DNA of 40,205 nt, from contig JAFRIQ010000010.1 in NCBI GenBank assembly GCA_017432725.1, forward strand, positions 1 through 40,205, given 5' to 3'. The translations under genes and the position numbers were made by a program. This stretch comes from Bacillota bacterium (GTDB taxonomy: Bacteria; Bacillota; Clostridia; Peptostreptococcales; Anaerovoracaceae). Each line of letters opens with the position of its first letter. Positions within the stretch are counted from its first letter, which is position 1. The notes beneath the pieces were generated by a model. That model was not told where the DNA came from, searched no databases, and saw nothing but the letters and a program-made list of their open reading frames with translations. Below, in pieces: positions 1 through 40,205 of this stretch.

Positions 1-94
1 CTGCGGTTTCGGAATCTGTCTTATCAGACAGGACCTCCTCCAGCAGATCTTCATCTATGTAATTCATGGCATCAATGATCCTGTTTTCTATCAT
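1..94 (-). CDS. Probable anti-sigma factor, N-terminal fragment (runs off window)
   Basis: A reading frame begins at an ATG on the minus strand at 94 and stays open to the window edge, giving 31 residues (start MIENRIIDAMNYIDEDLLEE). Its ATG overlaps the TGA of the ECF sigma gene in an ATGA junction, so the two are very likely translationally coupled. A gene fused this tightly behind an ECF sigma factor is usually the anti-sigma factor, often a membrane protein. The visible part is acidic and helical-looking, with no membrane segment yet. Function is inferred from position only; the fragment is too short to recognise a family. Confidence 0.6.
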   Translation of the reverse strand, partial: MIENRIIDAMNYIDEDLLEEVLSDKTDSETA

Positions 95-660
95 AATTCG
101 AACCCCTCTTTCAAAAGAAACTTTCTGAGTTCGCTGCGCAGGCGGTGAAGCATCACCTTGACGTTGCTTTCCGACAAGCCTGTGCTCCGAGCGATATCTT
201 TTATGGGCATAAATAGCCAATAGCGCTTGATGAATACAGCCCGCTGTATTCTTCCTGATGAATGCAGAAAACTGCTGAGGGCTTGCGCCAGAGCCATACT
301 GTCTGCGACTTCCTGTGCTGTGTCTTTTTCATCAGGCAGTTCTGCCAGTTCATCAAAGACCGCTGCGATCTGTCCGCCCCTGCGTTTTTCTGCTGACAGT
401 CTTCGCCATCTGCTTATCGCAAGGTTTCGGGTTATCTTTGCAAGATACAGCTTGAGCGCAGGCGGCTTTGCGGGAGGGATAGCGTTCCACACAGCCAGAA
501 GCGCATCGCTTATGCATTCCCGGCGGTCTTGTTCATCCGTAAGGATATTGGCAGCTACAGACGTCAGGTATCTGCCGTATTTGGCCTCCGTTTCCCGGAT
601 CGCATCCTCCGAACGTTCCCAGAAAAGTTCTATTATCTTGTCGTCATCTATAGTGTTCAT
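91..660 (-). CDS. RNA polymerase sigma factor, ECF (sigma-70 family)
   Basis: A 189-residue ECF-type sigma factor, which would direct RNA polymerase to a small regulon, often envelope stress. Region 2 covers about residues 20-90, with the core-binding and -10-reading helices ending in the Trp/Arg-rich run around ITRNLAISRWRR. Region 4 covers about 125-180, with the helix-turn-helix DIARSTGLSESNVKVMLHR. There is no region 1 or 3, as usual for ECF proteins, and the length is typical. The ATG at 660 has an AAAGG ribosome site. The downstream gene overlaps by four bases and is probably the cognate anti-sigma factor. A TGTAAC element upstream hints at self-regulation. Subgroup and signal cannot be assigned from sequence alone. 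Confidence 0.88.
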   Translation of the reverse strand: MNTIDDDKIIELFWERSEDAIRETEAKYGRYLTSVAANILTDEQDRRECISDALLAVWNAIPPAKPPALKLYLAKITRNLAISRWRRLSAEKRRGGQIAAVFDELAELPDEKDTAQEVADSMALAQALSSFLHSSGRIQRAVFIKRYWLFMPIKDIARSTGLSESNVKVMLHRLRSELRKFLLKEGFEL

Positions 661-686
661 TTTGAAAAGCCTTTCACTATATTATT

Positions 687-711
687 CGCATTCTTTCCGG
701 TGAACGTTACA
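687..711 (-). promoter_or_regulatory. Possible ECF-type autoregulatory promoter of the sigma gene
   Basis: Upstream of the sigma gene, the minus strand carries TGTAACGTTCA (711 down to 701). This resembles the AAC-containing -35 elements of many ECF promoters. About 16 bases downstream lies CGAA, an ECF-like -10, roughly 27 bases before the ATG. ECF operons commonly activate themselves. This is pattern matching against a loose consensus. Confidence 0.3.
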
Positions 712-797
712 GCAGAATGTTGAAATATTGGCAATTTGTTTGGATTAGATCTTTCAACATCTAACTAGTTGATCAAAAGTAGTGTCTTTTTTGATAC

Positions 798-838
798 AAA
801 TAAACGGGACGCGCTTTGAAATATCAAGCAACGTCCCG
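798..838 (-). terminator. Rho-independent terminator of the regulator-exporter operon
   Basis: On the minus strand, stem CGGGACG (838-832) pairs with CGTCCCG (811-805). The inner GCTTGA/TCAAAGC arms extend the hairpin, and it is followed by a T-rich run (804-798). It lies about 60 bases past the MFS stop. Between 661 and 797 I see only the sigma-gene upstream region. Confidence 0.75.
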
Positions 839-899
839 CGTAGTGGTGGAACAAACCGATCTGTGGACGAACCCTGATCTTGTATTTTAAACTGACAGC

Positions 900-2204
900 T
901 CACAGTTCTTTTATGTTTCTGTTGAACAGCAGCAGGACTGCGGTAACGGTAAAGCCCAGAGAGCAGACCGCGAGCAGGGTGGTGCTGCCGAGGAGCTCCA
1001 GCACCAGGCCGGCAAGTACCGAAGCAATGGGGATCATGCCATGCGACCCTATGTTTACGATGCTCGTGACCTTGCTCAGCTTGTCTTTCTCCACCACCCG
1101 CATCATCACCGTGGTGATCGGGATGTTGATGAGGGAGATCAGAACGCCTATGGCCAGGAAAACGACGCAGATCAAGATAAGGAAACCGTTCAGGGATCTG
1201 CCGCGCTCGACCAGAAGCCAGTAACCGACAGTCAACGCGATCATTACGGCAGCCGTCGCTATCAGCCTCAGACCGGTCTTAAGGCCTGTCTTTTCTTCTT
1301 GCGGGCGTGCGCTCAGCACAGCCGCACCCAGCAGGGAGCTGATCCCGAAAAACATGCTGAATACAGAGGACCAGAGCTCCGGCGTAAGCATATTGTCCAG
1401 CAGGTAGGACGGTGCCTGAGCCAGGTCGGTCTTTATGAAGAATGGCAGGAAATTTCCCGAGACAGGTACGAAGAAAAAATTGATGAACAGTATGGAGCCG
1501 AGCAGCGCAAGTATCGCCTTTTTAGTCTTAAGGTAGCGCAGGCCGTCGGCCATGTCGTGGACCGCCAGCTTAAGCGTCAGCTGTTCTTCGGAAGGATGAT
1601 GTTCGTAGCGGATCAGCATCTCCGAGATGCCAGAGGCCACGAAGCAGGCTCCGACCAGGAAAAACAACGTGTATATCGGCAGCGCAGCGTAAAGAACGCC
1701 CGCCAGGATCACTCCCAGGATGTTCTCGAAGGAGTTTTTCATCGTAAAATACGAATTGGCCTGCTGCAGCTGGTCTTCCCTTACGATGTGCGGAAACAGG
1801 GATCCGGCCGCAGGCCCGAAGATCCCGCTTACCGCGTTCCCGATTATGCCCAGGACAAACAGTATCGCTATGTGAGCACCGGGCTCCTTAAGCAGGAGCA
1901 TCAGCGCGGTGGCCAGGATTATGAAGCCGCCCTTAATGAAGTCACAGACGTACATGATCTTAGCTTTATTGAAGCGGTCGCCCAGAACGCCGCCGACCGG
2001 TGTGGACAGCAGCATCGCTACGCCACACAGCGCCAGGTACAGGCCCTGAAGGAAGGCATTGTTGCCGCTTATCTCAAGGATGTAAAAGCTTACGGCAAAG
2101 CTGTAGAGCAGGGCGCCGAGCTCCGAGACCAGCGCTCCTAAAAATACCAGCCGGAAGTTACGGCTCGCGAACACGTTGTCGCTTTTATTTGTTCTGTTAC
2201 TCAT
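900..2204 (-). CDS. MFS drug-efflux-type transporter
   Basis: A 434-residue major facilitator protein with about 12 hydrophobic segments, probably a proton-driven exporter in the cytoplasmic membrane. The TM1-TM2 region is followed by a GGVLGDRFNKAKIM motif near residue 60, the conserved MFS loop 2-3 signature. General look and length match the macrolide/multidrug efflux branch (MefA/LmrP-like), but the substrate cannot be read from sequence. The frame is open 81 codons further upstream, but I place the start at the ATG at 2204. The upstream codons lie inside the preceding regulator gene, and the protein begins MSNRTNKSDNVFASRNFRLV just before TM1. It overlaps the XRE-TPR gene end by 8 bases, so the two are co-translated and the regulator probably controls the exporter. 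Confidence 0.88.
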   Translation of the reverse strand: MSNRTNKSDNVFASRNFRLVFLGALVSELGALLYSFAVSFYILEISGNNAFLQGLYLALCGVAMLLSTPVGGVLGDRFNKAKIMYVCDFIKGGFIILATALMLLLKEPGAHIAILFVLGIIGNAVSGIFGPAAGSLFPHIVREDQLQQANSYFTMKNSFENILGVILAGVLYAALPIYTLFFLVGACFVASGISEMLIRYEHHPSEEQLTLKLAVHDMADGLRYLKTKKAILALLGSILFINFFFVPVSGNFLPFFIKTDLAQAPSYLLDNMLTPELWSSVFSMFFGISSLLGAAVLSARPQEEKTGLKTGLRLIATAAVMIALTVGYWLLVERGRSLNGFLILICVVFLAIGVLISLINIPITTVMMRVVEKDKLSKVTSIVNIGSHGMIPIASVLAGLVLELLGSTTLLAVCSLGFTVTAVLLLFNRNIKEL

Positions 2205-3267
2205 TTCCGGTAAGCTCCTTCCACTGTGCGGCAAGCGTCTCGTCGCCCAGAAGATCCAGCAGTGCGGCAGTGGTTCCGCAGGCGCTTGCGCCGAGGATAT
2301 CATACATAAGGGCCTGCTCCGGGTGCTCCGCGAAGCGCAGAGACTTAAAACTGTAGTCCGGCGTGGAATCGAAGCGAAGCGCTGTTTCGGCAGCCTTTTC
2401 CAGAGAATCGCGGGATTCCTCCGTCCTGCCCATCCTCGCCTGGACATAGGCCAGCACGGCCAGCATCTCGGCGCGGGTCTTGTCCATTACGTCTGCCGCC
2501 TCCGTTTTGATACCAGTCAGCAGATCCAGGCCCCAGTTTACGATCGCCAGCGCGGACTCCCAGTCCTTCCTTGAACGGAAAAGGAACACATACCCCGCGA
2601 TAACGGTGAAAAGACCGGATATGCCGTCCAGAAGCGCTTCCGACAGGAACGGAACGGCTTCATCCGGGCGGTCCATGAATACCGCCAGATAGCCTCCGAT
2701 CTCAGGACTGAAGACTCTTCCGGCGTTGTGGTCCTTAAGCAGCTGCAGGCCTTTTTCACACTCCCCCAGTTTCAGATACGCAGTTGCCATATTGTTGCAG
2801 ATGGACGCTTCGCTGATCCGGGGGTCGTCATTCTGCGGCAGCAGGATCCGGGCTTGTTCCAGCAGTTCCAGCGCCCGCCTCAGCTGTGTCTTATCATTGT
2901 TGCTGGCGCCGAAGGCCAGATAGATTCCGGCACTCTCGTACACGAGGCGGAAGGAATTCGGGTACTTCGCGAGAGTCTTTTCGATCTCGGTCAGGGCCGC
3001 CGGGTCCATAGTGCGGCATAGCTCCGTGATGCGCTTCGTCAGAGCCTCCAGGCGGTTGTCCTGCATTCTGTAGCCCAGCAGCACGTCCACAGACGTATCG
3101 AAGAAGTCCGCCATCTCCATGATGAGTTCCAGTTCCGGCTGAGACAGCCCGGCCTCCCATTTATATACCGCGCCGACCGTGACGCCGAGCGCCTCGGCCA
3201 GTTTTTCCTGCGTCAGCTTGCGCTCTTTGCGCATCTTGCGTATGTTTTCAGAAAGTGAAAGTTCCAT
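2197..3267 (-). CDS. XRE-family transcriptional regulator with TPR-like C-terminal domain
   Basis: A 356-residue regulator. Residues 5-60 form an XRE/Cro helix-turn-helix (IRKMRKERKLTQEKLAEALG, then VGAVYKWEAG). The rest, from about residue 90, is helical with TPR-like repeats (LELLEQARILLP, AICNNMATAYLKLGECEKGL). This architecture resembles TPR-based sensors that bind a peptide or partner protein. Start ATG 3267 follows AAGGAG. Its end overlaps the MFS exporter gene, so it probably regulates its own operon in answer to something the pump removes. No small peptide gene that could be a pheromone was seen nearby. Confidence 0.87.
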   Translation of the reverse strand: MELSLSENIRKMRKERKLTQEKLAEALGVTVGAVYKWEAGLSQPELELIMEMADFFDTSVDVLLGYRMQDNRLEALTKRITELCRTMDPAALTEIEKTLAKYPNSFRLVYESAGIYLAFGASNNDKTQLRRALELLEQARILLPQNDDPRISEASICNNMATAYLKLGECEKGLQLLKDHNAGRVFSPEIGGYLAVFMDRPDEAVPFLSEALLDGISGLFTVIAGYVFLFRSRKDWESALAIVNWGLDLLTGIKTEAADVMDKTRAEMLAVLAYVQARMGRTEESRDSLEKAAETALRFDSTPDYSFKSLRFAEHPEQALMYDILGASACGTTAALLDLLGDETLAAQWKELTGNE

Positions 3268-3295
3268 AACAGCTCTCCTTATCGGTTTTGTTACT

Positions 3296-3370
3296 ATTAT
3301 AAAACCGGCGGCAGCAAAAGAACAGCCACTACTAATACTAAATTGATATTTTTTATTCTACCACTAGTAT
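3296..3370 (-). promoter_or_regulatory. Promoter region and candidate operator of the XRE-MFS operon
   Basis: The minus strand has TATAAT at 3301-3296, about 30 bases before the ATG, with no good -35. That would fit an activator-dependent or repressed promoter. Two similar direct repeats on the plus strand, CCACTACTAATA (from 3326) and CCACTAGTAT (3361-3370), lie 35 bases apart just upstream. They are candidate binding sites for the XRE protein. The assignment is by position and repetition only. Confidence 0.4.
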
Positions 3371-3405
3371 GTGTTTGCGTGGATCATCGCATCTGATGAA
3401 AGATC

Positions 3406-3447
3406 CTTTGCAAAACAAAACAGCCGCCGGACGGCGACTGTTTGTTT
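3406..3447 (-). terminator. Terminator of tRNA-Lys
   Basis: Right after the encoded CCA, the minus strand reads AACAGTCGCCG, short loop TCC, GGCGGCTGTT, then TTGTTTTG. This is a strong GC hairpin with a T tract, so the tRNA is its own transcription unit. Confidence 0.8.
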
Positions 3448-3523
3448 TGGTGGATCATCAGGGACTCGAACCCTGGGCACCCTGATTAAGAGTCAGGTGC
3501 TCTACCAACTGAGCTAATGATCC
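3448..3523 (-). tRNA. tRNA-Lys (anticodon CTT)
   Basis: A 76-base tRNA on the minus strand. Acceptor GGATCAT pairs fully with ATGATCC, followed by discriminator A and an encoded CCA. The D arm reads GCTC-AGTTGGTA-GAGC. The anticodon arm is CCTGA-CTCTTAA-TCAGG, giving anticodon CTT (reads AAG, lysine). The T arm is CAGGG-TTCGAGT-CCCTG. All stems pair perfectly. It stands alone with its own promoter and terminator. Confidence 0.97.
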
Positions 3524-3557
3524 ATGCACCTGTTTCGAAAACCGAAATGCAAAAAAG

Positions 3558-3586
3558 ATGATAGCATTAATGCTTTGCTTAGTCAA
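3558..3586 (-). promoter_or_regulatory. Sigma-A promoter of tRNA-Lys
   Basis: On the minus strand TTGACT (3586-3581), a 17-base spacer and TATCAT (3563-3558) form a near-consensus promoter. Its -10 ends about 35 bases before the tRNA 5' end. Confidence 0.75.
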
Positions 3587-3613
3587 GCGATTTTTCTTTC
3601 AGACATAATAATG

Positions 3614-3643
3614 TTGAAATACGGGTCTCTTCTGTAATATAAT
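3614..3643 (+). promoter_or_regulatory. Sigma-A promoter of the coiled-coil/UPF0182 operon
   Basis: TTGAAA (3614-3619), an 18-base spacer and TATAAT (3638-3643). Transcription would begin near 3650. That is downstream of the upstream-most ATG at 3647, so it supports the start at 3680. Confidence 0.7.
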
Positions 3644-3679
3644 ATTATGAATTATTGTCTGACACACGAAGGAGTCAAA

Positions 3680-6232
3680 ATGAAGTGCAGAGTATGTGGA
3701 TACGAATACGATGATTCCAAGCTTTTCTGCCCTATGTGCGGCACCAAAGCTCCCGAGATCTTCGTACCGGATTCCGATTTGGAGATGAACTGGAATACTA
3801 GAGATTTTCCCCGGCCCAGGACAGGCTCGGAGGATGTTCCTATGAAGTGGACCAATCCCGATGTGAGCGAGGGCTTCGTTTCGGTTCCCGAAACGGGGAG
3901 AAAGACGGAAACAGAACCCGTAAAGAATGAAAAGTACTATACGATCAGAGCGTCCGCCGACAATTTCCAGAAACTTCTCGACAGAGAATATGAAAGGCTG
4001 AAAGCTCTTCAGCATGAAGAGCCGGAAAGACCTCAGCAGCCCGCCGCTACCACTTTCTTCAGAGGTTTCGAGAGCGGAGCTCCGGGAACGGAGAACGTGG
4101 GCATAGCCCGTCCCGCCAAGGAACATCCCTCTGCGGCTGAGAAGTCCCAGGCTTTTGCCATACCCAGTTTTCTCAAGAAAGACGACAACGAAGAAGCAGA
4201 CGAGTATCTTAAAAAGATGATACTCGGACGTGAGGAGCCTGAGGCGCCGCAGCGCCGCGCAGCGGCTCCGCAGGAAGACGGCTTCGATATAGATATGCTG
4301 GACAGCTCTATAAGGCAGATGCAGGAAGAAGAGGACAAGGCCAGAAAAGACAGCCTTGCCAGAAGAAAAAAGCTCGAGGCTATGGCAGCCGCAAGAGATG
4401 CATATTTCCGCAGCCTGGATGAACCGGAAGAGGAAGAGCCTGCAGGCAGGCCTTTCGGGTTCTGGGGAAGAAAGCCGCAGCAGAGCAGACCGGAAGAGCC
4501 CATTCCCGAAGTAAAGGAAAGCTACCCCGAAGAGCCTGACCAGCAGATAAGGCTCGAGGATCTTACGGGTCCCCTGGTGGAAAGTCCCGTACATACGGCA
4601 AAGTTCGATAAAGACGAGTTCCTTGCGGCGCAGGCCGAGAAGGAAAAGCAGATGGAACTCGAATACGAGGCCGAGAGACAGGCTGAATATGAAAGACTAA
4701 AACGCGAAGAAGCTGCAAGGCAGGCAGAGGAAGCCCGCCGCATAGAAGAGGAAAGGCTTCAGAGGGAAGAGGCTGAAAGGAAGGCTGCAGAGGAGGCCCG
4801 CCAGGCAGAGATCGCAAGACAGGCAGAGATAGCCAGGCAGAGACAGGAAGAGATCTGGCGTCAGCAGGAAGAAGCCAGGAAGGCTGAAGCTGCCAGAAAA
4901 GCGGAGGAAGAAGCCCGCCTGGCAGAAGTTCAGAGGCAGCAGGAAGCCCAGCGCCAGGCTGAAGCTCAGAGGCAGGCTGAATACGAAAGACTCAAACGCG
5001 AAGAAGCCGAAAGGCAGGCAGAGGAAGCCCGCCGCATAGAAGAGATGGAAAGGCTGCAAAGAGAAGAAGCCGAAAGGCAGGCAGAAGAAGCCCGCCAGGC
5101 AGAGATCGCAAGGGAGCAGGAACTCCAGCGCCAGGCTGAAGCTGAAAAACAGGCTGAAATAGACAGGCTCCTTAAAGAGGAAGCCGAGTGGAAGGCCGCG
5201 GAAGAGGCCCAAAAGCAGGCAGAACTTGCAAGGCAGGCTGAAATAGAAAGACAGCAGCGCGAAGAAGCCGAAAGACAGGCAGAAGAAGCCCGCCGCATCG
5301 AACTGGCGAGGCTGGCAGAAGAGCAGCACCGCGCAGAACTGGCGAGGCAGGCAGAGGAAGCCCACCAGGCAGAACTTGCAAGGCAGCAGGAAGCCCAGCG
5401 CCAGGCTGAGGCTCAGAGACAGGCAGAAGAAGCCCGCCGCACAGAGCTTGCAAGACAGGCAGAAGAAGCCCACCAGGCAGAACTTGCAAGACAAGCGGAA
5501 GCCCAGCGCCAGACTGAAGCTCAGAGGCAGGCAGAAATAGAAAGGCAGCAGCGCGAAGAAGCTCAAAGACAGGCAGAGGAAGCCCGCCGCGCCGAACTTG
5601 CAAGGCAGGCAGAAGAGCAGCGCAGGGCTGAACTTGCGAGGCAGCAGGAAGAGCAGCGCCGCGCGGAACTTGAAAAGCTCAAAGCGGACGCAGCTGCGAA
5701 AGCGGCAGCGGTCGCAAAAGCCGAAGAGCAGCGCCAGGCTGAACTCGATAAAAGACAAAGCAGCTTCGTATCGGATCTGGACAGGATATTCGGAGACGAC
5801 AGCGAAGATACCACGGTCATAGATTTCGGCGGAAGTCAGGAGAAGGAAAAGGAAGAAAAGGTCATACAGGATCTTTCCGATATACCTGAGATGAAGGGCG
5901 GCAAGGTGGAGGAACCGACTATGGTCCCCGCTCCTCCCGTAGTAAAGAAGCCTCTTCCGGTCGACGATGACGATGACGACGATTACGACGATGACGATGA
6001 TGAATACGAAGAAGACGAGAAGAGAGGACATCCTCTGATCCGCTTCATCTTCACTACTCTCGTAGTGATACTCCTCATACAGCTCGCTATTTTCGCCATC
6101 GGAAAGTTTTTCCCGGATTCCGCATTCGCGCAGACGGCTCTGTCCATCGCCGAGTCAGTACAGCAGGCTTGCGACAGGTTCCTTGCGGATATCATAGATA
6201 AAATATCGGATCTGTTCCATAAAGGGAGTTAA
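3680..6232 (+). CDS. Zinc-ribbon, long coiled-coil, single-pass membrane protein
   Basis: An 850-residue protein of unknown function. The start at 3680 is chosen over 3647 because it has AGGAG at the right distance and lies after the predicted transcription start. Residues 3-20 form a zinc ribbon (CRVC...CPMC). About 20-310 is charged and disordered-looking. About 317-693 is an almost unbroken Glu/Ala/Arg/Gln-rich coiled coil built of RQAEEARR-like units, reminiscent of TolA. Near 761-782 is a run of Asp/Glu, and one membrane helix lies at about 785-812. A short amphipathic tail of about 38 residues follows. Positive charges before the helix place the zinc ribbon and coil in the cytoplasm. 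It is the first gene of an operon with UPF0182, SDR and CapA-like genes. Repeats make it prone to length variation. No family is recognised beyond these parts. Confidence 0.85.
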   Translation: MKCRVCGYEYDDSKLFCPMCGTKAPEIFVPDSDLEMNWNTRDFPRPRTGSEDVPMKWTNPDVSEGFVSVPETGRKTETEPVKNEKYYTIRASADNFQKLLDREYERLKALQHEEPERPQQPAATTFFRGFESGAPGTENVGIARPAKEHPSAAEKSQAFAIPSFLKKDDNEEADEYLKKMILGREEPEAPQRRAAAPQEDGFDIDMLDSSIRQMQEEEDKARKDSLARRKKLEAMAAARDAYFRSLDEPEEEEPAGRPFGFWGRKPQQSRPEEPIPEVKESYPEEPDQQIRLEDLTGPLVESPVHTAKFDKDEFLAAQAEKEKQMELEYEAERQAEYERLKREEAARQAEEARRIEEERLQREEAERKAAEEARQAEIARQAEIARQRQEEIWRQQEEARKAEAARKAEEEARLAEVQRQQEAQRQAEAQRQAEYERLKREEAERQAEEARRIEEMERLQREEAERQAEEARQAEIAREQELQRQAEAEKQAEIDRLLKEEAEWKAAEEAQKQAELARQAEIERQQREEAERQAEEARRIELARLAEEQHRAELARQAEEAHQAELARQQEAQRQAEAQRQAEEARRTELARQAEEAHQAELARQAEAQRQTEAQRQAEIERQQREEAQRQAEEARRAELARQAEEQRRAELARQQEEQRRAELEKLKADAAAKAAAVAKAEEQRQAELDKRQSSFVSDLDRIFGDDSEDTTVIDFGGSQEKEKEEKVIQDLSDIPEMKGGKVEEPTMVPAPPVVKKPLPVDDDDDDDYDDDDDEYEEDEKRGHPLIRFIFTTLVVILLIQLAIFAIGKFFPDSAFAQTALSIAESVQQACDRFLADIIDKISDLFHKGS
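4630..5760 (+). repeat. Degenerate in-frame repeats coding the coiled coil
   Basis: About 1.1 kb of imperfect, in-frame repeats rich in gcagaagaagcc, aggcaggca and cgccaggct words, all coding Glu/Ala/Arg/Gln helix. Spacing is irregular, so this is a coding low-complexity tract and not a CRISPR or satellite. It is a likely hotspot for slipped-strand length change and for assembly error. Confidence 0.8.
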
Positions 6233-6252
6233 AGGGATTAAAGGAGAATATT

Positions 6253-9096
6253 ATGGCAAAAAAAGATAGAACAAAGAGTCTGAGACGCTGGGGCATAGCC
6301 ATCATCGTACTCATTGCTCTGATAGCACTGTTTTTTGTCTTGAGCGGATTCTTTACGGACCTCATCTGGTTCGGTAAAGTCGGTTACATTTCCGTTTTCA
6401 TGACGGAGATCATGACTAAGCTCAAGATAGGGGTGCCGGGATTCCTCATTTTCTCGGCTATAGGATATCTGGTCCTTCTGACCCTGAAGAGAAGTTTTCT
6501 CAAGAAAAACGATTTCGAACTGGCGGCGGGAGATAAGGGAAAGATCAGAAAGAGCATGCTGGCCATATCCGCGGCTCTGGGTCTTTTCATAGCGATCTTC
6601 CTGGTAGGAAACCTCTGGTTCGATTTCCTCAGGTTCATCAACTCGACGGATTTCAACATCAAGGATCCGCTCTTCGGAAACGATATCGGTTTCTACATGT
6701 TCAAATACGATTTCCTCAGCGGGCTCGCTGACAGCGCCATTGCCATAGTGGTGGCCTACATCGCCGCCACCATATTGCTGTACAGCATACTCGTAGGTTT
6801 CGCGAGACCCACCGTGGAAAGAGGAACGGCCAGCGAAGCCGAGGAAGAGACGGAAGACGGAAGCAAACTTACCTTCAAATTCGACGCCAGCGCCCGCGGC
6901 AATTTCCAGCAGAAGATGAAAGCGATACTCGGAGTGGCGCTGAACGAATTGCTCACTTTGGGCGTACTGTTCTTCCTCTTCGTAGCTTTCAGGCTCTATC
7001 TCGAGCAGTTCGACGTGCTCTACGACAGCACCGGTCTTTTCTACGGAGCCGGATACGTTGAGGTCAACGTCAAACTGGTGGTATACAGGATACTTATGGT
7101 CCTCGCCGTCGTCGCAGCCATAATGCTGGTCATCGCGGCGAAGAAGAAGAGCATCAAATGGGCTGTAGTGGTTCCCCTCGCCATGCTGGTGGTATCGCTG
7201 GTTGGCACGGGAGTCCATCAGCTTGTCCAGAACTTCGTGGTAGAACCGGACGAGCTTTCCAAGGAACGCCAGTACATCGAGAGGAACATCAAGTATACGA
7301 GGCTGGCATACGATCTGGACGACGTCGGTATCAGGGATTTCGTACCTGAGAGCGATCTGACCAAGATCGAGGTGCTTGATAATATGGAGACCTTCTCCAA
7401 CATCAGGATCAACGACTTCGATCCCACGAAGCTCTTCTACAACCAGACCCAGTCCATAAGGACCTATTACAACTTCAACGACGTGGACGTCGACCGTTAC
7501 TACGTGAACGACGAATACACCCAGGTGTTCCTGTCGGCCAGGGAGATCAACGCTGTCGAAACGGATGATTCCTGGCTCATACAGCACCTTAAATACACCC
7601 ACGGCTACGGCCTCACCTTAAGCCGCGTAGACAAGATAACCTCCAGCGGCCAGCCGGATATGCTCATCAAGAGCATACCGCCCGTATCCGACGTCCCGGA
7701 GATAAGGATCACGAGACCGGAGATATATTACGGGGAGACTACCAACGAGTACGTCATAGTGAAGACGGACGAGCAGGAATTCGACTATCCTTCCGGCGAG
7801 CAGAACGTTTACTGCACATATGACGGCACGGGCGGAATAGAACTCAACCTCCTCAACAGGATACTCTTCTCCATAAGGGAGCAGAGCCTCAAGCTCCTCA
7901 TCTCCACCAACGTCAACAGCGATTCCAGGATAATGATATACCGCAACATAGCGGACAGGATCGCGAGGATCGCTCCTTTCCTGACCTATGACGACGATCC
8001 CTACGTCGTGACCGTGGACGGAAAGATATACTGGATAGCGGACGGATATACGTCTTCTACCATGTATCCGTATTCCGAACCCTATCAGAAGGGAAGCTAT
8101 ACCAACTACATCAGAAATTCCGTCAAGATCGTTGTGGACGCATACAACGGAGACGTGAACTTCTACATCTGCGACCCGGACGACCCGGTCGTACAGACAC
8201 TGGCAAAGATATATCCGAAGCTGTTCAAGAACATTTCCCAGCTGCCGGAGAGCCTGAAGGCTCACCTCCAGTACCCCAACGCCCTGTTCAATATCCAGGC
8301 CAAGGTATATGAGAGATATCACATGACAGACGTGGACGTCTTCTATCAGAACGAGGACCGCTGGGATATATCCAAGGAGCTCTACGGACAGACCGAAGCC
8401 CAGATGACGGCCAATTACTTCATCATGAAGCTTCCGGGAGAAGAGAACGCTGAGTTCGTCTCCTCCATATCCTACGCTCCCGTGGGCAAGAGCAACCTCA
8501 CCGGTATACTCGTAGCCCGCCAGGACGGAGATCATTACGGCGAACTGGTCGTATACCGTATGCCGAAAGACAGGCTGATCTACGGTACGGCGCAGATAGA
8601 ATCTAAGATCAACCAGGATGCGGACATCTCCAAGGAGTTCGCTCTCTGGAACAACTCGGGATCCACCTACAGCAGGGGCAACATGTTCGTTATCCCCGTT
8701 GAGGATTCCATACTCTACGTAGAACCCGTTTACCTCTACGCTTCCACAGGATCCCTGCCGGAAGTAAAGAGGGTCATAGTGTTCTACAACGAACAGATCG
8801 CCTACGAGTCCACTCTTGCCGAGTGTCTCGATTCCCTCTTCGGAAAGGGTTCCGGAGATCCGCTCCTCACGCCTTACCCGATAGTCGCGGGACATGAAGC
8901 TGCGGACGCCATAAGAAGAGGCGAGGCAGAGCCGCCCGAGGGCGGAGAGGATCCGGATAATCCGGACATAGTGATCCCGGACGACGCCGACAGGCAGACT
9001 CTTACGGATCTCTTCAACAAACTCTACGAGAATTACAACGAGCTCGGAAAACAGCTCCAGCTCATACTCGAGACTCTTAAGAAAACAGAGGAATAA
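6253..9096 (+). CDS. UPF0182 family large membrane protein
   Basis: A 947-residue member of the UPF0182 family, whose function is unknown to me. The first ~330 residues hold about seven membrane helices: one at 12-37, then helices near 55-75, 95-120, 160-185, 220-245, 270-295 and 300-320. The FTDLIWFGKVGY motif right after the first helix is typical of the family. The remaining ~600 residues form one large soluble domain, probably outside the membrane. A Pro/Glu/Asp-rich linker and a short coiled coil (TLTDLFNKLYENYNELGKQ) end the protein. Length is normal for the family. AAGGAG precedes the ATG by 7 bases, and the gene starts only 20 bases after the coiled-coil gene, so the two are co-transcribed. 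Confidence 0.92.
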   Translation: MAKKDRTKSLRRWGIAIIVLIALIALFFVLSGFFTDLIWFGKVGYISVFMTEIMTKLKIGVPGFLIFSAIGYLVLLTLKRSFLKKNDFELAAGDKGKIRKSMLAISAALGLFIAIFLVGNLWFDFLRFINSTDFNIKDPLFGNDIGFYMFKYDFLSGLADSAIAIVVAYIAATILLYSILVGFARPTVERGTASEAEEETEDGSKLTFKFDASARGNFQQKMKAILGVALNELLTLGVLFFLFVAFRLYLEQFDVLYDSTGLFYGAGYVEVNVKLVVYRILMVLAVVAAIMLVIAAKKKSIKWAVVVPLAMLVVSLVGTGVHQLVQNFVVEPDELSKERQYIERNIKYTRLAYDLDDVGIRDFVPESDLTKIEVLDNMETFSNIRINDFDPTKLFYNQTQSIRTYYNFNDVDVDRYYVNDEYTQVFLSAREINAVETDDSWLIQHLKYTHGYGLTLSRVDKITSSGQPDMLIKSIPPVSDVPEIRITRPEIYYGETTNEYVIVKTDEQEFDYPSGEQNVYCTYDGTGGIELNLLNRILFSIREQSLKLLISTNVNSDSRIMIYRNIADRIARIAPFLTYDDDPYVVTVDGKIYWIADGYTSSTMYPYSEPYQKGSYTNYIRNSVKIVVDAYNGDVNFYICDPDDPVVQTLAKIYPKLFKNISQLPESLKAHLQYPNALFNIQAKVYERYHMTDVDVFYQNEDRWDISKELYGQTEAQMTANYFIMKLPGEENAEFVSSISYAPVGKSNLTGILVARQDGDHYGELVVYRMPKDRLIYGTAQIESKINQDADISKEFALWNNSGSTYSRGNMFVIPVEDSILYVEPVYLYASTGSLPEVKRVIVFYNEQIAYESTLAECLDSLFGKGSGDPLLTPYPIVAGHEAADAIRRGEAEPPEGGEDPDNPDIVIPDDADRQTLTDLFNKLYENYNELGKQLQLILETLKKTEE

Positions 9097-9103
9097 AAAT
9101 ATT

Positions 9104-9832
9104 ATGCTGGCACTGATCACCGGCGCAAGCAGGGGCATAGGCAAAGCCTGTGCCCTTGAACTTGCTAAAGAAGGATATGATATAGTCGTGCACTGCTCCG
9201 GGAACATAGCCGGCGCCGAAGAAACTGCGCTGGCCGTAAGGGCGCTGGGCAGAAAGGCGTACATGTTCGCCATGGATTTTTCCGATCCCGAGAACGTGCA
9301 CAATTTCTGCGGCGGAGTCATGGAGCACGCAGGCCTTCCCGACGTCATAGTGAACAACGCCGGGATATGCCTTCCCGCCCAGATACAGGACATATCCCTG
9401 GAAGACTGGGACAGGCTCATGAACGTGAACCTCAAAGCCGTATTCGTCATATGCAGGGACTTTGCTCCCGCAATGATAGAAAGAGGCTCGGGCTCCATAG
9501 TCAACGTCTCCTCCATATGGGGAAGGACGGGTTCGGCCATGGAAAGCTCCTATTGCGCATCCAAAGGCGGACTGGTGATGTTCTCCAAGTCCCTGGCCCA
9601 GGAACTCGGTCCGTCGGGCATAAGGGTCAACTGCGTTTCACCGGGCTGTATAGACACGGATATGAACGCGGGCTACAGCGAAGAGGAGAGGAAGGAACTT
9701 GAGGACAGAACGCCTCTTGGCAGGTTCGGTACTCCCGGCGACGTCGCGAAAGCCGTCGCTTTCCTGGCTTCCGACAAGGCGTCCTTCATTACAGGCGCCG
9801 ACCTTCTTGTAGACGGCGGATTCAGCATATGA
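9104..9832 (+). CDS. Short-chain dehydrogenase/reductase (FabG/YmfI-like)
   Basis: A 242-residue NAD(P)-dependent SDR with a full set of signatures: TGASRGIG at residues 6-13 (cofactor loop), NNAG near 86, a catalytic Ser in NVSSIWG, the YCASK active site (Tyr and Lys) and PGCIDTDM after it. It would be named 3-oxoacyl-ACP reductase by similarity, but there are no other fatty-acid genes here. The SSIWGxTG stretch before the active-site Tyr resembles YmfI, the EF-P 5-aminopentanone reductase of Bacillus, so that role is a real alternative. It starts 7 bases after the UPF0182 stop with only a weak ribosome site. Confidence 0.88.
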   Translation: MLALITGASRGIGKACALELAKEGYDIVVHCSGNIAGAEETALAVRALGRKAYMFAMDFSDPENVHNFCGGVMEHAGLPDVIVNNAGICLPAQIQDISLEDWDRLMNVNLKAVFVICRDFAPAMIERGSGSIVNVSSIWGRTGSAMESSYCASKGGLVMFSKSLAQELGPSGIRVNCVSPGCIDTDMNAGYSEEERKELEDRTPLGRFGTPGDVAKAVAFLASDKASFITGADLLVDGGFSI

Positions 9833-9890
9833 AAGTCACCGTACAGTCACGGCAAAATATTATCTTCAGATATATCGGAGGATCTGAGAT

Positions 9891-11351
9891 TTGAGCAAAA
9901 GAAAATACAAGATCAATATAGCGAGGCTTGCCGTAAGAGGTCTCATACTGGTATGCATAGGCGCCATAGCCTTCCATTTCATATTCCAGAGACCCTGCGA
10001 GCATGAATACGTGTACGGTACCGACGGTATCTGCACAAAATGCGGCGAGGAATGCGAGCACCAGTACGAAGAAGGCGTCTGCACCATATGCGGAAAGGCT
10101 TGCGTGCACGAGTACGGCGAGGACAGGCTCTGCGTCATATGCGGCGTAAGGCAGCCCGACGAGATCTTAAGCTTCTCCGTCATCGCAGGCGGAGACGTTA
10201 TGGCTCACCTTGCAAACATACAGAGCGCATACAACTATGACGGAAGTTTCCAGGAAGGGTATGCCGGATATCAGACGGTATATGCCGACGGCACTTTCGA
10301 TTTCACGGACAACTACCAGTACGTCAAGCCGTACATTGAGGCGGCGGACCTGGCTCTCATAAACGTAGAGACGACATTCTCCACAGGAGGGCCCATTTAC
10401 AGCGGTTACTGGGGGAGCTTCTCCGCTCCCGACGCCCTGGCTTCGGCTCTTAAGTATGCCGGCTTCGACGTGGCCTTTACCTGCAACAACCACTCCCTCG
10501 ACTACGGCGGGATAGCCGGTCTTCAGAGAACGGTGCAGGTTTTGAGAGACAACGGGCTGACCGTGGTGGGCTCGAGGAAGAGCACCGACGAGAACCGTTC
10601 CTCCGTCATAGACGTAAACGGTGTCAAGGTAGGCCTGGTGGCGTATACTTACGAGACCGGAACGGAATACGACTACAGGCAGCTCAACGGAGCGTATATG
10701 GAAGACGGAGCCTGGGAATACCTCAACGGCTTCAGATGGTCCTCCTACAGCTATCTTGCCTGCGACGAAGACAAGCAGGCCATAGGAAACGAGATAAAGT
10801 GGTGCAAGGATCAGGGCGCTGAAGTGGTCATCGCGTATTTCCACTGGGATACCTTCAACGAGTACGTGCTCGAGGTCACCGGCCTTCAAGCAGATCTTGC
10901 GCGCTTCGCAGCGGAGCAGGGGGCTGACATAGTCCTCGGTTCCCATCCCCACAGAGTGCAGAGGATGGAGGTCCTGACCGTTGCCGGAGAGAACGGAAAG
11001 GAAAGACAGGTGCCCGTATACTATTCCATGGGCAACTACATCTCCAACCAGCGCTACGAGACCATGGACTGGACTCCGGCGGACGATCCCTACGCTTCGG
11101 AGCAGGAGATCATGGCATACCTGGAGGTAAAGTACAACAGGACCCAGGATACGGTGAGCTTCGACAAAGTCTCAGCCATACCCATCTACGTGGATAAATT
11201 CTGGGGTGCCAACCTTGAGTACCGCATATATCCCCTGGTGGGCGATTACCAGAGCGGTTCAGAACTGGGCATCTCGGGCAACGCCTGGAGAGCAGAGCAG
11301 GCCCTTAATACCATAACGGGCATACTTGGAAGCCAGTACATATACAGATAG
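9891..11351 (+). CDS. CapA-family protein with three N-terminal Cys/His knuckles
   Basis: A 486-residue membrane-anchored protein. The start is TTG at 9891, set by CGGAGG nine bases upstream. Residues 13-33 form an N-terminal membrane helix, so the rest is probably outside the cell. Residues 36-85 hold three copies of a C-x-H...C-x2-C-G unit (Cys36/His38/Cys48/Cys51; Cys55/His57/Cys64/Cys67; Cys71/His73/Cys81/Cys84), each able to bind one metal. From about 98 to 400 comes the CapA/PgsA metallophosphoesterase-like domain: AGGDVMAH, LINVETTFS, CNNHSLDYGG, GSHPHRVQ and YSMGNYISN. CapA proteins take part in poly-gamma-glutamate export, but there are no capB/capC genes here. It is the last gene of the operon. 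Confidence 0.86.
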   Translation: MSKRKYKINIARLAVRGLILVCIGAIAFHFIFQRPCEHEYVYGTDGICTKCGEECEHQYEEGVCTICGKACVHEYGEDRLCVICGVRQPDEILSFSVIAGGDVMAHLANIQSAYNYDGSFQEGYAGYQTVYADGTFDFTDNYQYVKPYIEAADLALINVETTFSTGGPIYSGYWGSFSAPDALASALKYAGFDVAFTCNNHSLDYGGIAGLQRTVQVLRDNGLTVVGSRKSTDENRSSVIDVNGVKVGLVAYTYETGTEYDYRQLNGAYMEDGAWEYLNGFRWSSYSYLACDEDKQAIGNEIKWCKDQGAEVVIAYFHWDTFNEYVLEVTGLQADLARFAAEQGADIVLGSHPHRVQRMEVLTVAGENGKERQVPVYYSMGNYISNQRYETMDWTPADDPYASEQEIMAYLEVKYNRTQDTVSFDKVSAIPIYVDKFWGANLEYRIYPLVGDYQSGSELGISGNAWRAEQALNTITGILGSQYIYR

Positions 11352-11372
11352 GCTGAAAACAAAGGGTTCCAG

Positions 11373-11405
11373 ACGGAAGATCCTTCGGAGGGTCTTCCGT
11401 TTTTT
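11373..11405 (+). terminator. Rho-independent terminator after the CapA-like gene
   Basis: ACGGAAGATCC, loop TTCG, GAGGGTCTTCCGT, then six Ts. A strong hairpin 20 bases after the stop that closes the 3.6-11.4 kb operon. Confidence 0.88.
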
Positions 11406-11453
11406 GTACGATATATAGTGAGAAAGATAAAAAATCCACACAATATATAGTGC
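11406..11453 (+). promoter_or_regulatory. Tandem NrdR boxes upstream of nrdD
   Basis: Two 16-base sites, GTACGATATATAGTGA (11406-11421) and ACACAATATATAGTGC (11438-11453), match the known NrdR box ACACWATATWTAGTGT. The second is nearly perfect. They are 32 bases apart, about three helical turns, the usual geometry for cooperative NrdR binding. They sit directly upstream of the nrdD promoter, so NrdR very likely represses nrdD when dATP is high. Confidence 0.85.
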
Positions 11454-11460
11454 TTTCATA

Positions 11461-11490
11461 TTGACAAGTGTTCTTTTTCGATATTAAAAT
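11461..11490 (+). promoter_or_regulatory. nrdD promoter
   Basis: TTGACA at 11461-11466 and TAAAAT at 11485-11490 with an 18-base spacer. It begins 7 bases after the second NrdR box, so bound NrdR would sit against or over the -35. Confidence 0.7.
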
Positions 11491-11522
11491 AAAAGTGCTC
11501 GCCAAATATGGCGGGCACTTTT
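11491..11522 (+). other. Perfect 13-bp stem-loop at the start of the nrdD leader
   Basis: AAAAGTGCTCGCC pairs with GGCGGGCACTTTT around an AAATAT loop, with one G-T wobble. The predicted start of transcription falls inside the left arm. An nrdD mRNA would therefore start with a shorter GC stem, while read-through RNA from upstream would form the whole hairpin. Only TTTTAA follows, so it is a poor terminator. It may stabilise the mRNA 5' end or block read-through. Confidence 0.55.
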
Positions 11523-11577
11523 AAGCGGAAGCCATTATTTTATCTAAATTTTAATTTATATACACAGGAGAATCGCC

Positions 11578-14466
11578 ATGTACAGAGTATTGAAAAGAGA
11601 CGGAAAGATCGTAGATTTCGATATTTCCAAGATCAGCACAGCCATAACGCAGGCTTTTGACGCGCAGGAAAGACAGTATGTTCCTTCGGTCATCGACTTC
11701 CTTTCACTGAAGGTCACCGCAGACTTCGAAGACAAGATCAAAGACGATCTCATCGCCGTCGAAGATATTCAGGACAGCGTCGAGTCAGTTCTCATCAAAG
11801 CGGGATACGACGACGTCGCCAAGGCGTATATTCTTTACAGAAGACAAAGAGAGAAACTCCGTTCTCTCAAGTCTACGGTTCTCGACTACAAAGACCTGGT
11901 AGATTCCTACGTTAAGGTTTCCGACTGGAGAGTAAAAGAGAACTCCACGGTGACCTATTCCGTAGGAGGTCTCATCCTTTCCAACTCCGGAGCCATAACG
12001 GCCAACTACTGGCTCTCCGAAGTATATGACGAAGAAGTGGCAGCCGCTCACAGGAACGGAGACATCCACATCCACGATCTGTCCATGCTTACAGGTTACT
12101 GCGCAGGATGGTCCTTAAGGCAGCTCATCGAAGAGGGCCTCGGCGGAGTTCCCGGAAAGATCTCCAGCTCCCCCGCCAGCCATCTTTCCACCCTGTGCAA
12201 CCAGATGGTCAACTTCCTCGGTATAATGCAGAACGAATGGGCAGGCGCTCAGGCCTTCAGTTCCTTCGACACATATCTCGCTCCCTTCGTAAGAGTGGAC
12301 AACCTTTCATACAAGGAAGTGAAGCAGTGTGTACAGAGCTTCGTATACGGCGTCAATACTCCTTCCCGCTGGGGAACTCAGGCTCCCTTTACAAACATCA
12401 CCCTCGACTGGGTATGCCCGCCCGACATGGTGGATAAGCCCGCCATCGTAGGTGGCAAGGAACTCGACTTCACCTACGGTGAGTGCAAGAAGGAAATGGA
12501 TATGGTCAACAAGGCCTTCATCGAGATCATGATCGAAGGCGACTGCAACGGCAGAGGATTCCAGTATCCTATCCCCACCTATTCCATCACAAAGGATTTC
12601 GACTGGAGCGAGACTGAGAACAACAAGCTCCTCTTCGAAATGACGGCGAAGTACGGCACTCCCTATTTCTCCAACTATATCAACTCCGACATGGAGCCCT
12701 CCGACGTGCGTTCCATGTGCTGCAGACTGCGTCTCGACCTCCGCGAGCTCAGAAAGAAATCCGGCGGCTTCTTCGGTTCCGGTGAGTCCACTGGGTCTGT
12801 CGGCGTAGTCACCATAAATATGCCAAGGATTGCCTATCTTTCGAAGGACAAGGAAGAGTTCTTCAAGAGACTCGACCACATCATGGACGTGTCCGCAAGA
12901 TCCCTTGATACCAAGAGAAAGGTCATAACCAAGCTCCTCAACGAAGGACTTTATCCGTATACGAAGAGATATCTCGGAACCTTTGCCAACCACTTCTCGA
13001 CCATAGGCCTCATCGGAATGAACGAAGCCGGCCTCAACGCCAAGTGGATAGGTCTCGACATGACTCATCCCGAGACTCAGGAATTCACCAAGGAAGTCCT
13101 CAACCACATGAGAGAACGCCTCTCCGATTATCAGGAGATGTACGGCGACCTCTTCAATCTGGAAGCAAGCCCCGCAGAGTCCACCACCTACAGACTGGCA
13201 AAGCACGACGTGGAGCTCTATCCGGATATCAAGACCGCAACGGAAGGAGACGGCACCCCTTTCTATACCAACAGTTCACATCTGCCCGTAGGCTATACGG
13301 ATGACGTATTCTCGGCCCTCGACATACAGGACGAACTTCAGACGCTGTACACCTCAGGAACGGTGTTCCACGCATTCCTCGGAGAGAAGCTCCCCGACTG
13401 GAAAGCGGCCGCCAACCTGGTAAGGACCATTGCCGAGAACTACAAGCTGCCTTACTACACCCTGAGCCCGACCTATTCTATATGCAAGAACCACGGATAT
13501 ATCACAGGTGAAGTCTACGAATGCCCCATCTGCGGAGAGAAGACGGAAGTTTACTCCAGGATCACGGGATACTACAGACCGGTCCAGAACTGGAACGACG
13601 GCAAGGTACAGGAATTCAAGCAGAGAAAAGAGTACGTGGTGCTGGGAGATCTCAAGCCCCACGCAAGAGCTGCTGCCGCAGCGGCTCCCGTATTCACGGA
13701 GCCTCAGGTAGAAGCAGCTCCGGCAGTAGCGGAAGAGCCCGCTCCTGTTTTCGAACCCGCAGCTCCGGCAGTACCGGAAGAACCCGCACCCGTTTTCGAA
13801 ACTGCAGCTCCGGCAGTGGAGGTACCACAGCCCGAGATGAACGCCGAGGTGAAGACCGAGGCCCCCGCAGAGTTCGAGAACCCCGCACTGAATGAAGTCT
13901 TCAAAGAGCCTGAAGCACCCAAGGAAGAGCTTTCCGGAGAATTCTTCTACAGAGTAGCCCTGGATGAAACGCCGGCTGCTCCCCAGGAGGATCCCGAAGT
14001 TGAATATACACTGGATGTTGCTCCCATCATGGAGGGGCAGGGCAGCGAAGGTCAGGGACTGGTCATAGAACCGGTTCCCTTCGCCCATCCGGAAGAAGCC
14101 GTAAAGGAAGAAACGGTCTCCGATGAGCAGAAAGCAGAGGAAGCATCCGCAAAGGCAGGCGCAGCATTCGCAGAGTTCGAATCTCTTATGGCCAGCGTTT
14201 CCGACAAAGCTCCGGAACCGAAGAATGAGCAGAGATTCCTTCTCTTCACAACAAAGACCTGTCCCAACTGCAAGATAATCAAGGAATATCTTGCTGAGAA
14301 GAACGTTCCCTACGAGCTCGTCATAGCCGAGGAAAACAAGGACATCGCAAGAGGCTACGGCATCATGCAGGCTCCGACGGCGGTCATACTCGACGGAGAC
14401 AACGTGACCAAGTACGTAGGCGTACACAATATCAAGGATTTCGTAGAAGCGAATCTTTTGAGCTAA
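11578..14466 (+). CDS. nrdD: Anaerobic ribonucleoside-triphosphate reductase fused to a glutaredoxin domain
   Basis: A 962-residue class III ribonucleotide reductase that makes dNTPs from NTPs using a glycyl radical. Residues 1-95 are the ATP-cone allosteric domain. The ten-stranded barrel follows, with Cys175 (YCAGWSLRQL) and Cys381/Cys382 as candidate active-site cysteines. The zinc site is Cys636-x2-His639 ... Cys649-x2-Cys652, and the radical residue is Gly664 in RITGYYRP. Normal NrdD would end by about residue 690. Here a Pro/Ala/Glu-rich linker (about 700-875, with a 15-residue tandem repeat) leads to a glutaredoxin/thioredoxin-fold domain with Cys895-Pro-Asn-Cys898. This suggests a built-in thiol reductant instead of formate. 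No nrdG activase lies beside it. It is controlled by tandem NrdR boxes. AGGAG precedes the ATG. Confidence 0.96.
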   Translation: MYRVLKRDGKIVDFDISKISTAITQAFDAQERQYVPSVIDFLSLKVTADFEDKIKDDLIAVEDIQDSVESVLIKAGYDDVAKAYILYRRQREKLRSLKSTVLDYKDLVDSYVKVSDWRVKENSTVTYSVGGLILSNSGAITANYWLSEVYDEEVAAAHRNGDIHIHDLSMLTGYCAGWSLRQLIEEGLGGVPGKISSSPASHLSTLCNQMVNFLGIMQNEWAGAQAFSSFDTYLAPFVRVDNLSYKEVKQCVQSFVYGVNTPSRWGTQAPFTNITLDWVCPPDMVDKPAIVGGKELDFTYGECKKEMDMVNKAFIEIMIEGDCNGRGFQYPIPTYSITKDFDWSETENNKLLFEMTAKYGTPYFSNYINSDMEPSDVRSMCCRLRLDLRELRKKSGGFFGSGESTGSVGVVTINMPRIAYLSKDKEEFFKRLDHIMDVSARSLDTKRKVITKLLNEGLYPYTKRYLGTFANHFSTIGLIGMNEAGLNAKWIGLDMTHPETQEFTKEVLNHMRERLSDYQEMYGDLFNLEASPAESTTYRLAKHDVELYPDIKTATEGDGTPFYTNSSHLPVGYTDDVFSALDIQDELQTLYTSGTVFHAFLGEKLPDWKAAANLVRTIAENYKLPYYTLSPTYSICKNHGYITGEVYECPICGEKTEVYSRITGYYRPVQNWNDGKVQEFKQRKEYVVLGDLKPHARAAAAAAPVFTEPQVEAAPAVAEEPAPVFEPAAPAVPEEPAPVFETAAPAVEVPQPEMNAEVKTEAPAEFENPALNEVFKEPEAPKEELSGEFFYRVALDETPAAPQEDPEVEYTLDVAPIMEGQGSEGQGLVIEPVPFAHPEEAVKEETVSDEQKAEEASAKAGAAFAEFESLMASVSDKAPEPKNEQRFLLFTTKTCPNCKIIKEYLAEKNVPYELVIAEENKDIARGYGIMQAPTAVILDGDNVTKYVGVHNIKDFVEANLLS
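13714..13830 (+). repeat. 45-bp tandem repeat in the nrdD linker
   Basis: The words gcagctccggcagt recur at 13714, 13759 and 13804, exactly 45 bases apart. They code a 15-residue Ala/Pro/Glu unit (APAV-EEPAPVFE), a little over two copies. It lengthens the flexible tether to the glutaredoxin domain and could vary between strains. Confidence 0.75.
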
Positions 14467-14484
14467 ACAGCTAAAGAAACTAAG

Positions 14485-14510
14485 CGGAGGGCAACAAGCC
14501 CTCCGTTTTT
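14485..14510 (+). terminator. Rho-independent terminator of nrdD
   Basis: CGGAGGGC, loop AACAA, GCCCTCCG, then five Ts, 19 bases after the nrdD stop. Confidence 0.88.
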
Positions 14511-14564
14511 GTGATAGAATATATTATAACAAAAGAATACTGCTTAAGTATACCGAGGTGTCCG

Positions 14565-15236
14565 ATGAGTTACGTTTTTCTCGCGCTCTTTGCAGCCGCC
14601 AGCCTGGTGCATCTTTATCACAGCTGGCTCAACGACAGGAAGAAACGGGCTGTTACCAAGCCCCTGCTTCTTCTGTTCCTTACCTTGTATTACTGTACAT
14701 CGGCGGCGTCCGTGAACGTCTTCCTGCTCCTGGCCCTGGTGACCAGCTGGCTCGGAGACGTGCTGCTGATCCCCACCGGGCATAAATGGTTCACCATAGG
14801 AGGGATCAGTTTCCTTCTTTCCCACGTATTTTTCATAGGAGCATATTTCAGAAATATAGACTTCTCCCAGGTCAGATGGGTGATCGTAGCGCCCTTGGCC
14901 GTTCTTTATGTCAGCATAAGCATCCTTATCATCAGAGCTGTCAGGGACAATACGCCCAAAAGCATGGTGCTTCCCATGAACTTCTATCTGTTCTGCAACA
15001 GCGCCATGAACATCTTCGCTCTGATGCAGCTCATGAGCTACCAAAGCCTTGGAGGCTGGCTGGCTGTGCTGGGAGCAGGTCTTTTCTTTGCATCCGACTG
15101 CAGTCTGTTCCTGGTGAGGTATCACGCCAAGCCGGACGTCATATTCAAAAAGCATTTTACCGTCATGCTCACCTATCTTCTGGGAGAGTTCCTCATAGTC
15201 CAGGGCATGCTGGAACTTCTCGGAAAGAAACTGTAA
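14565..15236 (+). CDS. Lysoplasmalogenase-like membrane protein (YhhN family)
   Basis: A 223-residue, very hydrophobic protein with about eight membrane helices. The TSWLGDVLLI stretch near residue 65 holds the GD pair typical of YhhN/TMEM86 proteins, some of which cleave the vinyl-ether bond of lysoplasmalogens. Plasmalogens are common in anaerobic clostridia, which fits. The frame is open further upstream (from 14511), but the ATG at 14565 is preceded by GAGGTG and begins right before the first helix. A lipid kinase gene follows 19 bases downstream, so the pair may act in membrane lipid turnover. Activity is inferred from the family. Confidence 0.78.
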   Translation: MSYVFLALFAAASLVHLYHSWLNDRKKRAVTKPLLLLFLTLYYCTSAASVNVFLLLALVTSWLGDVLLIPTGHKWFTIGGISFLLSHVFFIGAYFRNIDFSQVRWVIVAPLAVLYVSISILIIRAVRDNTPKSMVLPMNFYLFCNSAMNIFALMQLMSYQSLGGWLAVLGAGLFFASDCSLFLVRYHAKPDVIFKKHFTVMLTYLLGEFLIVQGMLELLGKKL

Positions 15237-15255
15237 GGAAAAAGGAGGCTGTATT

Positions 15256-16161
15256 ATGGAATACGTATTTGTAGCGAATCCGAAAGCCGGAAGCGGCGAA
15301 GGTATAGGGAATATAGAGAAGGCCATGGAGACCCTTCCGGAAAAGGAACATTGCTCCATGTATCTGACCCGGGCCGTGGGGGATGCCACGACCTACGTGA
15401 AAAGCTGGCTTAAAAACCATCCGGGCGAAGAGGTCCGCTTCATTGCCTGCGGCGGAGACGGCACCATCAACGAAGTATTCAACGGAGCCGCGGGGGCGGA
15501 AAACGTCAGCGTGACCTGCTATCCCTGCGGAAGCGGGAACGACTTCGTGAAAGCTTTCGGCGGACAGGAAAAGTTCTCGGATATACAGAAACTGCTGGAA
15601 GCTCCCGTAAGACCTCTTGACCTTCTCAAGGTCGGCGAAAGGTATTCGAACAACGTGGTGAACTTCGGTTTCGATACCACCGTAGCCATAACAGTCAACG
15701 AGGACAGGGCGAAGACCGGTCACGGCAGCAAGAGCTCATACACCAAGGGCATCGTGAAAGCCCTCATAACGAGCATGAACAACACGGCGAAGGTATGGGC
15801 TGACGGAGAGCTCCTGAATCCAGACGGAAAGTTCCTGCTCTGCACGGTTGCCAACGGGCAGTACGTCGGAGGCTCTTTCAAATGCGCGCCAAGGGCAAGA
15901 ACTGACGACGGGCTCATCGAGGTGTGCCTCGTAAAGCCCATTTCCAGGCTGCGCTTCCCGAAGCTCCTCGGACCGTATACCGCAGGAAAGCATCTGGACG
16001 ATCCGGCTATGAAAGACGTCATCATTTACAGACAGGCGAAGAAGGTGGACGTTTCGGCGCCGGAAGGTTTCGCATATTCACTGGACGGCGAGATAATTTA
16101 CGAAAGCGAATTCTCAGTGGAGATAGTACCGGGCGCCATAAATCTGGCAGTGCCGGAATAG
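15256..16161 (+). CDS. Diacylglycerol kinase-family lipid kinase (YegS/DagK-like)
   Basis: A 301-residue soluble kinase of the DAGK catalytic family, which phosphorylates diacylglycerol or a related lipid with ATP. The nucleotide-binding motif GGDGTINEVFNG lies at about residues 63-74 and the PCGSGNDFVKA motif at about 93-103. The C-terminal lobe shows SLDGEI near the end, normal for the family. Start ATG 15256 has AAAGGAGG upstream. It probably shares a transcript with the YhhN-like gene. Lipid substrate is not defined by sequence; recycling of diacylglycerol from lipoteichoic acid synthesis is the usual role in Firmicutes. Confidence 0.9.
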   Translation: MEYVFVANPKAGSGEGIGNIEKAMETLPEKEHCSMYLTRAVGDATTYVKSWLKNHPGEEVRFIACGGDGTINEVFNGAAGAENVSVTCYPCGSGNDFVKAFGGQEKFSDIQKLLEAPVRPLDLLKVGERYSNNVVNFGFDTTVAITVNEDRAKTGHGSKSSYTKGIVKALITSMNNTAKVWADGELLNPDGKFLLCTVANGQYVGGSFKCAPRARTDDGLIEVCLVKPISRLRFPKLLGPYTAGKHLDDPAMKDVIIYRQAKKVDVSAPEGFAYSLDGEIIYESEFSVEIVPGAINLAVPE

Positions 16162-16181
16162 AAAAAAGGATCACAGAAATA

Positions 16182-16216
16182 AAAAAGGGAGCGGCACCGC
16201 CGCTCCCTTATTTTTT
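16182..16216. terminator. Bidirectional terminator between lipid kinase and hpf
   Basis: GGGAGCGGC (16187-16195), loop ACC, GCCGCTCCC (16199-16207), flanked by A6 on the left and TTATTTTTT on the right. It can stop transcription from both converging genes. Confidence 0.9.
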
Positions 16217-16219
16217 CTT

Positions 16220-16747
16220 CTACTTAGTTATGAGCAGACCGTAGCCTCCGTGATTTCTCTTGTAGACTATGTTGGTCGTGCCTGTTTCGGAATCCGCATA
16301 GGCGAAGAAACTGTGGTCCAGAAGCTCCATCTGGAGTATGGCTTCGTCTCTCGTCATGGCCGTGAGCTCTATCTCCTTCGTCCTTACGACGCCCTGATCT
16401 TCCACCGCATCGGGAACATCGGGGATCTCGGAGATGTAGACTTCCTTGACATCCTTGTGACGTTTTACCAGCTTGCCCTTGAGCCTGGACATCTGAGTAG
16501 AGAGTTTGTCGATGACCTTGTCGAGACAGAAGTAAAGATCTGCGCTTGACTCTTCTGCGCGGAAGTTCAGAGATCCGGCATGGATCGTGGCTTCCATTTT
16601 CGCAAGCCCGGACTTTTCTTCGCTGAGCATTATCACCGCTTCAGTATCCTGGGAGAAATACTTGTCCAGCCTGGACATCTTGTTTGTAATGGTCGCTGCC
16701 AGCCTGTCGCTGGGATTTACGTTTTTGCTGTTTATTACTACGTTCAT
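16220..16747 (-). CDS. hpf: Ribosome hibernation promoting factor, long form
   Basis: A 175-residue long-form HPF. The N-terminal domain (about 1-100, starting MNVVINSKNVNPSDRL) binds the decoding centre of idle 30S subunits. The C-terminal domain (about 115-175, ending near IVYKRNHGGYGLL) dimerises so that 70S ribosomes pair into inactive 100S particles. Both parts and the linker are complete and the length is typical of Firmicutes. GGGAGGTG lies upstream of the ATG at 16747. It is monocistronic between convergent and divergent neighbours. Confidence 0.95.
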   Translation of the reverse strand: MNVVINSKNVNPSDRLAATITNKMSRLDKYFSQDTEAVIMLSEEKSGLAKMEATIHAGSLNFRAEESSADLYFCLDKVIDKLSTQMSRLKGKLVKRHKDVKEVYISEIPDVPDAVEDQGVVRTKEIELTAMTRDEAILQMELLDHSFFAYADSETGTTNIVYKRNHGGYGLLITK

Positions 16748-16821
16748 ATCAGCACCTCCCTCTGTCTATATTTTACATCAAAACAAACAGGACTTGTATC
16801 CTTTTTCATTTGAATTTAATG

Positions 16822-16830
16822 TGATATACT
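16822..16830 (+). promoter_or_regulatory. Extended -10 promoter of the NusG-II gene
   Basis: TGATATACT is a TGn-extended -10 with TATACT at 16825-16830. No good -35 is visible. Transcription would start near 16836-16838, almost on the ATG at 16839. Confidence 0.5.
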
Positions 16831-16838
16831 GACTGTGT

Positions 16839-17276
16839 ATGGAAAAGAAGATGATAACAAAGGCTGATATCGTGCTTGCTGTAGTACTGCTGGTCCTGGG
16901 ACTCTGCAGTCCTTTTTTCTTGCGCACTGCGCAGGGCGAAGCCAGCCGCGTGATCATCACGGTGGACGGTGAGCAGCTGGGAAGCTTCGACCTCTCGGAA
17001 AACAGGACCGTCGCGGTCGTTGAAAGCGGAGGGGAAGGAAGCGGAAAGGCAATGCTCAAAGTCCTTGCAAAGGGCGAAGATCCCGGCGAGGATGTCCTCA
17101 ACCTCATAGTCATAGAAGGCGGAGCTGCGAGAGTCGTACAGGCCAGCTGCGGCGGACAGGACTGCGTGAAGATGGGTTCCATCTCAAGGTCCGGAGAAGT
17201 CATAGCCTGTCTTCCCCACAAAATGCTGATAAGTATCACCGGAGACGGGGAATCCCCCGACGTTATCATCAAATAG
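16839..17276 (+). CDS. NusG domain II-containing membrane-anchored protein
   Basis: A 145-residue protein with one N-terminal membrane helix (about 9-28) and a small beta domain outside (about 35-142) of the NusG_II family: SCGGQDCVKMGSIS then EVIACLPHKMLISI. The two cysteines in SCGGQDC and the later CLPHK are the family signature. Such proteins are often encoded beside Gx transporters and flavin or quinone related genes, and here the Gx gene follows 5 bases later. Exact function is unknown. The ATG at 16839 has no ribosome site and would be nearly leaderless; an in-frame ATG at 16851 is an alternative. Confidence 0.85.
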   Translation: MEKKMITKADIVLAVVLLVLGLCSPFFLRTAQGEASRVIITVDGEQLGSFDLSENRTVAVVESGGEGSGKAMLKVLAKGEDPGEDVLNLIVIEGGAARVVQASCGGQDCVKMGSISRSGEVIACLPHKMLISITGDGESPDVIIK

Positions 17277-17281
17277 AGGAC

Positions 17282-17800
17282 ATGGCGGAAAGAAAAAGCA
17301 CCAAAGTAACCAAAAGACTTGCGGTATGCGCAGCCCTTACGGCGCTGGCGCTCATCTTTTCGTACGTGGAAGTCCTCATACCCTTTTCCTTCGGAATACC
17401 GGGAATAAAGCTGGGCCTTGCCAATATAGTGGTGCTCATAAGCATATACACCCTGGGCCCCAAATACGGGCTGTTCATCAACATCGCCAGGATATGCCTT
17501 TCGGCACTCATGTTCGGGAATACCTTCTCAGCCCTCTACGCCCTGTCAGGCGGTCTTCTTTCCCTTGCCGTTATGCTGCTGACAAAGAAAGCGGGCATAT
17601 TCTCCGTCATAGGCGTGTCCATGGCGGGAGGGGTGTTCCACAACCTGGGCCAGCTCATGGTGGCCGTAGCCGTCATGCAGACGGTAAAGATAATGTACTA
17701 TTTCCCGGTACTGCTCATATCGGGAATGATAACCGGGATACTGACGGGCTTCATAGCAGCCCTCGTGCTCCGGGCGCTAAGACAAGTAAGTTATAACTAG
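17282..17800 (+). CDS. Gx transporter family protein (Hpre_diP_synt_I)
   Basis: A 172-residue integral membrane protein with about five helices, once annotated as heptaprenyl diphosphate synthase component I. Family features include GIPGIKLGLANIVVL near residue 38 and AGGVFHNLGQLMVA near 115. It resembles ECF S-component folds and may take up an isoprenoid-linked or small-molecule substrate. That is inference, as the real substrate is not established for me. GAGG lies four bases before the ATG. It sits between the NusG-II gene and pnuC in a compact operon. Confidence 0.86.
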   Translation: MAERKSTKVTKRLAVCAALTALALIFSYVEVLIPFSFGIPGIKLGLANIVVLISIYTLGPKYGLFINIARICLSALMFGNTFSALYALSGGLLSLAVMLLTKKAGIFSVIGVSMAGGVFHNLGQLMVAVAVMQTVKIMYYFPVLLISGMITGILTGFIAALVLRALRQVSYN

Positions 17801-17807
17801 AGAAAAA

Positions 17808-18620
17808 ATGAAAGAAATCCAAACAAAAGAGATCAAAAACCCCATCGTAAGATTCCTCAACTACCTTACCACTTATGAGAAGTGGTATCTGTTCCTGGCT
17901 CTGGCCATATCTACGGTATGCGCCATCCTTTTCCCCGAAGAAGACGTTAACGGAGTCCACGGCAGCATAATAATGACGCTGCTCCTCATATATACCTGGC
18001 TCAACGTGACCTGCGAGCTCCTCATATCCAAGCAGGATAAATGGAACTTCATAGTGTCCATTTTCATAGAGCTTACTGAGATAGCCATGTACTGGATACT
18101 CGGCTACAGGTTCGCCACCATGGTCACGGTGGTATTCTTCTGGCTTCCCATAGACGTCGTTTCCTTCATAGTCTGGAAGAAACATCCCGACAGGGTGGAA
18201 AAGCAGAAGACGGAAGTAAGGCAGCTGACAGGCTGGCAGAGAGTGGCTGTTATCGCAGGCATAGTGATCTGGACGGTGGCAATAGGCACCCTCATAGTGA
18301 AAGTCACCGACGGTCTTGCGGAGACCACGGACATATTCGACGAGACGGAAAGAACCAAAGCCATAGTGGTCTGCTATCTGGACGCCATGGTGTCCGCTCT
18401 GGACATCTGCAACGGGACCTTCATCCTTCTCCGCTACAGAGAGCAGTGGATAGCCTGGTATCTGGAAGTCATATTCGACGCGATCTGCGTGGTGCTCGGC
18501 GGACAGTACGTACTGCTGGTCCTTACAGCTGCGTATCTCACCAATACCACCTACGGTTTCATCAAGTGGGGAAGATACATAGAGGCACACCAAAAGGAAA
18601 ACAGCCCGGCCGCAGATTGA
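17808..18620 (+). CDS. pnuC: Nicotinamide riboside/mononucleotide transporter PnuC family
   Basis: A 270-residue membrane protein with about seven helices. The family hallmarks are FFWLPIDVVSFIVW-KHPD in the middle (about residues 105-125) and LVLTAAYLTNTTYGFIKWGR near the C terminus. PnuC facilitates entry of nicotinamide riboside for NAD salvage. It starts 7 bases after the Gx gene with a weak ribosome site, so co-transcription is likely. No NiaR site or riboswitch was seen in front. Its stop codon overlaps the -35 of the next gene. Confidence 0.88.
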   Translation: MKEIQTKEIKNPIVRFLNYLTTYEKWYLFLALAISTVCAILFPEEDVNGVHGSIIMTLLLIYTWLNVTCELLISKQDKWNFIVSIFIELTEIAMYWILGYRFATMVTVVFFWLPIDVVSFIVWKKHPDRVEKQKTEVRQLTGWQRVAVIAGIVIWTVAIGTLIVKVTDGLAETTDIFDETERTKAIVVCYLDAMVSALDICNGTFILLRYREQWIAWYLEVIFDAICVVLGGQYVLLVLTAAYLTNTTYGFIKWGRYIEAHQKENSPAAD

Positions 18621-18645
18621 AGGCGGGGAAAGAGCGTGATATAAT
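18617..18645 (+). promoter_or_regulatory. Promoter of the AI-2E family gene
   Basis: TTGAAG (18617-18622), 17-base spacer, TATAAT (18640-18645) with TG before it. The -35 lies over the stop codon of pnuC, so the next gene can be expressed independently of the operon. Confidence 0.7.
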
Positions 18646-18678
18646 CAGGATACTCGGGATTTAGGAGATATTCGCGGA

Positions 18679-19887
18679 ATGGCAGACTTGGAAGAAAGAA
18701 AAGTTAAGATAAAGAACCCCTGGATAAAGGGCATGCTTGCCGGATTCGGAGCGCTGGCTCTGGCGATCCTTCTTTTCCTGCTGCTCTACAACATGGATAT
18801 CGTGTCCCAGGGCTTCAGGAAAGCTATGTCCATACTCAGGCCTTTCATCATAGGCGGAGCCATAGCTTATCTTCTTTGCCCTCTTTGCAACAGCGCTGAG
18901 AGATGGTTCGAAAAACTGCTTCCGCAGAAGATAAAGAAATGGGCCAACGGATTCGCCGTGGCCGTCTCCGTTATCTTCCTGGTCGCCATAGTATATCTGC
19001 TGATCATAATGATCATACCGCAGCTGTATACCAGCATAGTCACCCTTACGGAGACCCTGCCAGCTCAGGCGGAAAAATTCATGAGGGATATCATGCGGAT
19101 GCTCGACGACAACGAGACCATAGCCGGATACGTGAATACCATTTACGAAAACCTGCGCAGGGCTTTCGACAACTGGATCAACAACAAGCTGCTGCCGGAT
19201 ATGTCGACCATAATAAGCGGCGTGGGGACGGGTGTGAAATCCGTCATATCTGTTCTCCTCGATACTATTATAGGCGTCATAGTCGCAGTATACTGCCTTT
19301 CGGGAAGAAGGACCTTCGCCCGTCAGGCAAAAATGGTGCTTTACAGCATCACCGGTCAGAGATGGGGAGATATCCTGAGAGACGAAGCCGGCTACGCCGA
19401 CAAGATGTTCAATAGTTTCTTAAGCGGCAAGTTCGTGGATTCGGCCATCATAGGGGTCATCTGCTACCTCTTCTGTATCATAGCCCGGATGCCCAACTCT
19501 CTGCTGGTATCGGTCATCATAGGCATAACGAATATAATCCCGTTCTTCGGTCCATTCATCGGAGCAATACCCATGTCCCTGCTCATACTCATCGAGGATC
19601 CTATGAAGGCGCTCATCTTCGCCATCTTCATCCTCATACTCCAGCAGATCGACGGGAACATCATAGGACCCAAGATCCTGGGAGACAGCACGGGGCTTTC
19701 GAGTTTCTGGGTGCTCTTTGCCATCATGGTATTCGGAGGAGTATTCGGATTCATAGGAATGATCATAGGAGTTCCTCTCTTTGCGGTCATATACGATATA
19801 CTTGAGAAGCTGATCAAGAGAGGACTTGCCAGAAAGAACATAGCGGAAGAGAAGTACGCGGTACCGGACGAAGCGCCGGAAGAATAG
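18679..19887 (+). CDS. AI-2E family transporter-like membrane protein
   Basis: A 402-residue membrane protein of the AI-2E/PerM family. About eight helices: two at the N terminus (near 18-38 and 52-72), one near 90-115, a soluble helical stretch at about 120-190, then helices to residue 375. The block NSLLVSVIIGITNIIPFFGPFIGAIP near 275-300 is the conserved family motif. Family members have been linked to AI-2 export and to sodium/proton exchange; the substrate here is unknown. TAGGAG lies 12 bases before the ATG. Followed by a terminator. Confidence 0.9.
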   Translation: MADLEERKVKIKNPWIKGMLAGFGALALAILLFLLLYNMDIVSQGFRKAMSILRPFIIGGAIAYLLCPLCNSAERWFEKLLPQKIKKWANGFAVAVSVIFLVAIVYLLIIMIIPQLYTSIVTLTETLPAQAEKFMRDIMRMLDDNETIAGYVNTIYENLRRAFDNWINNKLLPDMSTIISGVGTGVKSVISVLLDTIIGVIVAVYCLSGRRTFARQAKMVLYSITGQRWGDILRDEAGYADKMFNSFLSGKFVDSAIIGVICYLFCIIARMPNSLLVSVIIGITNIIPFFGPFIGAIPMSLLILIEDPMKALIFAIFILILQQIDGNIIGPKILGDSTGLSSFWVLFAIMVFGGVFGFIGMIIGVPLFAVIYDILEKLIKRGLARKNIAEEKYAVPDEAPEE

Positions 19888-19899
19888 ATAGGACAGATG

Positions 19900-19926
19900 C
19901 GGAGCCCGGCGGCTCCGTTTTTGTTT
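19900..19926 (+). terminator. Rho-independent terminator after AI-2E gene
   Basis: CGGAGCC, loop CGGC, GGCTCCG, then TTTTTGTTTT, 12 bases after the stop. Confidence 0.88.
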
Positions 19927-19956
19927 TCACTGCCCCGAAAAAATGCAAAATATTCC

Positions 19957-20032
19957 TTGTTTTTAGCACGGTTATTCATATATAATGAATATATTGTCAA
20001 ATATACATATTTTTATTCATCGATTGTATAAT
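19957..20032 (+). promoter_or_regulatory. AT-rich promoter region of the surface-protein gene
   Basis: Two possible promoters: TTGTTT (19957-19962), 18-base spacer, TATAAT (19981-19986); and a TG-extended TATAAT at 20027-20032. The first -10 lies inside the inverted repeat ATTCAT-ATATA-ATGAAT (19974-19990), a possible operator. The gene follows with GGAGG eight bases before its ATG. Confidence 0.45.
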
Positions 20033-20063
20033 TTTGCATATCTGAGATCAATGGAGGCGCATC

Positions 20064-23000
20064 ATGAGAGTTAAACGGATCTTTGCAATGATTCTGGCGT
20101 TCATGCTGGTGTTCAGCATACTGCCGGCAACTGTTTTTGCAGAGGAAGTTGGAACCTATACCGTAAAGCATACTATACAGATCACCGGTACGGGTAAAGT
20201 AACGTCAACACTATATAACGACGAGAAGACCTTCGAACATACCGGCAGTGGTACTGCTTCGTACACACATACCGTAACAGTTCCGGCGGATAAACCTTGC
20301 CGTTATCAAATGACGGCAATATCCAATGAAGTCTATGGTTTTGCGGGCTGGTACAAAAACGGAAAATTAGAGCATTCAATGATGGATTATTTTAATATGC
20401 AGCCCGGTTATGCAGTTTCGAGCCCGGAGGCCGGTCAAACCTACGAAGTACCTACTCATGAGGCAAAGTTCGTCGAGCGCAGATACAGTGTGAAGATCCA
20501 CTTCGTGGCTGAAGAGGGCGGATTGGTAAGTCCTGAGCTCTATGAACAACAGAATATTCCGGCAGATAGATGGGAAAGCTTTTCGAGTACTGCGACTCCC
20601 GATAAGCACCATGACTTTGCGGGCTGGTACTATAACGGGAATTTGTTCTCAGAAGATGAAACAATGACGGATAAGGTCAACAGCACATATCTTTATGATC
20701 TTATAGAAAGGACCTATACTGCTAAGTTCACACCTAAATCATACGGTATAGCGTTTGTCGATCCCGACAACGGACATATTTTCGCTGTGGGAGAATATCT
20801 GTATGGCACACCCGTGTCAGAGATCTACGTCCCCGAACCATATGAAAAGGAAGGTCTTGCTTTTGTCGGTTGGAAGGATCTGGAGACCGGGTTTTGGCTT
20901 CAGGATGTCATTGGTTCGGCAACATATGTTGCGCAGTACACCGACCAGTACTATACCGTCAGTGCTTCCTTCAACACGGAAGGAAACGGTTCCGTAACTC
21001 CGGCATCGTTCAGCAAGAGAATACCTGTAGGACAGTCAGTTTCGTTCTCCAGCACGGCGACGCCGGATGAGGGGAACAATTTCCTTGGCTGGTACAAAAA
21101 CGGTCAGCTGTATACGAAAGACGCTACCATGACGGACAGTTTCAGCAGCTCAATTTTACATGAGGTCCTTTCTACTACTTATACCGCGAAATTCGAACCC
21201 ATCAAATATGCAGTGACCGTAAACAGCGGCAGTGGAAGCGGAAACTATGCAGCTGGATCGGATGTCGATATCGAAGCAAATGCGGCTGAAACAGGCATGC
21301 GTTTCAAAGAGTGGGAAGGCGCTGGCGGTTTGACATTTGTTTTAGGAGATGCAAACAGCTCGAAGGCGACTTTCAAAATGCCTGCCGGAGAAGTTACTTT
21401 GACGGCGACATACGAGGTAATTCCTCCTTCATACATTGTGACTGTAAACGGAGGATCCGGCAGTGGAAGCTATGAAGAGGGACAGGAAGTCAGCATCAAG
21501 GCGAATGTTTCTGAGGGAATGCGTTTCTTAAAATGGGAAGCACCAGAAGATCTGGTCTTTACCCAAGGAAGTGTAACCAGCGAAGAAGCAACATTCAAGA
21601 TGCCGGCGAAAGTCGTGGAGATCACAGCTGTATGTGAAGAGATCCCATCTCACAATGTGACGGTGACAGGAGGCACGGGAACAGGAGAATACAAAGAAGG
21701 GGCACTGGTCAGCATCAAAGCTGATACTCCTGAATTCGGCAAGATTTTCAAAGAATGGAGCGGAGCTGAAGAACTTGAGTTTACCCAAGGCAGTGCATCC
21801 AGCGAAGAGGCGACATTCAAGATGCCGACCAAAGATGTAGAGCTCATTGCAACATATGAGAATATAGTAAGCGACTGGGCAACCCTTAAGGCCGAACTCG
21901 AAGCCGGCAGATCCGTAAAACTGTTCTGCGACATTACTCGCGATGCGGCGGAGAATATATACGTCCAAGGAACTGTCTCCTTGGATCTAAACGGCCATAC
22001 GATATACGGCTATGAAAACAACGAGGATACATGGGCCGGTTACAGTATTTTAGTAGTCGAAGACGGAGATACCTTGACCGTAACTGACAGTAGCACGGAA
22101 AAGACAGGCTGTATAATAAATGTATGGGGGACGGATGTAATTTCCGTTTATGGCACAGATGCTGATAACTATGGAAGCTTCGTACTCGCATCGGGGACAG
22201 TGGGCGGACCGTCAACAGCGGTTTATGTCGGTGGGTACGGTCACTTCATGATGACAGGCGGCAGTATAAATACCGGCGGTGGATCAGGTGTAAGCATTGA
22301 TAGCTTCGGTGTCTTCACGATGCAAGGCGGCAGCATTAAGGGTAATCTCGAGGGTGTGGTCATCACTTTCCCGTCAGCATCTTTTAACGTTAGCGGAGAC
22401 GTCGATATCACAGGAAATACTGATAAAGATATCAGCTTATTCAGGCTCGAAGGCGGCAAGTTCAACCCCATCCATATAGAAGGGCCTTTAGCGGAGACCG
22501 CAAGGATAGGAATATATGCCGAGGGTGATGCTGATGACTTTACCGCTTACGAAAGCGAAGAAGAAAACGAAGATATAGTATTCACGGATGGGTTAAAAGA
22601 TAACGGAAATATAGATAACTTTGTTAGCAACAGAGAAGATCTCGCTTTTGGTGTCAGCGAAAACGGCGAATTAGCCATTAGAAAAGGATATAAGCTGACA
22701 GTCAGTGGCGGCTCTGGAAGCGGCCTTTACTATAAAGGTGAGGAGGTAACAATCAAAGCAGACGATCCGGCTGAAGGTATGCGCTTCAAAGAATGGGAAG
22801 GCGAAGATATAGATGATGTATCTTTTGTAGCAAGCGATAAGTATAGTTCTGAGGCAACGATAAAGATGCCTGGAAGCGAGCTGACGCTCACGGCAACATA
22901 TGAAGAGATACCGCCTACGTATAAACTGACTGTGGAGAATGGCTTCGGAGGCGGTGATTACGAAGAGGGAACGGTTATAACCATCAAAGCAGATGATCCG

Positions 23001-23759
23001 GCTGAAGGCATGCGGTTCAAGGAGTGGGCAGGCGCAGACGGAGTCGAATTTACCAAAGGGGATAGGACAAGCTCTGAAGCGACAATAAAGATGCCGGCTC
23101 ATGCCGTAACTTTAACTGCTACCTACGAGGAGATACCCGTTACGGTCTACAAGGTCACAGTAACAAATGACGGAAACGGCACGGCTTCAGCCGATAAGGC
23201 GGAAGGTCCTTCGGGAACTGAAGTCACCCTGACGGCTACACCTAAGACCGGATATAAGCTTAAAGAATGGCAGGTGGTCAAAGGCGGAGTATCTGTTAGG
23301 GACAATAAGTTCACTATAGGAACGGAGGATGTGGAGATAAAGGCCGTGTTCGAAGCTGTAAGTGACAGCGGAAACGGAGACGGAAACGGGACTGGAAACG
23401 GCGATACGGGCTCCGGAAACGGCGGCAGCAATGGATCTGGTTCTGATACCGGAACAGGAACTGGTACGGATGTCGGCAGCGGCAATGGCACCGGCAGCGG
23501 CAGCGGTGACGGCGGAAATGACGGCGCTGCGGAGAATGGCGTTACTACGATCGGAGCGGTGGACGGAAACGGAAGCGGCAATGCCCCTGAAGGCAGCGGC
23601 TCCGAAAGCAGCGAAGGCAGCGCATCCATTACTTCTGCCGAAGTCAATGACGGAGAAAATACAAAGAGCCACGCCAAATTGTGGATCGGACTTTCGGCTC
23701 TGGCCGTCCTTATCATTGCCTGTGCATTGATCTTGATGAAGCGCAAACAGGGCAAATAG
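20064..23759 (+). CDS. Large surface protein with InlB-like B repeats and a beta-helix-like centre
   Basis: A 1231-residue secreted, membrane-anchored protein. A signal peptide (about 1-27, cleavage after TVFA) is followed by four divergent B-repeat units (about 30-375, with GWYKNG or GWK cores) and three more (381-602, with FKEW/LKW and FKMP cores). The middle (602-838) has short repeats rich in Gly such as GGSINTGGGSG and MQGGSIKG, suggesting a parallel beta-helix. Three further B-repeats follow (876-1100), then a Gly/Ser/Asn/Thr/Asp linker (about 1100-1185) and a membrane helix (about 1203-1225) with a KRKQGK tail. There is no LPXTG. It is probably an adhesin. Its A+T content is higher than that of neighbours and it stands alone between terminators, in keeping with an accessory gene. 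Confidence 0.88.
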   Translation: MRVKRIFAMILAFMLVFSILPATVFAEEVGTYTVKHTIQITGTGKVTSTLYNDEKTFEHTGSGTASYTHTVTVPADKPCRYQMTAISNEVYGFAGWYKNGKLEHSMMDYFNMQPGYAVSSPEAGQTYEVPTHEAKFVERRYSVKIHFVAEEGGLVSPELYEQQNIPADRWESFSSTATPDKHHDFAGWYYNGNLFSEDETMTDKVNSTYLYDLIERTYTAKFTPKSYGIAFVDPDNGHIFAVGEYLYGTPVSEIYVPEPYEKEGLAFVGWKDLETGFWLQDVIGSATYVAQYTDQYYTVSASFNTEGNGSVTPASFSKRIPVGQSVSFSSTATPDEGNNFLGWYKNGQLYTKDATMTDSFSSSILHEVLSTTYTAKFEPIKYAVTVNSGSGSGNYAAGSDVDIEANAAETGMRFKEWEGAGGLTFVLGDANSSKATFKMPAGEVTLTATYEVIPPSYIVTVNGGSGSGSYEEGQEVSIKANVSEGMRFLKWEAPEDLVFTQGSVTSEEATFKMPAKVVEITAVCEEIPSHNVTVTGGTGTGEYKEGALVSIKADTPEFGKIFKEWSGAEELEFTQGSASSEEATFKMPTKDVELIATYENIVSDWATLKAELEAGRSVKLFCDITRDAAENIYVQGTVSLDLNGHTIYGYENNEDTWAGYSILVVEDGDTLTVTDSSTEKTGCIINVWGTDVISVYGTDADNYGSFVLASGTVGGPSTAVYVGGYGHFMMTGGSINTGGGSGVSIDSFGVFTMQGGSIKGNLEGVVITFPSASFNVSGDVDITGNTDKDISLFRLEGGKFNPIHIEGPLAETARIGIYAEGDADDFTAYESEEENEDIVFTDGLKDNGNIDNFVSNREDLAFGVSENGELAIRKGYKLTVSGGSGSGLYYKGEEVTIKADDPAEGMRFKEWEGEDIDDVSFVASDKYSSEATIKMPGSELTLTATYEEIPPTYKLTVENGFGGGDYEEGTVITIKADDPAEGMRFKEWAGADGVEFTKGDRTSSEATIKMPAHAVTLTATYEEIPVTVYKVTVTNDGNGTASADKAEGPSGTEVTLTATPKTGYKLKEWQVVKGGVSVRDNKFTIGTEDVEIKAVFEAVSDSGNGDGNGTGNGDTGSGNGGSNGSGSDTGTGTGTDVGSGNGTGSGSGDGGNDGAAENGVTTIGAVDGNGSGNAPEGSGSESSEGSASITSAEVNDGENTKSHAKLWIGLSALAVLIIACALILMKRKQGK

Positions 23760-23787
23760 CTTAAAAGCACATTGAATAAAACGAGAT

Positions 23788-23819
23788 GCGCAGCCCTTTT
23801 CAGGGCTGCGCTTTGTTTT
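23788..23819 (+). terminator. Terminator after the surface-protein gene
   Basis: GCGCAGCCC, loop TTTTCA, GGGCTGCGC, then TTTGTTTT. It lies between converging genes and may also slow transcription arriving from comF, though the T tract is better on the plus strand. Confidence 0.85.
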
Positions 23820-24570
23820 ACCTCGGGCCGTTTCCCGAGGCGAATACCGCTATTCCCACGAAACTGCATCCGGCTTTTTTAAGCTCCATTGCCGCTTCGT
23901 TCGCTGTGCTTCCCGTGGTCAGAACGTCGTCTGCAAGAAGCACCTTTTTCCCTTTTAGTTCTGCTGTTTTCTTTACCTTGAAAGCCCCTTTGAGCATGGT
24001 CCTTCTTTCGTATTTGTCGGCGAGTCTCATGGAAGGTGTCTCTTTGGGTTTTTCGAGAAGATCCTCCATGGGAAGGTCCAGTTCCTTGGCCATGGATTTT
24101 GCAAGGAGCTTTGCCTGGTTGTAGCCCCTCCCGGACTGCTTTTCCTTTGCCATGGGCACGAAGGATACCAGGTCGTAGCTCTTTTTTAGTTTTTCCCTGT
24201 CTCCCCCGAAGGAAAGGAGCACTCTTTCCGCCATGAGCTTTCCCAAGGGCTTAGCAAGATACCTTCCTTCGCCGAACTTTAGTTTCTGTATCATCTGCCT
24301 CGGGTAGTATCCGTATATGCAGCAGGTATACAGCTCGTCGAAGGCCATATCGTCCATAGACGATTCATAGGGGTTGTCAGAGACCCAAGTTATCTTTTTT
24401 ATGCATTTGTCGCACAGGCTGTGTATCCTGGTCTTTCTGTCTATCGCGTCTCCGCAGCAGGAGCAGTAGAGGTTCTCAGGGTAAATAAAATCCAGCAAAA
24501 GACCTGCGGTCTTTGCCGGATGTATTTTCTTAAGTAAAGCAAGCCCCCAAATCTTAAGCCGCTCACTCAT
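23818..24570 (-). CDS. comF: ComF family phosphoribosyltransferase-like protein
   Basis: A 250-residue ComF protein, needed in competent bacteria for single-stranded DNA uptake or processing. N-terminal zinc ribbon: Cys36-x2-Cys39 and Cys53-x2-Cys56. The type I phosphoribosyltransferase domain is marked by the PRPP loop VLLADDVLTTGSTANEAA near residues 204-221 and by SGRGYNQAKLLA near 145. The ATG at 24570 overlaps the end of recD2 by 8 bases. No other competence genes are in the window, so competence itself is not shown. Confidence 0.93.
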   Translation of the reverse strand: MSERLKIWGLALLKKIHPAKTAGLLLDFIYPENLYCSCCGDAIDRKTRIHSLCDKCIKKITWVSDNPYESSMDDMAFDELYTCCIYGYYPRQMIQKLKFGEGRYLAKPLGKLMAERVLLSFGGDREKLKKSYDLVSFVPMAKEKQSGRGYNQAKLLAKSMAKELDLPMEDLLEKPKETPSMRLADKYERRTMLKGAFKVKKTAELKGKKVLLADDVLTTGSTANEAAMELKKAGCSFVGIAVFASGNGPR

Positions 24571-26782
24571 CTATTATGTTCCATAAACTCCTTAATCTGT
24601 ATGAAAGCGCCGAGTACCTTTCTTGGGCAGCGTTGTTGTCCACCATGGCGTTGCATACCTCGGGTATCCCGACGAGCACCACGGCTTCCTTTGCCCTTGT
24701 CACTGCGGTGTAGAGAAGGTTCCTGGTGGACAGCATGGGCGGGAACATAGCCATCGGTATGACTACCACGGGAAATTCCGAGCCCTGACTTTTGTGCACC
24801 GTAAGAGCAAAGGCGCTTTCCAGTTCTTCTATGTTGGAATAATCATAGCGTACGTAGATCTCGTTGTCAAAGATCACGCCTATGACGCCGTTTTCATTAT
24901 CCACTTCGTCTATGATGCCCATATCGCCGTTGAAAACGCCGTTGCCGCTCAGCATGGTCCTGAGACTCTTCCACTCCATCTGGTAGTTGTTCTTTGTCTG
25001 CATGACCTTGTCTCCGACCCTGTATATACGGTCGCCGATCTTTTTTTCCGGCTTTTCCGGTGATGGCGGATTCAGAAGATCCTGAAGCATGCGGCTGAGT
25101 TCTACGCAGCCCAGTTCTCCTTTTCTCGCGGGGGTAAGGACCTGGATGTCCGTATAAGGATCGAGATCCTTGAAGAAGGCGGGCAGCCTGCTTTTGCACA
25201 GCTCTCCTATGGTGCTGCGTATGTCCTTAGGCTGTCTTCTCACCATGAAGAAGTCGCTGCCTTTTTCGTTGTACGCAGGGTAATCGCCTCTGTTTATGAG
25301 GTGGGCGTTGACCACTATGGCGCTTTCCTCTGCCTGACGGAAGATGTCGGTGAGCCGGCAGCTGGGTATACAGTCGCAGGAGATAATGTCCTTGAGAACG
25401 TTTCCCGCTCCCACAGGCGGAAGCTGGTCTGCGTCTCCTACAAGTATGAGGCGGGTGCCTGGCCTTACGGCTCTTAATAGAGCTTCCATCAGCAGTATGT
25501 CCACCATGGACATCTCGTCTATGATTATGCAGTCATAACTTAAGGGGTTGGCTTCGTTCCTTCCGAAGATCATCCTGTCTTCCCCGTCGGCATAGGCGTA
25601 TTCCAGAAGCCTGTGCACCGTGGCGGCAGGCCTTCCCGTTGCCTGCTGCATCCTTTTGGCGGCTCTTCCTGTGGGCGCCGCAAGGGCAGTGGTCAGTCCT
25701 GCGTAGTCGTATATGGAAAGTATGGTGTTTATGATGGTCGTCTTTCCAGTGCCGGGGCCTCCCGTTATGACCAGCACGCCGTTCTTCATTGAGGAGATCA
25801 CGGCGTTCTTCTGCTTTTCGGAAAGAGCTATACCGCTCCTTTTCTCCTCCTGTCTTATGAGGTTCTCAGGAGCTACGGCTATGCCGGAAAGCTCGGCGGT
25901 GCAAAGCTCATAGAGCTTTGCGGCGCTGTATTTTTCCGCCCTGTAATACGGGAAAAGCATGTATACTGCCGTTCCGTCCACCAGGTCTTTGCACAGATCC
26001 CCGTCCATGACCAGCTCGAAGGCGCAGTCGGAGACCTGTTCCCTGGTAACGTCCAGGAAACGGGCTGCGTTTTCCGTGAACTCCGCGGCGGGCGCATAGG
26101 TGTCTCCCGATCCCACCAGCTGGGAAAGCAGGTACTTTATACCGCTCTTTATCCTGTGAGGGGAGTCTGAGGCAATGCCCACGGACTGGGCGATCTTATC
26201 AGCTTTTTTGAATCCTATTCCGTATACGTCGGCTATGAGGGCGTAGGGGTTGTCCTGAACGACGGCTACGGCGTCCTTCCCGTAGCTGGCGTAGAGCTTC
26301 ATGCATACGGAAGCGGATATGTCGTAGGCAGAAAGGGCAAGCACCGTGTCGGCGTACTCCCTGTGCTGCCGGTAACCCTCCTCTATGGCAAGGGCTTTTG
26401 CCTTTCCGACCCCGGGCACCTCCGTGAGCCTTTCGGGCTCTTCGGCTATTATCCTCAGGGTATCGTCTCCGAAGCGGCCTGTTATAGCCGCGGCCATCTT
26501 GGGTCCTATGCCCTTTATGATGCCGGAGCAAAGGAAAGCGGCTATACCTTCCCTGGTGGCCGGTTCCAGTTCTTCCGCCGAAGAGAAGGCGAACTGCTCT
26601 CCGTATTTTGGATGGGTCTTCCATTCTCCGAGAAGGCGGTAGCTTCTGCCGGCTCTTGGATGCGCCATATTCCCTACTGCAAAAAACTGCTCTTCTTCGG
26701 TTTCAAAGAGCAGTATGGTGTAGAAGTTGCTTTCGTTGTGAAAAATCAGCTCGGCGGCTGTGCCGGTCTTTTCTTCCTTCAT
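24563..26782 (-). CDS. recD2: ATP-dependent RecD-like DNA helicase (RecD2)
   Basis: A 739-residue SF1B 5'-3' DNA helicase. The N-terminal part (about 75-215) carries helix-hairpin-helix motifs (GIIKGIGPKMAAAI, LTEVPGVGKAKA, YGIGFKKADK) characteristic of RecD2 as opposed to RecD of RecBCD. The Walker A motif GGPGTGKT is at 341-348, the DEMSMVD motif II follows at about 420, and LTVHKSQGSEFPVVV is the late helicase motif near 675. No recB/recC is present. It overlaps yhaM in an ATGA junction and comF by 8 bases. Thought to act in DNA repair and replication-fork processing. Confidence 0.94.
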   Translation of the reverse strand: MKEEKTGTAAELIFHNESNFYTILLFETEEEQFFAVGNMAHPRAGRSYRLLGEWKTHPKYGEQFAFSSAEELEPATREGIAAFLCSGIIKGIGPKMAAAITGRFGDDTLRIIAEEPERLTEVPGVGKAKALAIEEGYRQHREYADTVLALSAYDISASVCMKLYASYGKDAVAVVQDNPYALIADVYGIGFKKADKIAQSVGIASDSPHRIKSGIKYLLSQLVGSGDTYAPAAEFTENAARFLDVTREQVSDCAFELVMDGDLCKDLVDGTAVYMLFPYYRAEKYSAAKLYELCTAELSGIAVAPENLIRQEEKRSGIALSEKQKNAVISSMKNGVLVITGGPGTGKTTIINTILSIYDYAGLTTALAAPTGRAAKRMQQATGRPAATVHRLLEYAYADGEDRMIFGRNEANPLSYDCIIIDEMSMVDILLMEALLRAVRPGTRLILVGDADQLPPVGAGNVLKDIISCDCIPSCRLTDIFRQAEESAIVVNAHLINRGDYPAYNEKGSDFFMVRRQPKDIRSTIGELCKSRLPAFFKDLDPYTDIQVLTPARKGELGCVELSRMLQDLLNPPSPEKPEKKIGDRIYRVGDKVMQTKNNYQMEWKSLRTMLSGNGVFNGDMGIIDEVDNENGVIGVIFDNEIYVRYDYSNIEELESAFALTVHKSQGSEFPVVVIPMAMFPPMLSTRNLLYTAVTRAKEAVVLVGIPEVCNAMVDNNAAQERYSALSYRLRSLWNIIDE

Positions 26783-27747
26783 TTAAACGTGGGTTTATAT
26801 ATCATTCTGTTGTCCAGAGTTCTTATCCTTTCGGAGAAGTGGCCTCCGTCTACGCCTTCCAGAGCCGCTTCGAAATCGAACATCTTGGCGTCGAGCATAT
26901 CCAGGTAGTGAAGAAGCTCCGCTTCCGGGAACATAGGTCTTACCGGAGATCCGAACTCAGGCTCGTAGTGGTGGGCCAGTATCATGTGCTGGAGCATCAC
27001 GGTCTTTTCTTCGGAAAGACCTGCCTTCTTTGCTCTTTCCTCCATGCGTATGGTCCCGAGGACTATATGTCCCAGAAGGTTGCCCTTGACCGTATATCCC
27101 GAGGATATCCCGAGCTCGTTGGAATCGATCTCGTTGAGCTTTTCCATGTCGTGCATTATGACTCCGCATATGACCCAGTCTCTGTCGAGGTTGGTATATA
27201 CTTCGCATGCCCTGATGCCCATGTCGAGCATCCTCTTCATGTGGTAGAGAAGACCTGCGTATTCGGCGTGATGGTTCCTCATGGCGCCGGGATAGTACGA
27301 CAGTTTTTCCTTATTTTCCTCGAGGGCGTCGGTGCATACTTTTCTGAGACCTTCGTCGCTTATGTCCTGGGCTTTGTCCCAGAGGAATTCGAACATGGCG
27401 CCAGGATCTTCAGGAGCTGCCTTTATATAGTCAGCCATCTCAAGACTGTCGGCGGAAGCGTCCGCCTTCCTTATCCTGGCCACTCTAAGCTGCTTTATGC
27501 CGTTCCATTCGGATACGCTGGCTTTGATCTTTACCAGGTCGCCGTCCTTGAGCTTGGAAAGGTTCTGGCCTTCCACCTCGTCTACGTCCCATTTCTTGCC
27601 GTTTATCTCGCCTGTTTTGTCGCACAGCGTTATATCGAAATATGTCTTGTGATTGGCTCCCACCTTGATGGAGGGGCTCTTCACCATGAAAAAGTCGGTC
27701 AGTTCTTCGCCGACCTGAAGCGTATTCACATAGTATTCCTTGTTCAT
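26779..27747 (-). CDS. yhaM: YhaM-like 3'-5' exoribonuclease (OB fold plus HD domain)
   Basis: A 322-residue protein of the YhaM family. An OB-fold nucleic-acid-binding domain occupies about 15-95 (KTYFDITLCDKTGEINGKKW). An HD phosphohydrolase domain follows, with HHAEYAGLLYHMKRM near 160 and the metal-binding pair in CGVIMHDMEKL near 195, then further His residues (GHIVLG, LAHHYEPEFG). YhaM trims RNA or DNA 3' ends. First gene of the yhaM-recD2-comF operon. Confidence 0.9.
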   Translation of the reverse strand: MNKEYYVNTLQVGEELTDFFMVKSPSIKVGANHKTYFDITLCDKTGEINGKKWDVDEVEGQNLSKLKDGDLVKIKASVSEWNGIKQLRVARIRKADASADSLEMADYIKAAPEDPGAMFEFLWDKAQDISDEGLRKVCTDALEENKEKLSYYPGAMRNHHAEYAGLLYHMKRMLDMGIRACEVYTNLDRDWVICGVIMHDMEKLNEIDSNELGISSGYTVKGNLLGHIVLGTIRMEERAKKAGLSEEKTVMLQHMILAHHYEPEFGSPVRPMFPEAELLHYLDMLDAKMFDFEAALEGVDGGHFSERIRTLDNRMIYKPTFK

Positions 27748-27771
27748 AAGGCACCTCTTTTCCTTGGGAAA

Positions 27772-27800
27772 AGCATATCACAAAGGAGGGCATAAGTAAA
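27772..27800 (-). promoter_or_regulatory. Promoter of the yhaM-recD2-comF operon
   Basis: On the minus strand TTTACT (27800-27795), 17-base spacer and TATGCT (27777-27772) with TG ahead of it. AAAGAGGTG serves as ribosome site a few bases before the ATG. Confidence 0.6.
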
Positions 27801-27854
27801 TTTACGGCAGCCATTTTCGGGCCCGTGATTTTTTCGTGGAGAAGGTCTTTTTTC

Positions 27855-27884
27855 TTGTCAAGAAAAGCCGGAAGGGAATATAAT
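27855..27884 (+). promoter_or_regulatory. Promoter of the cdaA operon
   Basis: TTGTCA (27855-27860), 18-base spacer, TATAAT (27879-27884). The -35 sits in a TTTTCTT-GTC-AAGAAAA inverted repeat (27850-27866), a possible operator. Confidence 0.65.
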
Positions 27885-27915
27885 AAAATGTCATATTGTT
27901 GAAAGGAGAAGGGCT

Positions 27916-28755
27916 TTGGGTCAGTACATCACAGGCATTTTAACGGGGATCAGCATTTCTGATATCATCGATATCGCCATAGTGACGTTCATCGTGTATC
28001 ACCTGCTGGGATTCCTGACTTCTTCCAGAGCGGCTCAGCTGGCAAAGGGCATAATGATAGTCATCATCATAGCCTTCCTGGCCGACCTCTGTCATTTTTA
28101 CGTTCTTTCATGGATGATAGGGAGGGTCCTGAGCATAGGTCTTATCGCTCTGGTCGTCGTCTTCCAGCCGGAACTCAGGCGTGCCCTCGACTTCCTCGGA
28201 AGGAGCAGGATAGGCCTTAAACAGCCTTCCATGAGCGCCGAGTACAATATGACCATAGTGGATTCGATCGTGAAGTCGGTCGAATACTTCTCCGCAAGAA
28301 AAGAAGGAGCCCTCATAGTGGTGGAGCAGGAAACGGCTCTGGACGACGTAGCCGAGTCCGGTACCATCGTGGACGCAAAGATCACCACGGAGGCTCTCAA
28401 CAACATATTCTACAAGGGAGCCCCCTTGCATGACGGAGCCGTCATACTCAGGGGAGACAGGATATATTCCGCAGCCTGTGTGCTGCCCCTTACGCAGAAC
28501 CAGAACCTTTCGAGAGACCTTGGCACGAGACACCGCGCCGGCATAGGCATCTCTGAGGTATCCGATGCCCTGGTCATAATAGTCTCGGAAGAGACGGGCA
28601 TCATCTCTACTGCAAGGAACGGAAAACTTTCCAGATTCCTTGATCTTAAGAGCGTGGAAAAACAGCTTCTCGACGCCTACCTTACCGGCGGACAGGAAGA
28701 CACGCTTATCGCGAAAGTTACAAGGCTTTGGAGGAAAATAGATGGAAAGTCGTAA
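27916..28755 (+). CDS. cdaA: Diadenylate cyclase CdaA
   Basis: A 279-residue membrane diadenylate cyclase that makes c-di-AMP from two ATP. The start is TTG at 27916, fixed by AAAGGAG seven bases upstream. Three membrane helices cover about residues 10-90 and a DAC (DisA_N) catalytic domain about 105-265, with the hallmark DGAVILRGDRI near 174 and RHRAGIGISE near 210. Length and layout match CdaA of Firmicutes. The cdaR start lies inside its last codons (14-base overlap), so the regulator is translated together with it. c-di-AMP controls potassium and osmotic balance and cell-wall state. Confidence 0.96.
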   Translation: MGQYITGILTGISISDIIDIAIVTFIVYHLLGFLTSSRAAQLAKGIMIVIIIAFLADLCHFYVLSWMIGRVLSIGLIALVVVFQPELRRALDFLGRSRIGLKQPSMSAEYNMTIVDSIVKSVEYFSARKEGALIVVEQETALDDVAESGTIVDAKITTEALNNIFYKGAPLHDGAVILRGDRIYSAACVLPLTQNQNLSRDLGTRHRAGIGISEVSDALVIIVSEETGIISTARNGKLSRFLDLKSVEKQLLDAYLTGGQEDTLIAKVTRLWRKIDGKS

Positions 28756-29953
28756 GATATTGAGACTGGTGACCTCGCTGCTCATCTCCATAGCTTTATG
28801 GGTATACGTCATCAACGTGGTGAACCCCTCGTCCACAACGGTGGTCAGGAACATACCCGTCACCCTTACGGGCACGGAAGCGCTCTATGAAAAGAACCTT
28901 GCCATAGACGGCAGCGGCAAATATACGGTGGATATCACGGTACGCGGCTCGAGAACGGATCTCGCCACCATTTCCGTAGACAATATATCGGCGACGGCGG
29001 ACGTGTCGGAGCTGACTCTTGGTCAGGACTATATCACCGTAGAAGTGAAGGTCCCCAAGGAGTACACGGTCGAGGATATACGTTCAAGAAAGCAGCAGGT
29101 CTACGTCGACGAGCTGGAGGTCAAGACCGTAGACGTCAACGTGGTATATACGGGAAATCAGACCCAGGGAAACGAGGCTGCGGTCATTTCTGTCTATCCT
29201 TCGGTAGTCGAAGTGTCCGGAGCAAAGAACCAGGTGGAAAAGGTCAGCAGTTATGACGTGACCGTCGATTCATCCGCCCTCAAATACGAGGAGATATCAG
29301 AGCTTCTTCTCGAAGGTCAGGTCAAGGATTCTTCCGGCAACGTTCTTGCCGGAGTCAAGGCGTCCGATCCCGAGATCACAGTCAGGGCTGCAGTCTACCC
29401 GACCAAGACGGTGACACTGAATACCGTATGGTACGGACAGCCGTGGGCAGGGGCCAGCATCAACAAGATCACCGTTCCCGAGACCATAACCGTAAAGGGA
29501 GCCAGCGCGGATATAGCGGGAGTCTCCGAAGTCTACTCCGAGGAGATAGATATAGACGGTATCTCCGGCGATACGTCCATAGGTATAGTGCCCGTGCTTC
29601 CCGATGGAGTATATCTTTCCGAAAAGGATAAGGATATACAGATGGTGGTGGATCTTGACGATACGGGCAGTATAGACTTCCACTACTACCCCTATGAAAT
29701 ATCGACATCCAATCTCTCCGACAAGCTTTACGCGACGTATTCCCTGCCGGAGGATCAGTATATAACGGCGACTGTCAAAGGACCTATCGCGACGCTGAAG
29801 ACCATGTCCGCGTCCGACGTGATCCTGACGGCAGACGGTTCCAAATTCATTCTGGGCACGACCAACGTCAAGGTGACGGCGAGCACCCAGATCTTAGGAG
29901 TCAATATTAGCTTATCGCCTGAAACGGTAAGCGTTTACGTAAGGGAGAAATAG
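28742..29953 (+). CDS. cdaR: YbbR-domain regulator CdaR
   Basis: A 403-residue partner of CdaA. One N-terminal membrane helix (about 8-25), then about four YbbR repeats, each a beta-rich unit outside the cell (for example VPVTLTG-like stretches near 35 and VRAAVYPTK near 215). Known CdaR proteins modulate CdaA activity at the membrane. Its ATG is inside the end of cdaA. It ends 4 bases before glmM. Nothing unusual in length. Confidence 0.92.
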   Translation: MESRKILRLVTSLLISIALWVYVINVVNPSSTTVVRNIPVTLTGTEALYEKNLAIDGSGKYTVDITVRGSRTDLATISVDNISATADVSELTLGQDYITVEVKVPKEYTVEDIRSRKQQVYVDELEVKTVDVNVVYTGNQTQGNEAAVISVYPSVVEVSGAKNQVEKVSSYDVTVDSSALKYEEISELLLEGQVKDSSGNVLAGVKASDPEITVRAAVYPTKTVTLNTVWYGQPWAGASINKITVPETITVKGASADIAGVSEVYSEEIDIDGISGDTSIGIVPVLPDGVYLSEKDKDIQMVVDLDDTGSIDFHYYPYEISTSNLSDKLYATYSLPEDQYITATVKGPIATLKTMSASDVILTADGSKFILGTTNVKVTASTQILGVNISLSPETVSVYVREK

Positions 29954-29957
29954 AAAA

Positions 29958-31331
29958 ATGGGTAAGTATTTCGGAACAGACGGATTCCGCGGTGAGGCCA
30001 ACGTGGACCTTACCGCCATGCACGCATTCAAGATCGGCCTTTTCATAGGCTGGTACTACGGAGCGAATCCGGAAATGAAGCATCCCGCCGACTACAGAGC
30101 AAAGATAGTCGTGGGAAAGGACACAAGAAGGTCCAGTTACATGTATGAAGACGCTCTTTCAGCGGGCATAGTGGCGGCCGGAGCCGACTGCTATCTTCTT
30201 CACGTGACCAGCACTCCTTCCGTGGCCTACGTGGCCAGAACGGAAGGCTTCGACTGCGGAGTCATGATCTCCGCCAGCCACAATCCGTTCACGGACAACG
30301 GCATCAAGCTCATCAACGGCGACGGAGAGAAGATGATGGACGAGGTCCTGGACAAAGTCGAGGAATATCTCGACGGAGACTGGGAAGTTCCCCTGGCCAC
30401 AGGCGCCAACGTGGGAAGCGTGATAGACCACGCAGCGGGAAGGAACCGCTACATAGGCTATCTCATCAGCCTTGCCACATGCTCCTTCAAAGGAGTAAAG
30501 GTAGGCCTGGATCCCTCCAACGGATCCACATGGCAGATCGCCAAGAACGTGTTCGACGCCCTGGGCGCCGAGACCCACGTGATCAACGACCAGCCCGACG
30601 GACTGAACATCAACAAAAACTGCGGATCCACGCACATCGAGGGTCTCTGCCAGTACGTCAAAGACAATCATCTGGATATAGGGTTCGCATTCGACGGAGA
30701 CGCCGACCGCTGCCTGGCCGTGGACGAATACGGAAACGAAGTCAACGGAGACCAGATAATGTATATGTGCGCCAAGTACATGAAGCAGACAGGAGAGCTT
30801 GGAGACAGCAAAGTCGTTACCACCATCATGAGCAACTTCGGACTCTACAAGGCTTTGGACGAGCTCGGGATAGGATACGAGAAGACCGCCGTAGGCGACA
30901 GATTCGTATATGAGAACATGGCTGAGAACGGCCACCTCATAGGAGGCGAGCAGTCCGGACATATAATCTTCAAGAAGTACGCCACCACCGGCGACGGAGT
31001 TCTGACAGCCATACAGGTCATGCAGACAGTTATCAAGCAGAAGAGCAGTCTTGCGAAGTTGGTAGAAGGCGTCACCATGTATCCCCAAGTTTTGAAGAAC
31101 GTGGTGGTGACCGACAAGGACGAGACCATGGAAGACCCCATCGTAAAGGCATCGGTGGAAGCCGCCGGAAAGAAGCTAGGCGACACGGGAAGAGTGCTCC
31201 TGAGAAAGTCCGGTACGGAACCGGTCTTAAGAGTCATGTCCGAAGCTCAGACCATGGAAGCCGCGGAAGAAGCGGTGGATTCAATGATCGCGGCAATGAA
31301 GCAGGCCGGCAAGCTCATAAAGATCAAATAG
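29958..31331 (+). CDS. glmM: Phosphoglucosamine mutase GlmM
   Basis: A 457-residue enzyme that converts glucosamine-6-phosphate to glucosamine-1-phosphate for UDP-GlcNAc. The phosphoserine is Ser107 in ISASHNP. The magnesium loop is DGDADRCLA near residue 248, the sugar-binding loop is GGEQSGHII near 331, and the phosphate-binding loop is RKSGTEPVLRVM near 416. It begins MGKYFGTDGFRG, as GlmM does. GGGAG upstream. It lies in the conserved cdaA-cdaR-glmM order; in other Firmicutes GlmM binds CdaA and lowers c-di-AMP synthesis. Confidence 0.96.
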   Translation: MGKYFGTDGFRGEANVDLTAMHAFKIGLFIGWYYGANPEMKHPADYRAKIVVGKDTRRSSYMYEDALSAGIVAAGADCYLLHVTSTPSVAYVARTEGFDCGVMISASHNPFTDNGIKLINGDGEKMMDEVLDKVEEYLDGDWEVPLATGANVGSVIDHAAGRNRYIGYLISLATCSFKGVKVGLDPSNGSTWQIAKNVFDALGAETHVINDQPDGLNINKNCGSTHIEGLCQYVKDNHLDIGFAFDGDADRCLAVDEYGNEVNGDQIMYMCAKYMKQTGELGDSKVVTTIMSNFGLYKALDELGIGYEKTAVGDRFVYENMAENGHLIGGEQSGHIIFKKYATTGDGVLTAIQVMQTVIKQKSSLAKLVEGVTMYPQVLKNVVVTDKDETMEDPIVKASVEAAGKKLGDTGRVLLRKSGTEPVLRVMSEAQTMEAAEEAVDSMIAAMKQAGKLIKIK

Positions 31332-31341
31332 GAGGCTGCAA

Positions 31342-32010
31342 ATGATACCGACAATAAAAGAGCTCTTCGATATGGAGCATACCATCGCAGCTGAGCTTTT
31401 CGAGGGAAAGGATTATCCCTGGGAAGTTCTCGGCGATATAAAGGATTTCATACTCAAACTCGGTCCTACTCTTCCCAAGGATGAATTCGACAACCCTTCC
31501 GAAGGCATCTGGATCGCAAAGGACGCCAAGGTATATCCTTCTGCGTTCATAGGAGCGCCCTGCATCATAGACCACGGCGCTGAAATAAGGCACTGCGCAT
31601 TCATAAGGGAAAGCGCCATAGTCGGAAAGAATTCCGTCGTGGGCAATTCCTGCGAAGTCAAGAACGCAGTCATCTTCGACAACTGCGAAGTACCTCACTA
31701 TAACTACGTAGGAGATTCCGTCCTGGGCTTCCACGCCCATATGGGAGCGGGCTCCGTCACGTCTAACGTCAAGTCCGACAGAAAGAACGTGGTTGTAAAG
31801 TCCGACGACGAGCAGATGGAGACCGGAAGAAGAAAGTTCGGCGCCATGCTCGGAGACTGGTGCGAGATAGGCTGCAACGCAGTCCTCAATCCGGGCTCTG
31901 TTGTGGGCAGGAACGCCACCGTTTACCCGACCACGTGCTCGAGGGGAGTCGTACCCGCGAACACCATCAAGAAGAACGACGGTCGCATAGTCGAGAAGAG
32001 AACGGAGTAA
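31342..32010 (+). CDS. Left-handed beta-helix (hexapeptide) transferase, GlmU-C-like
   Basis: A 222-residue protein whose middle and C-terminal parts (about 50-205) are hexapeptide repeats of the left-handed beta-helix type ([LIV]-G-x4 rhythm: AFIGAPCIID, AIVGKNSVVGNS, CEIGCNAVLNPGSVVG). It resembles the acetyltransferase half of GlmU without the uridylyltransferase half. Related proteins are often annotated as UDP-GlcNAc pyrophosphorylase. Its place directly after glmM (10 bases) and before nagB suggests it acetylates glucosamine-1-phosphate. Function is inferred from fold and context; another sugar or acyl substrate is possible. Confidence 0.8.
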   Translation: MIPTIKELFDMEHTIAAELFEGKDYPWEVLGDIKDFILKLGPTLPKDEFDNPSEGIWIAKDAKVYPSAFIGAPCIIDHGAEIRHCAFIRESAIVGKNSVVGNSCEVKNAVIFDNCEVPHYNYVGDSVLGFHAHMGAGSVTSNVKSDRKNVVVKSDDEQMETGRRKFGAMLGDWCEIGCNAVLNPGSVVGRNATVYPTTCSRGVVPANTIKKNDGRIVEKRTE

Positions 32011-32056
32011 GGTCTCTTCGGATCAACAAATCGGAAAAAGGAATCTAAGCATAGAT

Positions 32057-32075
32057 GCGTCTTTGAAAAAGACGC
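32057..32075 (+). other. Hairpin in the nagB leader
   Basis: GCGTCTTT, loop GAA, AAAGACGC, ending just before the AAAAGGAG ribosome site of nagB. There is no T tract, so it is not a terminator. It may be a processing or stability element that lets nagB be expressed differently from glmM. Confidence 0.5.
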
Positions 32076-32090
32076 GAAAAGGAGAACAGA

Positions 32091-32810
32091 ATGAAAGTTA
32101 TCATAGGAACAGAAGAAGAGATCGCAAAGCAGGCTGCACAGCAGTACGTTGAGCTTCTCAAGAGAAAACCCAACGCAGTCCTCGGCGGAGCGACAGGCTC
32201 CACGCCTCTGGGACTTTACGCAGAGCTCGCAAGGCTCAACAAGGAGGGCGTTATCTCCTTTAAGGACGTAACGACCTTCAACCTGGACGAGTACGTAGGC
32301 CTCGACGGAAGCCACGATCAGAGCTACCGCTATTTTATGGACCACAACCTCTTCGATCACATAGATATCGATAAATCAAGGACTCACGTTCCCGATGGTA
32401 TCAACCTTGAGAACATCAAGACCTACGACGCACAGATCGAGGCGGCAGGCGGCATCGACCTTCAGATCCTGGGCATAGGCGTTGACGGACACATCGCATT
32501 CAACGAGCCGGGAACTCCCTGGGATTCCCTCACTCACGTAGTAGATCTTGAAGAGAACACCAGAGAAGTAAACTCCAGGTTCTTCAAAAGCATAGACGAA
32601 GTCCCGAAACAGGCTGTTACCATGGGCATCAAGTCCATAATGCACGCAAGAAGCATCATCCTCATGGCTATAGGCGAGAACAAGGCCGACGTTGTGGATA
32701 AGATGATCAACGGTCCCATCGACACCCAGGTGGCCGCATCCATACTTCAGCTCCATCCGGACGTAACGGTCTATCTCGATCCGGCTGCGGCAAGTAAATT
32801 GTCCAAATAA
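32091..32810 (+). CDS. nagB: Glucosamine-6-phosphate deaminase
   Basis: A 239-residue NagB that turns glucosamine-6-phosphate into fructose-6-phosphate and ammonia, the reverse direction to wall-sugar synthesis. GGATGSTPLGLY near residue 33 binds phosphate, NLDEYVGL near 64 holds the catalytic Asp, and GIGVDGHIAFNEPG near 125 holds the catalytic His. Length is typical. AAAAGGAG precedes the ATG. It lies 80 bases after the beta-helix gene. No nagA is near. Confidence 0.96.
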   Translation: MKVIIGTEEEIAKQAAQQYVELLKRKPNAVLGGATGSTPLGLYAELARLNKEGVISFKDVTTFNLDEYVGLDGSHDQSYRYFMDHNLFDHIDIDKSRTHVPDGINLENIKTYDAQIEAAGGIDLQILGIGVDGHIAFNEPGTPWDSLTHVVDLEENTREVNSRFFKSIDEVPKQAVTMGIKSIMHARSIILMAIGENKADVVDKMINGPIDTQVAASILQLHPDVTVYLDPAAASKLSK

Positions 32811-32879
32811 CGGAAAACGCAGAAATTTCTAAGAAAAAAGCTCAAAAAAACCTGCATTTTCAATATAAAACGAACAAAA

Positions 32880-32903
32880 AAGGGTTGGCATTATGCCGAC
32901 CCT
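32880..32903 (+). terminator. Terminator-like hairpin after nagB
   Basis: AAGGGTTGGCA/TGCCGACCCTT around a 3-base loop, followed by GTTCT. The T tract is weak. The left arm includes the -35 of the next promoter (TTGGCA), so it may be an operator as well as, or instead of, a terminator. Confidence 0.6.
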
Positions 32904-32914
32904 TGTTCTATAAT
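32885..32914 (+). promoter_or_regulatory. Promoter of the pilin-like gene, inside a hairpin
   Basis: TTGGCA (32885-32890), 18-base spacer, consensus TATAAT (32909-32914). The -35 and spacer overlap the palindrome at 32880-32903. A second small hairpin (AGTCC-CTAAA-GGACT, 32925-32939) followed by a T-rich run (to 32955) lies in the leader and could attenuate. Confidence 0.7.
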
Positions 32915-32981
32915 TAAATGAAAAAGTCCCTAAAGGACTCGTTTTGTAATTTTTTAATTGGTAAGAAAGAAGACTAAAGAC

Positions 32982-35219
32982 ATGAAAAGAAAGGTTTTGT
33001 TAGCGCTAGTGCTTGCGTTGGTACTGTGTTTCTCAGCAGTACCGGTGAGTGCGGACGGATATATAGAATATCCGGACGACTTTGAAGTGGACACAATCAC
33101 GAGCTTTAAGCAACTTGATGCTTACATCAAAGCTTCAACAGATTCTGACTATGGAAAGATTGGTAAAATCTACATCACAAAAAGTATTGAAACTAACAAC
33201 TTGGCGGAGTTAGGTGAACTTGGAGATGGATTAGACAGTATTCCTACTATACAAGTAGATAAGAACACCACAGAATGGCCTATCAAGGTATTTCCGGCGT
33301 ATGATTTCACAAACAATGTCTTTACGCAAGGCAAAAATGGAAGGATTTCAGAGGCGCACAAGTTTACGCAAGATTACAAATGGGAGACAAAGCTTCTTTA
33401 TGTATATGCTCTGAATGGGGTTAACAAAAAGGATGGTACTGTTGATCATGGAGTAGTGGATACTAACGGCAATGACATGTTACCGGTCGCTGTAGAGGTA
33501 GAAGGCTTTGACAGAGCGACACAAAGTACAGGGAATATGATTAATTTCTCTTTGGATGAAGCAAATATGACTACTCCGAAAGAACTTAACGTGAAATATT
33601 CGGGTGTACTTCCGTCTGAAACAAACCAGGGATATAACCCCACTTCAGACAACTCCATATCAAAATCATATCATTATTCGATTGGTCTTGAGTATTTGAG
33701 CTCCGTTGGAATTGACGATCATATATTAGTCTTAGGGGCATTCAGGATTACAAAAGCAGATTCCGAAGATAAAGAAAAGCTTCTTGAAGGTGCAAAATTC
33801 AGAGTATACGCAGATTCTAATCTTAGTGAAGAAGCCACACAATATGATGCTGCTACAGACACATGGGTACCAGTAGGTGAAGTTACCACGGGCAGTGATG
33901 GAACCGTCGTTGTCAGTAACTTAAAGGCAGGTACGTATTATGTAAAAGAAACAAAAGCCCCAAATGGTTATTTGATCGATGATGAGAATGCTCATCCTGT
34001 TGAGGTTAAGACCCCGAATGTGTCTTACAGTTTGAGTGGCGGACAGGGTGCTGAGGCAGTGGTTAACCTTAATCCTGTTCAACTCAACCCGGAGTGGGAA
34101 GTTGTCGGTGGCAAAGCAGGAAGAACTCAAACTATGCCTTTTAAATCTGTGGCGGCCACGACGGATTATGCAAATAATTATAACGATGCGGATGTCTTCA
34201 TCCAGGGTGGAGGCAAAACGGTCACAGTAGTCTCCACTGGTGTAGATCTTGCCACTTTGGAAGGTGCATATCAAAATCTTAACGGAACCAAATATGTCGT
34301 CAAAGTCGGCGGTGCTGTTAAAGCTACCGAAGACACCCTTTCAGCAGCAATCCAGTACGTAAACGATACCCTTATCGTTGGAAAGACCATTGACGCTGAA
34401 GGCTATCGTAACCATGTTACGATTGAGCAGACAACTCAAAATGCTATTTATGCTCCCACGGCGGCGGCAACTGATATTGAGACAGTTCCATTCACCGACA
34501 CCGCAACCATCGACTTCAGAGTCGACAAGTCCTGGATCAACCTGACTGCTCCTTGCGATGAAGAATACCTCAGGGTACAGCTCTATCAGGTAGTTGTAGG
34601 AACTGAAGACCCCGGTACACCATATGGACCGGAAGTAGAACTTGCAAAAGACTCAGACTGGACATACACGTGGAAGAATCTCCCCGGCAAGGGATATACA
34701 TACTATGTAAAGGAAGTTTCCGTTCCTCAGAACTATGAGCTCAAGGGAATCGAGTATGGTGAAGGAAAGACCGAAGACGGAAGAGTACTCATCACAGCAG
34801 AGATGACCAACAGCCAGATCATCCAGATCGTTGCCCGCAAGACATGGAAGGGTGATAAGGATGAAGACAGACCTGAAGCAATCAAGGTACAGCTCTACAA
34901 GGACAAGCAAGCCGTTGGAGAGCCCGTTGAACTCAATGAGAACAACAACTGGTCACATTGGTGGGCCAATATGGAAGGCGGACATGACTACGAAGTCAAA
35001 GAAGTCGGTAACGTAGAGGGTTATGTAACGACTACCCCAAGACCTGTCGTGGGTGGAACTGAAGACGGATATATCGTACTTGACTGCGAGATCGTCAATG
35101 AGTTCGCTACCCCGCCGCTCACCTTTGATAACAGCTTCGTCGCACTCGGTGTTGCGTTTGCTATGCTCATTATGGTAGCTGTCCTCAAGAAAAAGATCCA
35201 GAAGACATCCACTAAATAG
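32982..35219 (+). CDS. SpaA/Cna-B type pilin-like surface protein
   Basis: A 745-residue secreted protein, probably a pilus or adhesin subunit. The start is placed at the ATG at 32982, directly before a signal peptide (MKRKVLLAL to the Ala at about 24); the frame is also open from a TTG at 32958. The N-terminal domain (about 25-250) is unrecognised. A SpaA-like domain lies at about 251-346 (GAFRITKADSED, GAKFRVY, AGTYYVKETKAPNGY). Cna-B-like domains lie at about 511-616 (YYVKEVSVPQNY) and 617-710 (ARKTWKGD, YEVKEVGNVEGY); these often form Lys-Asn isopeptide bonds. The C-terminal membrane helix (713-736) has a KKK tail. There is no LPXTG and no sortase nearby. The first two thirds are much more A+T-rich than the last third. 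Confidence 0.88.
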   Translation: MKRKVLLALVLALVLCFSAVPVSADGYIEYPDDFEVDTITSFKQLDAYIKASTDSDYGKIGKIYITKSIETNNLAELGELGDGLDSIPTIQVDKNTTEWPIKVFPAYDFTNNVFTQGKNGRISEAHKFTQDYKWETKLLYVYALNGVNKKDGTVDHGVVDTNGNDMLPVAVEVEGFDRATQSTGNMINFSLDEANMTTPKELNVKYSGVLPSETNQGYNPTSDNSISKSYHYSIGLEYLSSVGIDDHILVLGAFRITKADSEDKEKLLEGAKFRVYADSNLSEEATQYDAATDTWVPVGEVTTGSDGTVVVSNLKAGTYYVKETKAPNGYLIDDENAHPVEVKTPNVSYSLSGGQGAEAVVNLNPVQLNPEWEVVGGKAGRTQTMPFKSVAATTDYANNYNDADVFIQGGGKTVTVVSTGVDLATLEGAYQNLNGTKYVVKVGGAVKATEDTLSAAIQYVNDTLIVGKTIDAEGYRNHVTIEQTTQNAIYAPTAAATDIETVPFTDTATIDFRVDKSWINLTAPCDEEYLRVQLYQVVVGTEDPGTPYGPEVELAKDSDWTYTWKNLPGKGYTYYVKEVSVPQNYELKGIEYGEGKTEDGRVLITAEMTNSQIIQIVARKTWKGDKDEDRPEAIKVQLYKDKQAVGEPVELNENNNWSHWWANMEGGHDYEVKEVGNVEGYVTTTPRPVVGGTEDGYIVLDCEIVNEFATPPLTFDNSFVALGVAFAMLIMVAVLKKKIQKTSTK

Positions 35220-35239
35220 TCTTTAATACCAATTATTTT

Positions 35240-35269
35240 AAGACCCTGCCGTAAAGGCAGGGTCTTTTG
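35240..35269 (+). terminator. Terminator of the pilin-like gene
   Basis: AAGACCCTGCC, loop GTAAA, GGCAGGGTCTT, then TTG, 20 bases after the stop. Confidence 0.88.
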
Positions 35270-35289
35270 TATAGGACATCACGAACATG

Positions 35290-35325
35290 AAGACCCCGCT
35301 GCCTGCGCAGCGGGGTCTTTATGTT
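35290..35325. terminator. Second hairpin between converging genes
   Basis: AAGACCCCGCTGC, loop CTGC, GCAGCGGGGTCTT, then TTATGTTTTG. A perfect 13-bp stem between the pilin-like gene and the DUF523 gene. The T tract is better for the plus strand; it may also stop the minus-strand pyrR transcript. Confidence 0.7.
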
Positions 35326-35339
35326 TTGTTGTGCGTTTT

Positions 35340-35801
35340 TTAGAGTTCTTCGTCGCTCAGGACTTTGAACCCTGCTTGTTTAAGCATTTCCGTGGTGACT
35401 CCGTCTCCTTTTGCCTTGGCTCCGGTGAAACTTCCGTCGTAGATGATATCTTTTCCGCAGCTTGGGCTTCCTGCCTTCAGGACCGCCATGTCTATATCGT
35501 TGAGACGGGCGATCTCAGTAGCTATCTCCGCGCCTTTTCTGTAATTTGCCGTCACATCTTTGCCGTCTTTTGCAAGTACAGCGCCGGGGCGCGTAATGCT
35601 CCTTGTCTCTCCGTCTTTTGTGCGCTGCCTTTCGGAAGGCACGCGGGGAGTCGGCAGACCGCCCAGCTGTTCGGGACATACGGGAATGAGGACCGTATCC
35701 TTGTCTTCTGCCAATGCGAGGACCTTGGGACAGGTCTTCGACTTGGCGTCATATCTGCATTCGTAGCCGAGAAGGCATGCGCTCACAAGTATCTTCTTCA
35801 T
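35340..35801 (-). CDS. DUF523 protein, TudS-like thiouracil desulfurase candidate
   Basis: A 153-residue stand-alone DUF523 protein. It starts MKKILVSACLLGYECRYD, as the family does. Cys9, Cys42 (PVCPEQLGG) and Cys115 (GSPSCG) are the conserved cysteines; in TudS three cysteines hold a [4Fe-4S] cluster that removes sulfur from 2-thiouracil, giving uracil. Cys15 and Cys24 are extra. Its start overlaps the pyrR stop by four bases, so it is the second gene of a pyrR operon and faces upp and a uracil permease. That context supports a pyrimidine role, though the substrate is not proven by sequence. Confidence 0.88.
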   Translation of the reverse strand: MKKILVSACLLGYECRYDAKSKTCPKVLALAEDKDTVLIPVCPEQLGGLPTPRVPSERQRTKDGETRSITRPGAVLAKDGKDVTANYRKGAEIATEIARLNDIDMAVLKAGSPSCGKDIIYDGSFTGAKAKGDGVTTEMLKQAGFKVLSDEEL

Positions 35802-36346
35802 TCGTTTTCTTCCTTTTCATAAAGATCGACGCCTGTCTGTCCGTCCACTTCCTCGAAGGAGACCTTTACCACTTCCCTCTGAGAAGTTGGTACGTTTTTC
35901 CCTACGTAGTCCGGCCTTATGGGCAGCTCCCTGTGACCTCTGTCGATAAGGACTGCTAGACCTATCTTGGCCGGGCGGCCCTGTGAGAATATGGCCTCTA
36001 TGGCCGCTCTAACGGTCCTTCCCGTGTACAAAACGTCGTCGCAGATGATTATCTCTTTCCCATGTATATCGAGCCCCAAATCGGCTTTTTTTACCGTCGG
36101 GTCGGCATCTGCGTGGGAGAGATCATCTCTGTAGAAAGTGATGTCGAGCTCTCTTACGGGAAGCTCTATGCCGCTGTGATTTTTTATATTGGCGGCTATT
36201 CTGCTGGCTATGGGAAGGCCTCTGGTCTTGATGCCTACCAGCACTATTTTCGAGGGATCGGGACTCTTTTCGACTATTTCGAAGGACAGTCTGGTCAGGG
36301 CTCTTTTTACCGCGACCTCGTCCATCAGCTGTACTTTCTTCTTCAT
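35798..36346 (-). CDS. pyrR: PyrR bifunctional regulator/uracil phosphoribosyltransferase
   Basis: A 182-residue PyrR, which binds UMP and then pyrimidine leader RNAs to shut off expression; many also have weak uracil phosphoribosyltransferase activity. The PRPP loop IIICDDVLYTGRTVRAAIEA is near residues 92-111 and the RGHRELPIRPDYVGKNVPTS block near 136-155 is diagnostic for PyrR. Full length. The leader holds a hairpin with a CAGAGA loop that covers the ribosome site, suggesting control of its own translation. It is followed by the DUF523 gene in an ATGA overlap. Confidence 0.95.
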   Translation of the reverse strand: MKKKVQLMDEVAVKRALTRLSFEIVEKSPDPSKIVLVGIKTRGLPIASRIAANIKNHSGIELPVRELDITFYRDDLSHADADPTVKKADLGLDIHGKEIIICDDVLYTGRTVRAAIEAIFSQGRPAKIGLAVLIDRGHRELPIRPDYVGKNVPTSQREVVKVSFEEVDGQTGVDLYEKEENE

Positions 36347-36349
36347 GCT

Positions 36350-36379
36350 GCAATTCCTTTCTCTGAGGGGCTTTATTGC
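36350..36379 (-). promoter_or_regulatory. Candidate PyrR-binding hairpin over the pyrR ribosome site
   Basis: On the minus strand GCAAT (36379-36375) pairs with ATTGC (36354-36350), with an inner CCT/AGG stem and a CAGAGA loop segment (36365-36360). The loop matches the PyrR consensus CNGNGA. The right side contains AAAGGA, the ribosome site for the ATG at 36346. PyrR bound here would block its own translation. Confidence 0.5.
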
Positions 36380-36393
36380 TTCCTTAATAATAT

Positions 36394-36422
36394 ATTGTAC
36401 ATTTTAGGATCGCTTTTTTCAA
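36394..36422 (-). promoter_or_regulatory. Promoter of pyrR-DUF523
   Basis: On the minus strand TTGAAA (36422-36417), 17-base spacer, TACAAT (36399-36394). Transcription would begin near 36387, giving a leader of about 40 bases. Confidence 0.7.
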
Positions 36423-36429
36423 CGCTTCC

Positions 36430-36459
36430 TTGAAAGAGGACCTGGATGAGTGTTAAACT
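36430..36459 (+). promoter_or_regulatory. Promoter of upp
   Basis: TTGAAA (36430-36435), 18-base spacer, TAAACT (36454-36459) with TGT before it. It is back to back with the pyrR promoter; the two -35 boxes are seven bases apart. No PyrR loop is seen in the upp leader. Confidence 0.6.
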
Positions 36460-36508
36460 GAAAAAAGAAAAACAAACGTAAAAAGCGCATAAGGAAAGGC
36501 AGAAATTT

Positions 36509-37168
36509 ATGGACGAATTCTTAAAAAACCTTACGGTATTCGATCATCCCCTCATCAAACACAAGGTGTCTCACCTCTGCGATGTGAATACGGGATCCAA
36601 GGAGTTCTGCGAGCTTGTCAACGAGATGACTACGCTCATGGGATATGAAGTGCTTAAAGACCTTAAGCTCAAAGACGTGGAGATACAAGCCCCGCTCCAG
36701 AAGATAACGACACCCGTGCTCGCTGAGGATATAACGATAGTGCCTATCTTAAGAGCAGGCCTCGGAATGGTGGACGGACTCAGAGCACTGGTTCCCACGG
36801 GAAAGGTGGGTCACGTGGGTCTTTACAGAGATGAAGAGACTCTTCAGCCCGTGACTTACTATTTCAAACTTCCCGTAGACGCGGCAAAGGATCAGGTGAT
36901 CATAGTGGATCCCGCTCTTGCCACGGGTGTGTCCGTCGATGCAGCCATAAAGTACTGCAAGGAAGCCGGATGCACGAGGATAAAAGTCATGTGTATATTC
37001 GCCGCAAAGCAGGGACTTGAGCTGGTATACAAGAACCATCCGGACGTAAAGGTGTACTGCGCCAATTATTCGGACCAGCCGCTCAATGAAAAGGGATACA
37101 TACTTACGGCGGCAGGCGACGCAGGGGACAGAGTCTGCGGTACGGTATCGTATAAACCGCAGAAGTAA
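36509..37168 (+). CDS. upp: Uracil phosphoribosyltransferase
   Basis: A 219-residue Upp that joins uracil and PRPP to make UMP. The PILRAGLGMVDG motif near residue 79 and the PRPP-binding DPALATGVSVDAAIKYCK near 131 are clear, and DAGDRVCGT near the C terminus is typical. One variation is ATGVS where ATGGS is usual. AAGGAAAGG lies before the ATG. It works with the uracil permease downstream and sits divergent to pyrR. Confidence 0.95.
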   Translation: MDEFLKNLTVFDHPLIKHKVSHLCDVNTGSKEFCELVNEMTTLMGYEVLKDLKLKDVEIQAPLQKITTPVLAEDITIVPILRAGLGMVDGLRALVPTGKVGHVGLYRDEETLQPVTYYFKLPVDAAKDQVIIVDPALATGVSVDAAIKYCKEAGCTRIKVMCIFAAKQGLELVYKNHPDVKVYCANYSDQPLNEKGYILTAAGDAGDRVCGTVSYKPQK

Positions 37169-37185
37169 TGTATATGGAGGATAAT

Positions 37186-38097
37186 ATGATGAAGAAAACA
37201 ATTGCTTTTTTGATGATACTGGTCATGATGCTTTGTCTTGCGTCATGCGGCGGTGCTTCGGACGGAGGGAAGGAAGACAAGGAAGTCGATATTTCTGCGA
37301 TCAACGAAGTAATATTCGATAATGACGATCTTCAGGTCGTTTTTGCAGGCGCTGAATATAGTGAGAACGAACAGGGAAACCATGTTCAGTATAATTTCAG
37401 GTTCCAGCTGACCGGCAAGAAAGGGGATCCGATCTATGCATACATAGATATGTATCCTTTCAGCATAAACGGAGTGATGTGCAATCTTCAGGATGGTGAT
37501 TACCTGATCTTCAGTCAGAGCGCGAACCACAAGAATACAGACCCTGTGAACGGCACGGTACTTGATATATACAGTGTAGATATCAAAAAAGATACGCAGG
37601 AAGCGATAGGCCAGCCGGGCAGGATAGACTGTATACTAAAATACTCTCTGAACGGAGAAGATTACAGGTATGTGCCTCTTTCCTTCCAGGTCGGGAAAAA
37701 CAATCAGGAGCTGCCGGACACGCAGAATATCAGTTTGGAGCTCGTAAAGGGAGATAACTACACGCAGGATATGGTGAAACTTAAAAATGCCGGAGACTTC
37801 GATGCTGTTCTGGTCGTAAAATACTACCTTGGTGATGAGAGTTATTTCATGTATAACAGCAGGGAAGAGCGTTTTTCCGGGCCCTTTATAAGGTCGCTGA
37901 GCCTTGAAGCAGGCGAGGATATCACTTATGATATGTTTGCCACGTACTTCATGTTCTCGCAGTATCCGATCGACCAATATAACGTAGAATCCACGGCAAT
38001 GCACGATCCGGAAGGAAATCTCGTTTTCGCGAAGTATGAAGAAGGGCTTCAGGAATGGCACGTGGAGCTTCTGTACTGCCTGAGAAAAGTTGAGTAG
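37186..38097 (+). CDS. Putative lipoprotein of unknown function
   Basis: A 303-residue protein with a lipoprotein signal: MMKKTIAFL, a hydrophobic core and the lipobox LASC followed by Gly-Gly, so it should be lipid-anchored on the outer face of the membrane. The mature part is acidic and beta-rich, perhaps two Ig-like or similar domains (about 35-160 and 160-300). No family recognised. GGAGG ends 5 bases before the first ATG (37186) and 8 before the second (37189); either may be used. The frame is open to 37168, but that start lacks a ribosome site. It follows upp closely, but a link to uracil is not evident. Confidence 0.8.
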   Translation: MMKKTIAFLMILVMMLCLASCGGASDGGKEDKEVDISAINEVIFDNDDLQVVFAGAEYSENEQGNHVQYNFRFQLTGKKGDPIYAYIDMYPFSINGVMCNLQDGDYLIFSQSANHKNTDPVNGTVLDIYSVDIKKDTQEAIGQPGRIDCILKYSLNGEDYRYVPLSFQVGKNNQELPDTQNISLELVKGDNYTQDMVKLKNAGDFDAVLVVKYYLGDESYFMYNSREERFSGPFIRSLSLEAGEDITYDMFATYFMFSQYPIDQYNVESTAMHDPEGNLVFAKYEEGLQEWHVELLYCLRKVE

Positions 38098-38112
38098 TTT
38101 TTGACTTAAAGG

Positions 38113-38147
38113 GGCGGCTTTTCCGTTGACAGAAAAGCCGCCTTTTG
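38113..38147 (+). terminator. Terminator after the lipoprotein gene
   Basis: GGCGGCTTTTC (38113-38123), loop CGTTGACA, GAAAAGCCGCC (38132-38142), then TTTTG. The loop contains the TTGACA of the next promoter. Confidence 0.85.
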
Positions 38148-38154
38148 ATACTAT
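38126..38154 (+). promoter_or_regulatory. Uracil permease promoter nested in the terminator
   Basis: TTGACA (38126-38131), 17-base spacer, TACTAT (38149-38154). It would start RNA near 38161, giving a leader of about 166 bases that holds the PyrR attenuator. Confidence 0.75.
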
Positions 38155-38176
38155 ATCGAAGGATAAATACATTGAT

Positions 38177-38280
38177 CTTTAAATCCAATACAGAGATATT
38201 GGCAAGGAAATGTAACGGCGCTGCGGCGCGGTGATTTTGAGAAGCAGACCTTGCCAAAAAAGGCAAGGTCTTTTGTTTTG
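38177..38280 (+). promoter_or_regulatory. PyrR-type attenuator in the uracil permease leader
   Basis: Three mutually exclusive elements are visible. Anti-antiterminator: CCAATA (38185-38190), loop CAGAGA, TATTGG (38197-38202); the loop matches the PyrR consensus CNGNGA and CTTT/AAGG may extend it. Antiterminator: TTGGCAAGG (38199-38207) is perfectly complementary to CCTTGCCAA (38249-38257). Terminator: AGACCTTGCC (38246-38255), loop A6, GGCAAGGTCT (38262-38271), TTTTG. PyrR-UMP would hold the first hairpin and so free the terminator, cutting uracil uptake when UMP is plentiful. Confidence 0.82.
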
Positions 38281-38326
38281 GACTTAAAGAAAAAACGGAT
38301 CGAAATCGAGTTAAAAGGAGACAAAA

Positions 38327-39745
38327 ATGAAACTGATCTACGACGTACATGAAAAACCGAAGGGAAGAGAAAATCTTCTTTTCGCATTTCAGCAGATGAT
38401 CGCCATTATGGCGGCAACACTCCTCGTTCCTATGATCATGAGCGGAAACGGACTTCCCTCTGATCCGGCTGCTGCCCTTTTCGGCGCAGGCTGCGGAACA
38501 CTTATCTATCTTCTCTTCACAAAATCTGAGAGCCCCGTATTCCTGGGAAGCTCCTTCACCTTCCTTCCGGCATATGCCGCATCGATCGGTGCAGGCTACG
38601 GATACTGGGGAGTCATCATCGGCGTAGCTATCGCAGGTCTCGTATACGTAGTCTTCGCTCTCATCATCAAAGTTTCGGGCAGCGGATGGGTCAACAAACT
38701 CATGCCGGCAGCCATCGCAGGCCCCATAGTCACACTCATCGGACTTTCCCTTTCCGGAACAGCCACGGGCTGGATGGCATCCAACGGCGGAGACAACAAG
38801 AGCATCCTGTACATCGTAGTCGGTCTCTTCACCTTCTTCGCAATAGTATATTCTTCCGTAAGAGGAAATAAGAACATGAAGTTCTTCCCGTTCATCTACG
38901 GAATAGGCGCAGGATATCTCCTCGCCTTAGTGCTCACCATCATAGGAAGAGTTGCGGATATCCCGGCTCTTCAGATCACAAGCTTCGATTCCTTCGAGGC
39001 GGCTTTCGGCACGTTCTCCATAAAGTCCATAGTAGACGTTCCCAAGCTCTTCATCATAAGAGCGGTACAGACAAACGGCGAATATGCCGCCATCGACTGG
39101 TCCGCAGTAGTGACCCTTCTCCTGATCTACGCTCCCATAGCAGTGGTAGAGCTTGCTCAGCACGTAGGAGATCACAAGAACCTCGGTAATATAATAGGAA
39201 AAGATCTCATCTCTGAACCGGGTCTCGACAGGACTCTCCTCGGAGACGGTGTCGGCTCCATGGTAGGTACCTTCCTCGGAAGCTGCGCCAACACGACATA
39301 TGGCGAATCCATAGGCTGCGTAGCCATCACAGGAAACGCATCCACATACACCATCAGAACGGCAGCGTTCGGATGCATGCTGCTCTCCTTCTTCACACCT
39401 TTCGTTGCCCTCATCAACTCCATACCCAAGTGCGTGATGGGCGGTGCCTGCGTTGCCCTCTACGGTTTCATCGCAGTATCCGGACTCCAGCTCCTCTCGA
39501 AGGTCGACCTTGGAGACAACAGGAACCTTTATCCTGTAGCAGCCATCCTCGTATGCGGCATAGGCGGACTTACGATCAGCTTCGGACATAACGCAGCGAC
39601 AGGCGGAAGCCTCTTCACACTCACGGCTCTTGCAGTAGCTATGATAGTAGGTATCATAACCAGAAAGATCGCAGGAGAAGGCTCTGAAGCCCAGAGCATA
39701 GATGCTGCCGTAGCAGACTACAAAGACGTCGACTTCGGAGACTAA
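38327..39745 (+). CDS. uraA: Uracil permease (NCS2 family)
   Basis: A 472-residue uracil:proton symporter with the 14 hydrophobic segments of the NCS2 fold. Family marks include FAFQQMIAIMAATLLVP near residue 18, PVFLGSSFTFLPAYA near 69, VVELAQHVGDHKN near 269 (the Glu binds uracil in UraA) and TTYGESIGCVAITGNAS near 324 with a second conserved Glu. Length is slightly over that of E. coli UraA. AAAAGGAG precedes the ATG. Expression is probably set by the PyrR attenuator ahead of it. It supplies uracil to Upp. Confidence 0.95.
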   Translation: MKLIYDVHEKPKGRENLLFAFQQMIAIMAATLLVPMIMSGNGLPSDPAAALFGAGCGTLIYLLFTKSESPVFLGSSFTFLPAYAASIGAGYGYWGVIIGVAIAGLVYVVFALIIKVSGSGWVNKLMPAAIAGPIVTLIGLSLSGTATGWMASNGGDNKSILYIVVGLFTFFAIVYSSVRGNKNMKFFPFIYGIGAGYLLALVLTIIGRVADIPALQITSFDSFEAAFGTFSIKSIVDVPKLFIIRAVQTNGEYAAIDWSAVVTLLLIYAPIAVVELAQHVGDHKNLGNIIGKDLISEPGLDRTLLGDGVGSMVGTFLGSCANTTYGESIGCVAITGNASTYTIRTAAFGCMLLSFFTPFVALINSIPKCVMGGACVALYGFIAVSGLQLLSKVDLGDNRNLYPVAAILVCGIGGLTISFGHNAATGGSLFTLTALAVAMIVGIITRKIAGEGSEAQSIDAAVADYKDVDFGD

Positions 39746-39820
39746 AAAAAAGAGGAAATCAGCAGAAGGATCCTTCCTTCCGTGACTGAAAAGTACTGAA
39801 AATACTACATTTTGTGGTTT

Positions 39821-39853
39821 AAAAAAGGGCACTGCACAAGGCCCTTTTTTTAG
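39821..39853 (+). terminator. Terminator of the uracil permease gene
   Basis: AAAAAAGGGC, 10-base loop, GCCCTTTTTTT, 76 bases after the stop. A-rich before and T-rich after. Confidence 0.85.
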
Positions 39854-39886
39854 TAAAAAAACTTGTAAAAAAGTGCAAAAAAGTTG

Positions 39887-39915
39887 TTGACAAACCAGGG
39901 GCAAAACATTAGAAT
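39887..39915 (+). promoter_or_regulatory. rRNA operon promoter
   Basis: Consensus TTGACA (39887-39892), 17-base spacer, TAGAAT (39910-39915), about 270 bases before the 16S start. Preceded by A/T-rich runs like an UP element. Confidence 0.8.
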
Positions 39916-40186
39916 AAAAAAGCTCGCCACAAGAGCGGGCAATGTACCTTGAAAACATCGAATAGTGTAGAAAACTAAGTCAAGAGAAAAGAATCAAGTT
40001 TCTTTTCAGACTTAAGTACAACCAATCACTTTATGAGATTGGTAAGGAACCAAATAAATGGTTCCCTGTACGATTCCAAAACAAAAACAATAATTTCGCA
40101 AAGCGAAAAAGCGCAAAGCGCATCTAAAGAGTCAAAAGACTCAAACTTGATTTGAGCAAGGCTTTAGTGCCTTGATCAGATACCAT
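39916..40186 (+). other. Pre-rRNA leader with a chain of stem-loops
   Basis: Contains a GCTCGCC/GAGCGGGC hairpin, then GTACCTTGAAAAC (about 39943-39955), which resembles the conserved leader element near boxA in Firmicutes. Next comes a long hairpin AAGTC...GACTT (39977-40013). At least six short hairpins follow: CCAATC/GATTGG (40022-40042), GGAACCA/TGGTTCC (40046-40065), TTTCGC/GCGAAA (40094-40108), GCGC/GCGC (40111-40121), GAGTC/GACTC (40129-40142), and CAAGGC/GCCTTG (40157-40174). No coding frame seen. These may guide processing of the 16S precursor. Confidence 0.7.
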
Positions 40187-40205
40187 TCAATTAAGAGTTT
40201 GATCC
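40187..40205 (+). rRNA. rrs: 16S ribosomal RNA, 5' end only
   Basis: AGAGTTTGATCC (40194-40205) is the universal 5' sequence of 16S rRNA, used as a primer site. By analogy with E. coli numbering, the mature end lies about seven bases upstream. The gene runs off the window. Confidence 0.9.

Follow-up and report, generated by a model that had tools for sequence, protein, structure and literature searches.

The stretch of DNA analyzed here (the window, 40,205 nucleotides) carries a desulfidase-like gene, tudS, directly behind a pyrR gene on the minus strand, facing a divergent set of plus-strand genes for uracil salvage and transport. The features of this region are as follows.

35340-35801, minus strand: tudS, encoding a stand-alone DUF523 (2-thiour_desulf) protein of 153 amino acids
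35798-35801, minus strand: ATGA overlap of the pyrR stop codon with the tudS start codon (the plus strand reads TCAT)
35798-36346, minus strand: pyrR, encoding a pyrimidine attenuation regulator/UPRT-type protein of 182 amino acids
36394-36422, minus strand: promoter-like site for pyrR-tudS, TTGAAA-17-TACAAT (10/12, consensus match only)
36509-37168, plus strand: upp2, encoding a divergent second uracil phosphoribosyltransferase with the base-binding loop TAAGDAGD instead of PGLGDAGD
37168-38097, plus strand: lipoprotein-like ORF with no family given (start, by eye, probably at ~37186)
38126-38154, plus strand: candidate promoter-like site for the permease gene, TTGACA-17-TACTAT, the second hexamer being preceded by TG
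38173-38278, plus strand: PyrR-binding-site element (RF00515, 40.8 bits), with a CAGAGA hexaloop on a 6-bp stem
38246-38271, plus strand: predicted attenuator terminator before the permease gene, AGACCTTGCC-AAAAAA-GGCAAGGTCT, with a T-rich tail
38327-39745, plus strand: NCS2-family (uraA-like) permease of a cassette-specific clade

The four-base overlap of tudS with pyrR that a sequence-only reading had noticed is confirmed by the ATGA at the junction. The same reading had placed tudS opposite upp and a uracil permease, and both genes are indeed present on the opposite strand, although the permease gene lies beyond the end of the segment that had been quoted (38097). The promoter-like sites should be seen against their frequency, as the region contains 8 of them and shuffled sequences would be expected to contain 5.4 ± 2.1. 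The pyrR gene gave the sole PyrR match in the home draft genome (E values up to 1e-25), and one copy of tudS was found there.

The TudS protein consists of a single Pfam family (PF04463; 140.6 bits against a cut-off of 34.7, covering positions 1 to 141 of the 141-position profile). Near full-length sequence matches were obtained to a solved TudS and to a solved UPRT, the former being PDB 6Z92 (phmmer E value of 1.1e-27, 100 bits). The three conserved cysteines noted earlier hold up well: C9, C42, and C115, together with E44, are invariant in all 44 aligned TudS rows and align with Cys10, Cys43, Cys104, and Glu45 of 6Z92 (residue numbering from PMC10611767), and S112 and S114, kept in 43 and 40 of the 44 rows, align with its Ser101 and Ser103. 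Thus, the predicted active-site residues of the window TudS are intact.

PyrR scored 240.7 bits against NF003549 (138) and 227.7 bits against NF003548 (218), passing the equivalog cut-off, and Upp2 scored 229.4 bits against TIGR01091 (cut-off of 208.35). The permease is a clear member of PF00860 (219.4 bits; cut-off of 27) but falls below the curated uracil-permease cut-offs (253.6 versus 477 for NF007995 and 229.4 versus 291.8 for TIGR00801), so that “uracil” permease is a family-level label. The base-binding loop of Upp2 is unusual: TAAGDAGD is found in all three Upps encoded beside tudS and pyrR in the genomes described below, and PGLGDAGD is found in all 32 other Upps compared, with GDAGD kept throughout. 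In the DPMLATG loop, Upp2 has Ala in place of Met. Judging from these substitutions, Upp2 is possibly a thiouracil-adapted enzyme.

We found tudS, pyrR, and a permease gene of one clade adjacent to each other in four draft genomes (the home genome, G027, G379, and the metagenome-assembled contig L032), with the divergent second upp present in three of the four. The other three permeases are 63 to 78% identical to that of the window. In every case tudS follows pyrR, with an overlap or a gap of at most ~15 bases, and the permease gene may lie downstream, upstream, or divergently. The lipoprotein-like ORF has no counterpart in the other three cassettes. The cassette pyrR, permease, and upp2 sequences each form one clade (SH-aLRT values of 98, 100, and 100, respectively); in the tudS tree, three cassette sequences group at 94 (not starred) and that of L032 is not joined to them with support. 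Because the same genes occur together in G027, G379, and L032, the gene set of the window is more than one chance neighborhood, and these comparisons support the assignment of tudS to a conserved, predicted pyrimidine-salvage cassette that includes pyrR, a permease gene, and, in three of four genomes, upp. A search of full-text literature, mostly without subscription papers, found no published description of a tudS-pyrR-permease cassette.

The loop of the leader hairpin fits CNGNGA, which we take to be the PyrR hexaloop consensus, and the hairpin is followed by a terminator and, by eye, a competing antiterminator; the 5' arm of the terminator is complementary to TTGGCAAGG, located on the hairpin's 3' side, and this pairing would form the putative antiterminator. 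RF00515 elements precede the permease gene in all four cassettes, ending 33 to 49 bases before its start, and score 47.4, 44.1, 41.6, and 40.8 bits, all below the Rfam gathering score of 54. The window element (E value of 2e-4) nevertheless ranks second in the whole home genome, behind a 65.9-bit element that precedes pyrC-K-D-F-E-B-carB and whose loop, CCGTGA, agrees with the consensus, and ahead of a third at 26.9 bits. In L032 the hairpin shows two two-sided pair changes with the CAGAGA loop unchanged; one stem pair is broken in the G379 hairpin, as is one pair in the G027 terminator. The window has six CNGNGA loops on stems of at least 5 bp, so a hairpin of this kind is by itself no rarity; at E values up to 10, the RF00515 model also matched 9 of the 14 control genomes and exceeded the cut-off in 2 of them. 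We concluded that the presence of a PyrR-type attenuator before the cassette permease gene is supported as a prediction.

The earlier suggestion of a PyrR-controlled tudS is not supported by this pattern in the window. The attenuator stands before the permease gene in all four cassettes, but a search of positions 35200 to 40205 at E values up to 1 gave that single element and none before pyrR-tudS, and G027 is the one cassette in which the element is followed, within a colinear run, by tudS. A CAGAGA sequence 144 bases into the 162-base pyrR-tudS leader was rejected as a PyrR element, as it has one flanking pair only and no Rfam match at E values up to 1.

The likely substrate follows from enzymes already characterized. 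Two TudS enzymes prefer 4-thio-UMP (kcat/Km values of 7.8e6 and 7.6e6 per M per s) to 4-thiouracil (2.9e3 and 3.3e3 per M per s), a difference of more than 2,000-fold (PMC10611767), and in Staphylococcus aureus the entry of 4-thiouracil into RNA needs Upp (PMC12210855). Since these kinetics favor the nucleotide, import, then phosphoribosylation, then desulfuration is the likelier order of steps in the cassette pathway.

Our preferred reading, to which we give a probability of roughly 0.6, is that Upp2, the NCS2 permease, PyrR, and TudS constitute a co-inherited pyrimidine-salvage cassette serving both the use of, and protection from, thiolated as well as normal uracil. The permease would import uracil and 4-thiouracil; Upp2, the ordinary Upp, or the UPRT activity of PyrR would make UMP and 4-thio-UMP; and TudS, as a three-cysteine [4Fe-4S] desulfidase, would convert 4-thio-UMP to UMP. 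TudS might also act on 4-thio-UMP set free from s4U-containing tRNA of the same cell, as the home genome has ThiI (359 bits). A ThiI profile match was sought and not found in G027, and ThiI occurs without tudS in all four genus-mates tested for both, so s4U making does not require TudS. UMP-loaded PyrR would bind the leader hairpin, allowing the terminator to form and stopping permease transcription, and translation of tudS right after pyrR would keep desulfidase and regulator in step. The genomic context thus suggests that the handling of thio-uracil belongs to pyrimidine salvage; of the joint pathway proposed earlier, the association with pyrR, the permease gene, and (in three of four cassettes) upp stands, and the 2-thiouracil route and PyrR control of tudS in the window are not supported. 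The cellular role of TudS has so far been judged from mutants and from kinetic work on a small number of enzymes, and the cassette lets both the order of steps and the evolution of a UPRT toward thio-bases be tested. A more specialized form of the proposal, a dedicated thiopyrimidine-salvage operon in which a neofunctionalized Upp2 with a reworked pocket takes 4-thiouracil and hands 4-thio-UMP to TudS under a pyrimidine regulator, we offer as a tentative idea with the odds against it.

It is somewhat unlikely that the cassette merely imports uracil and that TudS serves only for detoxification, keeping the 4-thio-UMP derived from co-entering 4-thiouracil out of RNA. Toxicity of 4-thiouracil does act through Upp and is relieved by TudS of Clostridioides difficile (PMC12210855), but the same reaction gives usable UMP, and C. 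difficile TudS also permits the use of 4-thiouracil as a nutrient, according to work cited in PMC12210855. Detoxification and the preferred reading overlap, the chemistry being the same.

Linkage could also be fortuitous, with TudS a general recycler of 4-thio-UMP that came to lie behind pyrR by an accident of gene order and was then inherited with the cassette. The cassette is rare, and tudS is often located elsewhere. Of the 60 family genomes searched, 46 bear tudS, and just 2 of these have pyrR and upp next to it; the commonest context seen is mutS2-tudS-argS, which accounts for 19 of the 21 loci in one tudS clade and has no obvious functional logic. The survey of DUF523 neighbors, which the sequence-only reading had set as a refuting test of its own proposal, went against a general pyrimidine bias in the family, and we dropped the idea of a general DUF523-pyrimidine linkage. 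Permeases at least 60% identical to that of the window were found in 3 family genomes out of 296, counting the home genome, and among 398 phylum genomes in the home genome only. The cassette may stem from one founding event, and the home genome has the one tudS found. However, the adjacency of pyrR and tudS has been kept in all four genomes through rearrangements of the permease gene, and we consider an accident of gene order improbable.

Two possible origins were discarded. Relatives of the permease in 454 plasmid records were all below 60% identity (36.6% for the top-ranked), which does not point to a plasmid source. A recent foreign origin or faulty binning of the contig was rejected on the tetranucleotide correlation of the cassette with window bases 1 to 30000 (0.85); two other home-genome contigs correlate comparably (0.85 and 0.89).

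The route originally proposed, in which TudS makes uracil from free 2-thiouracil and Upp then makes UMP, is very unlikely: DUF523 proteins do convert 2-thiouracil to uracil (PMC10611767 and PMC6225789), but turnover is 50- to 100-fold slower than with 4-thiouracil, itself the far poorer substrate relative to 4-thio-UMP, and shows no saturable binding (PMC10611767).

The window protein resembles the solved TudS (PDB 6Z92; PMC10611767) in its single PF04463 domain and in the same three Cys, one Glu, and two Ser residues; it differs in being encoded behind pyrR within a salvage cassette, its own activity being a prediction. It shares the TudS domain with RudS (PMC11417400), a TudS fused to DUF1722, and lacks that fusion. 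The permease leader resembles known PyrR attenuation (RF00515) in its CNGNGA hexaloop hairpin, antiterminator, and terminator, and the pyr operon is this genome's other target; unlike the known elements, those before the permease genes score below the gathering threshold, and in G027 the downstream genes include tudS. A functional parallel is the C. difficile pathway for 4-thiouracil use and protection (cited in PMC12210855), which employs the same enzyme family. That paper names pyrR on genetic grounds for C. difficile and S. aureus and upp for S. aureus, whereas in the window these genes are physically joined in a single cassette, its Upp being a paralogous one and a PyrR attenuator being predicted.

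Genes in the window's uracil-salvage locus lie where the sequence-only reading had placed them, with upp on the strand opposite tudS and pyrR and with four bases (ATGA on the coding strand) common to the tudS start and the pyrR stop.

35340-35801, minus strand: tudS (TudS/DUF523), family assignment firm
35798-36346, minus strand: pyrR, family assignment firm
36509-37168, plus strand, opposite tudS and pyrR: upp (upp2), family assignment firm
37168-38097, plus strand: lipoprotein-like open reading frame (ORF), following upp2 and ahead of the permease leader
38327-39745, plus strand: NCS2 permease

The permease is also opposite tudS, as proposed, but lies beyond the range originally quoted (35340-38097), and the label "uracil" stands only at the level of the family: the protein passes PF00860 and fails the curated uracil-permease models, and its substrate is therefore suggested by the gene's place. 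The lipoprotein-like ORF has no family match and no counterpart in the other three cassettes. The alignment of the window TudS with the solved structure 6Z92, also a TudS, covers almost its full length. The three conserved cysteines picked out from the sequence are cluster cysteines; they and a Glu show no variation across all 44 aligned rows (two Ser are conserved in 43 and 40). Large surface-type proteins are encoded at 20064-23759 and 32958-35219; divergent InlB B-repeats occur in six stretches among such proteins of the window, and SpaA/Cna_B domains in the one adjoining tudS. Between the SpaA/Cna_B gene and tudS (35220-35339), we saw by eye two similar terminator-like hairpins in tandem, which probably account for a weak Thr_leader score there (28.6 versus a gathering score of 55).

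The tudS-containing cassette is real, rare and conserved. Among 60 evenly drawn genomes of the window's family, tudS occurs in 46, pyrR in 16 and both in 13, and pyrR adjoins tudS in two, the home genome (G000) and G027; compared by eye, these two alone have an additional upp of lower score (229.0 and 224.7 bits versus 271.6-302.8 for other complete matches). Permease matches (E 1e-70) were found in 4 of 296 family genomes, at 100, 78, 76 and 51% identity; this search revealed a third carrier, G379, and the 51% match (G365) is on a 3.3-kb contig, too short to judge linkage. The fourth carrier, L032, one of 13 loci in a tudS scan of public genome contigs, comes from a metagenome-assembled genome (MAG) named Ruminococcus sp. 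In the window and G379, pyrR-tudS is divergent from upp2-permease (the last two separated by the lipoprotein ORF in the window); G027 has upp2-permease-pyrR-tudS, all in one direction, and L032 has pyrR-tudS-permease. No upp was seen in L032, whose contig extends 228 bases beyond the pyrR ORF on the upstream side, and gene absences are weak evidence in these carriers (drafts 75% complete for G000 and 77% for G027 and G379, and a short MAG contig for L032). In a phylum sample, permeases matched in 3 of 398 genomes including the window's; the other two, 52-53% identical, showed no match to tudS or pyrR in the surrounding 13-15 kb covered, and in one of them an ordinary upp comes next. In 13 of 15 non-cassette family pyrR loci (L047, L048 and L050-L062), the fetched stretch around pyrR contains another NCS2 permease, 30-34% identical to that of the window, and pairing of pyrR with a permease is therefore ordinary.

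In trees made by short searches with SH-aLRT support only, cassette members formed single clades for pyrR (98), the permeases (100) and upp2 (100), and the tudS genes of the window, G027 and G379 grouped at 94, with that of L032 unresolved. The window PyrR is 72% identical to that of G027 versus 56% to that of genus-mate G038, and on this evidence cassette descent seems to depart from the species tree. Cassette base composition is that of the host, and any transfer is thus not recent. A tudS match was found in only two of 11 genomes of the genus to which the window belongs, G000 and G448; the G448 gene is 40% identical, and its 8-kb contig has no cassette gene.

A general pyrimidine bias of DUF523 neighbors, which the sequence-only reading implied, fails in the genomes surveyed here. 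Of 297 genomes of the order, 185 have pyrR, 263 have tudS and at least 115 have both (matches listed, with lower-scoring family rows added); in these 115 the genes are on one contig in 30 and on different contigs in 85, and among the 30 listed only the window genome has them within 10 kb. ORFs flanking 28 family tudS loci (L002-L030 without L011; 53 ORFs of at least 110 aa) encode MutS2 in 17-18 and ArgS in 8-9, and no pyrimidine synthesis or salvage enzyme appears among the matches listed (25 of 37 and 25 of 54 families). One tudS clade comprises 21 loci; by tblastn, tudS is flanked by mutS2 on one side and argS on the other in 19 of them (L003 1-3432 plus 18 more family loci from the range L005-L029), by argS alone in one and by neither in one. 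The cassette tudS falls outside this clade.

We ran the Rfam PyrR-binding-site model (RF00515, gathering score 54) over the whole home genome at E up to 10. The top match (65.9 bits, above the gathering score) precedes the pyr operon, pyrC-K-D-F-E-B-carB, in which every product except that of pyrK (those of pyrC, D, F, E, B and carB) clears one or more curated NCBIfam cut-offs; the pyrK product best matches that function at a score under its cut-offs. The second (38173-38278; 40.8 bits, E 2e-4) is in the permease leader, and the third scores 26.9 bits. Permease leaders of the other cassettes also carry elements (L032, 47.4 bits; G379, 44.1; G027, 41.6); all four score below the gathering score, a gathering-level scan of the window listed no PyrR element, and at E up to 10 hits to the model also appear in 9 of 14 control genomes, two of which have a score above the cut-off. 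Inspection of the alignment by eye shows in each leader a -35/-10 pair, a hairpin with a CAGAGA loop and a terminator; pairing of the terminator's 5' arm (ACCTTGCC or ACCTTGTC) with GGCAAGG (GACAAG in L032) on the 3' side of the hairpin would form the expected antiterminator. Sites resembling promoters or terminators exceed shuffles in this region by a modest margin (8 versus 5.4 +/- 2.1 and 10 versus 4.6 +/- 2.7), and the window contains 6 instances of CNGNGA on a stem of at least 5 bp; the case therefore rests on position, whole-structure score and conservation. Two stem pairs of the L032 hairpin differ in both bases (U-A replaces C-G, and G-C replaces A-U), and one stem pair is broken in G379 and one terminator pair in G027.

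PyrR with UMP favors the terminator. Binding of PyrR to pyr mRNA, with disruption of the antiterminator, is described in a section of PMC10970046. Since the element precedes the permease and none was found before pyrR-tudS in the window, PyrR control of import is well supported, and control of tudS is supported by layout only in G027, where tudS lies downstream of the permease leader. The proposed PyrR-controlled tudS copy has this support in G027 and not in the window.

The sequence-only reading took 2-thiouracil as the substrate, desulfurated ahead of Upp, and was probably wrong on both counts. According to sections of PMC10611767, two TudS enzymes prefer 4-thio-UMP, free 4-thiouracil is more than 2000-fold worse and 2-thiouracil gave no saturable binding; Upp is required for 4-thiouracil entry into Staphylococcus aureus RNA, and Clostridioides difficile tudS relieves 4-thiouracil toxicity (PMC12210855). 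The 4-thio-UMP preference and the need for Upp argue that the Upp step would come first, followed by TudS desulfuration. ThiI is present in 9 of 10 genomes tested, the home genome included (it was not found in G027), making the cell's own s4U a possible further source; four genus-mates with ThiI (G038, G357, G383 and G401) gave no match to tudS.

The three cassette Upps (window 36509-37168, locus L044 7251-7916 and locus L077 3485-4144) have TAAGDAGD in place of PGLGDAGD, and two of their carriers have an ordinary upp elsewhere (G000 C68, G027 C47). At positions that do not vary among the 32 other Upps compared (28 distinct sequences from best-matching class loci and the ordinary copies of G000, G027, G038 and G533), all three carry the same changes, including Ala for Met136 in DPMLATG, Phe for Cys119, Thr-Ala-Ala for Pro-Gly-Leu 200-202 and one additional residue ahead of LN. 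No other Upp exceeded 58% identity among matches listed from 391 class genomes, and thus no cassette-like Upp was seen outside cassettes. Part of PMC10970046 describes the base in Toxoplasma UPRT as held by main-chain contacts of Y227, I229, G234 and F236, with A168 also near; we placed these residues on the cassette motif by judgment. The changes and their absence from the other Upps seen prompt the reading, rather unlikely in our estimate, that Upp2 is adapted to thio-bases. Equally, an enzyme that has lost a conserved glycine may be weak or inactive; eukaryotic UPRTs lacking glycines are described in a portion of PMC4536494.

The conserved cassette and its permease-leader PyrR elements strengthen the core idea that desulfuration is tied to PyrR-controlled uracil salvage, and the cassette extends known biochemistry without amounting to a system of a new kind.
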